From: a virus
Virus record (IMG/VR): IMGVR_UViG_3300043331_000099
Coordinates: 1-50,072 of that record
Strand: one strand, 5' to 3'
DNA length: 50,072 bases
This document shows, one piece after another, positions 1-50,072 of this stretch. Position 1 is the first letter of the stretch, and the number at the start of each line of letters is the position of its first letter. Made by a program: the position numbers and the translations under genes. Below the pieces are notes generated by a model. That model searched no databases. It had not been told where the DNA came from and was given only the letters and a program-made list of their open reading frames with translations.

Positions 1-600
1 GCGAGTGCGATAAGGTTTGAATGTGGATTGTTAGCCATGATGGCTACACTCCTAGTCTGTGTTGATATGGCCACAGAGGCACGCCACAGATAACGTGCCA
101 CTGTGTCTAGCCTGATTAGACTAGCGTCTAGCGCGCTAGGTTAGTGGTTGTGCGCTAGGCGTTAGCCTAATCAAGCACCATAGCCTAAGCATTCGGCTAC
201 GGTTCAGGTCCACAATGTCAAACAGCGCGTTAGGCTAGTCGCATCATCCGATGACGCCCGAAGGCATAGCCGACTAGGAACCCCTAACTCCGATCATAGA
301 TACAGTGTCGCATAGGCAAGGGCCTATTGCAAGGCCACTCAAGGGAATAAGTAGTTAGCATCCCTCACGGTTCCATAAGTAAGACTACTTAAGGTAATAC
401 TACGTATGTTACTCTTAAGATACACTTAGTCTAGTGTATCACTTAAGCAACACTAAGTTAACCGTAAGGTTACTTAGGAGTTTCTTACTACCCTAAGTTA
501 CCTTACGGTGTAACTCTAGAGTATACCGTACGGTTACATACAACCCTTGCGAGTATAGGGTCTTATGGTCGTTAGGGGTATGTGTGGGTCCGGGCGCCCC
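1..600. other. Gene-free, hairpin-dense left-end region
   Basis: No convincing coding sequence is seen on either strand. The stretch is packed with inverted repeats: TAGCCAT/ATGGCTA at 32-46; ACAG-GGCACG with CGTGCC-CTGT at 73-104; the palindrome CTAGCGCGCTAG at 128-139; TAGGC/GCCTA at 156-169; a three-way arrangement closed by CTAGTCG/CGACTAG at 235-277; ATAGGC/GCCTAT at 312-327; a long imperfect hairpin at 388-419; GATACAC/GTGTATC at 419-440; a GTAA-capped hairpin at 453-477; and ACCGTACGGT at 525-534. CTAG, usually a scarce tetramer, is common here. It could be a replication origin, a packaging or end region, or a structured RNA on the leftward transcript. The sequence does not decide between these. 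Confidence 0.6.
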
Positions 601-629
601 TCGCGCGCGAATGAATTAAACAAAAAATA

Positions 630-698
630 TATCGGGCAGTATTTTTTACACCTAAAAATTACTAACAGAAAATTTTTACACCTAAAACTTATCGGGCA
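630..698. repeat. Paired short direct repeats
   Basis: TTTTTACACCTAAAA occurs at 643-657 and again at 673-687. TATCGGGCA occurs at 630-638 and again at 690-698, so the two longer copies sit inside the two shorter ones. The right-hand copies overlap the 3' end of the small leftward gene at 682-798, including its stop codon. This may be a partial duplication of that gene end, or short protein-binding repeats next to the hairpin-rich region. Confidence 0.6.
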
Positions 699-798
699 AA
701 AATTTTTCTTCTAGTTCTTTTACCTTTTTCTCTAATTCCTCTACCCTTCTAACTAATTTCCTAAAAACAGGTACATCTTCGAATACTGTGCTCATCAT
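682..798 (-). CDS. Small coiled-coil protein (38 aa)
   Basis: A 38-residue, highly charged protein whose C-terminal half (RRVEELEKKVKELEEK) is a heptad-like coiled coil, so it probably self-associates or binds a partner. The ribosome site GAAGGAAAG lies 5 bases ahead of the first of two adjacent ATGs, and the start overlaps the stop of the upstream gene (ATGA), indicating translational coupling. Its 3' end lies in the direct-repeat patch. Function unknown. Confidence 0.6.
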   Translation of the reverse strand: MMSTVFEDVPVFRKLVRRVEELEKKVKELEEKFLPDKF

Positions 799-995
799 TT
801 TGACTTTCCTTCAGGAATTGGTAATTGACGTATCTTACAGTCGTGATTATCAAAAATAACGTCGTATTGCTGTAAAACAGATAATTTAGCCTTTTTAGGT
901 GCTATTGCCTTCCATTTCACTTCAATAGGAAATGGTTTCTCAGGATATTTCCAATAGTCTGTAGAATCGTTTTTCTTGTATGTTTTCGTATACAT
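795..995 (-). CDS. Hypothetical protein, 66 aa
   Basis: Lysine- and tyrosine-rich 66-residue protein with no signal peptide or membrane segment. An AGGTAGG ribosome site precedes ATG by 4 bases. It belongs to the leftward run of small genes that starts at the promoter near 1533-1559 and is coupled to the next small gene. I recognise no family. Confidence 0.65.
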   Translation of the reverse strand: MYTKTYKKNDSTDYWKYPEKPFPIEVKWKAIAPKKAKLSVLQQYDVIFDNHDCKIRQLPIPEGKSK

Positions 996-1079
996 GGTAC
1001 CTACCTATAGGGTTGAGTATAAAAACGCACCAGTGAGCTTCTCTGGCCCAACCAGAGTACTTTTAAAAGAGGTCCTACA

Positions 1080-1262
1080 TCAAATCCTCTGTTGGAGAAG
1101 ACGGGCATTTTGTTTCCCCCATGATATATTATAAAAATCCTCTGATAATGACCCATCTGGGAATTTAATAAAATACATGTTTTTATACTCAGAATGCTCT
1201 TCTAAACTGAATTTAGTATTCTTAGTCCCATTGTATAATTTATTATTCTTCCATGAGTACAT
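1080..1262 (-). CDS. Hypothetical protein, 60 aa
   Basis: A 60-residue soluble, polar protein preceded by a good GGAGGT ribosome site 5 bases before ATG. Its start lies 2 bases after the stop of the upstream membrane microprotein. About 85 bases separate it from the next gene; that gap holds a CTCTGG/CCAGAG hairpin without a T-run. No family recognised. Confidence 0.65.
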   Translation of the reverse strand: MYSWKNNKLYNGTKNTKFSLEEHSEYKNMYFIKFPDGSLSEDFYNISWGKQNARLLQQRI

Positions 1263-1264
1263 TT

Positions 1265-1402
1265 CTACCTCCAGTAACCCTTTTCACAGACATCATATCC
1301 CCTACTCCAACCTTTGTTATATCCTACTCCATATCCAATAGCAAAACTAATACCAAAGCCTACTAAGACAAGCCATATAATCATATAATCCAATACGTCC
1401 AT
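1265..1402 (-). CDS. Single-pass membrane microprotein (45 aa)
   Basis: The ATG overlaps the stop of the preceding gene (TAATG). Residues about 6-27 form one hydrophobic segment (IIWLVLVGFGISFAIGYGVG) followed by a short basic, Trp/Tyr-rich tail. With the neighbouring 31-residue membrane protein it forms a coupled pair right after the leftward promoter. Such early phage membrane peptides often act on host envelope or physiology, but no function is shown here. Confidence 0.55.
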   Translation of the reverse strand: MDVLDYMIIWLVLVGFGISFAIGYGVGYNKGWSRGYDVCEKGYWR

Positions 1403-1497
1403 TACTTAGTACTCCTTCCTACGAAGTACCCTAATAGAAATACTAAAGCTCCTATAGTAGCTATAACACTAAAACCTATATATAAATCTGTATCCAT
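1402..1497 (-). CDS. Single-pass membrane microprotein (31 aa)
   Basis: First gene of the leftward run. It encodes MDTDLYIGFS, then a hydrophobic segment (VIATIGALVFLLGYFVG) and a basic end RSTK, so N-out/C-in is likely. GGAG lies about 8 bases ahead of ATG. The stop TAA overlaps the next ATG. It is only about 30 bases from the shared promoter, so the leader is short. Function unknown. Confidence 0.55.
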   Translation of the reverse strand: MDTDLYIGFSVIATIGALVFLLGYFVGRSTK

Positions 1498-1510
1498 AGT
1501 AAATCTCCAT

Positions 1511-1540
1511 TTGACATAGGACATAGTTATACTGTATAAT
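1511..1540 (+). promoter_or_regulatory. Sigma70-type promoter of the rightward block
   Basis: TTGACA at 1511-1516 and TATAAT at 1535-1540 both match the consensus, with an 18-base spacer. Transcription should start near 1547, giving a leader of about 20 bases before the first rightward gene at 1569. The -10 lies inside the palindrome TTATACtGTATAA (1527-1539), which also supplies a -10 for the opposite strand. Confidence 0.75.
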
Positions 1541-1559
1541 ATGCGACATAACTTGTCAA
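1533..1559 (-). promoter_or_regulatory. Opposing leftward promoter sharing the -10 palindrome
   Basis: On the minus strand TTGACA (1559-1554) precedes TATACA (1538-1533) with a 15-base spacer, shorter than ideal. The two -10 boxes are the two halves of one palindrome, so RNA polymerase could load in either direction from the same site. It would drive the small genes from 1497 leftwards. Confidence 0.45.
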
Positions 1560-1568
1560 GGAGAAAAC

Positions 1569-1676
1569 ATGCCTGGTACAATCAGTTTATTTCTAATAGG
1601 TGTCTGGTTCTGTGTAGGTCTATTCACAGGTTTTGGTTGGGCTCTGGCTCATAGGATCATAAATAAACTCTTGTAA
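1569..1676 (+). CDS. Single-pass membrane microprotein (35 aa)
   Basis: First rightward gene. AAGGAG lies 6 bases before ATG. The 35-residue product is mostly one membrane segment (LFLIGVWFCVGLFTGFGWAL) with a basic tail (HRIINK). The stop overlaps the next gene (TAATG). Size and topology would suit a small holin-like or regulatory membrane peptide, but nothing specific identifies it. Confidence 0.6.
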   Translation: MPGTISLFLIGVWFCVGLFTGFGWALAHRIINKLL

Positions 1677-1954
1677 TGATCAAAGTTTTATTCTTAAGTT
1701 CATTCCTGTTCTTAGTACACGAACCTAGTTTATACGATCCAGATTGCTGTAACCAACATGATTGTAAACCAGTATCTTGTGTCGAATTAAAGGAACAAGG
1801 TAAACAGATAATCTACCAACATCCTAGTTTTGGTAAGAAGGAATTTGGTGGACATCAGATAAGAGAAAGTCGTGATAAGCAATGCCATGTCTGTATTTCA
1901 AACATGGGTACAGCTCGTTGCGTCTATTTGTATTACAAAGGTCATGAGTCGTAA
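1676..1954 (+). CDS. Secreted Cys-rich protein (92 aa)
   Basis: N-terminal hydrophobic segment (MIKVLFLSSFLFLVHEP) acts as signal peptide or anchor. The rest holds eight cysteines, including DCCNQHDCKPVSC and a C-terminal CHVC, so the mature protein probably forms disulphides in the periplasm or binds metal. It resembles small phage proteins with a DxxCCxxxDC motif known to me mainly from alphaproteobacterial phages and prophages; no function is assigned to them. It sits in a chain of overlapping small envelope-targeted genes. Confidence 0.65.
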   Translation: MIKVLFLSSFLFLVHEPSLYDPDCCNQHDCKPVSCVELKEQGKQIIYQHPSFGKKEFGGHQIRESRDKQCHVCISNMGTARCVYLYYKGHES

Positions 1955-2048
1955 AGACAAGGAATTCTGGATATCTACAGTAATACTATTGTCCTCTATA
2001 GTAATTACTTTAGTATTTATATTAGGTATATATAAACTTAATGCTTAA
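1944..2048 (+). CDS. Single-pass membrane microprotein (34 aa)
   Basis: Overlaps the genes on both sides. Charged start MSRKDKEFW, then about 20 hydrophobic residues (VILLSSIVITLVFILGI). It is the fourth membrane microprotein within 650 bases. No strong ribosome site (GGTC only), so coupling to the upstream gene is likely. Confidence 0.45.
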   Translation: MSRKDKEFWISTVILLSSIVITLVFILGIYKLNA

Positions 2049-2346
2049 GTACTTAGTTACCTTAGTATTACTTATAGTAAGTACTACAGTATTAGCTCAA
2101 GCTCCTCCTAAGAGATATAATTATCCTTATAAAGGTAAGCTATACGTAGATTACTTAAGTACTAAAGAACTTCTTAAGGTATGCTATGGTACTACAGCTT
2201 GTGCCTATAGTACTGATGATGGTAGTTATTGTATTGTCTATTTACCAGATCCTGCTTTAGGCGAATTGTCTAGATCAGAAATAGTAAAACGTTGGATTCA
2301 CGAAAGAGCCCACTGTAATGGTTGGCCTTGGTACCACCCTAAATAA
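2041..2346 (+). CDS. Putative secreted HExxH metallopeptidase-like protein
   Basis: 101 residues with a clear signal peptide (hydrophobic residues 4-18, cleavage probably after VLAQA), then a small domain ending in IHERAHCNGWPWYH. HERAH fits the zinc-binding HExxH pattern followed by a GW. Similar short secreted HExxH...GWP proteins recur in phages and are usually left unannotated. It would act in the periplasm, perhaps on cell wall or envelope proteins; this is inference. Two further cysteine pairs may form disulphides. Confidence 0.6.
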   Translation: MLKYLVTLVLLIVSTTVLAQAPPKRYNYPYKGKLYVDYLSTKELLKVCYGTTACAYSTDDGSYCIVYLPDPALGELSRSEIVKRWIHERAHCNGWPWYHPK

Positions 2347-2448
2347 ATGCCCTTTAGAAAAGTAGGAAATAAATATAAATCCCCTTCGGGAAGGACTTTC
2401 ACAAAAGCCCAGGTTAGGGCTTACTATGCTAAGAAAAGGAGGAAGTAA
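2347..2448 (+). CDS. Small basic protein (33 aa)
   Basis: Starts directly after the preceding stop and encodes MPFRKVGNKYKSPSGRTF followed by a Lys/Arg-rich tail ending KKRRK. Its TAA overlaps the next ATG. Strongly basic phage peptides of this size are common next to structural genes and may bind nucleic acid. No conserved motif decides its role. Confidence 0.5.
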   Translation: MPFRKVGNKYKSPSGRTFTKAQVRAYYAKKRRK

Positions 2449-2516
2449 TGCCCTACGGAAATAAAGCTGGCTATAAGCCACTTAAACCGAAGAAGATGAA
2501 AAAGAAAAAGAAGTAA
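2448..2516 (+). CDS. Lysine-rich peptide (22 aa)
   Basis: GGAGG lies 4 bases before ATG. The product is MPYGNKAGYKPLKPKK followed by a run of lysines. It is coupled on both sides by TAATG overlaps, which argues that it is translated. Short poly-basic proteins starting MPYG/MPFG are often seen near phage structural genes; role unknown. Confidence 0.5.
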   Translation: MPYGNKAGYKPLKPKKMKKKKK

Positions 2517-2845
2517 TGTGGTGTAGACATAAAACATTACTTTGGAAACTAGATAGAATAACATTTCTATTAGGTGAGATATTAGAAAAGGAAGATAAAA
2601 TAATGGTTGATATGGAAAAACTCGCAGCGGCTGTAGCCCGTAATGATGAGGTAGATGCCTCTGTTGTTACGTTGGTTAACAAGCTTGCAGAGGAGATTCG
2701 TAGTCTTAGCCAATCGGCTACAGACGTAGCAGCTCTTCAAGCTGAACTTAATACCATGGCAGATCGTCTCACAGCATCATCGGATACTGTAGCAGCAGCT
2801 GTCGTTGCAAATACACCGGTTGATCCGGTGCATACTGCACAGTAA
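2516..2845 (+). CDS. Ala-rich helical protein (phage structural-region family)
   Basis: The C-terminal 80 residues (MVDMEKLAAAVARNDEVDAS... then SSDTVAAAVVANTPVDP) match the style of a small helical phage protein family seen near tail or head genes, in which an Ala-rich coiled coil is followed by a VANTPxDP tail. An internal ATG at 2603 with AAGGAAG 8 bases upstream fits that family better than the TAATG start at 2516, whose first 29 residues look unlike the rest. Either start or both may be used. Function unknown. Confidence 0.55.
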   Translation: MWCRHKTLLWKLDRITFLLGEILEKEDKIMVDMEKLAAAVARNDEVDASVVTLVNKLAEEIRSLSQSATDVAALQAELNTMADRLTASSDTVAAAVVANTPVDPVHTAQ

Positions 2846-2864
2846 CTAAACAATAAAGGAAGGG

Positions 2865-2887
2865 GCTGGCCGTAAGGCCAGCTCTTC
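2865..2887 (+). terminator. Weak hairpin terminator or processing site
   Basis: GCTGGCC, a GTAA tetraloop, then GGCCAGC, followed by TCTTC. The stem is perfect with a GNRA-type loop, but the T-run is poor. It may attenuate transcription or stabilise the upstream RNA end between 2845 and 2907. Confidence 0.5.
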
Positions 2888-2906
2888 ACCTACAGAAAGG
2901 TAAATA

Positions 2907-3203
2907 ATGGCAGTTTTATTCATAGCAGAGTATGCTGACTCAGGCTTTATCACCGGTCCTGTAGCCGTCGGTAAGGAACCTGCACATACGAATCAAACCG
3001 TTGCCATCGGTGCAGGGTCTGTACAGTCAAATGCTTTTAAAAGCAATACTCTGTTAGTCAGACTGCATTCCGATGTCATCTGTTCCATTGCCTTCGGGGA
3101 CAATCCAACCGCATCCGCTACCTCTGCCAGAATGGCAGCTAACCAGACTGAATACTTTCAAGTAAAGCCTGGTCAGAAAGTAGCAGTTATTCAGAATACG
3201 TAA
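2907..3203 (+). CDS. Hypothetical small structural-region protein (98 aa)
   Basis: Follows the hairpin at 2865; AAAGGT lies 7 bases ahead of ATG. The 98-residue sequence is beta-rich and acid-poor, with Ser/Thr/Ala-rich turns (VAIGAGSVQSNAF, TASATSARMAAN) and ends in a short basic strand. No membrane segment. It resembles small beta-barrel phage surface proteins, but I cannot assign a family. Higher GC than the microproteins before it. Confidence 0.6.
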   Translation: MAVLFIAEYADSGFITGPVAVGKEPAHTNQTVAIGAGSVQSNAFKSNTLLVRLHSDVICSIAFGDNPTASATSARMAANQTEYFQVKPGQKVAVIQNT

Positions 3204-3213
3204 GGTGTAACAT

Positions 3214-3705
3214 ATGGCATACTTACCCCCCGCAGACGTCAATGGCGTATTAAATTTATTAGTCCTACTGTCTGATCCCGAAAAGATCAAGAAACTCTTA
3301 GTCGATCTAAAAGCTCAGTCTGATGACTACTTCGTTAATTACTCTAAGCTCCAAGAGGACAAGAAAGAATTCGAAGCAGTCAAGAAGGCTGTCTCCAACG
3401 ATCAGAAAGCAGTAGAAGATCTTCAGAAAACTCTGATTAAGAAATTAGAGTCAGTCGAGAAGAGTGAACAGTCTTTCTCTAAGTTGAACGAGGAGGCTAG
3501 ATCTCTTAAGGCTCAATTAACTGAGAAGGAAGCTAATCTAAAAGTTTGGGAGACTAATCTCAAAAATAGAGAAGCTACTATTTCCGCAGTAGAAGAGAAT
3601 CTTAAGGTTAGACGAGACCAATTAGACGCAAAGGAACATGAAGTAGCTGTGCTACGTTCTCAATACGAAGCTAAGCTTAGTCAGATAAAGGCATTAACAA
3701 TATGA
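3214..3705 (+). CDS. Coiled-coil protein (163 aa)
   Basis: Almost the whole length after residue 25 is a charged coiled coil (repeated Glu/Lys with Leu/Val heptads, for example SEQSFSKLNEEARSLKAQL). AAGGTG precedes ATG. The stop overlaps the next start by 4 bases (ATGA). A rod-like protein just before fibre-like genes might be a virion spacer or an assembly chaperone; that is inference from position. Confidence 0.6.
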   Translation: MAYLPPADVNGVLNLLVLLSDPEKIKKLLVDLKAQSDDYFVNYSKLQEDKKEFEAVKKAVSNDQKAVEDLQKTLIKKLESVEKSEQSFSKLNEEARSLKAQLTEKEANLKVWETNLKNREATISAVEENLKVRRDQLDAKEHEVAVLRSQYEAKLSQIKALTI

Positions 3706-4130
3706 GCATTTCAAACGCAACAGAAACAAATATTTTAGCATTGATCTTCAATGCAACTGCATGGGCTGACTATGCTGAGAACGATAGTTCTTCTCCTCAT
3801 ACTCAGATCGCAGTAGCTCTTCACACAGCAGATCCTGGTGAAGGCGGAACCATGAGCACAAACGAAGTCGGTTATACCAACTATGCTCGTGTCAACGTAA
3901 ACCGTAACTCTGGTGGTTGGACTGTCTCTGGTGGCTCTGTCTCTCCTGTAGCCAACATTGACTTCCCCGCAGGTACAGGCGGTTCAGGCACAGTCACTCA
4001 CTTTGCAGTCGGTAAGACCGGCGGTGGCGCTACAGATATTCTCTGGTCTGGTACTGTAACTCCTAATATCGTTACAGGTGACGGAATTACTCCTAGACTT
4101 ACAACTGCATCTACCATTACGTTAGACTAA
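3702..4130 (+). CDS. Fibre/decoration-like beta protein (142 aa)
   Basis: Matches a common phage family in which an N-terminal NxxETNxLxxIFNxT segment is followed by VALHTADPGEGG, GYTNYARVNV and a Gly-rich C-terminus; members are annotated as tail fibre or head-associated proteins. All these segments are visible here in order. ATGA overlap upstream and TAATG overlap downstream. Probably a virion surface protein. Confidence in the exact role is low. Confidence 0.55.
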   Translation: MSISNATETNILALIFNATAWADYAENDSSSPHTQIAVALHTADPGEGGTMSTNEVGYTNYARVNVNRNSGGWTVSGGSVSPVANIDFPAGTGGSGTVTHFAVGKTGGGATDILWSGTVTPNIVTGDGITPRLTTASTITLD

Positions 4131-4312
4131 TGATTGTAGAAGCTGTTGGAACATCTTCGGGTACTATTAAGCTAGATAAGTCTCTTTCTAAACGAATAGA
4201 AGAGGCAATGACTAAGGCTGTTGAACAGGCTTTATCAGAAGGGGTCTCCGATCCTGAAGTTATTAAAGCTAGAATTTTAGTAGCTAGAGAAGAAGCAAAG
4301 AAACAAGGATAA
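4130..4312 (+). CDS. Small helical protein (60 aa)
   Basis: Short N-terminal strand, then two amphipathic helices (KSLSKRIEEAMTKAVEQAL and DPEVIKARILVAREEAKK). Fully overlapped start (TAATG). No recognised family. Position between two beta-rich surface proteins suggests a helper or linker, but the sequence alone does not show this. Confidence 0.55.
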   Translation: MIVEAVGTSSGTIKLDKSLSKRIEEAMTKAVEQALSEGVSDPEVIKARILVAREEAKKQG

Positions 4313-4317
4313 ATTAA

Positions 4318-4785
4318 ATGGCTAAATATGCACTTTCAAGTGCTAGTTTTGGTACTCCTCAGGCTATTAGTACAAGTTATAAGACACAGTGGTCATTGAC
4401 ATCGTCTTCAGGCACTCTTCGTAGAGCTTGGATTTATGATGTAACATTTGGTACTGTCGACACCCCTGGAGACACCGTAATGGTCTATAAGCTAGACCGT
4501 CAAACGGATGTCGGAACGGGTACTGCTGGAGCAGCAGCTCCATTGGATAATCAAGACTTAGCAGCTTCTGTGGTTGAAACTTGTAATCATACAGCTGAGC
4601 CTACAGTTACTGCTGATACTGAACTTCTTGAAGTTCCAGTTAATCAACGGTCTACTTATAGATGGGTAGCTGTTCCAGGTGGTGAATTAGTTGTCCCTGC
4701 TGTTGATACCGACGGTATTGGAGCTAGAACAAAGTCTTCAGCTTACACAGGTACAGTAATTTCTAACGTTCATTTCTGGGAATAA
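4318..4785 (+). CDS. Beta-rich virion-like protein (155 aa)
   Basis: AAGGATAAATTA precedes ATG. The protein has alternating strands rich in Ser/Thr/Val with Gly turns and ends in VISNVHFWE. It looks like a small beta-barrel head-decoration or fibre-associated protein. The stop overlaps the next start (TAATG). No family motif recognised. Confidence 0.55.
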   Translation: MAKYALSSASFGTPQAISTSYKTQWSLTSSSGTLRRAWIYDVTFGTVDTPGDTVMVYKLDRQTDVGTGTAGAAAPLDNQDLAASVVETCNHTAEPTVTADTELLEVPVNQRSTYRWVAVPGGELVVPAVDTDGIGARTKSSAYTGTVISNVHFWE

Positions 4786-5036
4786 TGAGAAACGCACAAG
4801 GTTATGCTTCGATTACTTCTCCAGAAGGAGTAAGAGAAGCAGATACCTTTACTTGTTACCATTGTAACAGGATAACTCATGTAAGAGCTTATGCAGACCC
4901 GGCTGAATTAGGAGGGTTATGTAAAGCGTGCATGAGATTGATTTGTTCCAAATGTGTAGGTAAAAACTGCATTCCATTTGAAAAGAAATTAGATTTGATG
5001 GAAGCCAAGTATCACGCTAGAAGGTCTTATGTGTAA
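4785..5036 (+). CDS. Zinc-ribbon protein (83 aa)
   Basis: Two Cys pairs in the N-terminal half, CYHC and CKAC, are followed by CSKC and a further Cys (GKNC); the C-terminal helix (PFEKKLDLMEAKYHARRSY) is basic. The arrangement fits one or two zinc ribbons. The same motif series with a PFEKKLxxxEA tail is a conserved small protein among phages I associate with alphaproteobacteria. Possible DNA, RNA or protein binding. Both ends overlap neighbours by TAATG. Confidence 0.65.
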   Translation: MRNAQGYASITSPEGVREADTFTCYHCNRITHVRAYADPAELGGLCKACMRLICSKCVGKNCIPFEKKLDLMEAKYHARRSYV

Positions 5037-5731
5037 TGGCTATTTCTCTAGTTGGTATTTTTGAAGGTCAGAGAGTTGATACTACCGAACTAACTGTCAA
5101 CTTGAGCGGTACGCAAGCAGGCGATGTTGTCTATGCCTGTCATGGGTATTGGGCAGGAGGGCCAGCGGGTACCCCGTCAGGCTATACGGCAATTGGTACC
5201 GCTACGCTATTGGCGCAGTTTCACATGCGCGTTTCTCGGAAAGTTCTTTCCGGGGCTGATACGACAGTTGTTTTCCCGGCTGCTAGTGCAAATAGTGCGA
5301 ACACAGCGCAAGCTATCGTTCTAAGAGGCGTAGACAATACTACTCCCGAAGATGCTACAGCGACGACCGCTACATCGTCCAGTACATCAACACAACCGGA
5401 TGGAGCGTCAATTACCACAACAACTGCGGGAGCATGGGTTATTTCGGCTGTCGTGAAGGAATGTGTAGATGCAGCGGTTACTGCTCCATCTGGGTATTCC
5501 AATCAGTCTGACATTGCTGGTGATGCGACGACTGCGGATGCTACAACTGCGGTTGCGACAAAATTGATTACATCGCCAGGTGCAGAAGATCCTGGGGCGT
5601 GGTCAAACTTCGCCAACGGTACGGTCACCGGATGGTGTGCTGTAACAGTAGCTGTTAGAGCATTTAATCCTCCTATTTTTACACAAAACAACATCAACAT
5701 CATTCGACAAGCGAGGATGAGAGGCTACTAA
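5036..5731 (+). CDS. Beta-sandwich surface protein, paralogue 1 (231 aa)
   Basis: Single domain of about 215 residues with Thr/Ala-rich strands (GTQAGDVVYACHGYW, GAWVISAVVKE, GWCAVTVAVRAF), plus a short tail NNINIIRQARMRGY. The core pattern, a strand reading GDxxxA early and a closing AVRAF strand, recurs in the N-terminal part of the next gene (FALRA) and in the gene at 16709-17434 (AAFKG). They are probably one fold used three times for virion surface display or receptor contact. Higher GC than its neighbours, hinting at separate acquisition. Confidence 0.55.
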   Translation: MAISLVGIFEGQRVDTTELTVNLSGTQAGDVVYACHGYWAGGPAGTPSGYTAIGTATLLAQFHMRVSRKVLSGADTTVVFPAASANSANTAQAIVLRGVDNTTPEDATATTATSSSTSTQPDGASITTTTAGAWVISAVVKECVDAAVTAPSGYSNQSDIAGDATTADATTAVATKLITSPGAEDPGAWSNFANGTVTGWCAVTVAVRAFNPPIFTQNNINIIRQARMRGY

Positions 5732-5734
5732 ACT

Positions 5735-7804
5735 ATGGCAGTTACATTTGTCGGCGCTGGTGCCATTGCCGGCAATAATACCCTCGCCACTCAAAACTTA
5801 ACTTCCCATGCTAATACTGCCGTTGGTGATCTTCTAATTGCACAGGTCATCAATAAGAGTGTTACTGCAAATACAGTAACTCCTCCTGATGGTACTTGGT
5901 TTACAATCATTGCTACAGAAGTTAATGATTGTACTACAGCAGCAGACGACCATCAGTATAGTCTATTTGGTAAGTTTGCGACTGTAGCTGGTGCACAAGC
6001 TTACACCTTTACTAAAGCTACAGATGATAATGTTCTGTTTGCAGGTGTACTGTCAACTTGGAGGGGCGTCGATGCAGATTTTCCTCTGGATGATACTGCC
6101 GCAGCCAGGACTGAAACTGCAGGCGCAGCAGATAATGTTTCATTCCCTGCATACAATCCCACTAGAACTAATGTCCATGTCGTGTACATGGCATACTATG
6201 GAAATGATCTTACGACATTCGCAGCCGCGATGTCTAACGATACAAATCCAGATTGTACGACTAGATACGATCTAGAAAGTTCTACAGGTAATGATTGCGG
6301 TCTAGCTTGTACATCAGGCGATAATGACGGTTCAAATGTTGCGTCTAGAACATGGGCTTCTGCAGCTACTACTAATGCTGGTAATACTGGTGTAGTCTTT
6401 GCTTTACGTGCAGCAGCGGTAGCTGGTGATGACAGCGTAAGGACATCACTTTCATCACTTAATCAAGTCTTTCCGGTTACTAGACTTTATCAGTCTGAAT
6501 TTAATTCTTTAACACCTCTGCAGGATATTGAAGCTGGCGATGGTTCAGCATCAGGAACTGGAGCAGCCACTGCAGTAGGCACAGGGATAGTAAATGCCGA
6601 TGGTTCAGCATCTGGTACAGGTGCTGCGACTGCGGTAGGCGAGAGTACAGCTGCATCAACAGCAACTGCTTCTGGTACAGGCGCAGCTACAGGGGTAGGT
6701 GAAAGTACTGCAGCTTCTGATGCTTCCGCATCAGGTACTGGTGCAGCCACTGGTATAGGTGCCAGTACAGCTGCAGCTGATGGATCTGCTTCAGGAACCG
6801 GTGCAGCAACTGCAGTAGGTGCAGCAATATATGCAGCTACTGGTACAGCTTCTGGCACAGGAGAAGCACTAGGTGTAGGAGCCTCTACTGCTGCAGCCAC
6901 AGCTTCAGCTAGTGGTACAGGCGAGGCACTTGGAGTAGGAGCTAGCACAGCTGCTTCTACAGCATCAGCTTCAGGTACTGGTGACGCTACTGGAGTTGGA
7001 GCAAGTACTGCTGCTTCTACAGGCTCTGCATCTGGGACTGGCGAGGCCTTAGGCGTAGGTACAGGAATTGTATCTGCTATAGGATCAGCAGAAGGTACGG
7101 GAGCAGCCTCCGGAGTAGGAGTCGCTTCAGCTGAAGCAGTAGGCACTGCATCAGGAACTGGAGTTGCTACAGGAGTAGGTGCCAGTACGGCATCTGCAAC
7201 TGCGTCAGCTTCAGGGACAGGTGAAGCTCTTGGAGTGGGCGCTAGTACAGCAGCCTCTACAGCTTCAGCAGCAGGAACCGGGGAAGCACTAGGAGTAGGG
7301 GCATCAACAGCAGCCGCTACAGCTTCTGCTAGTGGGACCGGTGAAGCTTTAGGCGTAGGCGCATCCATACAAGATGGTGATGGCGTAGGTCAGGCATCCG
7401 GTACCGGTGAAGCCTTAGGTGTAGGTGCTTCAACAGCAGCCGCTACTGGAAGTGCAGACGGAACAGGTGCCGCAATAGCTGTAGGTGAATCTACAGCAGC
7501 TTCAACGGCTAGTGCATCTGGCACCGGAGCTGCAACTGCAGTAGGAGCCTCCATATTCTCTGCAACAGCTACTGCTGCAGGTACTGGTAATGCTACAGCT
7601 GTAGGACATTCTTTCTTCGCAGGAATTGGTTCAGCTGCAGGCGTTGGAGAAGCTTTAGGAATAGGGGCAAGTTTTGCAGCCTCAATAGGATCAGCTTCTG
7701 GTTTAGGGCAAGCCTTTGGTTTCTCAGAAGAGGATGATGGAGATGGTGATATACCACATCATTTACCGTTCTTTGCTACAGTAGGGAAGATGAAGAGTTT
7801 TTAA
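5735..7804 (+). CDS. Large repeat-containing surface protein (689 aa)
   Basis: Residues 1-225 form a beta-sandwich like the preceding protein. Residues about 268-665 are some 20 tandem copies of a 20-residue unit close to ASASGTGEALGVGASTAAAT, and the last 25 residues are acidic then basic (EEDDGDGDIPHHLPFF). The regular Gly-x-Gly spacing suggests a beta-solenoid or extended fibre. The repeats are much more alike in protein than in DNA, since synonymous sites are scrambled. Probably a virion fibre or host-adhesion protein. The long open frame on the opposite strand is a by-product of repeat composition. Confidence 0.6.
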   Translation: MAVTFVGAGAIAGNNTLATQNLTSHANTAVGDLLIAQVINKSVTANTVTPPDGTWFTIIATEVNDCTTAADDHQYSLFGKFATVAGAQAYTFTKATDDNVLFAGVLSTWRGVDADFPLDDTAAARTETAGAADNVSFPAYNPTRTNVHVVYMAYYGNDLTTFAAAMSNDTNPDCTTRYDLESSTGNDCGLACTSGDNDGSNVASRTWASAATTNAGNTGVVFALRAAAVAGDDSVRTSLSSLNQVFPVTRLYQSEFNSLTPLQDIEAGDGSASGTGAATAVGTGIVNADGSASGTGAATAVGESTAASTATASGTGAATGVGESTAASDASASGTGAATGIGASTAAADGSASGTGAATAVGAAIYAATGTASGTGEALGVGASTAAATASASGTGEALGVGASTAASTASASGTGDATGVGASTAASTGSASGTGEALGVGTGIVSAIGSAEGTGAASGVGVASAEAVGTASGTGVATGVGASTASATASASGTGEALGVGASTAASTASAAGTGEALGVGASTAAATASASGTGEALGVGASIQDGDGVGQASGTGEALGVGASTAAATGSADGTGAAIAVGESTAASTASASGTGAATAVGASIFSATATAAGTGNATAVGHSFFAGIGSAAGVGEALGIGASFAASIGSASGLGQAFGFSEEDDGDGDIPHHLPFFATVGKMKSF
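6536..7722 (+). repeat. About 20 tandem 60-base coding repeats
   Basis: In-frame units of about 60 bases encode Gly/Ala/Ser/Thr-rich 20-mers; one unit is three residues longer (SIQDGDGVGQ). Neighbouring units differ mainly at third codon positions, so the repetition is weaker in DNA than in protein. It lies wholly inside one gene. Confidence 0.75.
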
Positions 7805-7808
7805 TTAA

Positions 7809-8246
7809 ATGGGTAAGGTTTATAATGGAAATGGAAGGTTCAATCTTCCTATAATCATATCAACTATAGCAATCGCTATTTCCTTATTACAAGGCTTTTG
7901 GTCTATAGCAGATCCTAGAGGTAATTTAGCTAAATTAGAGTCTAAGTTTGATCAATACATCACTATTAGAGAATTTGAAGAGAGTAAGAAAAACTCTTTT
8001 AGAGCCAGAGAGGAGATAAGAAAAGATTTAGAAGCAGTCTCTTCTGAACAGAATAAACGAACAGGATACATAGAAATTATTAATTATTTAAGAAGAGATT
8101 TTGATAAACTATCTGCTAGATTAGATGACTATGAAAGAACATTCAGTTCTTCAGTAACTCTAAAAGATACTTTAAGGGATATACAAGAGCAGATTAAGAA
8201 TTTAAGAGATAAGGTCTTAATAACTCCTAAAGAAATAAACAAATAA
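7809..8246 (+). CDS. Membrane-anchored coiled-coil protein (145 aa)
   Basis: One membrane segment at residues about 14-36 (IIISTIAIAISLLQGFWSIA) and then a long charged coiled coil. It ends 8 bases before the terminase gene. Size and layout resemble phage proteins annotated as holin-like or Rz-like (i-spanin); the rod with a single N-terminal anchor fits an inner-membrane spanin, but no paired outer-membrane lipoprotein gene is seen. Function not proven. Confidence 0.55.
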   Translation: MGKVYNGNGRFNLPIIISTIAIAISLLQGFWSIADPRGNLAKLESKFDQYITIREFEESKKNSFRAREEIRKDLEAVSSEQNKRTGYIEIINYLRRDFDKLSARLDDYERTFSSSVTLKDTLRDIQEQIKNLRDKVLITPKEINK

Positions 8247-8254
8247 GGTAGACC

Positions 8255-9817
8255 GTGCCAAAGAAAAGAGAACTCTCTGAAGAGAGACAGCAGCACAAAG
8301 ACCGTGCAGAATTAGATCTAGAATATTTTATCAACCTAGTTCAACCTAGACGTCTTTTAGGTAATGTACATCGGGAAGTTATACATTGGTGGACTAGACA
8401 GGAAGCTAAGAACCATCAGCTTCTTTTACTTCCCCGAGATCATATGAAGTCTGCCCTTGTAGCGTATAGAATAGCTCAAGCAATTACAGTGGATCCTACT
8501 CTTAGAGTTCTATTAATATCTAGTACTTCTAATTTAGCTACTAAACAATTAAAGTTTATTAAAGACATTATAACTTCAGATACGTATAGACTTTTCTGGC
8601 CGGAGATGGTAGAAAGGGAAGAAGCCAAAAGAGAGAAGTGGACTGAAAGAGAAATATCGGTAGATCATCCACTGAGAAAAGAGGAATCAGTACGTGATCC
8701 GACAATTTTTACTGCAGGTCTTACTAGTAATATCGTTGGGATGCATTGCGACATCGCTGTTCTTGATGACGTGGTTGTTCAAGCAAATGCTTATCTCGAA
8801 GAAGGACGAAACAAAGTAAAAGATCAATATTCTTTGTTATCGTCTGTTGAAACAGTTAATGCTAAAGAATGGGTTGTTGGTACAAGATATCACCCAAAAG
8901 ATTTGTACTCAGACCTAATAGAAATGGAGATTGAAGAATACGATGAATTGGGTAATGTTAGAAAAGCTGAACCACTATTTGAAGTCTTTGAGCGACAGGT
9001 TGAGTCGATTGGAGATGGCACAGGGGAATTCCTTTGGCCCCGTCAGCAAAGATCAGACGGTAAATGGTTTGGATTCGACTCCAAGGTTCTTGCTCAAAAG
9101 AAGGCACAATACCTTAACAAAGTACACTTCAGGGCCCAATACTATAACGATCCGCACGACGTCGACTCGTCCCCCATCCAAAGAAGTCAATTCCAGTACT
9201 ACGACCCAGTCTACCTCTCCTGCAGAGATGGTAAATGGTTCTTCAAAAACGAACGTTTAAATGTAGTAGCTGCAGTAGATTTCGCATATTCTACAGGCAA
9301 GAGAGCTGATTCAAGTTCTATTGTTGTTGTAGGAGTAGATGGTAAAATGAACTACTATGTCTTAGAAATAGACAGGTTCAAGACGGATAAGATATCAGAT
9401 TATTTTAATAGAATATTAAGGCTGTATGAGAAATGGGGCTTCCGAAAAATAAGAGCAGAAGTAAGCGTAGCTCAGCAGGTTATAGTAAAAGACTTAAAAG
9501 AGAACTATATCAAGCCTCACGGCTTATCTCTAGCCGTAGAAGAGTATAGGCCTTCTAGATGGCAAGGAGCTAAAGAAGAGAGGATAATGTCAACACTAGA
9601 ACCTAAATATGCGAATCAGCAAGTGTGGCACTACCAAGGAGGTAATTGTCAAGTACTTGAAGAAGAGCTTGTATTCACTAATCCTGCTCATGATGATGTC
9701 AAGGATGCTCTAGCTTCAGCTATAGATTTTGCAGTCGCTCCACTAGATATATTTAAGTTAAAGAAAGAAAAAGATCATGAATTTAAATTCCATGGTAGGT
9801 TTGGTGGAGTTTACTAG
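8255..9817 (+). CDS. terL: Terminase large subunit (DNA packaging ATPase/nuclease)
   Basis: 520 residues starting at GTG; AAGGTAGACC lies just upstream. The ATPase half shows LLLLPRDHMKS near residues 57-66 (a packaging-motor P-loop variant) and a Walker B-like DIAVLDDVV near 165-173. The nuclease half begins VAAVDFAYSTGKRADSS around residue 345, with the first RNase H-fold aspartate visible. It cuts concatemers and drives DNA into the prohead through the portal. Length and order, immediately before the portal, match T7-like and related podoviruses. No small terminase subunit is recognised. The stop overlaps the portal start (TAGTG). Confidence 0.9.
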   Translation: MPKKRELSEERQQHKDRAELDLEYFINLVQPRRLLGNVHREVIHWWTRQEAKNHQLLLLPRDHMKSALVAYRIAQAITVDPTLRVLLISSTSNLATKQLKFIKDIITSDTYRLFWPEMVEREEAKREKWTEREISVDHPLRKEESVRDPTIFTAGLTSNIVGMHCDIAVLDDVVVQANAYLEEGRNKVKDQYSLLSSVETVNAKEWVVGTRYHPKDLYSDLIEMEIEEYDELGNVRKAEPLFEVFERQVESIGDGTGEFLWPRQQRSDGKWFGFDSKVLAQKKAQYLNKVHFRAQYYNDPHDVDSSPIQRSQFQYYDPVYLSCRDGKWFFKNERLNVVAAVDFAYSTGKRADSSSIVVVGVDGKMNYYVLEIDRFKTDKISDYFNRILRLYEKWGFRKIRAEVSVAQQVIVKDLKENYIKPHGLSLAVEEYRPSRWQGAKEERIMSTLEPKYANQQVWHYQGGNCQVLEEELVFTNPAHDDVKDALASAIDFAVAPLDIFKLKKEKDHEFKFHGRFGGVY

Positions 9818-11646
9818 TGCCTAATAAAGTTCTAGAATTATACGATGTAATCCAACCAGATTCTTTAGCCACACAAATCACTGATAAGTGGATTACGTGG
9901 AATAACATGCGTCAGCGTGCCAAGTCTGATTGGGAAGAAGTACGTCGTTATGTATATGCTACAGATACTACTCAAACATCTAATTCATCTTTGCCATGGA
10001 AGAACAAAACTACAGTTCCTAAACTGTGTCAAATCATGGATAATCTGTATGCTAACTATACAGCTACTTTATTTCCTCAACGTAAGTGGTTAGTATGGGA
10101 AGCTAATGAAAAGGATTCAGCTTCTGTCCAAAAGAGGGATTCCATTGTCAATTACATGTCATGGGCAATTGACCAGCCTTCCTTTAAGCATGAGATTGAT
10201 AAAGTTATATTGGACTATATACAGTTTGGTAACTGCTTTGCCACGGTAGAGTGGATTGACGAACGTGTTCAAGTAGAAGAGGGTAGAGTTCAAGCAGGAT
10301 ACATAGGTCCTGCTATTAGACGTATTAATCCTCTTGATATAGTTATGAATCCTACTACAGAGAATTTTTCATATTCTCCAAAGATCATACGATCTATGAT
10401 ATCTCTCGGAGATCTGAAGAAACAATTAGCTAAGTTAACCTCAGATCAAAATCAAGATGAGTATGAAGAGCTGTGGAAATATTTAAAGGATATAAGACAT
10501 GCTGCTAGAATGTTTCAAGGAGATTGGATTCAACGAGACGCCTTATTTAGTGTCGATGGGTTTAATTCTTTTAGGGACTATCTGTCTTCTGACATGGTTG
10601 AAGTCTTAACTTTCTATGGAGATATGTACGACGTAGATAATGAAGATCTCTGTGAAAATTATGTTATTACAGTAGTAGATAGACATAAACTTATCGGTAA
10701 AAAACCTAATCCTAGTTTCTTTGCTACTCCTCCAATCTTTCACTCTGCTTGGCGTAAGCGTCAAGATAACTTGTGGGGGATGGGTCCATTAGATAATCTT
10801 ATTGGTATGCAATACCGTATGGATCATGTGGAGAATATGAAAGCTGATATCTTTGATTTAGTAACTTTTCCTGTTCAGAAAGTTAAAGGATTTGTTGAAG
10901 ATTATGTATGGCAACCAGGAGAAAAGATTTATGTTTCTGAAGAAGGTGACGTCGATATGGTCGTACCTGACGTTCAAGCTCTACAAGCTAATTTTGAAAT
11001 TCAAAATCTTGAGAGGCTTATGGAGGAGATGGCAGGCGCTCCAAGAGAAGCGATGGGCTTCAGAACACCTGGAGAAAAAACAAAGTATGAGGTACAACGA
11101 CTAGAGAACGCAGCAGCCCGTGTGTTCCAAAATAAGATCAGGCAGTTCGAAGAGCAGATTGTGGAACCATTGTTAAACGCCATGTTAGAATTGGCTAGGC
11201 GCAATCTGACGGGAGCAACTACAATCAAAGTATTTGATGATGAATTTAAGGTGGCTACCTTCCAATCTTTGGGAGTTGAAGATATAACTGGAGTTGGAAG
11301 GATTAAACCTATTGCTGCAAGACACTTTGCTGAACAAGCAGAACTTATTCAGAATCTTACAAGTTTAACTGCTTCTAATTTATGGCCTACAGTACAACCG
11401 CATTTTTCATCTGTAAAATTAGCTAAGATTATAGAACAGATATTTAACTTACAAGACTTTGAAGTTGTTCTTCCTTACGTAGCTCTGTCTGAACAAGCAG
11501 ATGCTCAAAAAGCAATGAATGCTCTTGAAGAACAAGTAGTGATGGAATCACAAACCCCATCAGGAATTGGCGGAGATTATGACTTAAGTGTTGTAGGACA
11601 AGCAGCTACCGCACAACCTCCTGAGGAACCACAACAGGTACAATAA
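9817..11646 (+). CDS. Portal protein (head-tail connector)
   Basis: 609 residues, GTG start overlapping the terminase stop. Matches podovirus head-tail connectors in length, position and features: an acidic N-terminal domain (NMRQRAKSDWEEVRRYVY), a central DNLWGMGPLDNLIGMQYRMDHVEN segment typical of this family, and a Gln/Pro-rich C-terminus (PPEEPQQVQ). Twelve copies would form the ring through which DNA passes and to which the tail-tube proteins attach. Confidence 0.88.
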   Translation: MPNKVLELYDVIQPDSLATQITDKWITWNNMRQRAKSDWEEVRRYVYATDTTQTSNSSLPWKNKTTVPKLCQIMDNLYANYTATLFPQRKWLVWEANEKDSASVQKRDSIVNYMSWAIDQPSFKHEIDKVILDYIQFGNCFATVEWIDERVQVEEGRVQAGYIGPAIRRINPLDIVMNPTTENFSYSPKIIRSMISLGDLKKQLAKLTSDQNQDEYEELWKYLKDIRHAARMFQGDWIQRDALFSVDGFNSFRDYLSSDMVEVLTFYGDMYDVDNEDLCENYVITVVDRHKLIGKKPNPSFFATPPIFHSAWRKRQDNLWGMGPLDNLIGMQYRMDHVENMKADIFDLVTFPVQKVKGFVEDYVWQPGEKIYVSEEGDVDMVVPDVQALQANFEIQNLERLMEEMAGAPREAMGFRTPGEKTKYEVQRLENAAARVFQNKIRQFEEQIVEPLLNAMLELARRNLTGATTIKVFDDEFKVATFQSLGVEDITGVGRIKPIAARHFAEQAELIQNLTSLTASNLWPTVQPHFSSVKLAKIIEQIFNLQDFEVVLPYVALSEQADAQKAMNALEEQVVMESQTPSGIGGDYDLSVVGQAATAQPPEEPQQVQ

Positions 11647-11921
11647 TGTATATCAGGTGGACCCAACACCTAAAAGACGAAGAACAAAAGAAAAGATTCG
11701 AGAACGAAGTATATGGTTCTCGTAGAGTATTAGAGCGGCTTCAACAGCTTCTAGACGAAGAAGAGAAGACGATTGGCCGCCAAGAGACAAACTCTACTAT
11801 ATTCGATCAACCAAATTGGTACGAGAGACAGATCTTTAACAACGGTTATCGAGCCTGCATCGGCACATTAAAGAAGTTGATTGACTTAGACCAACAGCAG
11901 TTACCTAAGGAGAACTCATGA
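11646..11921 (+). CDS. Small helical protein between portal and scaffold (91 aa)
   Basis: Charged, mostly helical 91-residue protein (coiled coil at residues 10-45, RRVLERLQQLLDEEEK). It is coupled upstream by TAATG and downstream by a 4-base ATGA overlap with the scaffold gene. A small gene in this slot is common in related podoviruses; function unknown. Confidence 0.6.
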   Translation: MYIRWTQHLKDEEQKKRFENEVYGSRRVLERLQQLLDEEEKTIGRQETNSTIFDQPNWYERQIFNNGYRACIGTLKKLIDLDQQQLPKENS

Positions 11922-12670
11922 CCGAGAATTTATTTAATGCGCAGGACCCAACAGTTGATCCTAATAAAAATTATATAGAAGAACTTGTTGGAGAGGGTAA
12001 AAAGTTTAAGTCTGTAGAGGATCTTGCAAGAGGTAAATTTGAATCAGACTTATATATTAAAACTTTAGAGAGTCGTAGTGACGAACTACGTAATGACTAT
12101 TTAAAGTTGCGTGAAGAGAATATGGCCGCGGCTTCGCTACGTGAACTAGTAGACCAATTAACTAAGGAACGTCAGCAGCTTGCAAGTAGCGACAGCACCA
12201 ATAATGCGAAAGAAGACACTAAGCCAGCCATCAATCCCGACGAACTTAAGAGTTTAGTCTCTAACACAGTTCAAGAAATTGAACTAAATAAGAGACAGCA
12301 AGAAAACTATAAGAGTGTCGTGGCTAAATTAACAGAGCATTTTGGAGACAACTACCAGTCTGCTCTAAAGAAACACATAGAAGAATTGGATTTAACGGAA
12401 GACGATGTCAATAGGATGGCTCGCACTAATCCTAAAGTTCTGTTTAGGACATTAGGAATAGACAGGCCTACTATTAGTCAAAGTTTCCAATCTCCTCCTC
12501 GCTCAGATAGGCGAAGCGACAACTTCATATCAGGCTCGACAAAACGCACATGGTCGTATTATCAGAAGATGAAGGCAGAAAATCCAAAGCTCTATAATGA
12601 TCAAAAAACAACAGTCCAAATGCATAAGGATGCAGTCGAATTAGGAGATTCCTTTTTCGACACGGACTAA
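11918..12670 (+). CDS. Capsid scaffolding (assembly) protein
   Basis: 250 residues, acidic and Gln/Lys-rich, with a predicted coiled coil in the middle (RSDELRNDYLKLREEN, ELVDQLTKERQQL) and a basic SPPRSDRRSDN patch near residues 190-202. Lies directly before the capsid gene, where T7-like phages encode the scaffold that shapes the prohead and then leaves. AAGGAG precedes ATG. Assignment rests on position and composition. Confidence 0.75.
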   Translation: MTENLFNAQDPTVDPNKNYIEELVGEGKKFKSVEDLARGKFESDLYIKTLESRSDELRNDYLKLREENMAAASLRELVDQLTKERQQLASSDSTNNAKEDTKPAINPDELKSLVSNTVQEIELNKRQQENYKSVVAKLTEHFGDNYQSALKKHIEELDLTEDDVNRMARTNPKVLFRTLGIDRPTISQSFQSPPRSDRRSDNFISGSTKRTWSYYQKMKAENPKLYNDQKTTVQMHKDAVELGDSFFDTD

Positions 12671-12684
12671 TAAGGAGATAACCG

Positions 12685-13644
12685 ATGCCTAGTGGCTTTT
12701 CAGTAGCTACCAATGAGCATCTGATCAGAAGTAATCTTTGGTCTCGTCAGATCAAAGAGCTTCTGTTAGATGATCTTATGGCGATGCGGTTTGTCCGTAT
12801 GTTGACGGATTTTCCAGATGGCACGACTATCAATATTCCCAGTATTGGTGAAGCAGAGACTTCAGATTACGCCGAAGGGCAAGCAATCAAGTACAATAAG
12901 ATGGACACTGGTAACTTTACCTTCAGTCCTGATCAGTACAAGTACTCAGCGCATTCAATCACTGAGAAGTTTAAGAGAGACAGCTATTACGCTTCAGATG
13001 TAATTGCATCGTTTGCTCCTAGACAGCATCGTGCTTTAATGGAAGCCATCGAAACACGCATTTTCAATAGAATGAATGCGGGACAAACGGTAAGCGACCT
13101 AAATACTATTAACGGAGCGGCTCACCGCTACGTAGCTAATGGCACTAACGAATCGATTGCTCTTAAGGATTTTGCTCTGGCACGTTTCGCCCTTACAAAG
13201 GCTAATGTCCCTTTGACAAACCTTATTGCTGTCGTCGATCCGTCAGTGACATATACAATTCAAACCCAGACTAACATGGTTAATCTGATCACTCCTGATC
13301 CACAGTGGCAGGCAGTTGTGAAAGAAGGGATGGCAACCGGCTTCCGGTTCCGTTTCAATGTGTTCGGCTTCGACGTTTACGAGTCGAACTATCTTCCCAA
13401 CTCTATCGCTGAAACGATTGACAGTAAGTCTGTAACGGTTGGTGTTGCGAACTACTTCTTCTCCGCAGCTCCTGGTGACACAATGCCGGTTATCGGCTTA
13501 ATGCGCCAGCCGCCTACGGTGTATTCAGAATTCAACAAAGATCTTCAGCAAGATGAATACCTTACTATCTGTGAGTATGGCTTTAAGCTTTACCGTCCAG
13601 AGAATTTGGTTACTGTTCTTACTGATACCAACGTTGTCGTGTAA
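12685..13644 (+). CDS. Major capsid protein
   Basis: 319 residues with AAGGAG 9 bases before ATG. N-terminal arm then HK97-fold-like features: FPDGTTINIPSIGEAETSDYAEGQAI early, a long central helix region (ALMEAIETRIFNRMNAG), and a C-terminal strand YGFKLYRPENLVTVLTD. This pattern is typical of capsid proteins of unclassified T7-like podoviruses. Directly after the scaffold and before a probable decoration gene. GC content and codon bias are higher than average, as expected for a highly expressed gene. Confidence 0.88.
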   Translation: MPSGFSVATNEHLIRSNLWSRQIKELLLDDLMAMRFVRMLTDFPDGTTINIPSIGEAETSDYAEGQAIKYNKMDTGNFTFSPDQYKYSAHSITEKFKRDSYYASDVIASFAPRQHRALMEAIETRIFNRMNAGQTVSDLNTINGAAHRYVANGTNESIALKDFALARFALTKANVPLTNLIAVVDPSVTYTIQTQTNMVNLITPDPQWQAVVKEGMATGFRFRFNVFGFDVYESNYLPNSIAETIDSKSVTVGVANYFFSAAPGDTMPVIGLMRQPPTVYSEFNKDLQQDEYLTICEYGFKLYRPENLVTVLTDTNVVV

Positions 13645-13658
13645 TAGGAGAAACGCAC

Positions 13659-14159
13659 ATGGGTACTTGGCATAATGCCGATGGCCTGTTCCTGACTTTT
13701 GGAACAGACAAGGCAACCGCTAATACAGCGGGCGAATACCGTTCCTTGGGCAAACTCCGTGAAGTTGAAGTTAAGATTGATCTTACGGCTCTTACTGAGG
13801 CGGAAGTTGTTCAGTCTGATACTACCTTCATCCCTGCGGGGGCACGCATCGAGGAAGTGGAAATTGTAACTCACACTGCAGCTGCTACGGGCACTGCTAT
13901 TGACGTCGGTCTCGTTCGTACTGACCGTACGACCGCTATCGATGCCGATGGTCTTATCCAAGCAGAGGTTACCGCGGACATGAGCACTACTGGCGAGAAG
14001 AACGTCTTCCGTCAGGAGGCTGGTGTTGGCGCTAGCTTAGGCGGTGCACTTATTGGCACTACATTAGCTAACGTGGGACTGATCACGGCTAGCCGAACGA
14101 CCGCTACGGCGTTCACGGCAGGTCTGGTTCACGTCTGCGTGCGCTACTACATGCCATAA
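13659..14159 (+). CDS. Probable head decoration or minor capsid protein (166 aa)
   Basis: AGGAG lies 9 bases before ATG. Beta-rich 166-residue protein with strands EVEVKIDL, ARIEEVEIVTHTAA and HVCVRYYMP. It follows the capsid gene and precedes a terminator, so it is probably made with capsid at high level. Position and fold pattern suit a head decoration protein. No family motif identified. Confidence 0.6.
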   Translation: MGTWHNADGLFLTFGTDKATANTAGEYRSLGKLREVEVKIDLTALTEAEVVQSDTTFIPAGARIEEVEIVTHTAAATGTAIDVGLVRTDRTTAIDADGLIQAEVTADMSTTGEKNVFRQEAGVGASLGGALIGTTLANVGLITASRTTATAFTAGLVHVCVRYYMP

Positions 14160-14172
14160 TGTAATTGGTATT

Positions 14173-14197
14173 GGGCTCTGCGTAGCGGGGCCCTTTA
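14173..14197 (+). terminator. Intrinsic terminator after the capsid genes
   Basis: GGGCTC, an 8-base loop, then GGGCCC (one G-U pair) followed by TTT. It would limit read-through from the highly expressed capsid pair into the fibre genes. Confidence 0.6.
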
Positions 14198-14214
14198 CTA
14201 ACAAGGAGAAATAA

Positions 14215-14469
14215 ATGAGCCAACCATCTTTAATTGATTTTGGCGGAAAGGTTACTGCGGGAGGCAATACCGAGAATCGTATTCTCTTAGGTACTGTTAC
14301 GGGTGGCTCAGGAGGTACTCTAGGTATCTACTGGGGCTCAGGTGCCCCTACAGTTTCCGCCGGTCAGGGATCTATCTATATTTGTACAGATGGATCAAGC
14401 ACTTCTACCCGTCTGTATGTCAATACAAACGGAAGTACTACCTGGACTAACGTAACAACCGCAGCGTAA
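14215..14469 (+). CDS. Short fibre-type domain protein (84 aa)
   Basis: AAGGAG precedes ATG. The protein carries the phage fibre module GAPTVSAGQGSIYICTDGSS followed by RLYVNTNGSTTWTNVTTA, seen as a repeat module in many tail-fibre and collar proteins. Here it stands alone, so it may be a small fibre subunit or a broken-off module. Next to two larger fibre genes. Confidence 0.65.
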   Translation: MSQPSLIDFGGKVTAGGNTENRILLGTVTGGSGGTLGIYWGSGAPTVSAGQGSIYICTDGSSTSTRLYVNTNGSTTWTNVTTAA

Positions 14470-14478
14470 GGATAACTA

Positions 14479-15138
14479 ATGGCTAACGTAGAACATAGCA
14501 CCTTAACAGGCTCCGCGTTGCATGAACCTAAAGGTGTTGCATCTGCGGCAGCTAACAGAGTGTACGTATCTAATGGATTGGGCAGTGGAACGTGGACTGC
14601 CCTTTCCAATTTTAATGCATTTGGAGCACAGTTACTACACGTTAGAGACCAACGTTCTGCAGGTACAAGTCCTCAGTCGTTGACTAACACAGGCACTTGG
14701 CAGAAGAGGGATCTGCAGACTACTTCTACAAATGAGATTTCAGGAGCTTCCCTTTCTAGCAGTGTGATTACACTTCCAGCAGGAACTTACTATTGTACAG
14801 CAGTATCTGCTGTACATATAAATGTTAATCCTTCAGCAAGTTCAACATCTGCTGGAGAAGCTAAATTAAGGCTTCGGAATACTACTGCCGGTACTGATTT
14901 AATTGCTGGACATTCCATGTCTCATACAATTGGTAATGCTAATGCAGGATCACATCAGTCTGTATTAACAAATCATCTAGGATTGTCCGGAAGATTTACT
15001 TTAGCAGGATCTACAAATATAGAACTTCAGATGTGGACTGATGCTACTCTTGGAAATGCAACATTTACAGGAGGCGCTCCTATAAATGCCACTACAAATG
15101 AACTATACTCTGACATCCTAATTTGGAAGGTTGCATAA
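14479..15138 (+). CDS. Probable receptor-binding/fibre-tip protein (219 aa)
   Basis: Beta-sandwich pattern in the second half: ISGASLSSSVITLPAGTYY, then KLRLRNTTAGTDLIAG and a closing SDILIWKV strand, similar to C1q/TNF-like or fibre-head domains that end phage tail fibres. N-terminus TGSALHEPKGVASAAAN resembles a fibre connector. Its stop overlaps the start of the long fibre gene (TAATG). Likely part of the host-recognition set. Confidence 0.6.
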   Translation: MANVEHSTLTGSALHEPKGVASAAANRVYVSNGLGSGTWTALSNFNAFGAQLLHVRDQRSAGTSPQSLTNTGTWQKRDLQTTSTNEISGASLSSSVITLPAGTYYCTAVSAVHINVNPSASSTSAGEAKLRLRNTTAGTDLIAGHSMSHTIGNANAGSHQSVLTNHLGLSGRFTLAGSTNIELQMWTDATLGNATFTGGAPINATTNELYSDILIWKVA

Positions 15139-16709
15139 TGGCTAAGATTAATTTAACAGACATTGCGTCCCTTACCAATGAACAATCTTTCATATCTACT
15201 TATAATGCTAACAATGCTGCTATAGAAACTGCATCAGATACTTTCTTATCTAGAACAGGCACTGCTCCTAATTCTATGGATGCAGATCTGGATATGGATT
15301 CTCACAGGATTATTAATCTTCCAGAAGCAGTTGAAGATACAGAACCTATTCGAAGAGGAGACTTTCTAGATCTAATTGAAGGTCTAGAAACTGGAGCTAA
15401 CTTCGCAGAAGAAGCGGAACAGAGTGCCAACGAGGCAGCAGCCTCAGCGGCCGCTGCCGCATCTAGTGCGTCTTCTGCATCTACTTCTGCATCTAACGCT
15501 TCTACTTCAGCAAGTAACGCAGCTACTTCAGCTTCTAATGCTTCTACTAGTGCTACTACAGCTTCTTCAGCAGCAACAGCAGCGTCTTCAGCAGCTACTG
15601 CAGCAGCTAATAGTGCTACTGTAGTTGTTGGAGATAAGTATATATTTGATAATTCTACTTCTATGGCTGACCCTGGTTCAGGAGAGTTTAGATTTAATAA
15701 TGCTACTCCTTCTTCAGCTACAGCTATAGCAATCAGTGCTAACTCTGCAGCTTCAGGTAATCCTGATATCTCAGATTGGATTGCAGCTTGGGATGACAGT
15801 TCTAATACCACAGCTAGAGGAACTCTTTTAATCAGAAAGATAGGCACTCCAGCTACTTGGGTTAAATTAATTATAACTGCAGTTACAGACAATACTTCTT
15901 GGTTACAGCTTACTGTATCTGGTGGAGCAGGTAACGGAACCTTCTCTAACGCAGACGAAGTTTCTATACAATTCTCTCGTACAGGAGATAAAGGACAAGA
16001 CGGTTCACCAGGCGCAGGTTCAGGTGACGTAGTCGGTCCTGCTTCTTCTGTAGATAGCTCTATGGTAGAATTCAGCGGTACTTCAGGTAAGATAATCAAG
16101 GATGGTGGTGTTGTAGTAACTTCATTTGCTAAGACAGTTCTAGACGATACTTCAGCTTCTACTGCAAGAACTACTTTAGGAGTAGCTTACGGATTACAAA
16201 CTGTAGGTGCAGCTGCAGGATCTCTGTTCCCTGCTACTACTAATGGTTGTGCAGCATTAGCCCAAGCAGAAACCACTACCAATAAGATTAATTACAAGTT
16301 CTTAGCATTTGATGCTTCTACTATAGAATATGCTTGGTGTGCAATACCTACTCCTAAATCTTATAATGCCTCTACATTAACAGCTAGAATTGTTTGGACA
16401 CATCCTTCCACTAGCACCAACTTCGCAGTGGTCTGGGGGATTGAAATGTTCGCTGCTGCTAATGATGATGCTCTAGATACTGCTCTAGGAACTCTTGTAA
16501 CTGTTACAGATACTGGAGGAACTACGCAAGACTTCTATACTTCAGATGCTTTCGCAGCTATTACTCCCAGTAATACTCCAGCTAAGCAAGATTGGTTGTT
16601 TATTAGGATTAGTAGGCAAGCTACAAACGGCTCAGATACTATGGCCGTAGACGCTCACCTTATAGGTGCAGAGTTCTATTATACTAACGATGCTAATAAT
16701 GATACCTAA
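15138..16709 (+). CDS. Tail fibre protein (T7-type attachment domain)
   Basis: About 523 residues from the ATG at 15138; a TTG at 15123 in the same frame is less likely because the ATG overlaps the upstream stop. N-terminus SFISTYNANNAAIETASDTF and DLDMDSHRIINLPEAVEDTEP match the tail-attachment domain of podovirus fibres. An Ala/Ser coiled-coil shaft covers about residues 90-160, a collagen-like GDKGQDGSPGAGSGDVVGP follows near 285-305, and a beta-rich C-terminal head ends it. Trimeric fibre for host adsorption. Confidence 0.8.
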   Translation: MAKINLTDIASLTNEQSFISTYNANNAAIETASDTFLSRTGTAPNSMDADLDMDSHRIINLPEAVEDTEPIRRGDFLDLIEGLETGANFAEEAEQSANEAAASAAAAASSASSASTSASNASTSASNAATSASNASTSATTASSAATAASSAATAAANSATVVVGDKYIFDNSTSMADPGSGEFRFNNATPSSATAIAISANSAASGNPDISDWIAAWDDSSNTTARGTLLIRKIGTPATWVKLIITAVTDNTSWLQLTVSGGAGNGTFSNADEVSIQFSRTGDKGQDGSPGAGSGDVVGPASSVDSSMVEFSGTSGKIIKDGGVVVTSFAKTVLDDTSASTARTTLGVAYGLQTVGAAAGSLFPATTNGCAALAQAETTTNKINYKFLAFDASTIEYAWCAIPTPKSYNASTLTARIVWTHPSTSTNFAVVWGIEMFAAANDDALDTALGTLVTVTDTGGTTQDFYTSDAFAAITPSNTPAKQDWLFIRISRQATNGSDTMAVDAHLIGAEFYYTNDANNDT

Positions 16710-17434
16710 TGCTTAAGGTAAATAATTTAACTGGATTAGGAGTATTGTTTCAGGAGGTAGAAAGTCCTCCTGGAGAAGGTATTGTTGTATTAGGTTCTAG
16801 TACTGCTGCAGGGTTCTCAGGTACTTCTATATCACACAGTTTTGATTGTCCTGCAACAACAGATTTCTTAATAGCATGTTTAACATGTTTCGGAATATCA
16901 AGTCCTAACTTTTCTTCTGTAGCTTGGAATAGTGTGGCTATGACGGAGGCAGTAACAGCTCTGGCCACTTCTTTTAGTTTTTTAGGAACTAGAGCTTCAA
17001 TATTTTATCTTACAGCTCCTTCTACAGGAACATTTAACTTAACAGCATCAGTAGGAAATTCTATTGGAGCTGTTCAATTAATAGCTTGTAAGAATGTTCT
17101 TCAATCATCTTCTTTAGACGTAACAGGTACAGCAATAACTAACGACTCTGGAACTGTTTCTAAGACTGTTAATACAACTACAACGGTAGCTAATGCTATT
17201 AGAGTAGGTACTAGAGTATTAAACTTTGGTAGTAATGTTTCCTCTTCTTATACTCCAGGTACTGGAGTAACAGAAACTGGAGATATAGCTACAGATGGAA
17301 GTAACAATGGAAGATTCTTTGCAGGACATCATATAAGTTCATCTACTGGTTTATTTTCCTTTGAATGCTCTGGGACAAATGGAACCTCAGCTATCGGCGA
17401 TGCAATGGCAGTAGCAGCTTTCAAAGGAGTTTAA
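16709..17434 (+). CDS. Beta-sandwich surface protein, paralogue 3 (241 aa)
   Basis: Beta-rich protein with cysteines in CPATTDFLIACLTCF and a closing AVAAFKG strand, similar in layout to the protein at 5036-5731 and to the N-terminus of that at 5735-7804. It follows the tail fibre with a TAATG overlap, so it may be a fibre-associated or exchangeable receptor-binding subunit. Family name not known to me. Confidence 0.55.
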   Translation: MLKVNNLTGLGVLFQEVESPPGEGIVVLGSSTAAGFSGTSISHSFDCPATTDFLIACLTCFGISSPNFSSVAWNSVAMTEAVTALATSFSFLGTRASIFYLTAPSTGTFNLTASVGNSIGAVQLIACKNVLQSSSLDVTGTAITNDSGTVSKTVNTTTTVANAIRVGTRVLNFGSNVSSSYTPGTGVTETGDIATDGSNNGRFFAGHHISSSTGLFSFECSGTNGTSAIGDAMAVAAFKGV

Positions 17435-17458
17435 TATTAACAACGGAGACCAAGACCA

Positions 17459-17962
17459 ATGGCAAGAATAGCAAAGAGTTTAGATACTCTTCGAAATCAA
17501 TTTAATACTATGTATCCCAAGCGTAACAAATCAGCAGACGGTTGGATTGGGGATGCAAAGCATGCAGCTAGAGCTTCAGATCACAACCCCGACAGTAGGG
17601 GAGTGGTTAAAGCTCTGGACATTACGCACGATCCTAAGATTGGCTTAGACGCAGGCAAGTATGCTCGCATCATCGCATCCTCTAGAGATCCTAGAATTTC
17701 ATATATTATTTCCAACAGCCAGATCTGCAGTTCTACAGTATCTCCGTGGAAATGGCGTAAGTATACAGGATCTAACCCACATCGAGCACATTTCCATGTC
17801 TCGGTAGTGAAGGATCCTAAACTGTACGATAGTACTAAACCATGGGCAATTGCACCTATCATAGCAACTACGCCCAATGTTGTTAAGGTTGTAAACATTC
17901 CTCAAGAACAGCCTAAAGCTTCCTTCTGGAGCTGGCTGACAAGTTTATTCAGGAGAAAGTAG
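17459..17962 (+). CDS. Endolysin: M15-like peptidoglycan peptidase
   Basis: 167 residues. Zinc-ligand pattern of M15/DD-peptidase-like lysins: ASDHNPDSRG (His), VKALDITHD (Asp) and HRAHFHVSV (His-x-His), in order at about residues 38, 55 and 106. It would cut peptide cross-links of the cell wall. There is no secretion signal, so it needs a holin or another export route. The C-terminal tail is Pro/Ser-rich and ends SLFRRK. Next to the broken peptidoglycan-binding gene, suggesting a lysis cassette. Confidence 0.75.
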   Translation: MARIAKSLDTLRNQFNTMYPKRNKSADGWIGDAKHAARASDHNPDSRGVVKALDITHDPKIGLDAGKYARIIASSRDPRISYIISNSQICSSTVSPWKWRKYTGSNPHRAHFHVSVVKDPKLYDSTKPWAIAPIIATTPNVVKVVNIPQEQPKASFWSWLTSLFRRK

Positions 17963-17963
17963 T

Positions 17964-18389
17964 ATGGCATCATTTTCAGATATTATTAGGTTAATACCTC
18001 TGCTCTTTTCAATTGCCCCTTAAATCAAGAAGTGGATTGATATTGGAGTTCCAATCATAGATGAACTTCAGAAGACCAAACCAGATCTTATTCCAGTTCT
18101 AGTAAAGGTAGGTAGTGAACTGTTCCCTTCTCTTAGTGATGAGATTAAGATCGTAGCTGCTGCTGCAGATGCTCTGTTCAATCCTAATGGAACTATGTGG
18201 TTACAACAGAGTTTGAACTATCTTATGAATGCTGGCTTAGAAGTTGATGGAGAATATGGTCCGTTGACTAAAGCTGCTGTAATGGAGTTCCAGAAGGCTA
18301 ATCAACCTCAGTCTGGTCCTGTTGATGGTTGGGCAGGTCCTAAGACTTGTTTAGTTATCCGGGAAGCTCTCTCTAACAAGAAAGACTAA
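17964..18389 (+). pseudogene. Peptidoglycan-binding protein gene with in-frame TAA
   Basis: From ATG 17964 the frame stays open to TAA 18389 except for one TAA at 18021-18023, codon 20. Before it is a hydrophobic start (FSDIIRLIPLLFSIAP). After it come about 55 residues of a helical linker and a peptidoglycan_binding_1-type repeat (MWLQQSLNYLMNAGLEVDG, then GPLTKAAVMEFQKANQ, and GWAGPKTCLVI). The only later ATG is at 18195, which would give the 64-residue wall-binding domain alone with a weak ribosome site. Options: a recent mutation, a sequencing or assembly error, stop read-through, or restart at 18195. TAA is used as a normal stop throughout, so global recoding is excluded. Confidence 0.65.
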
Positions 18390-18393
18390 AGTT

Positions 18394-18418
18394 AGGCCCG
18401 GGCAACTGGGCCTTTCTT
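18394..18418 (+). terminator. Intrinsic terminator after the lysis genes
   Basis: AGGCCC, an 8-base loop, then GGGCCT followed by TTCTT. A short but GC-rich stem between the lysis and tail-tube genes. Confidence 0.6.
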
Positions 18419-18430
18419 CAAGGAGATTAA

Positions 18431-19180
18431 ATGAGATTAACTTTATTAGAGCTAGTACAGAACATCCTGTCTGCTATGGACTCGGATGAGGTTAACTCAT
18501 TCTCCGAGACCGCAGAGTCACGTCAAGTAGCTCAAGTAGTAAGGACAGCATACTTCAATATAATGTCTAGGGCTAATCTGCCTGAGTTTAAGCAGATGAT
18601 TCAGCTCGATCCTTCGGGAGACCTTACTAAGCCTGTCTTAATGTCTAGACCAAATAATGTAACTAGAATTGAATGGATTAAGTATAATAAGGAGACGGAT
18701 GAAGATCCTAGAGATGCCTTTGAGTATGTTACCGTTGTTCCTGTAGATCAGTTCTTGGAGGTAACCAAGTTTGATACGGATCAGTCTAATGTAGATACTA
18801 TGACTTTCAATGATGTTGTATGGTACTTTGAGAATGACCGTGCTCCTCAATACTGTACTTTTATTGATGATCATTACGTAATCTTTGATGCGTATGATTC
18901 AGAAGTAGATGCTACTTTGCAATCAAGTAAAACTTTGTGCTTTGGACAAGTAATGCCTGTGTTCGAGATGACTGATGATTATATTCCAGAAATGGATGAG
19001 CAGCAATTTCCTCTTCTTCTAAATGAAGCTAAGGCGTTGGCTTTCTTCGAACTTAAGCAAATGCCTCATGAGAAGGCGGAGCGAGAAGCACGTAGACAAT
19101 GGGTAACTCTGCAGAGAACTAAGGATGTTCCTAAGCCAGTTTACTTAGACCAATTTCCTAACTATGGACGTAAGGTATAA
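18431..19180 (+). CDS. Tail tubular protein A (T7 gp11-like)
   Basis: 249 residues; AAGGAG lies 7 bases before ATG. Starts MRLTLLELVQNILSAMDSDEVNSFSET and continues with AQVVRTAYFNIMSRANLPEFK, typical of podovirus tail-tube adaptor A. The C-terminus REARRQWVTLQRTKDVPKP resembles the family. It forms the ring that joins portal to nozzle. Followed two genes later by tube protein B, as in T7-like phages. Confidence 0.8.
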   Translation: MRLTLLELVQNILSAMDSDEVNSFSETAESRQVAQVVRTAYFNIMSRANLPEFKQMIQLDPSGDLTKPVLMSRPNNVTRIEWIKYNKETDEDPRDAFEYVTVVPVDQFLEVTKFDTDQSNVDTMTFNDVVWYFENDRAPQYCTFIDDHYVIFDAYDSEVDATLQSSKTLCFGQVMPVFEMTDDYIPEMDEQQFPLLLNEAKALAFFELKQMPHEKAEREARRQWVTLQRTKDVPKPVYLDQFPNYGRKV

Positions 19181-19482
19181 TGCTAAACTTTAATATAGAT
19201 GATTCTAAGATGCGTAAGACAGATCGTATCTTAGTTATAAAAGCTAAAGAAGGTATGAAGCCTTTAGGAAATACTGGACTAGCAGATCCTAGGTTGTTCA
19301 AAGGAGATAATGTGCTTCATGCTGTTATGGATGAAGCTACTTGCATGTGGTATATGAAGTACGATAAAGGAGTAGTTCCTAGTGTTTTAAAGGGTAAGTA
19401 TACTAATTTCGAAAAGTTATTCAATGACGCCAAGAATTACTTTGAGAAGAGAAATCTTGAGATTGTCGAAGTAAAAGATTAA
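19180..19482 (+). CDS. Hypothetical protein between tail-tube genes (100 aa)
   Basis: Coupled to both neighbours by TAATG overlaps. A 100-residue basic, mixed protein (RKTDRILVIKAKEG, ATCMWYMKYDKG). A small gene between tail tubes A and B occurs in several T7-like lineages and may be a virion or assembly factor. No motif found. Confidence 0.6.
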   Translation: MLNFNIDDSKMRKTDRILVIKAKEGMKPLGNTGLADPRLFKGDNVLHAVMDEATCMWYMKYDKGVVPSVLKGKYTNFEKLFNDAKNYFEKRNLEIVEVKD

Positions 19483-21581
19483 TGCCTCGTTCTAATAATA
19501 TCAAAGTCCAGAATAACTTCAGTAAGGGCTTAATTACTGAAGCTACTGGATTGTCTTTTCCAGAGGATGCTTGTACTGAGACTGATAACTGTGTCTTTGA
19601 ACCTTTTGGTGTTGCAAGACGTCGTCTAGGTTTTGACTTAGAGCATCAGTTCGAAGAGTTCACACAAGATCTGTCTGGTATGGTTGTTGTAACTTATTTA
19701 TGGAAAGACGTAGCAAGTAACGGTGAATTAATCTTCGTAGTGGTACAGATGGGGGATACTCTACATTTCTATAAGGTAGAGGAAGGCTCTTTGTCTGGTG
19801 CTAAACATAGTAATACTATTGATCTTACAGACTTTGCTCCAGGTGGTATAACAACAGTAGCAGAGCTGGAGTGTCAATTCTCTTCCGGTAATGGGCTGCT
19901 ATTTGTAACCAATCGTAGATTGAATACCTTCTATGTAGAGTACGATTTGGATGGAGATACTTTCTCTGCAACTGCTATTGATATACAGATCAGGGATACT
20001 GAAGGAGATCGTGCAGATGATCTAGATGTAGATGAACGTCCAGCAGTAGCGGAAGGAGGTCTTTCTTCTGCTCATAGGTATAATCTAGAAAACCAGGGAT
20101 GGACTGATGCTAATATAAGTGCTTGGGACACTGCTAGAACAGACATGCCTTCAAATGCAGATGTCTCTTGGTATTTTAAGAATGCTGATAATGAGTTTGC
20201 TTTTAGTACAGTAGATCATAGGTTTGTAGGTAACTCTAGGGCTCCTAGAGGGCATTTTATCTATAGTATTTATAATATTAATAGAACAGCTAACTCAGGT
20301 TTTACAGACGATGTCATCCAATTCGATAGAGTTACTACATCTGCGTTCCACGCAGGCAGAGTCTTCTATGCAGGTCTTAAGTCTGAACGACAGAATTCTA
20401 AGATATTCTTCTCGCAACTTGTTGAGGAGAAATCCCAGTATGGTAAGTGTTACCAGATAAACGACCCTACATCAGAGAGATTATTTGATCTTTTACCATC
20501 AGATGGTGGTGTAATAGACATCATTGGCGCAGGAGAAGTCCTTAAAATGATGTCCACTCTGAATTCTTTGATGGTGTTCTGTAGTAATGGTGTATGGGCT
20601 ATTACAGGATCACAGGGAATAGGTTTCACAGCATCTGACTACTCTGTTAATAAAATATCTGCTGTAGCTAACATATCTCATCATAGTTTTGTAGATGTGG
20701 AAGGAACTCCTTTCTGGTGGAATCTAGAGGGCATTTATACACTTACATTAGATCCACAATCTAATGCAATGCGTGTTGTGTCTATTACAGATCCAACCAT
20801 AAGAACCTTCTTCTTAGATCTTCCTAGCGAGAGTAAGCAATACGCTAGAGGCGTATACGACCAGTTTACTAAAAGAGTGCAGTGGATATTTAGATCTACA
20901 GAAGCACCTAGTTTCAATGAACGCTATGTATATGATCGTTTACTTAATTATGATATAATTAGTAAAGCATTTTATCCCTGGTCTATGAACTCAGACAATG
21001 TAAAGATCAGAGGTATAACCAATGTATTTGGTTCCGCAGGTGAGTTCGTTAACAGTCAAGTAGTACGTGGAGCAGATATAGTAGTTAGGGGAAGTGATAA
21101 CGTTGTAGCCTTCATTGCAGATAGTATATCTACTACTATAAGTGTTATTAAATATCTTGTATCTTATAACGATGGAGCTAATAGAGTAACCTTTGCAGAA
21201 AATAATGATGAGACGTATTTAGATTGGGGTTCTTTTGACGAGGGTGAAGAATACGACAGTTATTTCGTTACTGGCTACATAGTTAGGGGAGGAGCTATAC
21301 GTAAGTTTCAACAGAATTACATTAATGTGATCTCTGAAAATGATGTAGATTCTTCTTATAAGATACGTGGTCAATGGAATTATTCTGTAGCTGCAGACAC
21401 TGGTAAGTGGTCCACTGCGCAGGTATTTAATATATTTGCAGATAGCTTTCAGTATAAACCTAATAGGATTAAGTTACGAGGACATGGATTAGCCTGTCAA
21501 TTTAGAATAGAAAATAATAGTAACAATCCATTCAACTTAATAGGATGGTCTGTCTTTGAGACAGGTAATCAGTGGATATAA
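19482..21581 (+). CDS. Tail tubular protein B (T7 gp12-like nozzle)
   Basis: 699 residues. N-terminus VQNNFSKGLITEATGLSFPEDACTE matches the family's conserved FxxGLxxEATxxxFPxxA start. Later come typical beta-propeller-like strands (HRFVGNSRAPRGHF, GRVFYAG, KIFFSQLVE, SLMVFCSNGVWAITG). Six copies would form the tail nozzle. Order and length agree with T7 gp12 and relatives. Confidence 0.85.
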   Translation: MPRSNNIKVQNNFSKGLITEATGLSFPEDACTETDNCVFEPFGVARRRLGFDLEHQFEEFTQDLSGMVVVTYLWKDVASNGELIFVVVQMGDTLHFYKVEEGSLSGAKHSNTIDLTDFAPGGITTVAELECQFSSGNGLLFVTNRRLNTFYVEYDLDGDTFSATAIDIQIRDTEGDRADDLDVDERPAVAEGGLSSAHRYNLENQGWTDANISAWDTARTDMPSNADVSWYFKNADNEFAFSTVDHRFVGNSRAPRGHFIYSIYNINRTANSGFTDDVIQFDRVTTSAFHAGRVFYAGLKSERQNSKIFFSQLVEEKSQYGKCYQINDPTSERLFDLLPSDGGVIDIIGAGEVLKMMSTLNSLMVFCSNGVWAITGSQGIGFTASDYSVNKISAVANISHHSFVDVEGTPFWWNLEGIYTLTLDPQSNAMRVVSITDPTIRTFFLDLPSESKQYARGVYDQFTKRVQWIFRSTEAPSFNERYVYDRLLNYDIISKAFYPWSMNSDNVKIRGITNVFGSAGEFVNSQVVRGADIVVRGSDNVVAFIADSISTTISVIKYLVSYNDGANRVTFAENNDETYLDWGSFDEGEEYDSYFVTGYIVRGGAIRKFQQNYINVISENDVDSSYKIRGQWNYSVAADTGKWSTAQVFNIFADSFQYKPNRIKLRGHGLACQFRIENNSNNPFNLIGWSVFETGNQWI

Positions 21582-21585
21582 ATAA

Positions 21586-22110
21586 ATGGTACTTCCTCTT
21601 GTAATAGGCGCAGCAGCAGTAGGTGTAGGTTTACAAGCTGTTGGTGCATATAATTCGTATGAAGCAGCTAAAGATCAAGCAGAAGCTTCTAAGCAAGCTG
21701 CAGCAGCTTCTATGCGTATTGCAGGATTTGAGAGAGACATAGAAGCTAAGAAATTTCGTGCAATGGAATTAGACGCTAGTAGAAGGTCTTTAGAACAAGT
21801 AAGGCAAGCTCAACGTGCTAGAGCTTTAGCTCTTAGTATAGGCACGGCTCAAGGAGCTGGTAAAGGATCTGGTTTAGAAGGAGCTTTTGGACAGATCTCT
21901 GGACAATCAGGAGTAAATCAACTAGGTATTTTTCAGAACTTAGAGTTAGGTAGAAATATCTTTGATCTTAATGCTCAGATATCTCAGCAAAAGATGTTCA
22001 TAGCAGATGCACAAGGCAGAGCTGCTGATGCAGGTACACAAGCTGCACTAGGAGCAGGACTTAGTTCTGTTGGTAGTTCGTTGATTAATGTGGCTGGCAT
22101 GTTTAAATAA
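21586..22110 (+). CDS. Internal virion protein (gp14-like, 174 aa)
   Basis: Hydrophobic, Gly/Ala-rich N-terminus (PLVIGAAAVGVGLQAVGAYNSYEA), a long Ala/Gln-rich helix, and a second Gly-rich hydrophobic patch near the end (AALGAGLSSVGSSLINVAGMF). This is the usual design of the smallest ejected protein, which forms the outer-membrane pore during genome injection. First of three ejection-type genes in a row. Confidence 0.75.
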   Translation: MVLPLVIGAAAVGVGLQAVGAYNSYEAAKDQAEASKQAAAASMRIAGFERDIEAKKFRAMELDASRRSLEQVRQAQRARALALSIGTAQGAGKGSGLEGAFGQISGQSGVNQLGIFQNLELGRNIFDLNAQISQQKMFIADAQGRAADAGTQAALGAGLSSVGSSLINVAGMFK

Positions 22111-25100
22111 TGGCTTATAGTGATCCCTATGGTCTTCAACTAGATCCTGCTGAACTTCCGTTCGAGCCGTTAAACCTACAAGTTACGGCAGAGCCTGAAG
22201 CCGATACTTTACCTATTCCTCCAGAAATAGCTGGTATACGTGCGTTCAAAGCTAAGACAGGAGGTACTCTAGCAGAGAGAACTACTGAAGATGTTTATAA
22301 TTCAATCATGTCTGGTCAAGAAGATGCTCTTCGTAATGAAGCAGCAGCTAGAATAGATCATAAGAAGTCTATTGCTCGTGAAGACATGATTACTAAGATT
22401 ATGAAAGACCTTCGTGCTAAGAACATACCTGTAGACAGAGATATATTACAAAAGATACGTGATATGGTCTCAGAGCAGGGATATGATACCGTAACAGATC
22501 CAAGTATGGTATTTGAAGAACACTATAGTAATGAATATTTTAAATCTTTAAAAGCTAGAGGAGCTACCGTAGGTTCTGTTATAGAAGAAGCTGAAAAGGA
22601 AGCTCCTAAGGATTTAGAAGCTGTATTCAAAGCTGGTACAAGTATTAAGACTAGACAAGAGTATATTAATACTCAGTTAGAGAATGTCCAAGTAGAGCTT
22701 AATCTTCAAAGTACTTTTGGTTGGTTGGTAGATCAAGCTAAAATGTTGTCTCAAATATACCAAGAGGTTAAGCTTCGTAGTTTAGCAGAGACAGGGTTCT
22801 TTTCACAATTTGGTTTAGGTAATAGTTTAGACGAACAGGCTAAGAACCTATTCACTATGCCTGTTACGCAGTTTAAAGCTACTATTGATGGAGTAACAGA
22901 AAAGCTTAAGCAGGATAATCCTACTTTAGCTATGTTCTGGTTACAATCGATGAATAAGATGTCTAATAGTGACGTATTCCTTAATAACGTATTCTCAGGT
23001 CTTGCTTTAACAGGAGCTGTTACTATAGGAAAAGTAGCTAAGGGACTAGCAGCCAGAAGCGCAGCTATTACTGAAGCTAAGGTAGCTGCTAAGGATATGC
23101 TTAAGGCTGGAGATACTATTACTGATCCTAAAGTAGCTGCAGCAGAAGGTTCAGGAGATGCTGCTAGATCTGCAGTACTAACTTCATCTAAAAGAGTGTT
23201 CAACAGTTCTCAAGGTAAATCTAATCCTACTAAAGAGGCTGTAGAGGATCTACAAGGACATCTAAGAACCGATGCAGCTAATATGATTGCAGATGAGGGA
23301 GTAGGAGTCCTTGGTAGAGAAGTAGCTAATAGAATAGCAGAACGTATAGGAGTCTTTGGTGAGAAGCTTATGGGAGTTGTGTCTAATGTAATGAAAGTAG
23401 ACCGTATTCCTGGTATTCTAGCTTCTGAGAAAGCAGTTAAGATAATCCAAGAGGGTATTAAAACTGACTATAAAGGATCTACTGTTCTAGAGATATCTAA
23501 ACCAATTAGAAACAGAGTAACTAATACTTACTCTGTTGATGTAGCTATCGTAGACTCTACTGGAGAATTATTTACTTCTGGTGAAAAGGCTAAGAATTAT
23601 GCAGAGTTCATTCGTCTTGCTCCTAGTAGATATGAAGCAGTAATAACAGACATAGGTCCTGGTCGTAAGTATTTAGGAGCAGGGTATACAGTAGAACAAG
23701 CTGGAGCAGGTTTTTACATCAAGGTTAATAGAAACTTAGATGAGACCTCGGATATTATCCGAGATATGCTAATTGAGACTAAGGAAACTAAGTCTCCAGA
23801 CAGTAAGTTAGATAAATACTTTGGTTGGTTGACCAAGTTTAGAACGCCTGACGAGGTCCTATCAGAGGTTGCTAGAGAGAACCGTAAAGTTGCTACTTAC
23901 ACCCCTTCTGTAGTAATGAAACTCTTCAAAGAAGAGGCAGAAGATATTAAGAATATAGCCCCTAAACTTCTTCCATTTACAACTAAGAGTAAGATGTGGA
24001 AAGAGTGGAAGAGGGCTGTAGAGCACTCCAAACAAGCTGTAGACCCTAATACAAATCAACCAGGATATTTCTTTCAGAACTTAGTTGATCTAGAACACTT
24101 CTACCAGAACTCTTTTAAGCGTAATCCTACTGAATCAGAAGCTAAAGCATACTTCTCGTTCGTAAGATTAGTAGAAGCTGACCGTATTCTTCGTGAAGTA
24201 GCTGTCTATCGTAATAAAGCCAGGTTAGGGGCAGAGCAGTTTAATCTTCGTTTAATAGACGAGAAGGGAGGTATTGAATATAGTCCTTCCTTTGAAGGTG
24301 TATTACGTAAGTCTATGCCTGGAGGAGATCAAGTAAGCACAGTTCTTGTCACAGATACTCACCGCGGGGTTGAGAAGCTTTACACAGCTGGAGAAATACC
24401 TACTGCGGAACTAAAAGAGCTTGAGCGTAGGGTGAAGTCTGGAGAGCTCAGAGTAGTAGAAATCTACGATCCTGAACTACGTCCTCTAAAGAACTTTGGT
24501 ACAGTAGGAGAAGCAAGAGTACGTTATGTAGTGTCTCCTAGTTTGGAGTCTAGACCTCTAAATTACAATGTCATTCCTAGAAGGGGTGGAGGACACTTTG
24601 AGTATGATTACGACTTCTACATTAAACAGGCCCGTGTTAAGCCAGAGAGCGTCGGTGGGACGTTTAAACATTGGTATGAAGGTGATACTACCATAATGCC
24701 AATCATGGTACGTAGCATGGGCATAGACGTAGCTAATAAGTTAGACGAAGTACGTAAGTTCCTAAAAGATGGACGTATAGACGCTGCTCAAGAGTTTGCT
24801 AAGAAAAATCTGCCTATAGAATGGGATAAATTACATAGTTGGTTTAAGCCTAGTAGAGATCATATGGGACAGCCCGTAGCTCCTAGACTTAGTTTAGAAG
24901 AGCCTATTCAGGTCGTAGAAAAGGATAAATTCATTGTACAGACCGACAATACATTGGCCCAAAGGTATACAGGACGTAAGAAAGATACCGGAGAATTGGC
25001 ATCTACTTTCTATGATGGTACACGACAAGGATCCCTTGCCAGGCAGCACCAAGTACAGTTTGTCGGAGAACGCGACGCGCATGAGTTATTTACGTTTAAG

Positions 25101-27128
25101 GATGTAGGTACTAGACACAATCCTTTATATGAAAGTACTCCTGTCAAATTCATAGATCCTATTAGTTCTATTAATAGGGCCATTACTAAGATTACTCATA
25201 GTACGTTCTTAGATGATTATAAGATCTTTTCTGTAGAGCACTGGCTTAGAGAAGCTGCACGTTGGCTTAAGCCACAAGGTACAGGAAACATAGAGAATGA
25301 AATACGTCATTCTCCTTTCTATTATTTTAATAAAGGTGAGTTGCTTAAAGATACTCCATCTGAGATAGCAGATAAATTAGAAGCTAGTAGATTCCAGATC
25401 AATCAGTTAATGGGACATAAATCTACTATAGATACTTGGCTACACTCTACATCTCAGAAATTAGTAGATAGTCTTTACGGTACTATTGGTCCTAAAGCTT
25501 TAGTATTAGAACCACATATAGATAAGATCAAAGATCCTTTAGGAGCTATTAGAGCTATTACCTTTCATGCTAAGTTAGGTTTGTTCAATTTACCTCAGCT
25601 CTTAGTTCAGCTACAAACTTATTCAACTATATTAGGTGTTGCTGGTTCTAGGTACGCAGTACCAGGAGCTAAGGCTGCCTTATTACATAGGTTTGTAAGG
25701 GCTAATGATGTCACTCTAGATAAATTAGACGATATGGCTACTAAGACCATTATTCCTGGTATGTCTAAGTGGAAGCCTGGTGAGTTCAGAGAAGCTTACC
25801 AAATGATGGATCGTAATGGCTTTGGTAATGTCGCTGGTGAATACGCCATGCAAGACAACACCTTTAATGGTAAAATAATTAACTCTACTTGGGGAGCAAT
25901 CCTAGACGCTGGCACTCTTTTCTTCAGGGAAGGTGAGCGAGGTATTAGACACGCAGCTTTCTATACAGCTTACAGAGAGTTTAGAGACAAGTTTCCAACA
26001 GGACGCATAACTGAACGTGCTGAGAAAGATATACTACGTAGAGCAGATGATTTATCTGTGAACATGTCTAGAGCTAGTAGCTCAGCCTTACACCAAGGAT
26101 TACTATCCATTCCATCTCAGTTCTTGTCATATCAACTTAGGACAATGGAACTATTTCTTGGTAAGAGATTAACACATACTGAGCGTGCAAGGCTCCTAGG
26201 TACCTACATGGTTATGTATGGTGCTCCCACTTCTTTAGGGCTTACTGGATTTCCCTTTGGAGATTACATACGTAAGTCAGCTATGGAAGAGAACATAGCT
26301 GGTAGACCTTATGTTCCTGGTGATGATTTACTAGAGACAACTATGATGGAAGGCGTTCCTGCTTTGATCTTAGCTCTGATCACAGGGCAAGGTAGTCCTA
26401 GAAAAGGTTACTGGTATAACATTAGTGACCGTTATGGTGTCCAAGGCTTTGAACTTCTACGTGAAATCTTACGTTCTGACAAAGGTATGTGGGAGATTAT
26501 TGGTGGCGCAGCCTTCAGCACTCTTAAAGGAGCTTATGAGAAATCAGACGGTATGTGGAATGCTATGATATCCTTTATTAGAGATGATGGTAAGCATTAT
26601 CCACTAAAGGTAGAAGACTTCATAGATCCTCTGAGAGAAATCTCTACAATCAATAATGCATGGAGACTATGGGGAGCAGTTAATACTCTTAAATGGCTAT
26701 CTAAGAAAGATGAGTTCTTAGGTAATACTACTGTTGCCAATGCTATATTCATGACCGCAACAGGCCTACAGACCACAGACATAGCAGATATGCATCTATT
26801 GTCCCAGTCAATTAAAGATAAGAAAGAGGGAGAGAAATACGCAGAGAAGCAGTTTATGCAAGACTTCAGACGTGGTCTACAAGCTCTGTATGATGGAAAT
26901 CTTGAACAACATAAGAAGTTCATGGCCCGTTCATCCGCACTACTTAAAATAGTTGATTACCCACAAGATAAAATACCTGGTCTGATATCTCAAGCGTCCA
27001 AGACTTATGAATCTTTACGTGAGAGAATTGATTGGAGCTTCTTCATAGCTGATGCTCCAGACAAGGCTAGAGAAGAAAGAGCTAAGTCATTCCGGCGTAA
27101 ACTAGAATTAGAACAAGGTCGTAAATAA
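22110..27128 (+). CDS. Giant internal virion protein (gp16-like, 1672 aa)
   Basis: Largest gene in the window. Largely helical, Lys/Glu-rich, with mid-protein Ala-rich stretches and hydrophobic segments around residues 290-310 (NNVFSGLALTGAVTIG) and 1370-1385. In T7-like phages the protein in this position is ejected and spans the periplasm to let DNA in. I see no clear lytic transglycosylase motif, so its wall-opening role is uncertain. TAATG overlaps on both sides show tight coupling with the other ejection proteins. Confidence 0.7.
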   Translation: MAYSDPYGLQLDPAELPFEPLNLQVTAEPEADTLPIPPEIAGIRAFKAKTGGTLAERTTEDVYNSIMSGQEDALRNEAAARIDHKKSIAREDMITKIMKDLRAKNIPVDRDILQKIRDMVSEQGYDTVTDPSMVFEEHYSNEYFKSLKARGATVGSVIEEAEKEAPKDLEAVFKAGTSIKTRQEYINTQLENVQVELNLQSTFGWLVDQAKMLSQIYQEVKLRSLAETGFFSQFGLGNSLDEQAKNLFTMPVTQFKATIDGVTEKLKQDNPTLAMFWLQSMNKMSNSDVFLNNVFSGLALTGAVTIGKVAKGLAARSAAITEAKVAAKDMLKAGDTITDPKVAAAEGSGDAARSAVLTSSKRVFNSSQGKSNPTKEAVEDLQGHLRTDAANMIADEGVGVLGREVANRIAERIGVFGEKLMGVVSNVMKVDRIPGILASEKAVKIIQEGIKTDYKGSTVLEISKPIRNRVTNTYSVDVAIVDSTGELFTSGEKAKNYAEFIRLAPSRYEAVITDIGPGRKYLGAGYTVEQAGAGFYIKVNRNLDETSDIIRDMLIETKETKSPDSKLDKYFGWLTKFRTPDEVLSEVARENRKVATYTPSVVMKLFKEEAEDIKNIAPKLLPFTTKSKMWKEWKRAVEHSKQAVDPNTNQPGYFFQNLVDLEHFYQNSFKRNPTESEAKAYFSFVRLVEADRILREVAVYRNKARLGAEQFNLRLIDEKGGIEYSPSFEGVLRKSMPGGDQVSTVLVTDTHRGVEKLYTAGEIPTAELKELERRVKSGELRVVEIYDPELRPLKNFGTVGEARVRYVVSPSLESRPLNYNVIPRRGGGHFEYDYDFYIKQARVKPESVGGTFKHWYEGDTTIMPIMVRSMGIDVANKLDEVRKFLKDGRIDAAQEFAKKNLPIEWDKLHSWFKPSRDHMGQPVAPRLSLEEPIQVVEKDKFIVQTDNTLAQRYTGRKKDTGELASTFYDGTRQGSLARQHQVQFVGERDAHELFTFKDVGTRHNPLYESTPVKFIDPISSINRAITKITHSTFLDDYKIFSVEHWLREAARWLKPQGTGNIENEIRHSPFYYFNKGELLKDTPSEIADKLEASRFQINQLMGHKSTIDTWLHSTSQKLVDSLYGTIGPKALVLEPHIDKIKDPLGAIRAITFHAKLGLFNLPQLLVQLQTYSTILGVAGSRYAVPGAKAALLHRFVRANDVTLDKLDDMATKTIIPGMSKWKPGEFREAYQMMDRNGFGNVAGEYAMQDNTFNGKIINSTWGAILDAGTLFFREGERGIRHAAFYTAYREFRDKFPTGRITERAEKDILRRADDLSVNMSRASSSALHQGLLSIPSQFLSYQLRTMELFLGKRLTHTERARLLGTYMVMYGAPTSLGLTGFPFGDYIRKSAMEENIAGRPYVPGDDLLETTMMEGVPALILALITGQGSPRKGYWYNISDRYGVQGFELLREILRSDKGMWEIIGGAAFSTLKGAYEKSDGMWNAMISFIRDDGKHYPLKVEDFIDPLREISTINNAWRLWGAVNTLKWLSKKDEFLGNTTVANAIFMTATGLQTTDIADMHLLSQSIKDKKEGEKYAEKQFMQDFRRGLQALYDGNLEQHKKFMARSSALLKIVDYPQDKIPGLISQASKTYESLRERIDWSFFIADAPDKAREERAKSFRRKLELEQGRK

Positions 27129-29359
27129 TGGTAGACTACCCTCGTTTAAATCCCAGTAGTGATCCTAACTACCTTAAATATTCCAGTCCAATATCTCAGC
27201 CATCCGCACACGACGCAGATAAGTCAGCTGGAGTATTGTTTCAGGGAATAGGTAATGTAGTCCAAGGAGTTGCTACTGCATATAAGACAGTAACTGAAGC
27301 TCAGATCAAAGACCAAGCTCGTAAGACCTATGAGCCTATGATGGATGAGAACATAAAACAGTTAGAACAGGCTAAAGAACTTGTAACTGGAACTCAGACA
27401 TCTGCATTCGAAGCTCCTGAAGCTGGTACTGTTACTGCAGAACCTACAGACATTTCAGCAGCTAAGAAACTAGATGTATTGTCTACTTCTGTAGAGAAAG
27501 CAGTACCAGAAGATCTAGAGATGGCTGCTCGTGACTTTGAACTGTTCAAGAATGCTAGAAAGAATAATAAGATATCCCTTACTGATTATAAACGTAGAGT
27601 ATGGCAAAAGGCTAAAGAACTAAGGGCGCAGTTCCCTGGGTTTGAAGATTATGTAGATGCTCAGACATCCAAGATCACTGGAATGGATCCTGCTAATGCT
27701 TATATGACCTCTCTTTTAGGAGACATTAATGCAAGTCTAACTAGTTCTAAGAATGAAGTAGACAAGACTATTACTATGCTTAGACAAGATCTTGGTAAGC
27801 ATAAGGATGTTCCTGATATCATAGAAGGAGTACGTACTGGTAAATATAGTCCTTCATATGCAGAGAACTTCTCTAATAAAATAAGAGCTCTAGAATATAA
27901 TCTTAAGGTAAGAAATGCAGCTGCTGATGTAACCAAAGCTGAGAAAGCAATAGATGCAGATGTAGCTAAAGATGATGCTAATTATACAGCTAAGAATATA
28001 TTAGCTCAGTCTTTTGAGAGCTTCGAACGTAAGCAAGGATTTACTACACCTGAAGATGTAAAAAAATACGTACACGAAGTTCAGAATGGTATTCGTCCGC
28101 CACCTACCTCAGAACAAGCTTTAGAGCTTGGTTTACAAGTACAGGCTATGAGAGAAGAGGCTAGAACTTCTTTAGAAGAGATGCTGTGGAAGAAAGATAA
28201 GCAAGGAAGGTCCCTAGCAGTGCGGTTAGGAGGCAGAGAAGCAACTAATCAATTTATTGAGAGTTGGCTTAAACCTTATGACTTACTTGCACGTAGTTTT
28301 ACTAAAGAAACCATTCATTTACAAAGCTTAGCTTCTGACAGAGTTAAGGCTATCGTAGATGATGCTAAAGCTAATCTATTAGGTAAGAGCTCTGACATGA
28401 GAGATTACTTAGCGCATATTACTGCATTAGAGGCTTTAGGACCTCAGTTCTCTCAGAAATTCTTCACCAATCAACTTATGGAAGGTGTAGGAGGTAAATG
28501 GGATGAATTCATGAAGAGTGGTAAGATGAAACTTGCTACTCAACTAGATCTGCGTAGAGGTATACCCACTACTGTAAATAAACTTATGGAAAATGCAGAA
28601 GTCGAGGGGGCTTCTAAAGCAGTACAGGAGAAACTGGCTACTAACTATACTAGAGTCATTGAAGACATAGCTACACCTACATCATCTAGCAATCCTATTG
28701 ATTATAAGAAGAACTTAGCTATTGCAGCATTCCATCCAGATAACTGGGATATGATCAATAAGTTCAGTGAGTCTGGATTAGATAGACGTGGTAACAAAGT
28801 ATATAATAGGGTAGCTCTATTCAATAGATACACTACTCCTGACTTCGTAAAGGGTATGGCTGAAATAGGTAATAGTCCTGGTGGTGCAGAGCACTTCAAG
28901 AATTATAAGAATTGGGTAGAGAATACTAGTAAATCTCTGATTCGTAGAGAAGTAGAACAGTTAGGTGCAATGCCTCCTGGCGGTATCCTGTTACGTTGGG
29001 ATTCAGATAGCCGTAGACTTATAGCAGATGAAGATCCTAGAGCTGTACCTGGTATCAGCGGAACTCCAGGACATATTATGAGACAGGTAAGAGGTCAAGT
29101 GGCTAGAGTTAACTCTGTGCTATCCTCTATGGGTAACATTGCTGAAGGTGCTAATATGGATGCAGAAGCTTATATGTTAGAGATATTACAAGACTGGAAC
29201 TTCGCTCCAATGTCTCCTACAGCCAGTTTAGATAGGCCAGTATTAACAGGATTACCAGAACAATTGCACCAAGCAATCACATCATCTAGGGCTACAAATC
29301 TCTTAAATAGAGAGCAAGAGAAAGCTAAAGGTAAGAAGTACAAGGATAATTTACAGTAA
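27128..29359 (+). CDS. Internal virion protein (gp15-like, 743 aa)
   Basis: Helical, charged protein (DEVDKTITML-like heptads, FERKQGFTTPEDVKKYV) without signal peptide. Stands where T7-like phages encode the second large ejection protein, though here it follows rather than precedes the giant protein. Likely packed in the head core and injected with the DNA. Assignment is by position and composition. Confidence 0.6.
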   Translation: MVDYPRLNPSSDPNYLKYSSPISQPSAHDADKSAGVLFQGIGNVVQGVATAYKTVTEAQIKDQARKTYEPMMDENIKQLEQAKELVTGTQTSAFEAPEAGTVTAEPTDISAAKKLDVLSTSVEKAVPEDLEMAARDFELFKNARKNNKISLTDYKRRVWQKAKELRAQFPGFEDYVDAQTSKITGMDPANAYMTSLLGDINASLTSSKNEVDKTITMLRQDLGKHKDVPDIIEGVRTGKYSPSYAENFSNKIRALEYNLKVRNAAADVTKAEKAIDADVAKDDANYTAKNILAQSFESFERKQGFTTPEDVKKYVHEVQNGIRPPPTSEQALELGLQVQAMREEARTSLEEMLWKKDKQGRSLAVRLGGREATNQFIESWLKPYDLLARSFTKETIHLQSLASDRVKAIVDDAKANLLGKSSDMRDYLAHITALEALGPQFSQKFFTNQLMEGVGGKWDEFMKSGKMKLATQLDLRRGIPTTVNKLMENAEVEGASKAVQEKLATNYTRVIEDIATPTSSSNPIDYKKNLAIAAFHPDNWDMINKFSESGLDRRGNKVYNRVALFNRYTTPDFVKGMAEIGNSPGGAEHFKNYKNWVENTSKSLIRREVEQLGAMPPGGILLRWDSDSRRLIADEDPRAVPGISGTPGHIMRQVRGQVARVNSVLSSMGNIAEGANMDAEAYMLEILQDWNFAPMSPTASLDRPVLTGLPEQLHQAITSSRATNLLNREQEKAKGKKYKDNLQ

Positions 29360-30921
29360 TGCCTATTGGAACTGGCACTGGCCAGACCTATGAAACAGAG
29401 TATGATTATCAACAGGCTAAGTTTCCCAAATCTATTCCAGAGGAAACTGAAGAAGCTTCTATATTAAAGGGAGATCAGTTAGAGTTCAGCTCTAGAGATA
29501 AGTCTCCTGTAGAGACCTATGAAGAGATGGTATCTACTGGGGGAGTACTCACCAAGAAAGCCATTAAGGCCGCAGCACCGAACCTAACGTCACTTATACA
29601 AGGAAAGCCTCCAGTTCCTATCATCAGGCCTGAGGACGTTCCTGTAGGCTCTAAAATACCTTCTGTCGAAGATACCAGGGTATTAGGTGCCGCTGGTGAA
29701 ATTGCCAATGTGGTATCTGAATTCATTGGTGGGCCAGGTGGCGGTGCTAAAGGATTAAGTACTGCTGTCTTTGGTGGTATAGGAGCTATGACAGCTCAAA
29801 AAGGTCTGTTAAAAGAAGCTTTCAAAATGCTTCGTAAAGGGAAGGATCCTGATGAAGTATTCAGAAGAACTGGATGGTGGAGAGCTCCAGATGGTAAAAT
29901 GAGATTTGAGATCTCAGACGAAGGTCTTAAATATTCAAAGTTACCAGAAGAAGGAGCTTACATTCATCCAGACACCGGTAAACCAGCATTCAATGATCCT
30001 AATTTTGCTCCTAATTATTTAAAAGACGGCGGTTATGTCTGGGAAGGTAAATTATCTGATGTAATAGAACATGATAAACTATTCGAGGCGTACCCTCAAT
30101 TAAGGAATCTCCGAGTTCAGTTTGGAGCCTCTAGCAATGAAATTCGCCCTGGTACTATTAATGCTGTTTATTATCCTCCAGTTGGAAAATATGGACAAGC
30201 TATGATTGTTATCCAAGATAATCCTATAGGAGGCAAATTAAATAAAAGACATATTGAAAGCCTTCTTCATGAAGTACAGCATGCAATACAAGATATAGAA
30301 GGATTTGTAACTGGAGCTAATTTTGGTTCATCTTTAGAAATGACTTTGATGAATTTGGCTAGAGTGCAAAAGGGAGCTAAACCAGGCTCTGATTTAGATA
30401 AGAAAATCTCTGCTGCTGTAAGTTTACTTAGAGATGTAGAAAAGAATCCAGAATGGATAAAAAGTCTTAATTTGAAAGTTTACCAAGGTCAATTAGGAGA
30501 GGTTGAGGCTAGAAATGTTTCTAGACGTTGGATGGACTCTCCAGAATTCAAACCTCCTGGTATGGGAGATGCAAGAGCGACAGATTATGTTCCTCGGGAA
30601 ACAGAGGATGTTCCCCGTAACTTACAAGCTAACTTTACAGGAGAGCCAAGTATACCTATAGAAGCAGCGCAGATGCGTAAACTTAGAGAAATAGAAACAG
30701 ACCCTGACATAGCTACTAAAAAGATTGGTGAAACTTTAAAAGCTATGGACAGAGCAGAAATAGCAGAAGATGAATTAGCTAAATATTTGGCAACCAAGCT
30801 TGCTGGAGAAACAGAAAAGGAAGTGTTTACTTTAGCTATGAAAGCTAGGTACGGCAATAAAAAGATAGAGCCTAATGAGTTATTAGAAATCTTAATGAAA
30901 GGCAACAAATACAGAAAATAA
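29359..30921 (+). CDS. Polyvalent-type virion protein with HExxH metallopeptidase motif (520 aa)
   Basis: Centre of the protein has RHIESLLHEVQHAIQDIEGF at about residues 301-320, an HExxH zinc site in a helix, followed by an acidic patch. The surrounding sequence (GTINAVYYPPVGKYGQAM, VEARNVSRRWMDSPEF) resembles peptidase-like 'large polyvalent protein associated' domains that phages inject with their DNA to act on host proteins. Last gene of the virion block, after the ejection genes, which supports co-injection. Substrate unknown. Confidence 0.65.
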   Translation: MPIGTGTGQTYETEYDYQQAKFPKSIPEETEEASILKGDQLEFSSRDKSPVETYEEMVSTGGVLTKKAIKAAAPNLTSLIQGKPPVPIIRPEDVPVGSKIPSVEDTRVLGAAGEIANVVSEFIGGPGGGAKGLSTAVFGGIGAMTAQKGLLKEAFKMLRKGKDPDEVFRRTGWWRAPDGKMRFEISDEGLKYSKLPEEGAYIHPDTGKPAFNDPNFAPNYLKDGGYVWEGKLSDVIEHDKLFEAYPQLRNLRVQFGASSNEIRPGTINAVYYPPVGKYGQAMIVIQDNPIGGKLNKRHIESLLHEVQHAIQDIEGFVTGANFGSSLEMTLMNLARVQKGAKPGSDLDKKISAAVSLLRDVEKNPEWIKSLNLKVYQGQLGEVEARNVSRRWMDSPEFKPPGMGDARATDYVPRETEDVPRNLQANFTGEPSIPIEAAQMRKLREIETDPDIATKKIGETLKAMDRAEIAEDELAKYLATKLAGETEKEVFTLAMKARYGNKKIEPNELLEILMKGNKYRK

Positions 30922-30949
30922 GACCTTATTTTACCATCAGGACAAAAAT

Positions 30950-30984
30950 AAGACCCCCTAAGCATTGAGCCTAGGGGGTCTTTT
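30950..30984. terminator. Bidirectional terminator between convergent blocks
   Basis: AAGACCCCCTA at 30950-30960 and TAGGGGGTCTT at 30972-30982 form an 11-bp perfect stem. Plus-strand RNA ends in TTTT; minus-strand RNA ends in ATTTTTG. It lies between the last rightward gene (30921) and the last leftward gene (31059). Confidence 0.85.
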
Positions 30985-31058
30985 AGTTGGTCAGGAGCCT
31001 GGCCGGCTTCAGGTAGGTCCGCCGAAAACCTGTGCCGGTTCTTACTTATCCCCCGCCG

Positions 31059-31472
31059 TTAGCTGAGGGTAGCTTCGATCTCTTGCAGTTTCGCAAGAGC
31101 ATCCTTCGGATCCAGAACATTGATCGCATCGTACGCAGGCTGCAACTTCTTCTCTAGAAGTTTAAAAGCCTTTTCGTAGCCTTCCTCATCCGCAAGATTC
31201 TTTGGATCGCGGAAAGAAATGCTTCGACAGATATTCCACGGATCGTAGTAGAAACTGTCGTCCCCGTCTTTCACAGTCTCACTGGCCTTTATTGCTCTCT
31301 TGGAGAGCACATACTTGCCGTCCAGAATTCTCTGAACGAACTGCTTCATCGTAGTCGGTGTCTCATCGTCATCTAGAAAGAACTGCTTGCGAAGCTTGTG
31401 CTTTTCCCTGTATAGAATTTCCGAGTAACGATCGCTCAGATATGATCGTTCATCTTCGAAATCGTCGTACAT
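31059..31472 (-). CDS. Hypothetical acidic protein, last leftward gene
   Basis: I place the start at 31472 (MYDDFEDERSYLSDRYSEI), where AAGGAACA lies 5 bases upstream. The frame is open further up to 31673, but that extension contains an 8-bp GC hairpin next to an A/T run (AAAGGGCC/GGCCCTTT, 31635-31660) and reads like non-coding sequence. The product is about 137 residues, charged and helical (REKHKLRKQFFLDDDETPTT), with a segment YYDPWNICRSISFRDP. Family unknown. Confidence 0.6.
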   Translation of the reverse strand: MYDDFEDERSYLSDRYSEILYREKHKLRKQFFLDDDETPTTMKQFVQRILDGKYVLSKRAIKASETVKDGDDSFYYDPWNICRSISFRDPKNLADEEGYEKAFKLLEKKLQPAYDAINVLDPKDALAKLQEIEATLS

Positions 31473-31677
31473 TTTCTGTTCCTTTTTCTTATTGCCCCCA
31501 TCTTTCTTTGGGAGAGGGTTAACACATTCCACTTTGACAGGAATGTTCAAACTCTGGCTTGTACTTGTATCTGTTACACGTGCTTTATATGTAAACACAG
31601 CAAACTCCGTTGGTGTTAAAAATAGGTAAAGGGCCCCACTAGGAGGCCCTTTTTTCTTGAAGGCGGTAGTCATGATC

Positions 31678-31845
31678 TTAGTTCAGAACGGGGCTAGCCT
31701 CGTCCTTATTCTCCTTCTCTTCGTCGGTGAAGAGGTCGTCGAACTGTACGAACTCTCCGTCCTCATCGACTGAGGATAAGAGCTTCTCAAGATTGACCGC
31801 CTGAGGAGTAGGCGTAACCAATCCTTCATTCGTCTCCACATTCAT
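31678..31845 (-). CDS. Small acidic protein (55 aa)
   Basis: Start chosen at the second of two adjacent ATGs (31845), 6 bases after AAGGAG. The 55-residue product is strongly acidic (SSVDEDGEFVQFDDLFTDEEKENKDE) and could be a DNA mimic or a partner-binding peptide. It overlaps the upstream gene by 20 bases. An AAAGGGCC/GGCCCTTT hairpin follows downstream and may end the transcript partly. Confidence 0.5.
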   Translation of the reverse strand: MNVETNEGLVTPTPQAVNLEKLLSSVDEDGEFVQFDDLFTDEEKENKDEASPVLN

Positions 31846-31978
31846 CATCTTCTCCTTGTTCTTTGTCTTTCTTTCCTTTAGGAGAGTTGTCTTTAATGAA
31901 GCTGTTGAACCACTGTCTATTGGCAACAGCTCCGTTAGCTAAGCCATCATGCTCGTATAAACTGTTATCTTTACCCAT
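31826..31978 (-). CDS. Hypothetical protein (50 aa)
   Basis: Starts at ATG 31978 just after the gene upstream. Encodes MGKDNSLYEHDGLANGAVANRQWF followed by a charged Lys/Glu/Asp tail. The ribosome site is weak, so it probably depends on translation of the upstream gene. Overlap with the acidic gene downstream supports coupling. No family known. Confidence 0.45.
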   Translation of the reverse strand: MGKDNSLYEHDGLANGAVANRQWFNSFIKDNSPKGKKDKEQGEDDECGDE

Positions 31979-31981
31979 ATG

Positions 31982-32227
31982 TTAAGTCCGCTTAGGCTGC
32001 ATTCTCCGATTTGCTGTCCTACTAATAACCCTAGTTGGCACCCTCTTAAGACGCCCAGTTCTGTTGCTTCCGACGTGGTGCACTTCTTTGTCATCGCCCT
32101 TACGTACGCGCCCCTCACGTTCTGCAGTACGTCTAGCCCGATTACGATCCGCTCTCCGCTTCTTCTGCTCAGGAGTCCCGTGGTATTCATCGTACTCCCT
32201 CCTGTAGTTTCTCCTAGCTCTTGCCAT
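31982..32227 (-). CDS. Basic HNH-like/nucleic-acid-binding phage protein (81 aa)
   Basis: Very basic. Contains YRREYDEYHGTPEQKKRRADRN followed by GDDKEVHHVGSNRTGR, matching a widespread small phage family in which a YxxYHxxPEQKxxRaxRN segment precedes a VHHxDGN HNH-like motif. The HH and N are present, but the usual third metal ligand is not obvious, so nuclease activity is doubtful. Possibly virion- or DNA-associated. Confidence 0.65.
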   Translation of the reverse strand: MARARRNYRREYDEYHGTPEQKKRRADRNRARRTAEREGRVRKGDDKEVHHVGSNRTGRLKRVPTRVISRTANRRMQPKRT

Positions 32228-32441
32228 TGTGATTAATTACTTTCACCTCCTGCTCTTTAATGTATTGAATGTTAATCGGATATACGCCATCTTTTAGTTC
32301 GCCAATCTCCAAAGACACCACGTCTTCGTTATCTCTTAATTTCTTAAAGTTACGCAAGAACAGTTCGATCTGAGCCTTCAAGTTAGCTTCAGAAATAGCA
32401 GTCTGTAGGTTACGGTGTTCGTTCCCATTCACGAACTGCAT
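32214..32441 (-). CDS. Hypothetical protein (75 aa)
   Basis: Start set at ATG 32441, with GAGGAG 8 bases upstream; the open frame extends further but that part is the out-of-frame sequence of the previous gene. The product has a helical N-terminal half (LKAQIELFLRNFKKLRD) and a beta C-terminal half. It overlaps both neighbours. Function unknown. Confidence 0.55.
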   Translation of the reverse strand: MQFVNGNEHRNLQTAISEANLKAQIELFLRNFKKLRDNEDVVSLEIGELKDGVYPINIQYIKEQEVKVINHNGKS

Positions 32442-32577
32442 CTCGCGTCTCCTCTTCCTTCTGGCGCTCCCGTTGGAGCTGCCGTAAGACACGTGCTTCT
32501 CTTCCCGTCTTCTGGACAAATGAATTCTTCTTTCTTAACAGCCTACGCTGCTCTCTATCTTTTGGATGCTTAACCAT
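32410..32577 (-). CDS. Arg/Glu-rich helical protein (55 aa)
   Basis: MVKHPKDREQRRLLRKKNSF, then a charged helix (VLRQLQRERQKEEETRDAVREW). It overlaps the upstream gene by 8 bases and the downstream gene by 32 bases. It likely binds nucleic acid or a partner through its basic helix. No family recognised. Confidence 0.5.
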   Translation of the reverse strand: MVKHPKDREQRRLLRKKNSFVQKTGREARVLRQLQRERQKEEETRDAVREWERTP

Positions 32578-32728
32578 CTAAATCAATAGGTTTTGGGTTA
32601 GGGATTTCAATATACTCATGACGTAGCAATATCTCCACTACGTCTTCTTCTGTAAGTTCATTCAGTTCAAGTATCTCCGTTAAGGAGTAGGTTTGAAGAA
32701 CTCTTTCTATGTTAGATATGTAAACCAA
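32570..32728 (-). CDS. Small acidic protein of a DUF-like phage family (52 aa)
   Basis: Starts at TTG (no ATG in frame; a stop lies immediately before). The motif YSLTEILELNELTEEDVVEILLRHEYIEIPNPKPID fits a small phage protein family with the pattern ...LxEILExNDLTEEDVLxxLVxxGxxxLPxxxPLD. I know of no function. It overlaps both neighbours. Confidence 0.5.
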   Translation of the reverse strand: MVYISNIERVLQTYSLTEILELNELTEEDVVEILLRHEYIEIPNPKPIDLDG

Positions 32729-32858
32729 TTATTGCTAGTACTGCTACTGTAACAGGGACAGATATTACTATGCCCCAGAACAAACCTACGTACACTCCTG
32801 TTTTAACTTCTCTTTCGATGTCTTCTGGATAAACTCTGACGCTTCCGTCTTCTTCCAT
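32712..32858 (-). CDS. Single-pass membrane protein (48 aa)
   Basis: ATG at 32858 is preceded by AAGGAG at 8 bases. Acidic N-terminus (MEEDGSVRVYPEDIEREV), then one membrane segment (VYVGLFWGIVISVPVTVAVLAIIG). Nested within the 3' end of the endonuclease gene by 73 bases. N-in topology is not clear; possibly an early envelope-acting peptide. Confidence 0.55.
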   Translation of the reverse strand: MEEDGSVRVYPEDIEREVKTGVYVGLFWGIVISVPVTVAVLAIIGLHI

Positions 32859-33193
32859 TGTAACCACTCCTTCGGTATTTTCCCTACCGACCAAGGTATT
32901 CTGTGTTTCTCCGCCCATGTAATGTTGCGCTTATTAGCTGAATAAAACACAATACGTAAGTCGATGGTGGGATGTAGCTTTTTAACAGCTACTAGTTTAG
33001 CCTTGTGCTCAGGTCTTAGATACCCTTTACACTCAATATATACCTTGCCCATAGGTGTAGACACCACAAAATCAGGAATGTAGTGCCTAGCCAGTAAGTA
33101 AGGTATTCGTTCAGATTCATATGTGAACTTCGCCTTAGCTCTTCTAAGTTGCTTAGAAATAGCTTGTTCGAATTTGTTTCTTAATCTCTTCAC
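32786..33193 (-). CDS. T7 endonuclease I-like Holliday-junction resolvase
   Basis: 135 residues, GTG start. Active-site pattern of T7 gp3: Glu10 in the first helix, Asp41 in YIPDFVV, Glu54 and Lys56 in VYIECKG. The following LRIVFYSANKRN and the C-terminal IPKEWLQW also match the family. It resolves branched DNA before packaging and can break down host DNA. It overlaps the genes on both sides and lies in the leftward run driven by the promoter at 33446-33474. Confidence 0.88.
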   Translation of the reverse strand: MKRLRNKFEQAISKQLRRAKAKFTYESERIPYLLARHYIPDFVVSTPMGKVYIECKGYLRPEHKAKLVAVKKLHPTIDLRIVFYSANKRNITWAEKHRIPWSVGKIPKEWLQWKKTEASEFIQKTSKEKLKQECT

Positions 33194-33434
33194 TTATAGT
33201 TGCTGGCTCGCCTAAATGGTAGATACTGTTTAATGTTTCAATGGTATTGTTAATTTCATCGTAATTGATTACAGCCGAGGTACGGGTGAAAGACAGTTTG
33301 GAAGGGTAGCTCTTCTCTTTGATTCTACCTAATACAACAAAACCTAGGGTAGGCTCTTTGAGGTTACGTTCATATTTAGAACGGTCGAACTCTACCTTAA
33401 ACCATCCATCCAAAGTACCCTTGAACGGCTTCAT
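33153..33434 (-). CDS. Hypothetical protein upstream of endonuclease I (93 aa)
   Basis: GGGAG lies 6 bases ahead of ATG; it is the first gene after a clear promoter. Mixed alpha/beta sequence beginning MKPFKGTLDGWFKVEFDRSKYERN and ending in a helical tail that overlaps the endonuclease start by 41 bases. No family recognised. Confidence 0.6.
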   Translation of the reverse strand: MKPFKGTLDGWFKVEFDRSKYERNLKEPTLGFVVLGRIKEKSYPSKLSFTRTSAVINYDEINNTIETLNSIYHLGEPATISEEIKKQIRTSYF

Positions 33435-33445
33435 ATCTAGCTCCC

Positions 33446-33474
33446 ATTGTACACTATATTGCCAAATCTGTCAA
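33446..33474 (-). promoter_or_regulatory. Sigma70-type promoter for the endonuclease I run
   Basis: On the minus strand TTGACA (33474-33469), a 17-base spacer and TACAAT (33451-33446). Transcription would start near 33439, very close to the ATG at 33434, so the leader is short or the gene is read from a nearby start. Confidence 0.65.
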
Positions 33475-33563
33475 TTGTTCTTCTTAATATACTCTTCTTC
33501 GTGGCAAGGCTTGCTTTTTCCATCACAAGGATGGTAAGGCCATCCACAAGGACATTTAAGCAA
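33471..33563 (-). CDS. Cys/His-rich mini-protein (30 aa)
   Basis: A TTG start at 33563 lies 9 bases after GGAGGG; the frame overlaps the stop of the nuclease gene. The product has CPCGWPYHPCDGKSKPCHEEE: four Cys and two His in 17 residues, enough for one zinc site. The frame is open further upstream, but that part is a shadow of the nuclease gene. Confidence 0.4.
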   Translation of the reverse strand: MLKCPCGWPYHPCDGKSKPCHEEEYIKKNN

Positions 33564-34419
33564 GTATTTTACCCTCCCTATTAATCTCCGGGACGTCTGG
33601 CTTCTTCTCAACCTTCGATAAGTATACTGGCCCTTCCGAGTACAAGAAGGTTCTGAGTAGAGGAAAGCAGCAATGTTTATAAACTGAATAAGAAGCTTTT
33701 GTGCCAAGTCTGATATTTCCGCTCTTTCCGAACGGTTCAGTCTCGCATTCGCAAGGCGGCGGAGCATCCAGACTAACGATCTCCTTGTATTGTTTAATAC
33801 GTTCTCTGATGGCTTTTTCTCGGACGATGTGCTCATATAACACCATGTGTCCTAGTTGTTTGTCTATAGCTAGTATGTACCCTTTGTCTTTTACACGAAC
33901 CAAAGGGTCTTCACGGCTAGCCACCACGTACCCGTCAAGCTGGTCCAGATACCCAAAGCTGTCGCTTTGCTTAATGCTGCCGTCTTTGAACTTGATAAGG
34001 TTCCTGCTACTACTAGATTTGACATCAACCACGCACCCGTCGATAACGCAATCCCTATGCCCGGTGATACCATCCAGCTTAAGTTCATCTTGCTCTCCCT
34101 CTACTGTATGTCCAGCAGCCCTTGCAAGTGTTAATACTAAGGCTTCAAGGATATGACCGTAGCCATATTTAATGGATGCCCAGGGAGGCAAAGCTTCCGC
34201 AGCCTCTGGATTATTAACGGAGTACCATAGAGCCTTGGGGCACTGCGACCCCATTCTAGATAGTCTAAGTGTTCCTCTTCTAGGTTCTTTACTAAAGTGG
34301 GTTTGCATCCGCCTACTAATATCAGCGGAAAGGTAGGTGGCAAGAGTATCATCTAGCCAATTATCCTCTGAACTAACGGTGGCGTATATGTCCGCCACCA
34401 ATGTATTGATCTGTTTCAT
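33556..34419 (-). CDS. PD-(D/E)XK exonuclease (Cas4/RecB-like)
   Basis: 287 residues from ATG 34419, which overlaps the upstream stop as ATGA; the longer frame to 34533 is less likely. Core motif: GITGHRDCVIDGCVVDVKSSSS, giving the Asp and DxK of the PD-(D/E)XK fold, with a conserved upstream GSQCPKALWY Cys and downstream Cys-rich CECE...HCC that could hold a cluster as in Cas4-type enzymes. In T7-like phages a 5' exonuclease in this role removes primers and processes ends for recombination. Next to endonuclease I. Confidence 0.75.
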   Translation of the reverse strand: MKQINTLVADIYATVSSEDNWLDDTLATYLSADISRRMQTHFSKEPRRGTLRLSRMGSQCPKALWYSVNNPEAAEALPPWASIKYGYGHILEALVLTLARAAGHTVEGEQDELKLDGITGHRDCVIDGCVVDVKSSSSRNLIKFKDGSIKQSDSFGYLDQLDGYVVASREDPLVRVKDKGYILAIDKQLGHMVLYEHIVREKAIRERIKQYKEIVSLDAPPPCECETEPFGKSGNIRLGTKASYSVYKHCCFPLLRTFLYSEGPVYLSKVEKKPDVPEINREGKILA

Positions 34420-34730
34420 TTCAAGTTCTGTAATAATACTTCCTTCAGGAGAGTAAGGCTCCCTAGCCATGCTGCCAATGTTATTGGGCCTACTATTGGC
34501 CCCAGTGCTGTGAGTAGTAGAAATACCTGCCACGTATTGAACACCTTCTTGTTCAATGCAAACTCAGGCTTATGATCTTTCTTGTTCTTCCTCTCCTCTT
34601 CCTCTCGTTTCCTTTCCTTGGCTTCTTCCTGTCGTCGTAGAGCTTTCGTAATCTTCAGGAAGCCCTCGTATGGGTCAGGAGGAGGGGGAGGCATTCCGTA
34701 GTAGTAATTGTACGGGTAATGCTTAGGCAT
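34416..34730 (-). CDS. Membrane-associated protein with Pro-rich N-terminus (104 aa)
   Basis: MPKHYPYNYYYGMPPPPPDP, then a long charged helix (KALRRQEEAKERKREEEERKN), and a C-terminal hydrophobic segment (VFLLLTALGPIVGPITLAAWLG). GGGGAG lies 6 bases before ATG. The tail anchor plus coiled-coil rod suggest a membrane-tethered adaptor. Partner unknown. Lies just downstream of the candidate structured RNA. Confidence 0.6.
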   Translation of the reverse strand: MPKHYPYNYYYGMPPPPPDPYEGFLKITKALRRQEEAKERKREEEERKNKKDHKPEFALNKKVFNTWQVFLLLTALGPIVGPITLAAWLGSLTLLKEVLLQNLK

Positions 34731-34770
34731 TATTCTTCTCCCCGTCGTTATTGATTAACTATTATCAAAG

Positions 34771-34788
34771 GGCGACCTTTCGGCCGCC
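34771..34788 (-). other. GAAA-capped hairpin
   Basis: On the minus strand GGCGGCC, a GAAA tetraloop, then GGTCGCC (one G-U pair). No T-run follows, so it is more likely an RNA stability or processing element between the structured RNA and the next gene than a terminator. The GAAA reads correctly only on the minus strand, which supports a transcript in that direction. Confidence 0.6.
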
Positions 34789-34796
34789 GGTTAATG

Positions 34797-34835
34797 TTAA
34801 GGAGGTTGCTGGATTTGAGAAAAGTTCTTCTGCAT
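34797..34835 (-). CDS. Possible 12-residue peptide with strong ribosome site
   Basis: AAAGGAGG lies 7 bases ahead of ATG, among the best ribosome sites in the window, and the frame MQKNFSQIQQPP ends 8 bases before the GAAA hairpin. It could be a leader peptide or a remnant. It begins about 20 bases after the last helix of the structured RNA. Confidence 0.35.
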   Translation of the reverse strand: MQKNFSQIQQPP

Positions 34836-34855
34836 GTGGTTGCCTCCTTTCGTTA

Positions 34856-36089
34856 GAATGGATGCTTCCTGTTCTGCAAGAAGTGTTACTGGTGTCGCTA
34901 GCGGCAATAACACCACCCGAGTAGCGACTGGGCCTAGGACTAGTCGGCCACCATCCTCCGTATAACCCATTCCCTAGTTCATCACTTTGGGACGGACTAT
35001 GCAGAACCATGCCATTCATCCTCCTATATCCCTAGTTCTCCAGTTCAATAGGAAGATCAGCCATCGTACTCTTGTCATCTATGCAACTCTTGGTTGCATT
35101 TCATCCCCGGTTTCATAGACGCTGGCTAATGAGACCAGTGGGGAAGGCGAATACGACTCATTCCGCCATTCCAGCGTGGGAGTAACCTGTCTCAGAAACA
35201 GGTATATTCACTACCCAACGAGTAGCGCTCTCAGACACAACAGTTGTCCCAGTGGGACACTAATGGCGGTTCAAGACGACGCTCTTACTTTCCTCCGTAC
35301 CGGCAATGCAACCTTACAGAGAGGACGTCAACCCTCTATGCACGGTTTTCACACCGCAACCGTCCGCTAGTCATTCCACCTCTACCTCAGTATACTGTTA
35401 TGCTACCACGGGTAAATGAACCCGCCAGGATATCCCTGGTTAGCCCTAGGACAGCTAGGGCAGGCATCGAACCTACAGTTCAGTATACGGGGACTTTCAA
35501 CCCATCCATACTAATGGCAGGGACCTGTTGACCCGGTAGGGAATCGCACCCTAATGAGCGATGGCAGTCCAAGGTGGGACCATTTCCGGTGCACTGATGG
35601 ATTGCATCACGTCAGGTAATGGTCGGAGTACTGTGCCTCTTGTGGAGACAGGAGACCCGCCTTGTTGCTTATAGACACACCGTCACCAGATATGTCTACG
35701 TCTTCTGTTTGCCTATATCGTAGTATTTCTCTACGTGACCCGGAACACCGTCCCATTTGCTCACTACTAGGGCATTGGCCGCCCGTTGGCCTGTTGCTGG
35801 CTGATCTCGTCTGCCACCGGATGGGCGTGTTCGGTACAGTCCTACTTCCACTTCTTTTAGCCTCCAGGAGTGGTCCGGGATTTTACTACCCTCGGTAGTT
35901 GCTGTTGATTTCCGGCATTTGTTCCGGAAGATCAACAGGATTATGCGCTCACCTTTGGACAGGAGCGCACCTATAGCGCAGATGGATCGCAACTCCATCG
36001 TCTCCCTACCCACGCTAATCTGGCGTGTGGTGTCCTGAACCAGGAGATCTGTCAGTCCTGGCCGTCATGCGTTTCTGGACGATGCGCTA
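34856..36089 (-). ncRNA. Candidate giant structured non-coding RNA (about 1.23 kb)
   Basis: No believable gene fits here, yet perfect helices are dense. By minus-strand coordinates: TAGCGCA/TGCGCTA (36089/35974); GATGGA/TCCATC (35999/35981); TGCGCTC/GAGCGCA (35969/35944); CTGTTGAT-TTCCGG with CCGGAA-ATCAACAG (35938/35902); ACTACC/GGTAGT (35899/35885); CGTAG/CTACG (35735/35719); GACCATT/AATGGTC (35624/35578); TAGGG/CCCTA (35553/35537); CCAGG/CCTGG and CGGGT/ACCCG (35439-35409); TGTCCC/GGGACA (35259/35245); ACCTGT/ACAGGT (35203/35185); ACGCTGG/CCAGCGT enclosing GGCG-AAT/ATT-CGCC (35177-35119); ATGCAAC/GTTGCAT (35099/35081); and a 3' domain closed by GAATGG-GTTCTGCA with TGCAGAAC-CCATTC (35017-34856). 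Large phage RNAs such as GOLLD and ROOL have this character; whether this is one of them cannot be told by eye. No promoter of its own was found, so it may be cut from the leftward transcript. Confidence 0.6.
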
Positions 36090-36470
36090 AATCTGTAAAT
36101 CGTCTTCAGGCCTTGGAGCGTATCTGTCCTTCAAGGCTGGATTGTCCTTGTTGAACAAGGTTGGCTCCATGCCCTCTGAGAATTCATTCAATGGGCGTAA
36201 ATCTTCCGTGATCACAGGAGCGCTATCCCTACGCATCCTGTGGGTAGCCATGTATACGTATACCTCTGAGATCGTGTTGTTGCTCTTCAATAAGTTCTCC
36301 GCCCAATCCAAAGCTTCCATGTATGTAGCGAATTTAGTGCTACGGTTATGGTTGTTACCTAAGGCTACGTAATGCCTTGCTTTAGGATTGATCGTAGGTC
36401 CATCCTTCTTCTTCGATTTGAACGGAGGATCTATACGATCCATGTCGTTCCCAACAGGATTCTCAGCCAT
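36087..36470 (-). CDS. Hypothetical protein (127 aa)
   Basis: Start at ATG 36470, 2 bases after the previous stop, with GAGGT upstream. Contains ARHYVALGNNHNRSTKFATYMEAL, a small alpha/beta segment, then a Pro/Asp-rich tail (KDRYAPRPEDDLQI). Its stop codon is the first part of the 5' closing stem of the structured RNA. A longer frame up to 36692 exists but would override a well-placed small gene. Confidence 0.55.
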   Translation of the reverse strand: MAENPVGNDMDRIDPPFKSKKKDGPTINPKARHYVALGNNHNRSTKFATYMEALDWAENLLKSNNTISEVYVYMATHRMRRDSAPVITEDLRPLNEFSEGMEPTLFNKDNPALKDRYAPRPEDDLQI

Positions 36471-36472
36471 GA

Positions 36473-36577
36473 CTACCTCACTGGACGGTTGGGATAAGGA
36501 GACATCAGTCTGGCCTCTTTGTATGAACTCGCAGGAGGCCACTTCCGCGATCTGTTTAACTTCTGGTATTTCTTCAT
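36473..36577 (-). CDS. Small basic protein (34 aa)
   Basis: AGGAGG sits 4 bases before ATG. The basic product starts MKKYQKLNRSRKWPPASSYK and is followed 2 bases later by the next gene. The good ribosome site and tight spacing argue for translation. Function unknown. Confidence 0.45.
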   Translation of the reverse strand: MKKYQKLNRSRKWPPASSYKEARLMSPYPNRPVR

Positions 36578-36682
36578 CACTCCTCCTAGTTTGATAAGGG
36601 CGCGTCCCGCTATGGGAATTATGGCTTTCGCCTTTTTTAATACCGCTAGGATACGTTCTGATCCTACGTCGTGCCCTTAGTA

Positions 36683-37174
36683 CTACGACCACTGAGGAGG
36701 AGCATCAGGCAGACCCTTCTGCGCCTCCAGTTCATAATCCGCGAAACTACCTGTATCGAACGGAATTAAGTTATCAATCTTACTACTCAACCATCGAGCA
36801 GCAATCCCTTTATTGATACCCGTATGGCCTCCGCCATACGAGTAGACTTCTAACTTAGTGGTCACATCGGATCCATTACCGACGTCTTCATGTGTCTGGG
36901 TAACTCCATCTGGCCCAAATATTAATGGAGGAGTAAACCCAATAACCTTACCCCTCATTTCTCTAGAGGTAGGTCTGCTAAAGGTTATATAATAACCTTC
37001 GTCGTCCTTCTTTAGTACGTTCTTCAGTCCTTTCGCCTGAAGCTCTCTAATCTTTTCAACACCTTCGTTGTTAGGGTACATGTCGTGGGACCACTTACCA
37101 AACTTGTTTGGTTGTTTATAGCGGAACCACTTCACTTTACCCTGAATATTTACATGTTCTGTTCTACTTGCCAT
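36683..37174 (-). CDS. Putative ssDNA-binding protein (gp2.5-type, about 163 aa)
   Basis: ATG at 37174, overlapping the upstream stop; a TTG at 37183 is possible. The motif series GKVKWFRYKQPNKFGKWSHDMYPN, GYYITFSRPTSREMRGKVIGFTPP and NGSDVTTKLEVYSYG is typical of a phage family with an OB-fold-like core found next to the polymerase and helicase genes and usually called single-stranded DNA-binding. It lacks the long acidic tail of T7 gp2.5. Direct neighbour of the polymerase module. Confidence 0.6.
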   Translation of the reverse strand: MASRTEHVNIQGKVKWFRYKQPNKFGKWSHDMYPNNEGVEKIRELQAKGLKNVLKKDDEGYYITFSRPTSREMRGKVIGFTPPLIFGPDGVTQTHEDVGNGSDVTTKLEVYSYGGGHTGINKGIAARWLSSKIDNLIPFDTGSFADYELEAQKGLPDAPPQWS

Positions 37175-37343
37175 CGTTACCAATTTCTCTTATTGTATCA
37201 ATCCTTATATCTGTATAATCATCATACAAAGTCTTAATTTCTAACTCTGCTTTCTGCTCTGCATCCTCAATAGAGTTAGCTTCTAATTGAACTGAACCCC
37301 ACTCAGGATACTTAGCTTCAAACTCAACTTCGTATGTAGGCAT
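37164..37343 (-). CDS. Small acidic protein (59 aa)
   Basis: Three adjacent ATGs follow GAGGAG; the third (37343) has the best spacing. Sequence MPTYEVEFEAKYPEWGSVQL then an acidic helix (SIEDAEQKAELEIKTLYDD). Resembles small phage proteins with a beta-strand plus helix; function unknown. Overlaps both neighbours. Confidence 0.55.
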   Translation of the reverse strand: MPTYEVEFEAKYPEWGSVQLEANSIEDAEQKAELEIKTLYDDYTDIRIDTIREIGNDGK

Positions 37344-37479
37344 CATCATTCTCCTCAATGTATGTAGTACTCATTGGATTTAATCTTACTACTCTATACT
37401 CATGCCATCCATCTACTACTAAGTAGACGCATCGGCCATATACATCAATATCGTTCTCTAACTGATCTCTAATTATCAA
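37324..37479 (-). CDS. Hypothetical protein (51 aa)
   Basis: TTG start overlapping the polymerase stop, with GGAG 11 bases upstream. Encodes (M)IIRDQLENDIDVYGRCVYLV then a mixed tail, overlapping the next gene by 20 bases. The overlaps and a continuous, protein-like sequence support it. Confidence 0.45.
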   Translation of the reverse strand: MIIRDQLENDIDVYGRCVYLVVDGWHEYRVVRLNPMSTTYIEENDDAYIRS

Positions 37480-39794
37480 TGTGTTACACTCCAATTAGTG
37501 CCTATTGTATAGTCTTTGTGATCGTCATTCCAGTATGAGCCAGCTAAGGGACACCTTAGTCCTAGCTCTTCTCCTACTTCTTTTAAACTGTCTGCCTGTA
37601 TCTTTGCAATCTCCATTGCTATTTTCACATCATTAGGACACTCAGTCTGCCATTCGTCATGTACGAAATTAACTAACCAAGCATCATAATCCTTTAACTT
37701 AGGCTCCCACTTAAGAGTAGCCTTCTTCATTACTATCGCTTCCCCGCTCTGGAGATAACCAGACATAGCGAGATGTTTCCTCGCTCCCACAGTTTCTGCA
37801 GGTATGACAATAGGGCGATTATCGAGACCGCTGAACCACCCTTTCTTCGCGTCAGCGGGAATGACACGTTCTTTGAGGTCTTTAAGCCCCGTGTAACGTA
37901 CCATGAGACGCTCAAGTGCGCTTTTAGTCTCATCCTGGGATGCCACCAGGATTTCAGCCAGTTTTCCAATTCCCGCCCCCAGAAGTAGGGCGTATATGAA
38001 CCTTTTGGCTGCAGCCCTGGACTTGCACGAAGGACCAAGTATTCGCTGGTTGAGAGAGTGTGGATCTGTCTTGTCATCTTTTCTGCCCTCTACAAGAGAC
38101 TTAGTAAACTCTGGATCATTGATGTAATGTGCGAAGATCCTAAGCTGAATACCTTCTGCATCTACTCCTACTAATAACCTTCCTTTAGGAGCAATCCAAC
38201 ACGAACGCATCTCTTTGCCCAGGAGTTTCTTCTTACCCTGGGTATCGTATTCGTTGGGAATGTTAGCTGTGTTAGGCTCTTGATGAGCCATTCTTCCCGA
38301 CCACGCCCCCAGCCCATAAAACTTACCGTGAATTCTTTGTGAGATAATCTTGAAACTTATCGGAATACTTCTCATGCCAGCCAAGGGCACAGTTGCAATT
38401 GCGGCACAACAAGCCTCTAACTGTTCCTGACCTATGACAGTGATCGACGTTGAGTTTGCATTTTCTTTCACAGATGAGACATTTACCTTCTTGGTTTTCA
38501 GCCATTCTAGCAATGTCTTCCTGTGTAAGTCCGTACTGTCCTTTAAAATGTGCTTTTCTATTAGACTCTCTTGATTTTTCCAAATTGTTTGTGCGCCATT
38601 TTTTGTTCTTAGCTCGTTGTTTGTCGCGCCACTCTTTATCGGTTTTCCATTTGTTTCTATACCAAGAATTCCATTGTAATCGTGTTTTATTTCTATCTCG
38701 TGCCAAACTAATGAAATCCATTCTGTTAATGTCCGGCGACGGGCTTCTAACAATATCCGCCTTGCCAGAGCCCGTGCCGGAGCTGGAGCACTAGGAGGGA
38801 GAGTGCTCAAATTCTCTTCATCAATCTTCCATCCGTATACTTTCAAACTTACCATTTTACTATATAATGTTTGAAGTCTTATGTCAACCTCAGGTAATCT
38901 ATTCTTTTGATACTTAAGCCTGTTAATCTCTTGTTCAGTCTCAATATGAGTTTTAGTTTTGGCTGTAGGCTTCCAACCTGCTTCTGTAAGCACATCTACA
39001 AGTTGTTTATGACTGGATGGATTGAACTTCTCCAGACGAGTATGTCGGTAGGTTTTCCCTACTTCGTATTCTTGTATGTTATCCCACAATGATCGTGGCA
39101 CACTCGTCTTGGAGATTGTTCCAAACTTAGTAGCTTTGGGAGTAAATTCCCTAATCAATACTTCTCTAGGTGGAAAAGCTTCATTTATTTCTTTGTCTAA
39201 CGCATCAAGATCTTTAGTAACTCGATCAAGCAAACTTGTAGCACGGTTAGATGAGAAGCCAAAGCCATTATTGTGTAGATTATTTGTGACGAGTTGAAAT
39301 CTCTGTTCCAAATCGATCGCTGCAAAGTGTGATGGATTATGAATAAACCTATTATATTTATTGTAAATACGTTCACAAATGTCGACATCACGGACACAGT
39401 ATTCCTCCATTTCTTTTGAGTACTTACTAAAGTCATTAAAGTCTAGCTTATCAATCCCAAACTCACTTCCATAAGCTTCGATGGAGTGTCCGTTGGACCT
39501 GGAGTAATCGATAAGCTTGCTGATAACCAGAGTATCATAAGATATAGAACATATATCATCATGAACAATGTGAAGGAGATTAGAAAGGTTAGGCCAATCG
39601 TAGCCGAGGAAATTGTGGCCAACATAACGTTCCACCTTCTGATGAAACGCACAAAACGAAGCTCGTTCTCGTTCATCATCTGTAACGTTCCTCCATATGT
39701 AATATTGCCCTGTGTCTATGTCTTTACAGACAATAACCCAGATCTTAGTAGGATTAACTAATCCATTACATTCTATGTCTATTGTTACTTTCAA
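37476..39794 (-). CDS. DNA polymerase, family A, with a large insertion
   Basis: 772 residues, TTG start without a clear ribosome site. 3'-5' exonuclease motif I DIECNGL at residues 6-12. Palm motif A VGVDAEGIQLRIF with catalytic Asp545, fingers motif RAAAKRFIYALLLGAG (motif B), and motif C VHDEWQTE with Asp713. T7 polymerase relatives have only a few residues between the thumb sequence TEWISL and RIHG; here residues 363-486 are inserted and coincide with the nested HNH gene. Without them the protein would be about 655 residues, near the family norm. The insertion may be translated, bypassed or removed from RNA. Replicates the phage genome. Confidence 0.85.
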   Translation of the reverse strand: MKVTIDIECNGLVNPTKIWVIVCKDIDTGQYYIWRNVTDDERERASFCAFHQKVERYVGHNFLGYDWPNLSNLLHIVHDDICSISYDTLVISKLIDYSRSNGHSIEAYGSEFGIDKLDFNDFSKYSKEMEEYCVRDVDICERIYNKYNRFIHNPSHFAAIDLEQRFQLVTNNLHNNGFGFSSNRATSLLDRVTKDLDALDKEINEAFPPREVLIREFTPKATKFGTISKTSVPRSLWDNIQEYEVGKTYRHTRLEKFNPSSHKQLVDVLTEAGWKPTAKTKTHIETEQEINRLKYQKNRLPEVDIRLQTLYSKMVSLKVYGWKIDEENLSTLPPSAPAPARALARRILLEARRRTLTEWISLVWHEIEIKHDYNGILGIETNGKPIKSGATNNELRTKNGAQTIWKNQESLIEKHILKDSTDLHRKTLLEWLKTKKVNVSSVKENANSTSITVIGQEQLEACCAAIATVPLAGMRSIPISFKIISQRIHGKFYGLGAWSGRMAHQEPNTANIPNEYDTQGKKKLLGKEMRSCWIAPKGRLLVGVDAEGIQLRIFAHYINDPEFTKSLVEGRKDDKTDPHSLNQRILGPSCKSRAAAKRFIYALLLGAGIGKLAEILVASQDETKSALERLMVRYTGLKDLKERVIPADAKKGWFSGLDNRPIVIPAETVGARKHLAMSGYLQSGEAIVMKKATLKWEPKLKDYDAWLVNFVHDEWQTECPNDVKIAMEIAKIQADSLKEVGEELGLRCPLAGSYWNDDHKDYTIGTNWSVTH
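38323..38721 (-). CDS. HNH (endonuclease VII-type) homing endonuclease nested in the polymerase gene
   Basis: 132 residues in a frame one base ahead of the polymerase frame. Zinc/HNH core CLICERKCKLNVDHCHRSG followed by VRGLLCRNCNCALGWHEKY, typical of recombination endonuclease VII-like HNH enzymes. The ATG lies in the polymerase codons for TEWIS and the TAA in those for HGK, so the gene almost exactly fills the insertion. No ribosome site precedes the ATG. A promoter-like sequence lies 138 bases upstream. Probably a mobile element targeting the conserved polymerase site. Confidence 0.8.
   Translation of the reverse strand: MDFISLARDRNKTRLQWNSWYRNKWKTDKEWRDKQRAKNKKWRTNNLEKSRESNRKAHFKGQYGLTQEDIARMAENQEGKCLICERKCKLNVDHCHRSGTVRGLLCRNCNCALGWHEKYSDKFQDYLTKNSR
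38859..38887 (-). promoter_or_regulatory. Promoter-like sequence inside the polymerase gene
   Basis: TTGACA (38887-38882), a 17-base spacer and TATAGT (38864-38859) on the minus strand, upstream of the nested HNH gene. It may drive that gene independently, or be chance. Confidence 0.4.
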
Positions 39795-39834
39795 ATTATA
39801 AACATTTCTGTTGACAACTGTTAAAATAAAGTGT

Positions 39835-39853
39835 AAAAGGGCTGATCCAGCCC
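39835..39853 (-). terminator. Intrinsic terminator before the polymerase gene
   Basis: On the minus strand GGGCTG, a 3-base loop, CAGCCC, then TTTT. It would end the SLOG/DUF4326 run before the polymerase gene. Confidence 0.6.
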
Positions 39854-39877
39854 AGGTTTGATATACATAATCCCTGT

Positions 39878-39911
39878 ACCCCGGTCCTATACGTATGTAT
39901 GTTACCGGGGT
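39878..39911. other. Long hairpin in the polymerase leader
   Basis: ACCCCGGT and ACCGGGGT form an 8-bp perfect stem around an 18-base loop. Lies between the small membrane gene and the terminator. Possible regulatory RNA element or second terminator; the minus-strand T-run is lacking. Confidence 0.5.
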
Positions 39912-39919
39912 TTACTTTG

Positions 39920-40042
39920 TCAACAATCATTCCTGTCGTCATCAAAGTAACTATTTATTAATGTTAATAAACCTGTAATTTTAATCAATAGATAGACTAC
40001 TGCCAACCCCCATATTACAGCTAATACTTCAGATAGTGTCAT
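39920..40042 (-). CDS. Single-pass membrane protein (40 aa)
   Basis: ATG overlaps the 3' end of the SLOG gene. Encodes MTLSEVLAVIWGLAVVYLLI (membrane segment) and a C-terminal DDDRNDC tail. No ribosome site is visible, so coupling to the upstream gene is likely. Confidence 0.45.
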   Translation of the reverse strand: MTLSEVLAVIWGLAVVYLLIKITGLLTLINSYFDDDRNDC

Positions 40043-40409
40043 AAGACATAACTCCGTTTATACCAATTACTCTACATGGAATACTTGCACCCTTAGCTTG
40101 TTTAATCATATTCTTAGTTCCCCTAGACCTAGGATGTAAGAAAGCTACTACATAATCAGGCTTTCCTTCCACAATCATCTCAGAATTCCTTAAATGTCCT
40201 GCAGCCTTACCGTATTTATCCCAGTCAGCAGGAAACTCTGCAACTGGAATACCATTAGCCTTAGCCCATACTTCACCTAAGGTATCTGCTCCCTTAGCTT
40301 TACCAGAGATAACACAGGTAATTTGGTTCTTCTGATGGAGGTCATCCAATACCTCCGCCAGAAGATTAAGATCAGTCATGTGTCGGCTGCCACATACTAT
40401 AACTCTCAT
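40029..40409 (-). CDS. SLOG-fold (DUF2493-type) nucleotide-binding protein
   Basis: 126 residues with the Rossmann-like signature MRVIVCGSRHMTD, a CVISGKAKGADTLGEVWA segment (Gly-rich nucleotide loop) and VAFLHPRSRGTKNMIKQA. These are the hallmarks of the DUF2493/YspA branch of SLOG proteins, which bind NAD-, ADP-ribose- or nucleotide-type ligands. GGGAGG precedes ATG. Overlaps the DUF4326 gene upstream (ATGA); the two families are often adjacent in phages, suggesting a joint role in nucleotide sensing or salvage, or counter-defence. Confidence 0.75.
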   Translation of the reverse strand: MRVIVCGSRHMTDLNLLAEVLDDLHQKNQITCVISGKAKGADTLGEVWAKANGIPVAEFPADWDKYGKAAGHLRNSEMIVEGKPDYVVAFLHPRSRGTKNMIKQAKGASIPCRVIGINGVMSYDTI

Positions 40410-40663
40410 TTGTTAGCCTCCCTTAGAAGGATGTCTGCATGACATGCTTTAGGCGCACAGTAACATACCAAATCTTTTCCACGTAATGGTTTCAAATCTA
40501 GGTTTGGAAGAATGTACCTCTCAAATAGAGAAATAGCCCTGTCCCTGGATACATTTGGGGGTTTATGAGATATTTTGTATGGATTTCCCCAAGGACTTCC
40601 ACGTCCTACATACACAGCATCTTCAGGGATTTCATCCAAATGTTTGTTTAGAACTTTAGGCAT
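40406..40663 (-). CDS. DUF4326 protein (85 aa)
   Basis: Contains VYVGRGSPWGNPYKI and RGKDLVCYCAPKACHADILL, the two conserved blocks of DUF4326, including the C-x-C...CH cysteine/histidine set. Length matches the family. Molecular function is unknown. Coupled to the SLOG gene downstream by a 4-base overlap. Confidence 0.8.
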   Translation of the reverse strand: MPKVLNKHLDEIPEDAVYVGRGSPWGNPYKISHKPPNVSRDRAISLFERYILPNLDLKPLRGKDLVCYCAPKACHADILLREANK

Positions 40664-40672
40664 CTTGCTCTA

Positions 40673-40834
40673 CTATGCTGCTGTAGGTATATTCTCCATA
40701 AGGTACTTAAGTATCTTAGTTTCTTTGTCTATAGCTTTAGAGTATTCTTTAGGATTACTTTCTTCCATATACTTAATAGATTTACGTAATTGATTAATAG
40801 TATAGAAATCTACAGGTCCTATAATGTTATTCAT
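40673..40834 (-). CDS. Small helical protein (53 aa)
   Basis: AGAGGAAG stands directly before ATG, which overlaps the preceding stop (ATGAATAA). Helical sequence NNIIGPVDFYTINQLRKSIK, then Lys/Glu-rich. Resembles small phage proteins with a DFYxINQLRKSI start. No function known. Confidence 0.55.
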   Translation of the reverse strand: MNNIIGPVDFYTINQLRKSIKYMEESNPKEYSKAIDKETKILKYLMENIPTAA

Positions 40835-41177
40835 CTTCCTCTATTCCAGTCATAAGATTAGGTACTATTTCATGTAAAGACCATTGTTTACAGAATTCCT
40901 TAGGATCTACAGGTACATATACTTCATGTTCTTGGTTCAAATTAACCATCAATTGTACTGTCTTCCTCCACTTATAATCTACATGGTATTGCATTAAATC
41001 CATCTTACTGGGATGTTGTTTACTCTTAGCAAAGAACACAGTACCTACCGGCAATTCACTTAACCAATCCCCATCTTCCGGTGGTACTTTACCACCAGGA
41101 ATACTAATCAATTTAGTCACCTTTTTATCCTCATCGTCTTCTTTCTCCTGTTGTGTTACTAGTCGAGGACCCTTCAT
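40827..41177 (-). CDS. Hypothetical protein (116 aa)
   Basis: Soluble protein with a charged N-terminus (QQEKEDDEDKKVTKL), a Gly/Pro turn (PGGKVPPEDGDWLSELPVG), and an acidic C-terminus (GIEEDE). The pattern of strands around TVFFAKSKQHPSKMDLMQYH suggests a compact alpha/beta domain. It overlaps the next gene. No family recognised. Confidence 0.55.
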   Translation of the reverse strand: MKGPRLVTQQEKEDDEDKKVTKLISIPGGKVPPEDGDWLSELPVGTVFFAKSKQHPSKMDLMQYHVDYKWRKTVQLMVNLNQEHEVYVPVDPKEFCKQWSLHEIVPNLMTGIEEDE

Positions 41178-41244
41178 AGAATGCCTCTCAATCGCCTTAG
41201 GAAGGCCGTACAGAGGTTATTTCTTCTACACGGTACTTTAGTAC

Positions 41245-41487
41245 CTATGTAGTGATTTTCCACGCTCTTACCATGGTTTTAATACTTTTGTACTCTACTT
41301 TACCCTCTTTGTGTAAGGCATGTAAGACTTGCCCAATTTTAGCAGAATACTGCCTCCTTTGTCTAGGAGAATCTTCTTCAGAGAAGGGGTAAATCTTCTC
41401 TGCTAGCTCTGATACTAGGAACCATTGATCCCTGCTGAGGTAACGAATTACGATTTTCTTTAACTCTTGTGTAGTAAAGAACGCCAT
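41245..41487 (-). CDS. Winged-helix-like DNA-binding protein (80 aa)
   Basis: Layout fits a winged helix: LKKIVIRYLSRDQWFLVSELAEKIY (helix-turn-helix), then a Glu/Arg helix and strands KVEYKSIKTMVRAWKIT (wing). Likely a small transcription regulator. A perfect palindrome GGTACTTTAGTACC (41231-41244) lies just beyond its stop and could be an operator. Confidence 0.5.
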   Translation of the reverse strand: MAFFTTQELKKIVIRYLSRDQWFLVSELAEKIYPFSEEDSPRQRRQYSAKIGQVLHALHKEGKVEYKSIKTMVRAWKITT

Positions 41488-41489
41488 AC

Positions 41490-41693
41490 TCAGTCTCCCT
41501 TTACCGTTTTCTGATTCTCTGCCTTAAGTTTAGAAGGAGGTTTACCTTCTCTGCCTAGAAGGGTCTTCCTGAATGCTTCAGGATCGTCAGGATAGTAATA
41601 CCCACAGTTTAACTTACAAACGTGGATCGATAGCTCAGCTCTGCCTTCCAGGATCATTAGGACAAAGCCTAAGTCGTGCTTACATTCCATCAT
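41490..41693 (-). CDS. Small Cys/His protein (67 aa)
   Basis: Start set at ATG 41693, 7 bases after AGGAG, instead of the longer frame to 41744. Contains CKHDLGF and HVCKLNCGYYYPDDPEAF: His/Cys spacing able to hold zinc. The tail is basic (GKPPSKLKAENQKTVKG). Function unknown. Confidence 0.5.
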   Translation of the reverse strand: MMECKHDLGFVLMILEGRAELSIHVCKLNCGYYYPDDPEAFRKTLLGREGKPPSKLKAENQKTVKGD

Positions 41694-41715
41694 CTCCAAG
41701 CTCCTATCATAGGTT

Positions 41716-41937
41716 TTATTTGACCCTTTTCTTTCTCCAGTCATAGAGACAGGTTATAGGGCCTTGACTCTGTGCTTTCTCCAAGTGTTGAGCACAGAGG
41801 GCTTGAACTGGGTCTACCCAACAGACACATCCCAGAGGAACGTGGAAGATACCTACGGCTTCTCCTCTACAACCTAGAATAGAGAACCTACACTCTACTG
41901 CTGTTAACTTTGGAGACTTAGTCCATAGTTCATCCAT
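41716..41937 (-). CDS. Cys-rich small protein (73 aa)
   Basis: Overlaps the stop of the glycosylase gene as TGATG; GGAG lies 6 bases ahead. Contains four to five cysteines (ECRFSILGCRGEA, GCVCW, ALCAQH) in about 40 residues, then QGPITCLYDWRKKRVK. Possibly zinc-binding. No family recognised. Confidence 0.55.
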   Translation of the reverse strand: MDELWTKSPKLTAVECRFSILGCRGEAVGIFHVPLGCVCWVDPVQALCAQHLEKAQSQGPITCLYDWRKKRVK

Positions 41938-42626
41938 CACAATCTCCAGTTTATGGTTGGTAAGGCTTGGTCAGCTAACGCTGCATTGATTCTGGAGAAT
42001 AACTTACAACCCAAGAACGTAGGACGTTGTCGTCTTTCGGTGGAAATACTAGCTCTAGGTGATGGGTGTACTGTATTAATTACAGTATTATTAGAGGTTA
42101 GTTCAGTCATCCATGATTGGGCTACTCTACCCATACCTACAAATACTAATCCTCTCTTACCCAGTTCGGAGATTATTTCTTTAGTTAATAATTCCCACTC
42201 AGGCCATTTATGAGATAAAGGTTTCCACGCTTCACAAGTAGGGTATATGTTCCATAGAAAAACCCCTTGCTTACACCATGGAGTCAAATCTCCTGAAGTA
42301 GGAAAGGGGAGTTTTAAGTCATCAGAATATTCTTTGAATATATTAATCAGACTAGGAGGCATCTTCCTAAATGGAAGGAGACTTGGGCCAGGAAGCTCTG
42401 GAGGGAGAGAGAAAGCTATTCCACACGCATCCGCAGGATTAGGGTATGGATCCTGACCGAAGATGACCACACGTACATCCTTGAAAGGAGTTACGTGCAT
42501 TGCTTCGAACATACTTTTTTCAACGGGACAAACTTTTACACCTTTTTGTTCAAGATCAAACAGCTTTTCTTGTACAGCGTCCCATTCTCCTGATGACCAG
42601 AATGTTAGATCATCCCACGTCTCCAT
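41937..42626 (-). CDS. ung: Uracil-DNA glycosylase, family 1-like
   Basis: About 229 residues from ATG 42626, 9 bases after GGAGG. Shows the UDG catalytic loop GQDPYPNPADACGIAFS (catalytic Asp at residue 59), a GVFLWNIYPTCE strand and the HPSPRAS motif with the catalytic-loop His. It removes uracil from DNA. In a phage this could cleanse its own DNA, or attack uracil-containing competitor DNA. It sits between primase-helicase and small genes of the replication run. Confidence 0.85.
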   Translation of the reverse strand: METWDDLTFWSSGEWDAVQEKLFDLEQKGVKVCPVEKSMFEAMHVTPFKDVRVVIFGQDPYPNPADACGIAFSLPPELPGPSLLPFRKMPPSLINIFKEYSDDLKLPFPTSGDLTPWCKQGVFLWNIYPTCEAWKPLSHKWPEWELLTKEIISELGKRGLVFVGMGRVAQSWMTELTSNNTVINTVHPSPRASISTERRQRPTFLGCKLFSRINAALADQALPTINWRL

Positions 42627-42819
42627 CGAAGAAGCCCTCCAATCTGTACATGTCCCCATTCTTCATGAAGACAAGGAGATGTCCATTAGTCTGTTCTGCG
42701 TATTCTACTTGATGTGCCCAAAGTTGTACTACCTTATGCCCATCTCTTAGGCCGCAATAGGCGCTGATCTTGTCATTCCAGTAGGCAGAAGTAAGGATTT
42801 CTCTGGGTTTAACTGCCAT
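42610..42819 (-). CDS. Hypothetical protein of the replication run (69 aa)
   Basis: ATG at 42819 follows AGGAGAG at 7 bases. Contains SAYWNDKISAYCGLRDGHKV then HLLVFMKNGDMYRLEGFF, a compact beta-rich pattern seen in small phage proteins near the primase. Overlaps the primase-helicase gene by 73 bases and the glycosylase start by 17. Function unknown. Confidence 0.55.
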   Translation of the reverse strand: MAVKPREILTSAYWNDKISAYCGLRDGHKVVQLWAHQVEYAEQTNGHLLVFMKNGDMYRLEGFFDGDVG

Positions 42820-44336
42820 TCTAAACTCTCCTCTTTGAAGGTCCATGTGTCATGGTCAAACTTTAGTCTACCTGCAGCACCAGTTTTACCTGAAAACCTA
42901 TTCTTAGAAATTACCAAATTAACTGTATTACGTTCATCAGGATCATTACTAAGCACATCTCTAGTAGCATCTATTCTAATATCAGCTACCTTGGAGAGAT
43001 ATCGTGAGCCACGTGTCTGTCCTAGATCGTTAACATGACTTACGAAGATCAAAGCAAAGTTTAGTTCCTTCACCATCATTTCAAGTCTGGTGGCAATGTA
43101 GTCAAGTGCTCGTCTTTCGTCGTCACCTGCGAGGCCAGAAACAGCCATAGACACGTGATCAAATAACACAAAAGTGCAATTACGAGCAGCGACGAGAAAC
43201 CGAATATAGTCGAGTAGAACCTCTGGATCATCGCTCCCAAAGTGAGAATAAAGGTACAGACGCTCGTCAGTCCCAACAAGGTTCTGAAGGGCAGCAAACT
43301 GCTCACTATCCGATACGCCGCAATCCGGAAGGTGGACTGGTCGGCGTAGTTCCAAGCCTGCGAGAGCTTGGAGGTGTCGTCTTTTAGGCTCTTCCAGATA
43401 TATTGCGCCGATTGCATGATCTGTCTCCTTCAAGAGATGATGCTCAATAGTGTGCATCAGTTCAGTTTTGCCAACACCTTCTTGTGCAGTTAGCAAAACG
43501 GACTCCCCTGGCCTGATCCCGTAGGTCATTTCAGTAAGAGTCCTAAAGGGGTAAGGAACACCTTGGGCTGGTGGTTGTTTGAGTATCTTCTCGAATTCTG
43601 CGAGTGAGGAGATTATCTGCTCTGGTAAGTATTTGCGTGCGTTAGCATATATATTCCTCAGCTCATCAGCTTCCCCAACCCTAAGGTAGTCGTTAGCATC
43701 CTTTCGGTTGCTAAACTCTAGAACGAACGTTTTAGTATAGTCAAACAGTTTCGTGACGCTTCGGAGAGCCTGTCTACCTGGCTCATCATTGTCGAAGGCA
43801 AGGTAGATATGCTGGAATGAGGTGATGTAATCTCGATCCACAGTGCAATCCCGCAGAGCACTGCTAGAAGATTGAACGCTACAGACAGGGATATTAAGAA
43901 CTTCGTAGAGGGAGAGCGCGTCATCCTCGCCTTCTGTGATGACGATAGCTTTCGCAGACCCTGCTGCGAATTTCTCTTTTCCAAATAGTCCCGGTTCCAC
44001 AGTGCCATCTGAGTAGAACTCCTTCTTGTCGAGCTTACGGACCTTATGCCATTTACCTCCAGCATAAGGGTATCCAACAGCTACTGGTTTACCTTCGGCG
44101 TCTATCTTAGAAAGTACACCGTAAAACTCATGGGTTCTCTTTGAGATACCACGTCTAGGTAAATATTCGTAAGTATAATCTATATTATTAGGCGCTCCCT
44201 TACCATTCTGATAATAATTACAAGAATAGCAGTAGCCATGCCCATCGTCATACAAGTGAAACGCATCACTACTTGGACAACTAGGACATGGCAATCTGCC
44301 TTGAACTACTTTACTTCCCGCATTCCCTTCTCGCAA
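42747..44336 (-). CDS. Primase-helicase (T7 gp4-like)
   Basis: 529 residues from TTG 44336. Zinc-binding primase finger CPSCPSSDAFHLYDDGHGYC then CNYY (near residues 17-40). Toprim motifs AIVITEGEDDALSL and YLAFDNDEPGRQAL in the middle. RecA-type helicase half with Walker A AQEGVGKTEL and later DHVSMAVSGL and FVSHVNDLGQTRGS. Together these give a protein that makes primers and unwinds DNA at the fork. It overlaps both neighbouring genes and is the main partner of the polymerase. Confidence 0.88.
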   Translation of the reverse strand: MREGNAGSKVVQGRLPCPSCPSSDAFHLYDDGHGYCYSCNYYQNGKGAPNNIDYTYEYLPRRGISKRTHEFYGVLSKIDAEGKPVAVGYPYAGGKWHKVRKLDKKEFYSDGTVEPGLFGKEKFAAGSAKAIVITEGEDDALSLYEVLNIPVCSVQSSSSALRDCTVDRDYITSFQHIYLAFDNDEPGRQALRSVTKLFDYTKTFVLEFSNRKDANDYLRVGEADELRNIYANARKYLPEQIISSLAEFEKILKQPPAQGVPYPFRTLTEMTYGIRPGESVLLTAQEGVGKTELMHTIEHHLLKETDHAIGAIYLEEPKRRHLQALAGLELRRPVHLPDCGVSDSEQFAALQNLVGTDERLYLYSHFGSDDPEVLLDYIRFLVAARNCTFVLFDHVSMAVSGLAGDDERRALDYIATRLEMMVKELNFALIFVSHVNDLGQTRGSRYLSKVADIRIDATRDVLSNDPDERNTVNLVISKNRFSGKTGAAGRLKFDHDTWTFKEESLEWQLNPEKSLLLPTGMTRSAPIAA

Positions 44337-44997
44337 AGTAATAATAATCCTCTATATGAATGTTTCTTGCAGTATAACGTTTGACTGGAGAGTACAAGAT
44401 GTCTGTTAAATGTTCATCCCAGAAGTCTTGATTGGCCACGTACATATACGCACGTACCTTCATCATCTTCATGGGAGTTCTGACAGTGATCAACGGCAGT
44501 TTCATGTTAATGAAACCTTCTGCCGGATCTGTTTGTTTTAGAATTCTCCAGTATGGAATATGGATATCAACTCTTTTACGGATGAAACATAACCCATTAT
44601 CCATCCGTTTGTCAAGTTTTAAATACTCCTCTGAGCGAATAGAATACAGTTCCCCCCTTATCCTAGCTTTAGGAGTTCTAGGATGGGAACGATATTCCTT
44701 CTCAAAGGCCATGGCCCAACTCTCACTGCCTAAGTCTTTCTTCCATAAGCAGTAATCTGGGTCTGTAAAACCAGTAGCTAGGTATTTAGCATCTGCAGGA
44801 AGCTGGTCATGTGCTTTGTGTCCTTCCATCATCTCGTCATAGACGAATAAACGACGGTGAGAACACTGTTGCAGATGCCAGAAGTCGGGGGTATATTCAA
44901 CCGCCTTCTTCTTATCGTGTATCCAGGACATAGTTGGGCTGTGCTGGATTAGCACCATCTTTTCGTCAGTTACGGGAGTTTTCCTGCTGAATAACAT
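44311..44997 (-). CDS. Gamma-glutamylcyclotransferase-like fold protein (228 aa)
   Basis: GGAGG lies 6 bases before ATG. Shows the GGCT-like sequence order: RLFVYDEMMEGHKAH (phosphate-loop-like FVYxxMxxG), AKYLATGFTDPDYCL, ARIRGELYSIRSEEYLKLDKRM (RGELY strand and LD turn), then CFIRKRVDIH. The general acid of true cyclotransferases is not certain here, so it may only share the fold. Other phages carry similar proteins with no known role. Overlaps the primase gene. Confidence 0.6.
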   Translation of the reverse strand: MLFSRKTPVTDEKMVLIQHSPTMSWIHDKKKAVEYTPDFWHLQQCSHRRLFVYDEMMEGHKAHDQLPADAKYLATGFTDPDYCLWKKDLGSESWAMAFEKEYRSHPRTPKARIRGELYSIRSEEYLKLDKRMDNGLCFIRKRVDIHIPYWRILKQTDPAEGFINMKLPLITVRTPMKMMKVRAYMYVANQDFWDEHLTDILYSPVKRYTARNIHIEDYYYFARRECGK

Positions 44998-45030
44998 CCC
45001 CGACCTCCGCAGCTAGAGTTGAAGGGAGTA

Positions 45031-46443
45031 TTAGGCAACCTTGCGCTTAGGCTGGGGAGGAATCCCAGCGGGCAAGGGTTGCTGCGTCATGGTGGGAGCA
45101 GGAGCCGGAGAGGTATCCGGTTGGGCGGGAGTTTCTGCGGCTGGTGCACGTGACTTGAGTACAGCACACAGATCACGGATCAATAAAGCTGCATGTTTCC
45201 AGTGCTCCTTGGCCAGGACCATGTAAGCAGACAGCTCAAGGTTGTACATCTCGGACAGATTCTCGATGCCAGGAGATACCTCTACGAACGAAGGTAGTCT
45301 GAACTCAGACTTGGTAATCTCGTCCGGAGAAGGAATCTTCTTAGCCTTGCTGTCTTGGACGGACTTGACATAGACTTCGAACTTCTTCTTCTCCTCCGCA
45401 GAGACAATAGCAGCAACCTCAGGCACAGGAGCTGGCTCGATGTGCTTCGTTGCAGTATCCGTCTCGACAGGAAGTTGATCAGGAGAAGCAGGTTGAGGAG
45501 GAATAGCAGCAGCAGAAGACTGCAGTTCCCTGAGTTTCTCGAAGCCTTTGGCCGGTTGCTCGGGAATTAGCAAGACTTTAATCCCTTCCCATCCTTCAGG
45601 CACAAACCCCATCTTAGCACGGATGTGGTTCTTCTTGTCCTTGCCTTTCAAGTGAGGGGGAATGGTGTGGGCCTTCACACTCTCAGCTTCTTTCGCAGTC
45701 ATAGGCTTGTCGCCTGCCTCAATGACTGGCTCTTCTTTGCCCTTGGTCGGTTGAGGAGGAATTGCCGAGGGCTTAGTCGAACCACCGCCAAAGATGGCGG
45801 CTAAGCCGGACTTCTTCGGCTCTGGTTCCGGGACTTTCTCTCCGTAACCGAAGTGGTCCGATACCCAGCCCCAATCGTAGGCGCGGGTATTTCCCTCGCC
45901 CTTCGTGAAGCTGGTGATCTTGCCATCCCACGTCATCAACGTGATGATGCTACCTTCCTTGCACGTAGCCAGTAGAGTGGTCTGTTCCAGATCGGTCTTC
46001 AACTCCTCCAGAACCTTGTCCAAGCTACCGCCAGCAAGGCGGTGGAGCTGGCTGATCTTGGGGATCAGAAACTTCTCCACCATACGGTGGATCTTGTCCA
46101 TCTTGGAACCCTCCGGAGATATACCGGAGAAGTCTCCATCCAAGAAAGCGATCAGCAACGGTGTCTTGTTGTCCTGCCCGAACAGGAGAACATAAGGCTG
46201 CAGGCGATTGGTGTCGCCGTTTACAGGCTCATCTCCAAAGAAATACACTGCATCACTCTCGGGATACTGCTGTTCGACGACAGACAGTGCCGTAGGATCA
46301 GGGTCCTTTTCCACGGACCATGTCTCTAGGCCTTTGTCGCCTACGACAGCTACCCCAAGGGTGTGCTTGCAGCGGGCGGTACAGAACTGCAAGTACTGCA
46401 AGGGCACATTATGTCCCTTGTTCCTTTGGACTATAACAGACAT
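45031..46443 (-). CDS. Hypothetical modular protein with IPPQP linkers (470 aa)
   Basis: N-terminal 200 residues form a folded alpha/beta domain (TLGVAVVGDKGLETWSVEKD, YVLLFGQDNKTPLLIAFLDG, DWGWVSDHFGYG). The rest is Pro/Ala/Lys-rich linker with three IPPQP motifs, a helical segment near residues 350-430, and the C-terminus GIPPQPKRKVA. Repeated short Pro motifs suggest docking to a partner. Family not recognised. AAGGAG lies 9 bases before ATG. Confidence 0.6.
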   Translation of the reverse strand: MSVIVQRNKGHNVPLQYLQFCTARCKHTLGVAVVGDKGLETWSVEKDPDPTALSVVEQQYPESDAVYFFGDEPVNGDTNRLQPYVLLFGQDNKTPLLIAFLDGDFSGISPEGSKMDKIHRMVEKFLIPKISQLHRLAGGSLDKVLEELKTDLEQTTLLATCKEGSIITLMTWDGKITSFTKGEGNTRAYDWGWVSDHFGYGEKVPEPEPKKSGLAAIFGGGSTKPSAIPPQPTKGKEEPVIEAGDKPMTAKEAESVKAHTIPPHLKGKDKKNHIRAKMGFVPEGWEGIKVLLIPEQPAKGFEKLRELQSSAAAIPPQPASPDQLPVETDTATKHIEPAPVPEVAAIVSAEEKKKFEVYVKSVQDSKAKKIPSPDEITKSEFRLPSFVEVSPGIENLSEMYNLELSAYMVLAKEHWKHAALLIRDLCAVLKSRAPAAETPAQPDTSPAPAPTMTQQPLPAGIPPQPKRKVA

Positions 46444-46460
46444 AGAGCAACTCTCCTTTG

Positions 46461-46970
46461 CTATGCCTTGGTTGCGCCCATCAAGATTTCCCCTAGCCTG
46501 TTCATGGGCATAACAGGTTCAGGCCTGAACATAATCGTGGTTTCGTTAGGCAGAGGAACTTTCTTGTACACGCCATTTCGCAGACGTTCCTTGATGTCCC
46601 TCTTCAATTTCTTAATTCTCTGCTTCTCGTTAGGACGAGGAAAGATTTCGGGCAGTACTGTCCCGAATTTCTCGTACATCACACGTGACTCAGCCCGTGT
46701 AACCTTGCCGGAATAGACCAACTCTTCAACGTGGTCTACAATACCATCGGCCATCAGTCGATCAAGTTGATACTGACGGTATTTGTTCATGTCTATGGTC
46801 CTTGCCCTCATTGACCACAAGCCTAAGCTCTTCAACGCTGCTAGAACACACAGCGATAGAAAGCTAATCAACAGTACTAAGGCAGCGGCTGATACGACCG
46901 CCCCTGTATACTCTTCCAGACCTGGAAGAACCCCACTCGCATCAGTAGATTGGATGATCATATTCACCCT
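46461..46970 (-). CDS. Single-pass membrane protein (169 aa)
   Basis: Start at ATG 46970, 6 bases after AGGAGG; the longer frame would read into the tRNA. Membrane segment near residues 20-42 (VVSAAALVLLISFLSLCVLA), then a large charged cytoplasmic-type domain (RQYQLDRLMADGIVDHVEEL, KQRIKKLKRDIKERLRNG). The ATG begins 7 bases after the tRNA CCA end. Function unknown. Confidence 0.6.
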   Translation of the reverse strand, partial: RVNMIIQSTDASGVLPGLEEYTGAVVSAAALVLLISFLSLCVLAALKSLGLWSMRARTIDMNKYRQYQLDRLMADGIVDHVEELVYSGKVTRAESRVMYEKFGTVLPEIFPRPNEKQRIKKLKRDIKERLRNGVYKKVPLPNETTIMFRPEPVMPMNRLGEILMGATKA

Positions 46971-46976
46971 CCTAGT

Positions 46977-47063
46977 TGGTACCCACGACAGGAATCGAAC
47001 CTGCACGCCATTATTGGCTAGGGATTTTAAGTCCCTTGCGTCTACCTATTCCGCCACGTGGGT
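46977..47063 (-). tRNA. tRNA-Leu(UAA)
   Basis: 87 bases with CCA encoded. Acceptor ACCCACG/CGTGGGT, D arm GCGGAATAGGTAGACGC, anticodon arm AGGGA-CTTAAAA-TCCCT with anticodon TAA, a long class II variable arm (AGCCAATAATGGCGT), and T arm GCAGG-TTCGATT-CCTGT. All arms are canonical. It would read UUA (and UUG), a codon frequent in this AT-leaning genome and often rare in GC-rich hosts. Confidence 0.93.
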
Positions 47064-47208
47064 GAATTACCGAGAGCATAATACTCTCTAACTTGTTCTT
47101 CGGAACAGTGAGTTTAGCAGCACAGGCGTCACATAACCACGAACTAACTGCAGCCGAGCGGTACGGTTGCTTGGTACGTGTCTTTCCGCACACGCACTTT
47201 AAAATCAT
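47011..47208 (-). CDS. Zinc-ribbon protein overlapping the tRNA (65 aa)
   Basis: GGAGCACGTAT precedes ATG. The first 34 residues contain CVCGKTRTKQ and CDACAAKL, a short zinc-ribbon pair. The frame then runs into the tRNA gene; its last 18 residues (HPRGGIGRRKGLKIPSQ) are the tRNA sense strand read as protein. Either the C-terminus is really made, or a stop was lost. Confidence 0.5.
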   Translation of the reverse strand: MILKCVCGKTRTKQPYRSAAVSSWLCDACAAKLTVPKNKLESIMLSVIHPRGGIGRRKGLKIPSQ

Positions 47209-47238
47209 ATACGTGCTCCACTTCGTATGAAACTACCA

Positions 47239-47273
47239 AATAAAAACCCCGACACCCATTACAGGTGTCGGGG
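47239..47273 (-). terminator. Strong intrinsic terminator
   Basis: On the minus strand CCCCGACACC, a 7-base loop, GGTGTCGGGG, then TTTTTATTT. It ends the gene at 47300-47791 and separates it from the zinc-ribbon/tRNA unit. Confidence 0.88.
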
Positions 47274-47299
47274 CCAACTCCCTGTCTAGGTGAGGGCAG

Positions 47300-47791
47300 C
47301 TAGGCGGGAGATGTTAATGAATCACTCTCTTGCCACAATACCCTGTTGTTGTTTATGGCCCACATGGCCTTGTCTTTAGTGGGGTATATGCAGGATCGGA
47401 ACACACGGTTGATCCTGTAGTTTTCATGAACTACATAGAACTTGGTACCACTAAAGAACAGGCGGTACCTATGCATTCTATTACTGTACTCTTTCAGTTC
47501 TATGTATTTGAAATCTTCCAACTTCTGTCTTGTAACTGATTGAATAAGTTTCTTCTTTGTTTCAATGTGGTGTGTACGCCACTGTGTTGCAGGCACAGGC
47601 GCATCAAACCCATATGGTGCAGGAGCACCATCAGGTGTTCTTGGTTTCCCTGGCATAGAAAAACCTGCTGCTCTCAGCCAGGAGTGAGCGAACGCCTTTG
47701 GCGTCATTCTACTACCGGCATTGACGGCGGTAGCGCTGAAGCGTTTAAGGTAGGCACGCTTCAGTTTTTTGGACTTCCTTTGTTTCCCCAT
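47300..47791 (-). CDS. Hypothetical basic protein (163 aa)
   Basis: GGAGG lies 6 bases before ATG. Strongly basic N-terminus (MGKQRKSKKLKRAYLKRFS), a Pro/Ala linker (GKPRTPDGAPAPYGFDAPVP), then a C-terminal alpha/beta domain. A TTGACA lies upstream (47836-47831), but the best TATAAT is too far from it to call a promoter. Possibly DNA-binding. Followed by the strongest terminator seen in the window, so it may be monocistronic. Confidence 0.6.
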   Translation of the reverse strand: MGKQRKSKKLKRAYLKRFSATAVNAGSRMTPKAFAHSWLRAAGFSMPGKPRTPDGAPAPYGFDAPVPATQWRTHHIETKKKLIQSVTRQKLEDFKYIELKEYSNRMHRYRLFFSGTKFYVVHENYRINRVFRSCIYPTKDKAMWAINNNRVLWQESDSLTSPA

Positions 47792-47844
47792 TACTAACCT
47801 CCATTATACATTCTCTCATAGCTAGGTCCCTATGTCAACATGAC

Positions 47845-48069
47845 TTAAGGAGGCATAGTAACGTGAAACCACGTTCCCCCGTATTTGTCAGTCCATTCAA
47901 GGTCATCGGAGGGAAAAGACTGTATATCGTCCGTTTCATGGAACTTAACTATGACCTCTCTCTCCTTTCGATCAACGTAGATTATGACTCCGTTTGGTTG
48001 TGTCTCATCCTCTATCCAGACTTTGTCTCCTCTCTGAGGACGCATACCTCCATTAGTTAGAATGGCCAC
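47845..48069 (-). CDS. Small SH3-like beta protein (74 aa)
   Basis: GTG start with AGGAGGAG 7 bases upstream; an ATG at 48045 is the alternative. The strands GDKVWIEDE, GVIIYVDRKEREVIVKF and FPSDDLEWTDKYGGTWFHV have the look of a small SH3/Tudor-like barrel. Overlaps the preceding gene. No function known. Confidence 0.55.
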   Translation of the reverse strand: MAILTNGGMRPQRGDKVWIEDETQPNGVIIYVDRKEREVIVKFHETDDIQSFPSDDLEWTDKYGGTWFHVTMPP

Positions 48070-48310
48070 GTAAGCTCCTCCTGAATATCCTTGTTTCTAG
48101 GATTTCCCATTTCAGCCTGTCTATAGTCTCGATGTATTTATGTGGGCTGTCCTCCCATATCCACTTGCCTTCATAGAACATGGCTACTTTCTTAGCCATG
48201 AACAGATCGTGGGTAGCTTGCCACCACTTGCCAGCCCTGACATTTAGCATGGCCATTTGTAAATGGATAGCGAGCATACCTTGTGGTATTGAATTACCCT
48301 TTCTTGCCAT
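48053..48310 (-). CDS. Helical hypothetical protein (85 aa)
   Basis: GGGGGAATT precedes ATG 48310. Almost entirely helical: GMLAIHLQMAMLNVRAGKWW, HDLFMAKKVAMFYEG, IDRLKWEILETRIFRRS. Overlaps both neighbours by about 17 bases. Family unknown. Confidence 0.55.
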   Translation of the reverse strand: MARKGNSIPQGMLAIHLQMAMLNVRAGKWWQATHDLFMAKKVAMFYEGKWIWEDSPHKYIETIDRLKWEILETRIFRRSLRGHSN

Positions 48311-48581
48311 GAGCAATTCCCCCTGCCTCTACACTGAATACACGAGGAAAGGTGCCCTCATAGTATTCACTGGTGGAGTAGAACGTGTGGTCTCCCACAC
48401 GGATAGAAGTCACGCCGATGTAGCTGGTCCAGTTGCTACACTTGTGATTGTCTACGACAATACGATGATTGCCGTAGTCGTCAAACTCCTGGTCAATGCG
48501 GTGACCAAGAAGTATGAAGTTGTCCACACTCACCTTATCGTGTTTCCTCAGTTTCGACGGTAACTTCTGGTCGATAGACAT
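48294..48581 (-). CDS. Hypothetical protein (95 aa)
   Basis: Of two adjacent ATGs, the second (48581) lies 5 bases after GGAGG. Mixed sequence (KLPSKLRKHDKVSVDNFILL, HRIVVDNHKCSNWTSYIG). The 5' part overlaps the RlpA-like gene. No motif recognised. Confidence 0.5.
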   Translation of the reverse strand: MSIDQKLPSKLRKHDKVSVDNFILLGHRIDQEFDDYGNHRIVVDNHKCSNWTSYIGVTSIRVGDHTFYSTSEYYEGTFPRVFSVEAGGIAHGKKG

Positions 48582-48954
48582 CATACCCTCCAAGCTCTCC
48601 ATGAGAGCGTTCTACCTTAACTCTAGTTAATCCTTTCTTCCATGTTAGTCCTATGGCCTTTGCAGCTGCGCTACTTAAGTCGATGCACCTCCCTTTTACG
48701 AACGGACCACGGTCCGTTATCCTCACCGTCACAGTCCTATCATTGGATAAATTGGTCACCCTCACAAGACTGTGGAAGGGTAACGTCTTATGTGCCGCAG
48801 TAAACTTGTTGTCATCGAAAGGCACTCCACTTGCTGTCTTTCTCCCGTTTGTCTCTACTAAGTAGATACTAGCGGTACAGTGTTCTGTCTTTGCCCTTGC
48901 GATATTTGGTAATAGACACAGACAGACCAGCATCATGGCGTATAGTGTACGCAT
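48535..48954 (-). CDS. RlpA-like secreted cell-wall protein (139 aa)
   Basis: Signal peptide (LYAMMLVCLCLLPNIARA) then a double-psi beta-barrel domain: ASIYLVETNGRKTASG, FTAAHKTLPFHSLVRVTN, VTVRITDRGPFVKGRCIDLS and AAAKAIG, the defining RlpA pattern with the conserved Asp in DRGPF. RlpA proteins bind or cleave glycan strands lacking peptides. GGAG lies 8 bases before ATG. It has its own export signal, unlike the M15-like lysin, so it could act early on the periplasmic wall. It is in the leftward (early-type) block, not the lysis cassette. Confidence 0.82.
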   Translation of the reverse strand: MRTLYAMMLVCLCLLPNIARAKTEHCTASIYLVETNGRKTASGVPFDDNKFTAAHKTLPFHSLVRVTNLSNDRTVTVRITDRGPFVKGRCIDLSSAAAKAIGLTWKKGLTRVKVERSHGELGGYDVYRPEVTVETEETR

Positions 48955-49020
48955 TATTTACTCCAGTGTTAACTAAATATGAATGAATAGGCAGTTTAAG
49001 GACATGCCCAGGTCCATAGT

Positions 49021-49302
49021 CTATCCTTGCCAGTAGATTGGATGGTGAACTTCTGACTGGGCCACTCGCCGCGCTACCTCGCAGTCTACGTCGCTGGCCG
49101 TCAGATTGTTGTTGTTGAGCAGCGCATCCCTGTAGAACAGGGCTCGTTGCACGGCTCTGTCGTATATAATCCACACGACAGGATCTACTGCGCCGAAGTC
49201 AGCCAGCATGATATCCTGGCTGCTATCTTCTCTTTTAAGGGCAGCGGGGCGAGATACCAGGATACACCGCCCGCTGCCCGTCCTAATAGTCATCACACGC
49301 AT
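49021..49302 (-). CDS. Hypothetical protein (93 aa)
   Basis: GAGGAG precedes three consecutive ATGs; the third (49302) has good spacing. Contains SSQDIMLADFGAVDPVVWII and NNNNLTASDVDCEVARRVAQ. No signal peptide. Follows the upstream gene closely, in the leftward run. Family unknown. Confidence 0.5.
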   Translation of the reverse strand: MRVMTIRTGSGRCILVSRPAALKREDSSQDIMLADFGAVDPVVWIIYDRAVQRALFYRDALLNNNNLTASDVDCEVARRVAQSEVHHPIYWQG

Positions 49303-49317
49303 CATCATCTCCTCTCT

Positions 49318-49695
49318 CTAGTACTCGATGGTGAAGTCTTCCATCATCTTGTCGATGATGAGCTTGGTAATGGATGGGGCCAACCCCCGATTAGGATAAC
49401 GTAGGCCGGTCAAGCCTAGGGCTTCATATGTGTCGAGTACATCGAACACCGTGATATCCCTAGTCTTGTATCTCATGCAGTTAATCTGTCCGAGCTTGTT
49501 CTCGAACAGGGCAAAATCAATGTATGCCACACCAGACTTGAGCAAGTTCTCCCTTGTCATGATCGTGACATCATCATGACTGGGCGGAGGAACACCCTTC
49601 TCCCATTGTGGTTGATGTGGAAGTATCGCACGTAGTGCGGTAGTCGCACAACGCACACATCCTCCAAGTGTAGGATCGAATGTACAGTGTATCAT
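49318..49695 (-). CDS. Hypothetical protein with N-terminal Cys motif (125 aa)
   Basis: GAGGGAAAG lies 2 bases before ATG. N-terminus MIHCTFDPTLGGCVRCATTA contains a CxxC that could bind metal. The rest is alpha/beta (VAYIDFALFENKLGQINCM, TVFDVLDTYEALGLTGLR). No family recognised. Confidence 0.55.
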   Translation of the reverse strand: MIHCTFDPTLGGCVRCATTALRAILPHQPQWEKGVPPPSHDDVTIMTRENLLKSGVAYIDFALFENKLGQINCMRYKTRDITVFDVLDTYEALGLTGLRYPNRGLAPSITKLIIDKMMEDFTIEY

Positions 49696-49707
49696 GACTT
49701 TCCCTCA

Positions 49708-49782
49708 CTAGCGAAACATTAGCTCTTCAGGCATTTGTGACAGAGTTGTGGCATCAATGTACGCATCTTCGTCTTCGTCCAT
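49708..49782 (-). CDS. Acidic microprotein (24 aa)
   Basis: GAGGGCAAG lies directly before ATG, the same ribosome-site form as its neighbours. The product MDEDEDAYIDATTLSQMPEE ends LMFR. Very acidic, so perhaps DNA-mimic-like, but too short to judge. Confidence 0.45.
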   Translation of the reverse strand: MDEDEDAYIDATTLSQMPEELMFR

Positions 49783-49791
49783 CTTGCCCTC

Positions 49792-49989
49792 TTACATGTA
49801 AACCGCAGGAACGGGATACCTAGGCTTTTCTTTGCCCAGAAGATAGAGGTATTCGAAGTATTGTCGGTTCTTACGCACTTCTCCTTCGCTGTTTACGATC
49901 CAGTCAGCACCATATTTTACATTTATGGCACAGTACCTAGGGGCTTTTTTAAAGTCTCCTCTGTTATTCCAATAGATTTTGGGAGTCAT
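49792..49989 (-). CDS. Hypothetical protein (65 aa)
   Basis: GAGGGCAAG precedes ATG. Basic, aromatic-rich protein (MTPKIYWNNRGDFKKAPRYC, NRQYFEYLYLLGKEKPRYP). Rightmost confirmed gene, first of the leftward run within the window. Upstream of it, 49990-50072 holds only an 8-codon GTG frame after GAGGGAAAAG. Function unknown. Confidence 0.55.
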   Translation of the reverse strand: MTPKIYWNNRGDFKKAPRYCAINVKYGADWIVNSEGEVRKNRQYFEYLYLLGKEKPRYPVPAVYM

Positions 49990-50072
49990 CTTGCCCTCAC
50001 TGAGTTGAGATTTTGGCTAGACTAGCTCAATCTTGCTGGCCACCTTTTCCCTCACTTTCTACGGGACCTTCT

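Follow-up and report, generated by a model that had tools for sequence, protein, structure and literature searches.

The window analysed here, a virus record of 50,072 bases from IMG/VR, carries on its minus strand a giant non-coding structured RNA of approximately 1.3 kb (positions 36086 to 34771) that belongs to a new family; RNA structure and conservation establish this, in the absence of expression data. The RNA, a micro-ORF ending in Pro-Pro-stop and the gene of a small single-span membrane protein form one conserved module, whose mechanism can only be inferred. The module is confined to a single phage clade, which is known from metagenomes alone.

A giant structured RNA on the minus strand

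A previous, sequence-only reading had proposed that positions 34856 to 36089 lack a credible gene and hold a giant structured phage RNA between replication genes, probably transcribed from the minus strand. The first claim held: no credible long gene appeared among the open reading frames of this stretch, and stops occur throughout its three sense frames (18, 22 and 26 in about 410 codons each). As a sign of structure, that reading had counted at least 15 perfect helices of 5 bp or more; helix counting alone is no evidence, while covariation in relatives is. Folding of the minus strand between 34770 and 36086 gave a minimum free energy (MFE) of -479.9 kcal/mol (z = -3.9; none of 60 dinucleotide shuffles was as low), against z = -2.3 for the plus strand and -2.1 and -2.3 for two coding controls. 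The minus-strand RNA is hence favoured, although its transcription leftward with the replication genes remains an inference without expression data. Pattern counts for intrinsic terminators and sigma-70 promoters at the RNA did not exceed chance level.

The 5' end of the RNA lies near 36086, next to the stop of the upstream gene at 36087, and its 3' end is at or after a hairpin at 34771. The left edge at 34856 had thus cut off the most informative end of the element. The GAAA-capped hairpin previously placed just beyond the stretch falls inside the corrected element (34771-34788), and the Pro-Pro-stop micro-ORF, the tRNA-like elements and the downstream membrane protein had been missed.

The RNA is conserved and covaries in one phage clade

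We fetched relatives from IMG/VR through the adjacent DNA polymerase and Cas4-like exonuclease. A non-coding stretch of 1.2-1.9 kb between the SSB-like gene and the exonuclease was found in about 80 related phages, and in the close clade the order polymerase, SSB-like gene, non-coding stretch, small ORF, exonuclease is kept. The two anchors in the window, both on the minus strand, are the SSB-like protein upstream (36683-37183), named by position for want of a family match, and the Cas4-like exonuclease downstream (33556-34533; PHROG 1990, 3e-22), whose true start is probably further in. The stretch is missing in the nearest cultured relatives, the Cobavirinae (Roseobacter phage CRP-4), as well as in the oyster Cobavirinae record PQ867845 and Sinorhizobium phage phiM6; in these and in more distant phages, either the SSB gene adjoins the exonuclease or the stretch is lacking. 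It is from this presence in the close clade and absence from distant and cultured phages that we conclude clade specificity. We found no isolate and no GTDB genome holding the module, a host search through GTDB genomes gave no match, and no nucleotide similarity to the RNA region was found in annotated phages. Distant members show low nucleotide similarity to one another.

Several neighbouring genes deserve mention in their own right. Between the SSB-like gene and the RNA, the window has a 201-aa gene (36087-36692, minus strand) without family match, similar only to parts of two relatives (L052 and L056). Its DNA polymerase (37476-39794, minus strand) bears an in-frame insert of about 110 residues (377-486), missing in relatives and overlain in another frame by an HNH-type endonuclease ORF (38323-38721, minus strand); it may represent an inserted homing endonuclease or else a small intron, with no intron match in Rfam. 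Three relatives (L005, L017 and L019) have an extra 174-aa gene between the small membrane ORF and the exonuclease, with the motif MxxxKWFIxxTHFFHxNxx..., metallophosphoesterase-like by eye.

Covariation was assessed in an alignment of nine sequences from one subgroup, approximately 65-80% identical, with helices taken from RNAalifold (run in Python) at a pair probability above 0.6. This gave 204 pairs in 36 helices, with 92.6% of cells paired. Changes on both sides were seen in 100 of the 204 pairs (219 cells), compared to 19-24 pairs (23-37 cells) when partners were slid and 50 pairs (70 cells) in a shuffled control. Since the structure was derived from the same alignment, the percentage paired is inflated; in our judgement this cannot explain the excess of double changes over the slid versions. 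The length of most indels between close members is not divisible by three, and many stops interrupt every sense frame. The proposal of a giant structured phage RNA between replication genes is therefore supported by position in about 80 phages, lack of a coding frame, frame-breaking indels and strong covariation. A lack of covariation, or conserved coding frames, would have refuted it; both were checked in homologues and the RNA survived.

The RNA body of the window did not align to the nine-sequence subgroup analysed for covariation, and the window is itself a divergent member of the family. Comparison with relatives revealed in it a block of conserved sequence, CC-GGTGGCAGACGAGATCAGCCAGC, immediately preceded by a covarying hairpin (together 35796-35880, minus strand). 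The sequence of this hairpin is wholly different between the window (CCACT..AGTGG) and relatives (CCTTA..TAAGG, CTCCGA..TCGGAG, GTCTC..GAGAC), yet it is paired in each. Another hairpin, CTGG-TCTCATTAG-CCAG (35122-35138, minus strand), is common to relatives (CYGGTCTCATTAGCYRG). A blind search of all viral contigs with GGTGNCANACGNGATCAGNCNGC, the block whose primary sequence is best conserved in the window's subgroup, returned 12 matches, seven of them known members and five new. Two of the new ones (L237 and L244) have Pro-Pro-stop micro-ORFs about 1.1 and 0.8 kb downstream, together with T-arms. The other three (L238, L239 and L243) lack the module and were discarded as chance.

A Pro-Pro-stop micro-ORF closes the RNA

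Between the GAAA-capped hairpin and position 34856, the window has a micro-ORF of 12 codons (34797-34835, minus strand; ATG CAG AAG AAC TTT TCT CAA ATC CAG CAA CCT CCT TAA), encoding MQKNFSQIQQPP and ending in Pro-Pro-stop. Its Shine-Dalgarno sequence, AAAGGAGG (34843-34850, minus strand), is kept in relatives. A short frame led by a Shine-Dalgarno and ending in Pro-Pro-stop is present in all 79 complete gaps of the clade (79/79), and it almost always closes the non-coding stretch. Among ATG frames with a Shine-Dalgarno, this ending was found in 63 of 161 on the sense strand, 0 of 52 on the antisense strand and 1 of 441 in the background elsewhere.

In a stricter set of 75 sequences, all four codons (CCT, CCA, CCC and CCG) are used for the first proline, the second is mostly CCT, and, with few exceptions, the stop is TAA. 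Before the two prolines stands Gln (32) or Arg (25), and the micro-ORF bodies are unrelated between subgroups. Substitutions in close relatives are synonymous (AGA/CGA, CCC/CCT). A few picks in this set are wrong (in L082/L085, for instance, the true frame is likely MKNEFKSVRPTLSEQLFPQPP followed by a stop), and near-duplicates make the counts overstate independent events. The Pro-Pro-stop peptide is selected at the amino-acid level; arrest in the real host is inferred. Keeping of CCTCCTTAA as an anti-Shine-Dalgarno RNA motif was rejected as the main reason, because all four synonyms occur as the first proline codon.

Pro-Pro ahead of a stop disturbs termination and arrests E. coli ribosomes "in all genetic contexts tested" (PMC3834316). 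It is a favoured site for tmRNA and is under-represented at normal protein C-termini (PMC3985003). In an E. coli expression library the effect was only modest, and its strength may differ between species (PMC7246954). The micro-ORF resembles YbeL-PP and arrest leader peptides in that a C-terminal Pro-Pro before the stop stalls termination; the difference is that here a natural micro-ORF is conserved at the end of a giant RNA across a whole phage clade.

Eight nucleotides after the stop begins the GC-rich, GAAA-capped hairpin of the window (GGCGGCC-GAAA-GGTCGCC; 34771-34788, minus strand). In relatives the post-stop hairpin usually starts within 15 nt of the stop, at varying distance. Across the family these hairpins are stronger than shuffles on average, though only 43% exceed the 95th percentile of the shuffles. 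A role in sequestering the Shine-Dalgarno of the next gene was discarded for the window, whose hairpin does not contain it.

tRNA-like elements in permuted order

Antisense ORF translations such as 'VGFEPT' in the ORF lists of relatives gave away T-arms. Perfect T-arms (5 bp plus TTCRANY) numbered 92 on the RNA-sense strand of the gaps, 1 on the antisense strand and 18 in the other 1.57 Mb. In an unbiased test on T-loop 9-mers, requiring only the loop and its closing pair, the stem was fully paired in 105 of 164 sense cases, against 0 of 19 antisense and 5 of 212 in the rest of the contigs; all Watson-Crick pairs are represented at the variable stem positions. In many relatives a hairpin occupies the acceptor-stem position after the T-arm, and next comes TGGCGAAATNGGCAAACGCA, which we take to read like the D-arm of a tRNA-Leu: a circularly permuted order.

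The three stems covary in 13 such elements, with 39 double-change cells against 5-12 when partners were slid. Invariant in all 13 are the GG of the D-loop and the UUC.A of the T-loop, bases that are in contact in real tRNA. In relatives, a further helix joins the strand preceding the T-arm to the one following the D-arm (P2; partner-swap p 0.0008). A covariance model of the element (R1) matched 75 places at E<=1 in 87 sources, 72 of them on the sense strand and nearly all in the gap; real tRNA-Leu genes gave weak cross-matches. The acceptor is capped by a short loop in many members and missing in L003, L058 and L069, which makes charging very unlikely.

Relatives meet the criteria for an elbow mimic (a 5-bp T-stem, a UUCRANY loop, GG in the D-loop and covarying stems), while the window offers only near-consensus T-loops and an inferred D-arm. 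Its two T-arm-like hairpins, both on the minus strand like the elements below, are TAGGG-TGCGATT-CCCTA (35537-35553; R1 match 35493-35567, E 1e-4) and GTAGG-TTCGATG-CCTGC (35460-35476; R1 match 35428-35490, E 2e-3). These matches are weak, obtained in a targeted 1.5-kb search and unlisted in a 1-Mb search. Directly after the second T-arm comes an acceptor-like stem with a loop (CCTAG-CTGTC-CTAGG; 35445-35459), in the same order as in relatives. By position we infer a putative D-arm equivalent (35402-35444), GCTA (35444-35441) pairing with TAGC (35405-35402); it has GG at 35407-35406 and a loop enlarged by two hairpins, and matches R1 poorly. A P2-like helix of 8 bp, read from the sequence and from the MFE and centroid folds, encloses this second element: GTATACTG (35488-35481) with CAGTATAC (35397-35390), spanning 35390-35488.

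Complete or intron-bearing tRNAs were rejected as the source of the T-arms: a single relative (L006) has one complete tRNA, and ARAGORN matches in intron mode were scattered and inconsistent. ARAGORN, with or without introns, found no tRNA in the window's stretch. The complete tRNA is a tRNA-Ile (GAT) at L006:11425-11496, inside the homologous non-coding stretch. The window phage also has an ordinary tRNA-Leu (TAA) at 46977-47063 (minus strand), as does L019; the giant RNAs imitate the D-arm of this very tRNA type. As a separate observation, unrelated phages have small RNAs in the same permuted order of T-arm, capped acceptor stem and tRNA-Leu-like D-arm (L117:770-820, L124:7956-8008, L126:222-274, L198:6057-6112 and L222:6702-6760; also L170 and L184). 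They lie mostly inside or near tRNA arrays, several have perfect outer helices of 8-11 bp, and neither ARAGORN nor Rfam calls them.

A small protein with one hydrophobic span lies downstream

The window encodes a protein of 104 aa after the micro-ORF (34416-34730, minus strand), with a Pro/Tyr-rich start, a K/E-rich middle and one hydrophobic C-terminal span. In nearly all relatives there is a protein of 72-118 aa whose middle is rich in K/E and which has a single hydrophobic span close to its end; GPxxG is often present, and the gene lies 13-230 nt (mostly 42-105 nt) from the micro-ORF. No Pfam match was found for the window's protein or those of two relatives, and no PHROG match for the window's. 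The linkage of this gene to the RNA module is shown; binding of the protein to membranes is inferred.

Discussion

The best model that we can offer is a ribosome-bound, perhaps membrane-tethered phage ribonucleoprotein (RNP) held by stalling at Pro-Pro-stop; it is the likeliest of the readings considered here, though we are slightly more inclined to doubt it than to accept it. According to this model, a host ribosome would start at the strong Shine-Dalgarno, make a peptide of 9-33 residues and stall at Pro-Pro-UAA because release is slow. The GC-rich hairpin behind the stop would abut the stalled ribosome and impede both rescue and 3' exonucleases, so that the ribosome would stay fixed to the 3' end of the large folded RNA. 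The tRNA-elbow mimics, with T-arm and D-arm permuted and an acceptor that is capped and therefore not chargeable, may contact the stalled or neighbouring ribosomes, or a tRNA-binding factor, and the complex may be anchored in the membrane by the small membrane protein. Host translation would then come under phage control, or the product would be an RNP that contains ribosomes. In support, pull-downs have shown GOLLD bound to ribosomes (PMC12286853).

Arrest in the real host, ribosome binding, membrane binding and the biological outcome are all inferred. There are no expression data and no known host, and arrest at Pro-Pro-stop is known from E. coli reporters only. No direct evidence indicates that RNA, peptide and membrane protein meet, the strength and distance of the post-stop hairpin are uneven, and in the window itself the tRNA-like elements are weak. 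Regulation of the membrane gene downstream would be an equally possible role of the micro-ORF.

This last possibility is the rival that survives best: a regulatory leader in which arrest micro-ORF and hairpin control the small membrane protein, the giant RNA being an elaborate sensor or attenuator. We consider it possible and a serious contender. SecM, MifM and VemP leaders control their targets, and arrest peptides often lead membrane-insertion genes (cf. CliM, PMC13183943). In its favour is also the constant position of the micro-ORF at short distance before the membrane-protein gene. Against it, the window's post-stop hairpin lacks the next gene's Shine-Dalgarno, the RNA far exceeds known leaders in size and shows covariation along most of its length, and the arrest motif is a generic Pro-Pro-stop with no specific sensing sequence.

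A second serious rival, albeit an unlikely one, is a self-assembling RNA cage like GOLLD or ROOL, in which the elbows would be tertiary-contact modules and the micro-ORF would only protect or end the transcript. Our RNA resembles these RNA-only cages (PMC12286853) in being phage-borne, very large, ornate, of unknown function and often linked to tRNAs; the complete tRNA-Ile in one relative recalls the tRNAs in GOLLD linkers. However, at the gathering threshold the window and eight relatives gave no Rfam match to GOLLD, ROOL, HEARO, OLE or tmRNA, and a loose search (E<=5) of window positions 34700-36200 gave nothing. The sequence-only reading had left the choice between a GOLLD- or ROOL-like RNA and a new class; at Rfam sensitivity GOLLD, ROOL, HEARO and OLE are excluded and the new class remains. 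Neither GOLLD nor ROOL is described as ending in an arrest micro-ORF, whereas the module here includes one, plus a membrane protein and built-in tRNA-like elbows in permuted order. The cage would also leave the codon-level keeping of the terminal Pro-Pro unexplained.

A degenerate or analogous tmRNA, with a permuted tRNA-like domain and a short frame used in trans-translation, is very unlikely and close to refuted. One RNA does unite both parts, and the order T-arm, acceptor, D-arm and then an ORF near the 3' end is that of circularly permuted, two-piece tmRNA genes (for the permutation, see PMC3985003; the exact gene order is general knowledge). Yet a chargeable acceptor, with G-U pair and CCA, is not present, stems being capped or missing with no place for CCA in many members; the D-arm is of tRNA-Leu type, unlike the deformed D-arm of tmRNA; the frame has its own Shine-Dalgarno and start codon and ends in Pro-Pro-stop; and neither ARAGORN nor Rfam detected a tmRNA. 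In permuted tRNA genes, too, the T-arm and the 3' strand of the acceptor precede its 5' strand and the D-arm, but here the acceptor loop is often too short for a discriminator base and CCA, and the acceptor is sometimes missing. A complete tRNA (7-bp acceptor, room for CCA, anticodon arm) cannot be reconstituted from an element that is embedded in a 1.3-kb RNA. Finally, a decayed coding region or assembly artefact, to which the low nucleotide similarity of distant members might point, is all but excluded by conservation in independent contigs from many metagenomes, compensatory changes, stops in every frame and mostly frame-breaking indels.

Returning to the membrane-tethered RNP, a close likeness is OLE RNA with its protein OapA, a large ornate RNA working with a small membrane protein (in our family such work is only inferred) and localising to membranes (PMC12265935). 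OLE hosts are Gram-positive, whereas our RNA is phage-borne and unmatched by the OLE model of Rfam; it is accompanied by an analogous membrane protein, which has no Pfam match, and no OapA-specific model was compared. To our knowledge no RNA combines the parts described here, which are known separately, and we therefore regard the combination as categorically new, large ornate phage RNAs as such being already a known kind. A bolder reading, which we consider possible, is a new class of phage RNP with uncharged permuted tRNA-elbow mimics and its own arrest micro-ORF, whose stalling at Pro-Pro-stop would keep host ribosomes on the RNA; tethered to the membrane by the co-encoded single-span protein, it would control translation during infection.

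Very few known RNA classes of bacteria and phages reach this size, and what GOLLD, ROOL and OLE do is still unsettled. The present family adds two strong clues absent from these: mimics of the tRNA elbow, and a conserved arrest micro-ORF that directs attention to the ribosome. Its anatomy hence points to the ribosome, and perhaps also to the membrane, and the purpose of giant phage RNAs becomes testable on a single defined RNA.
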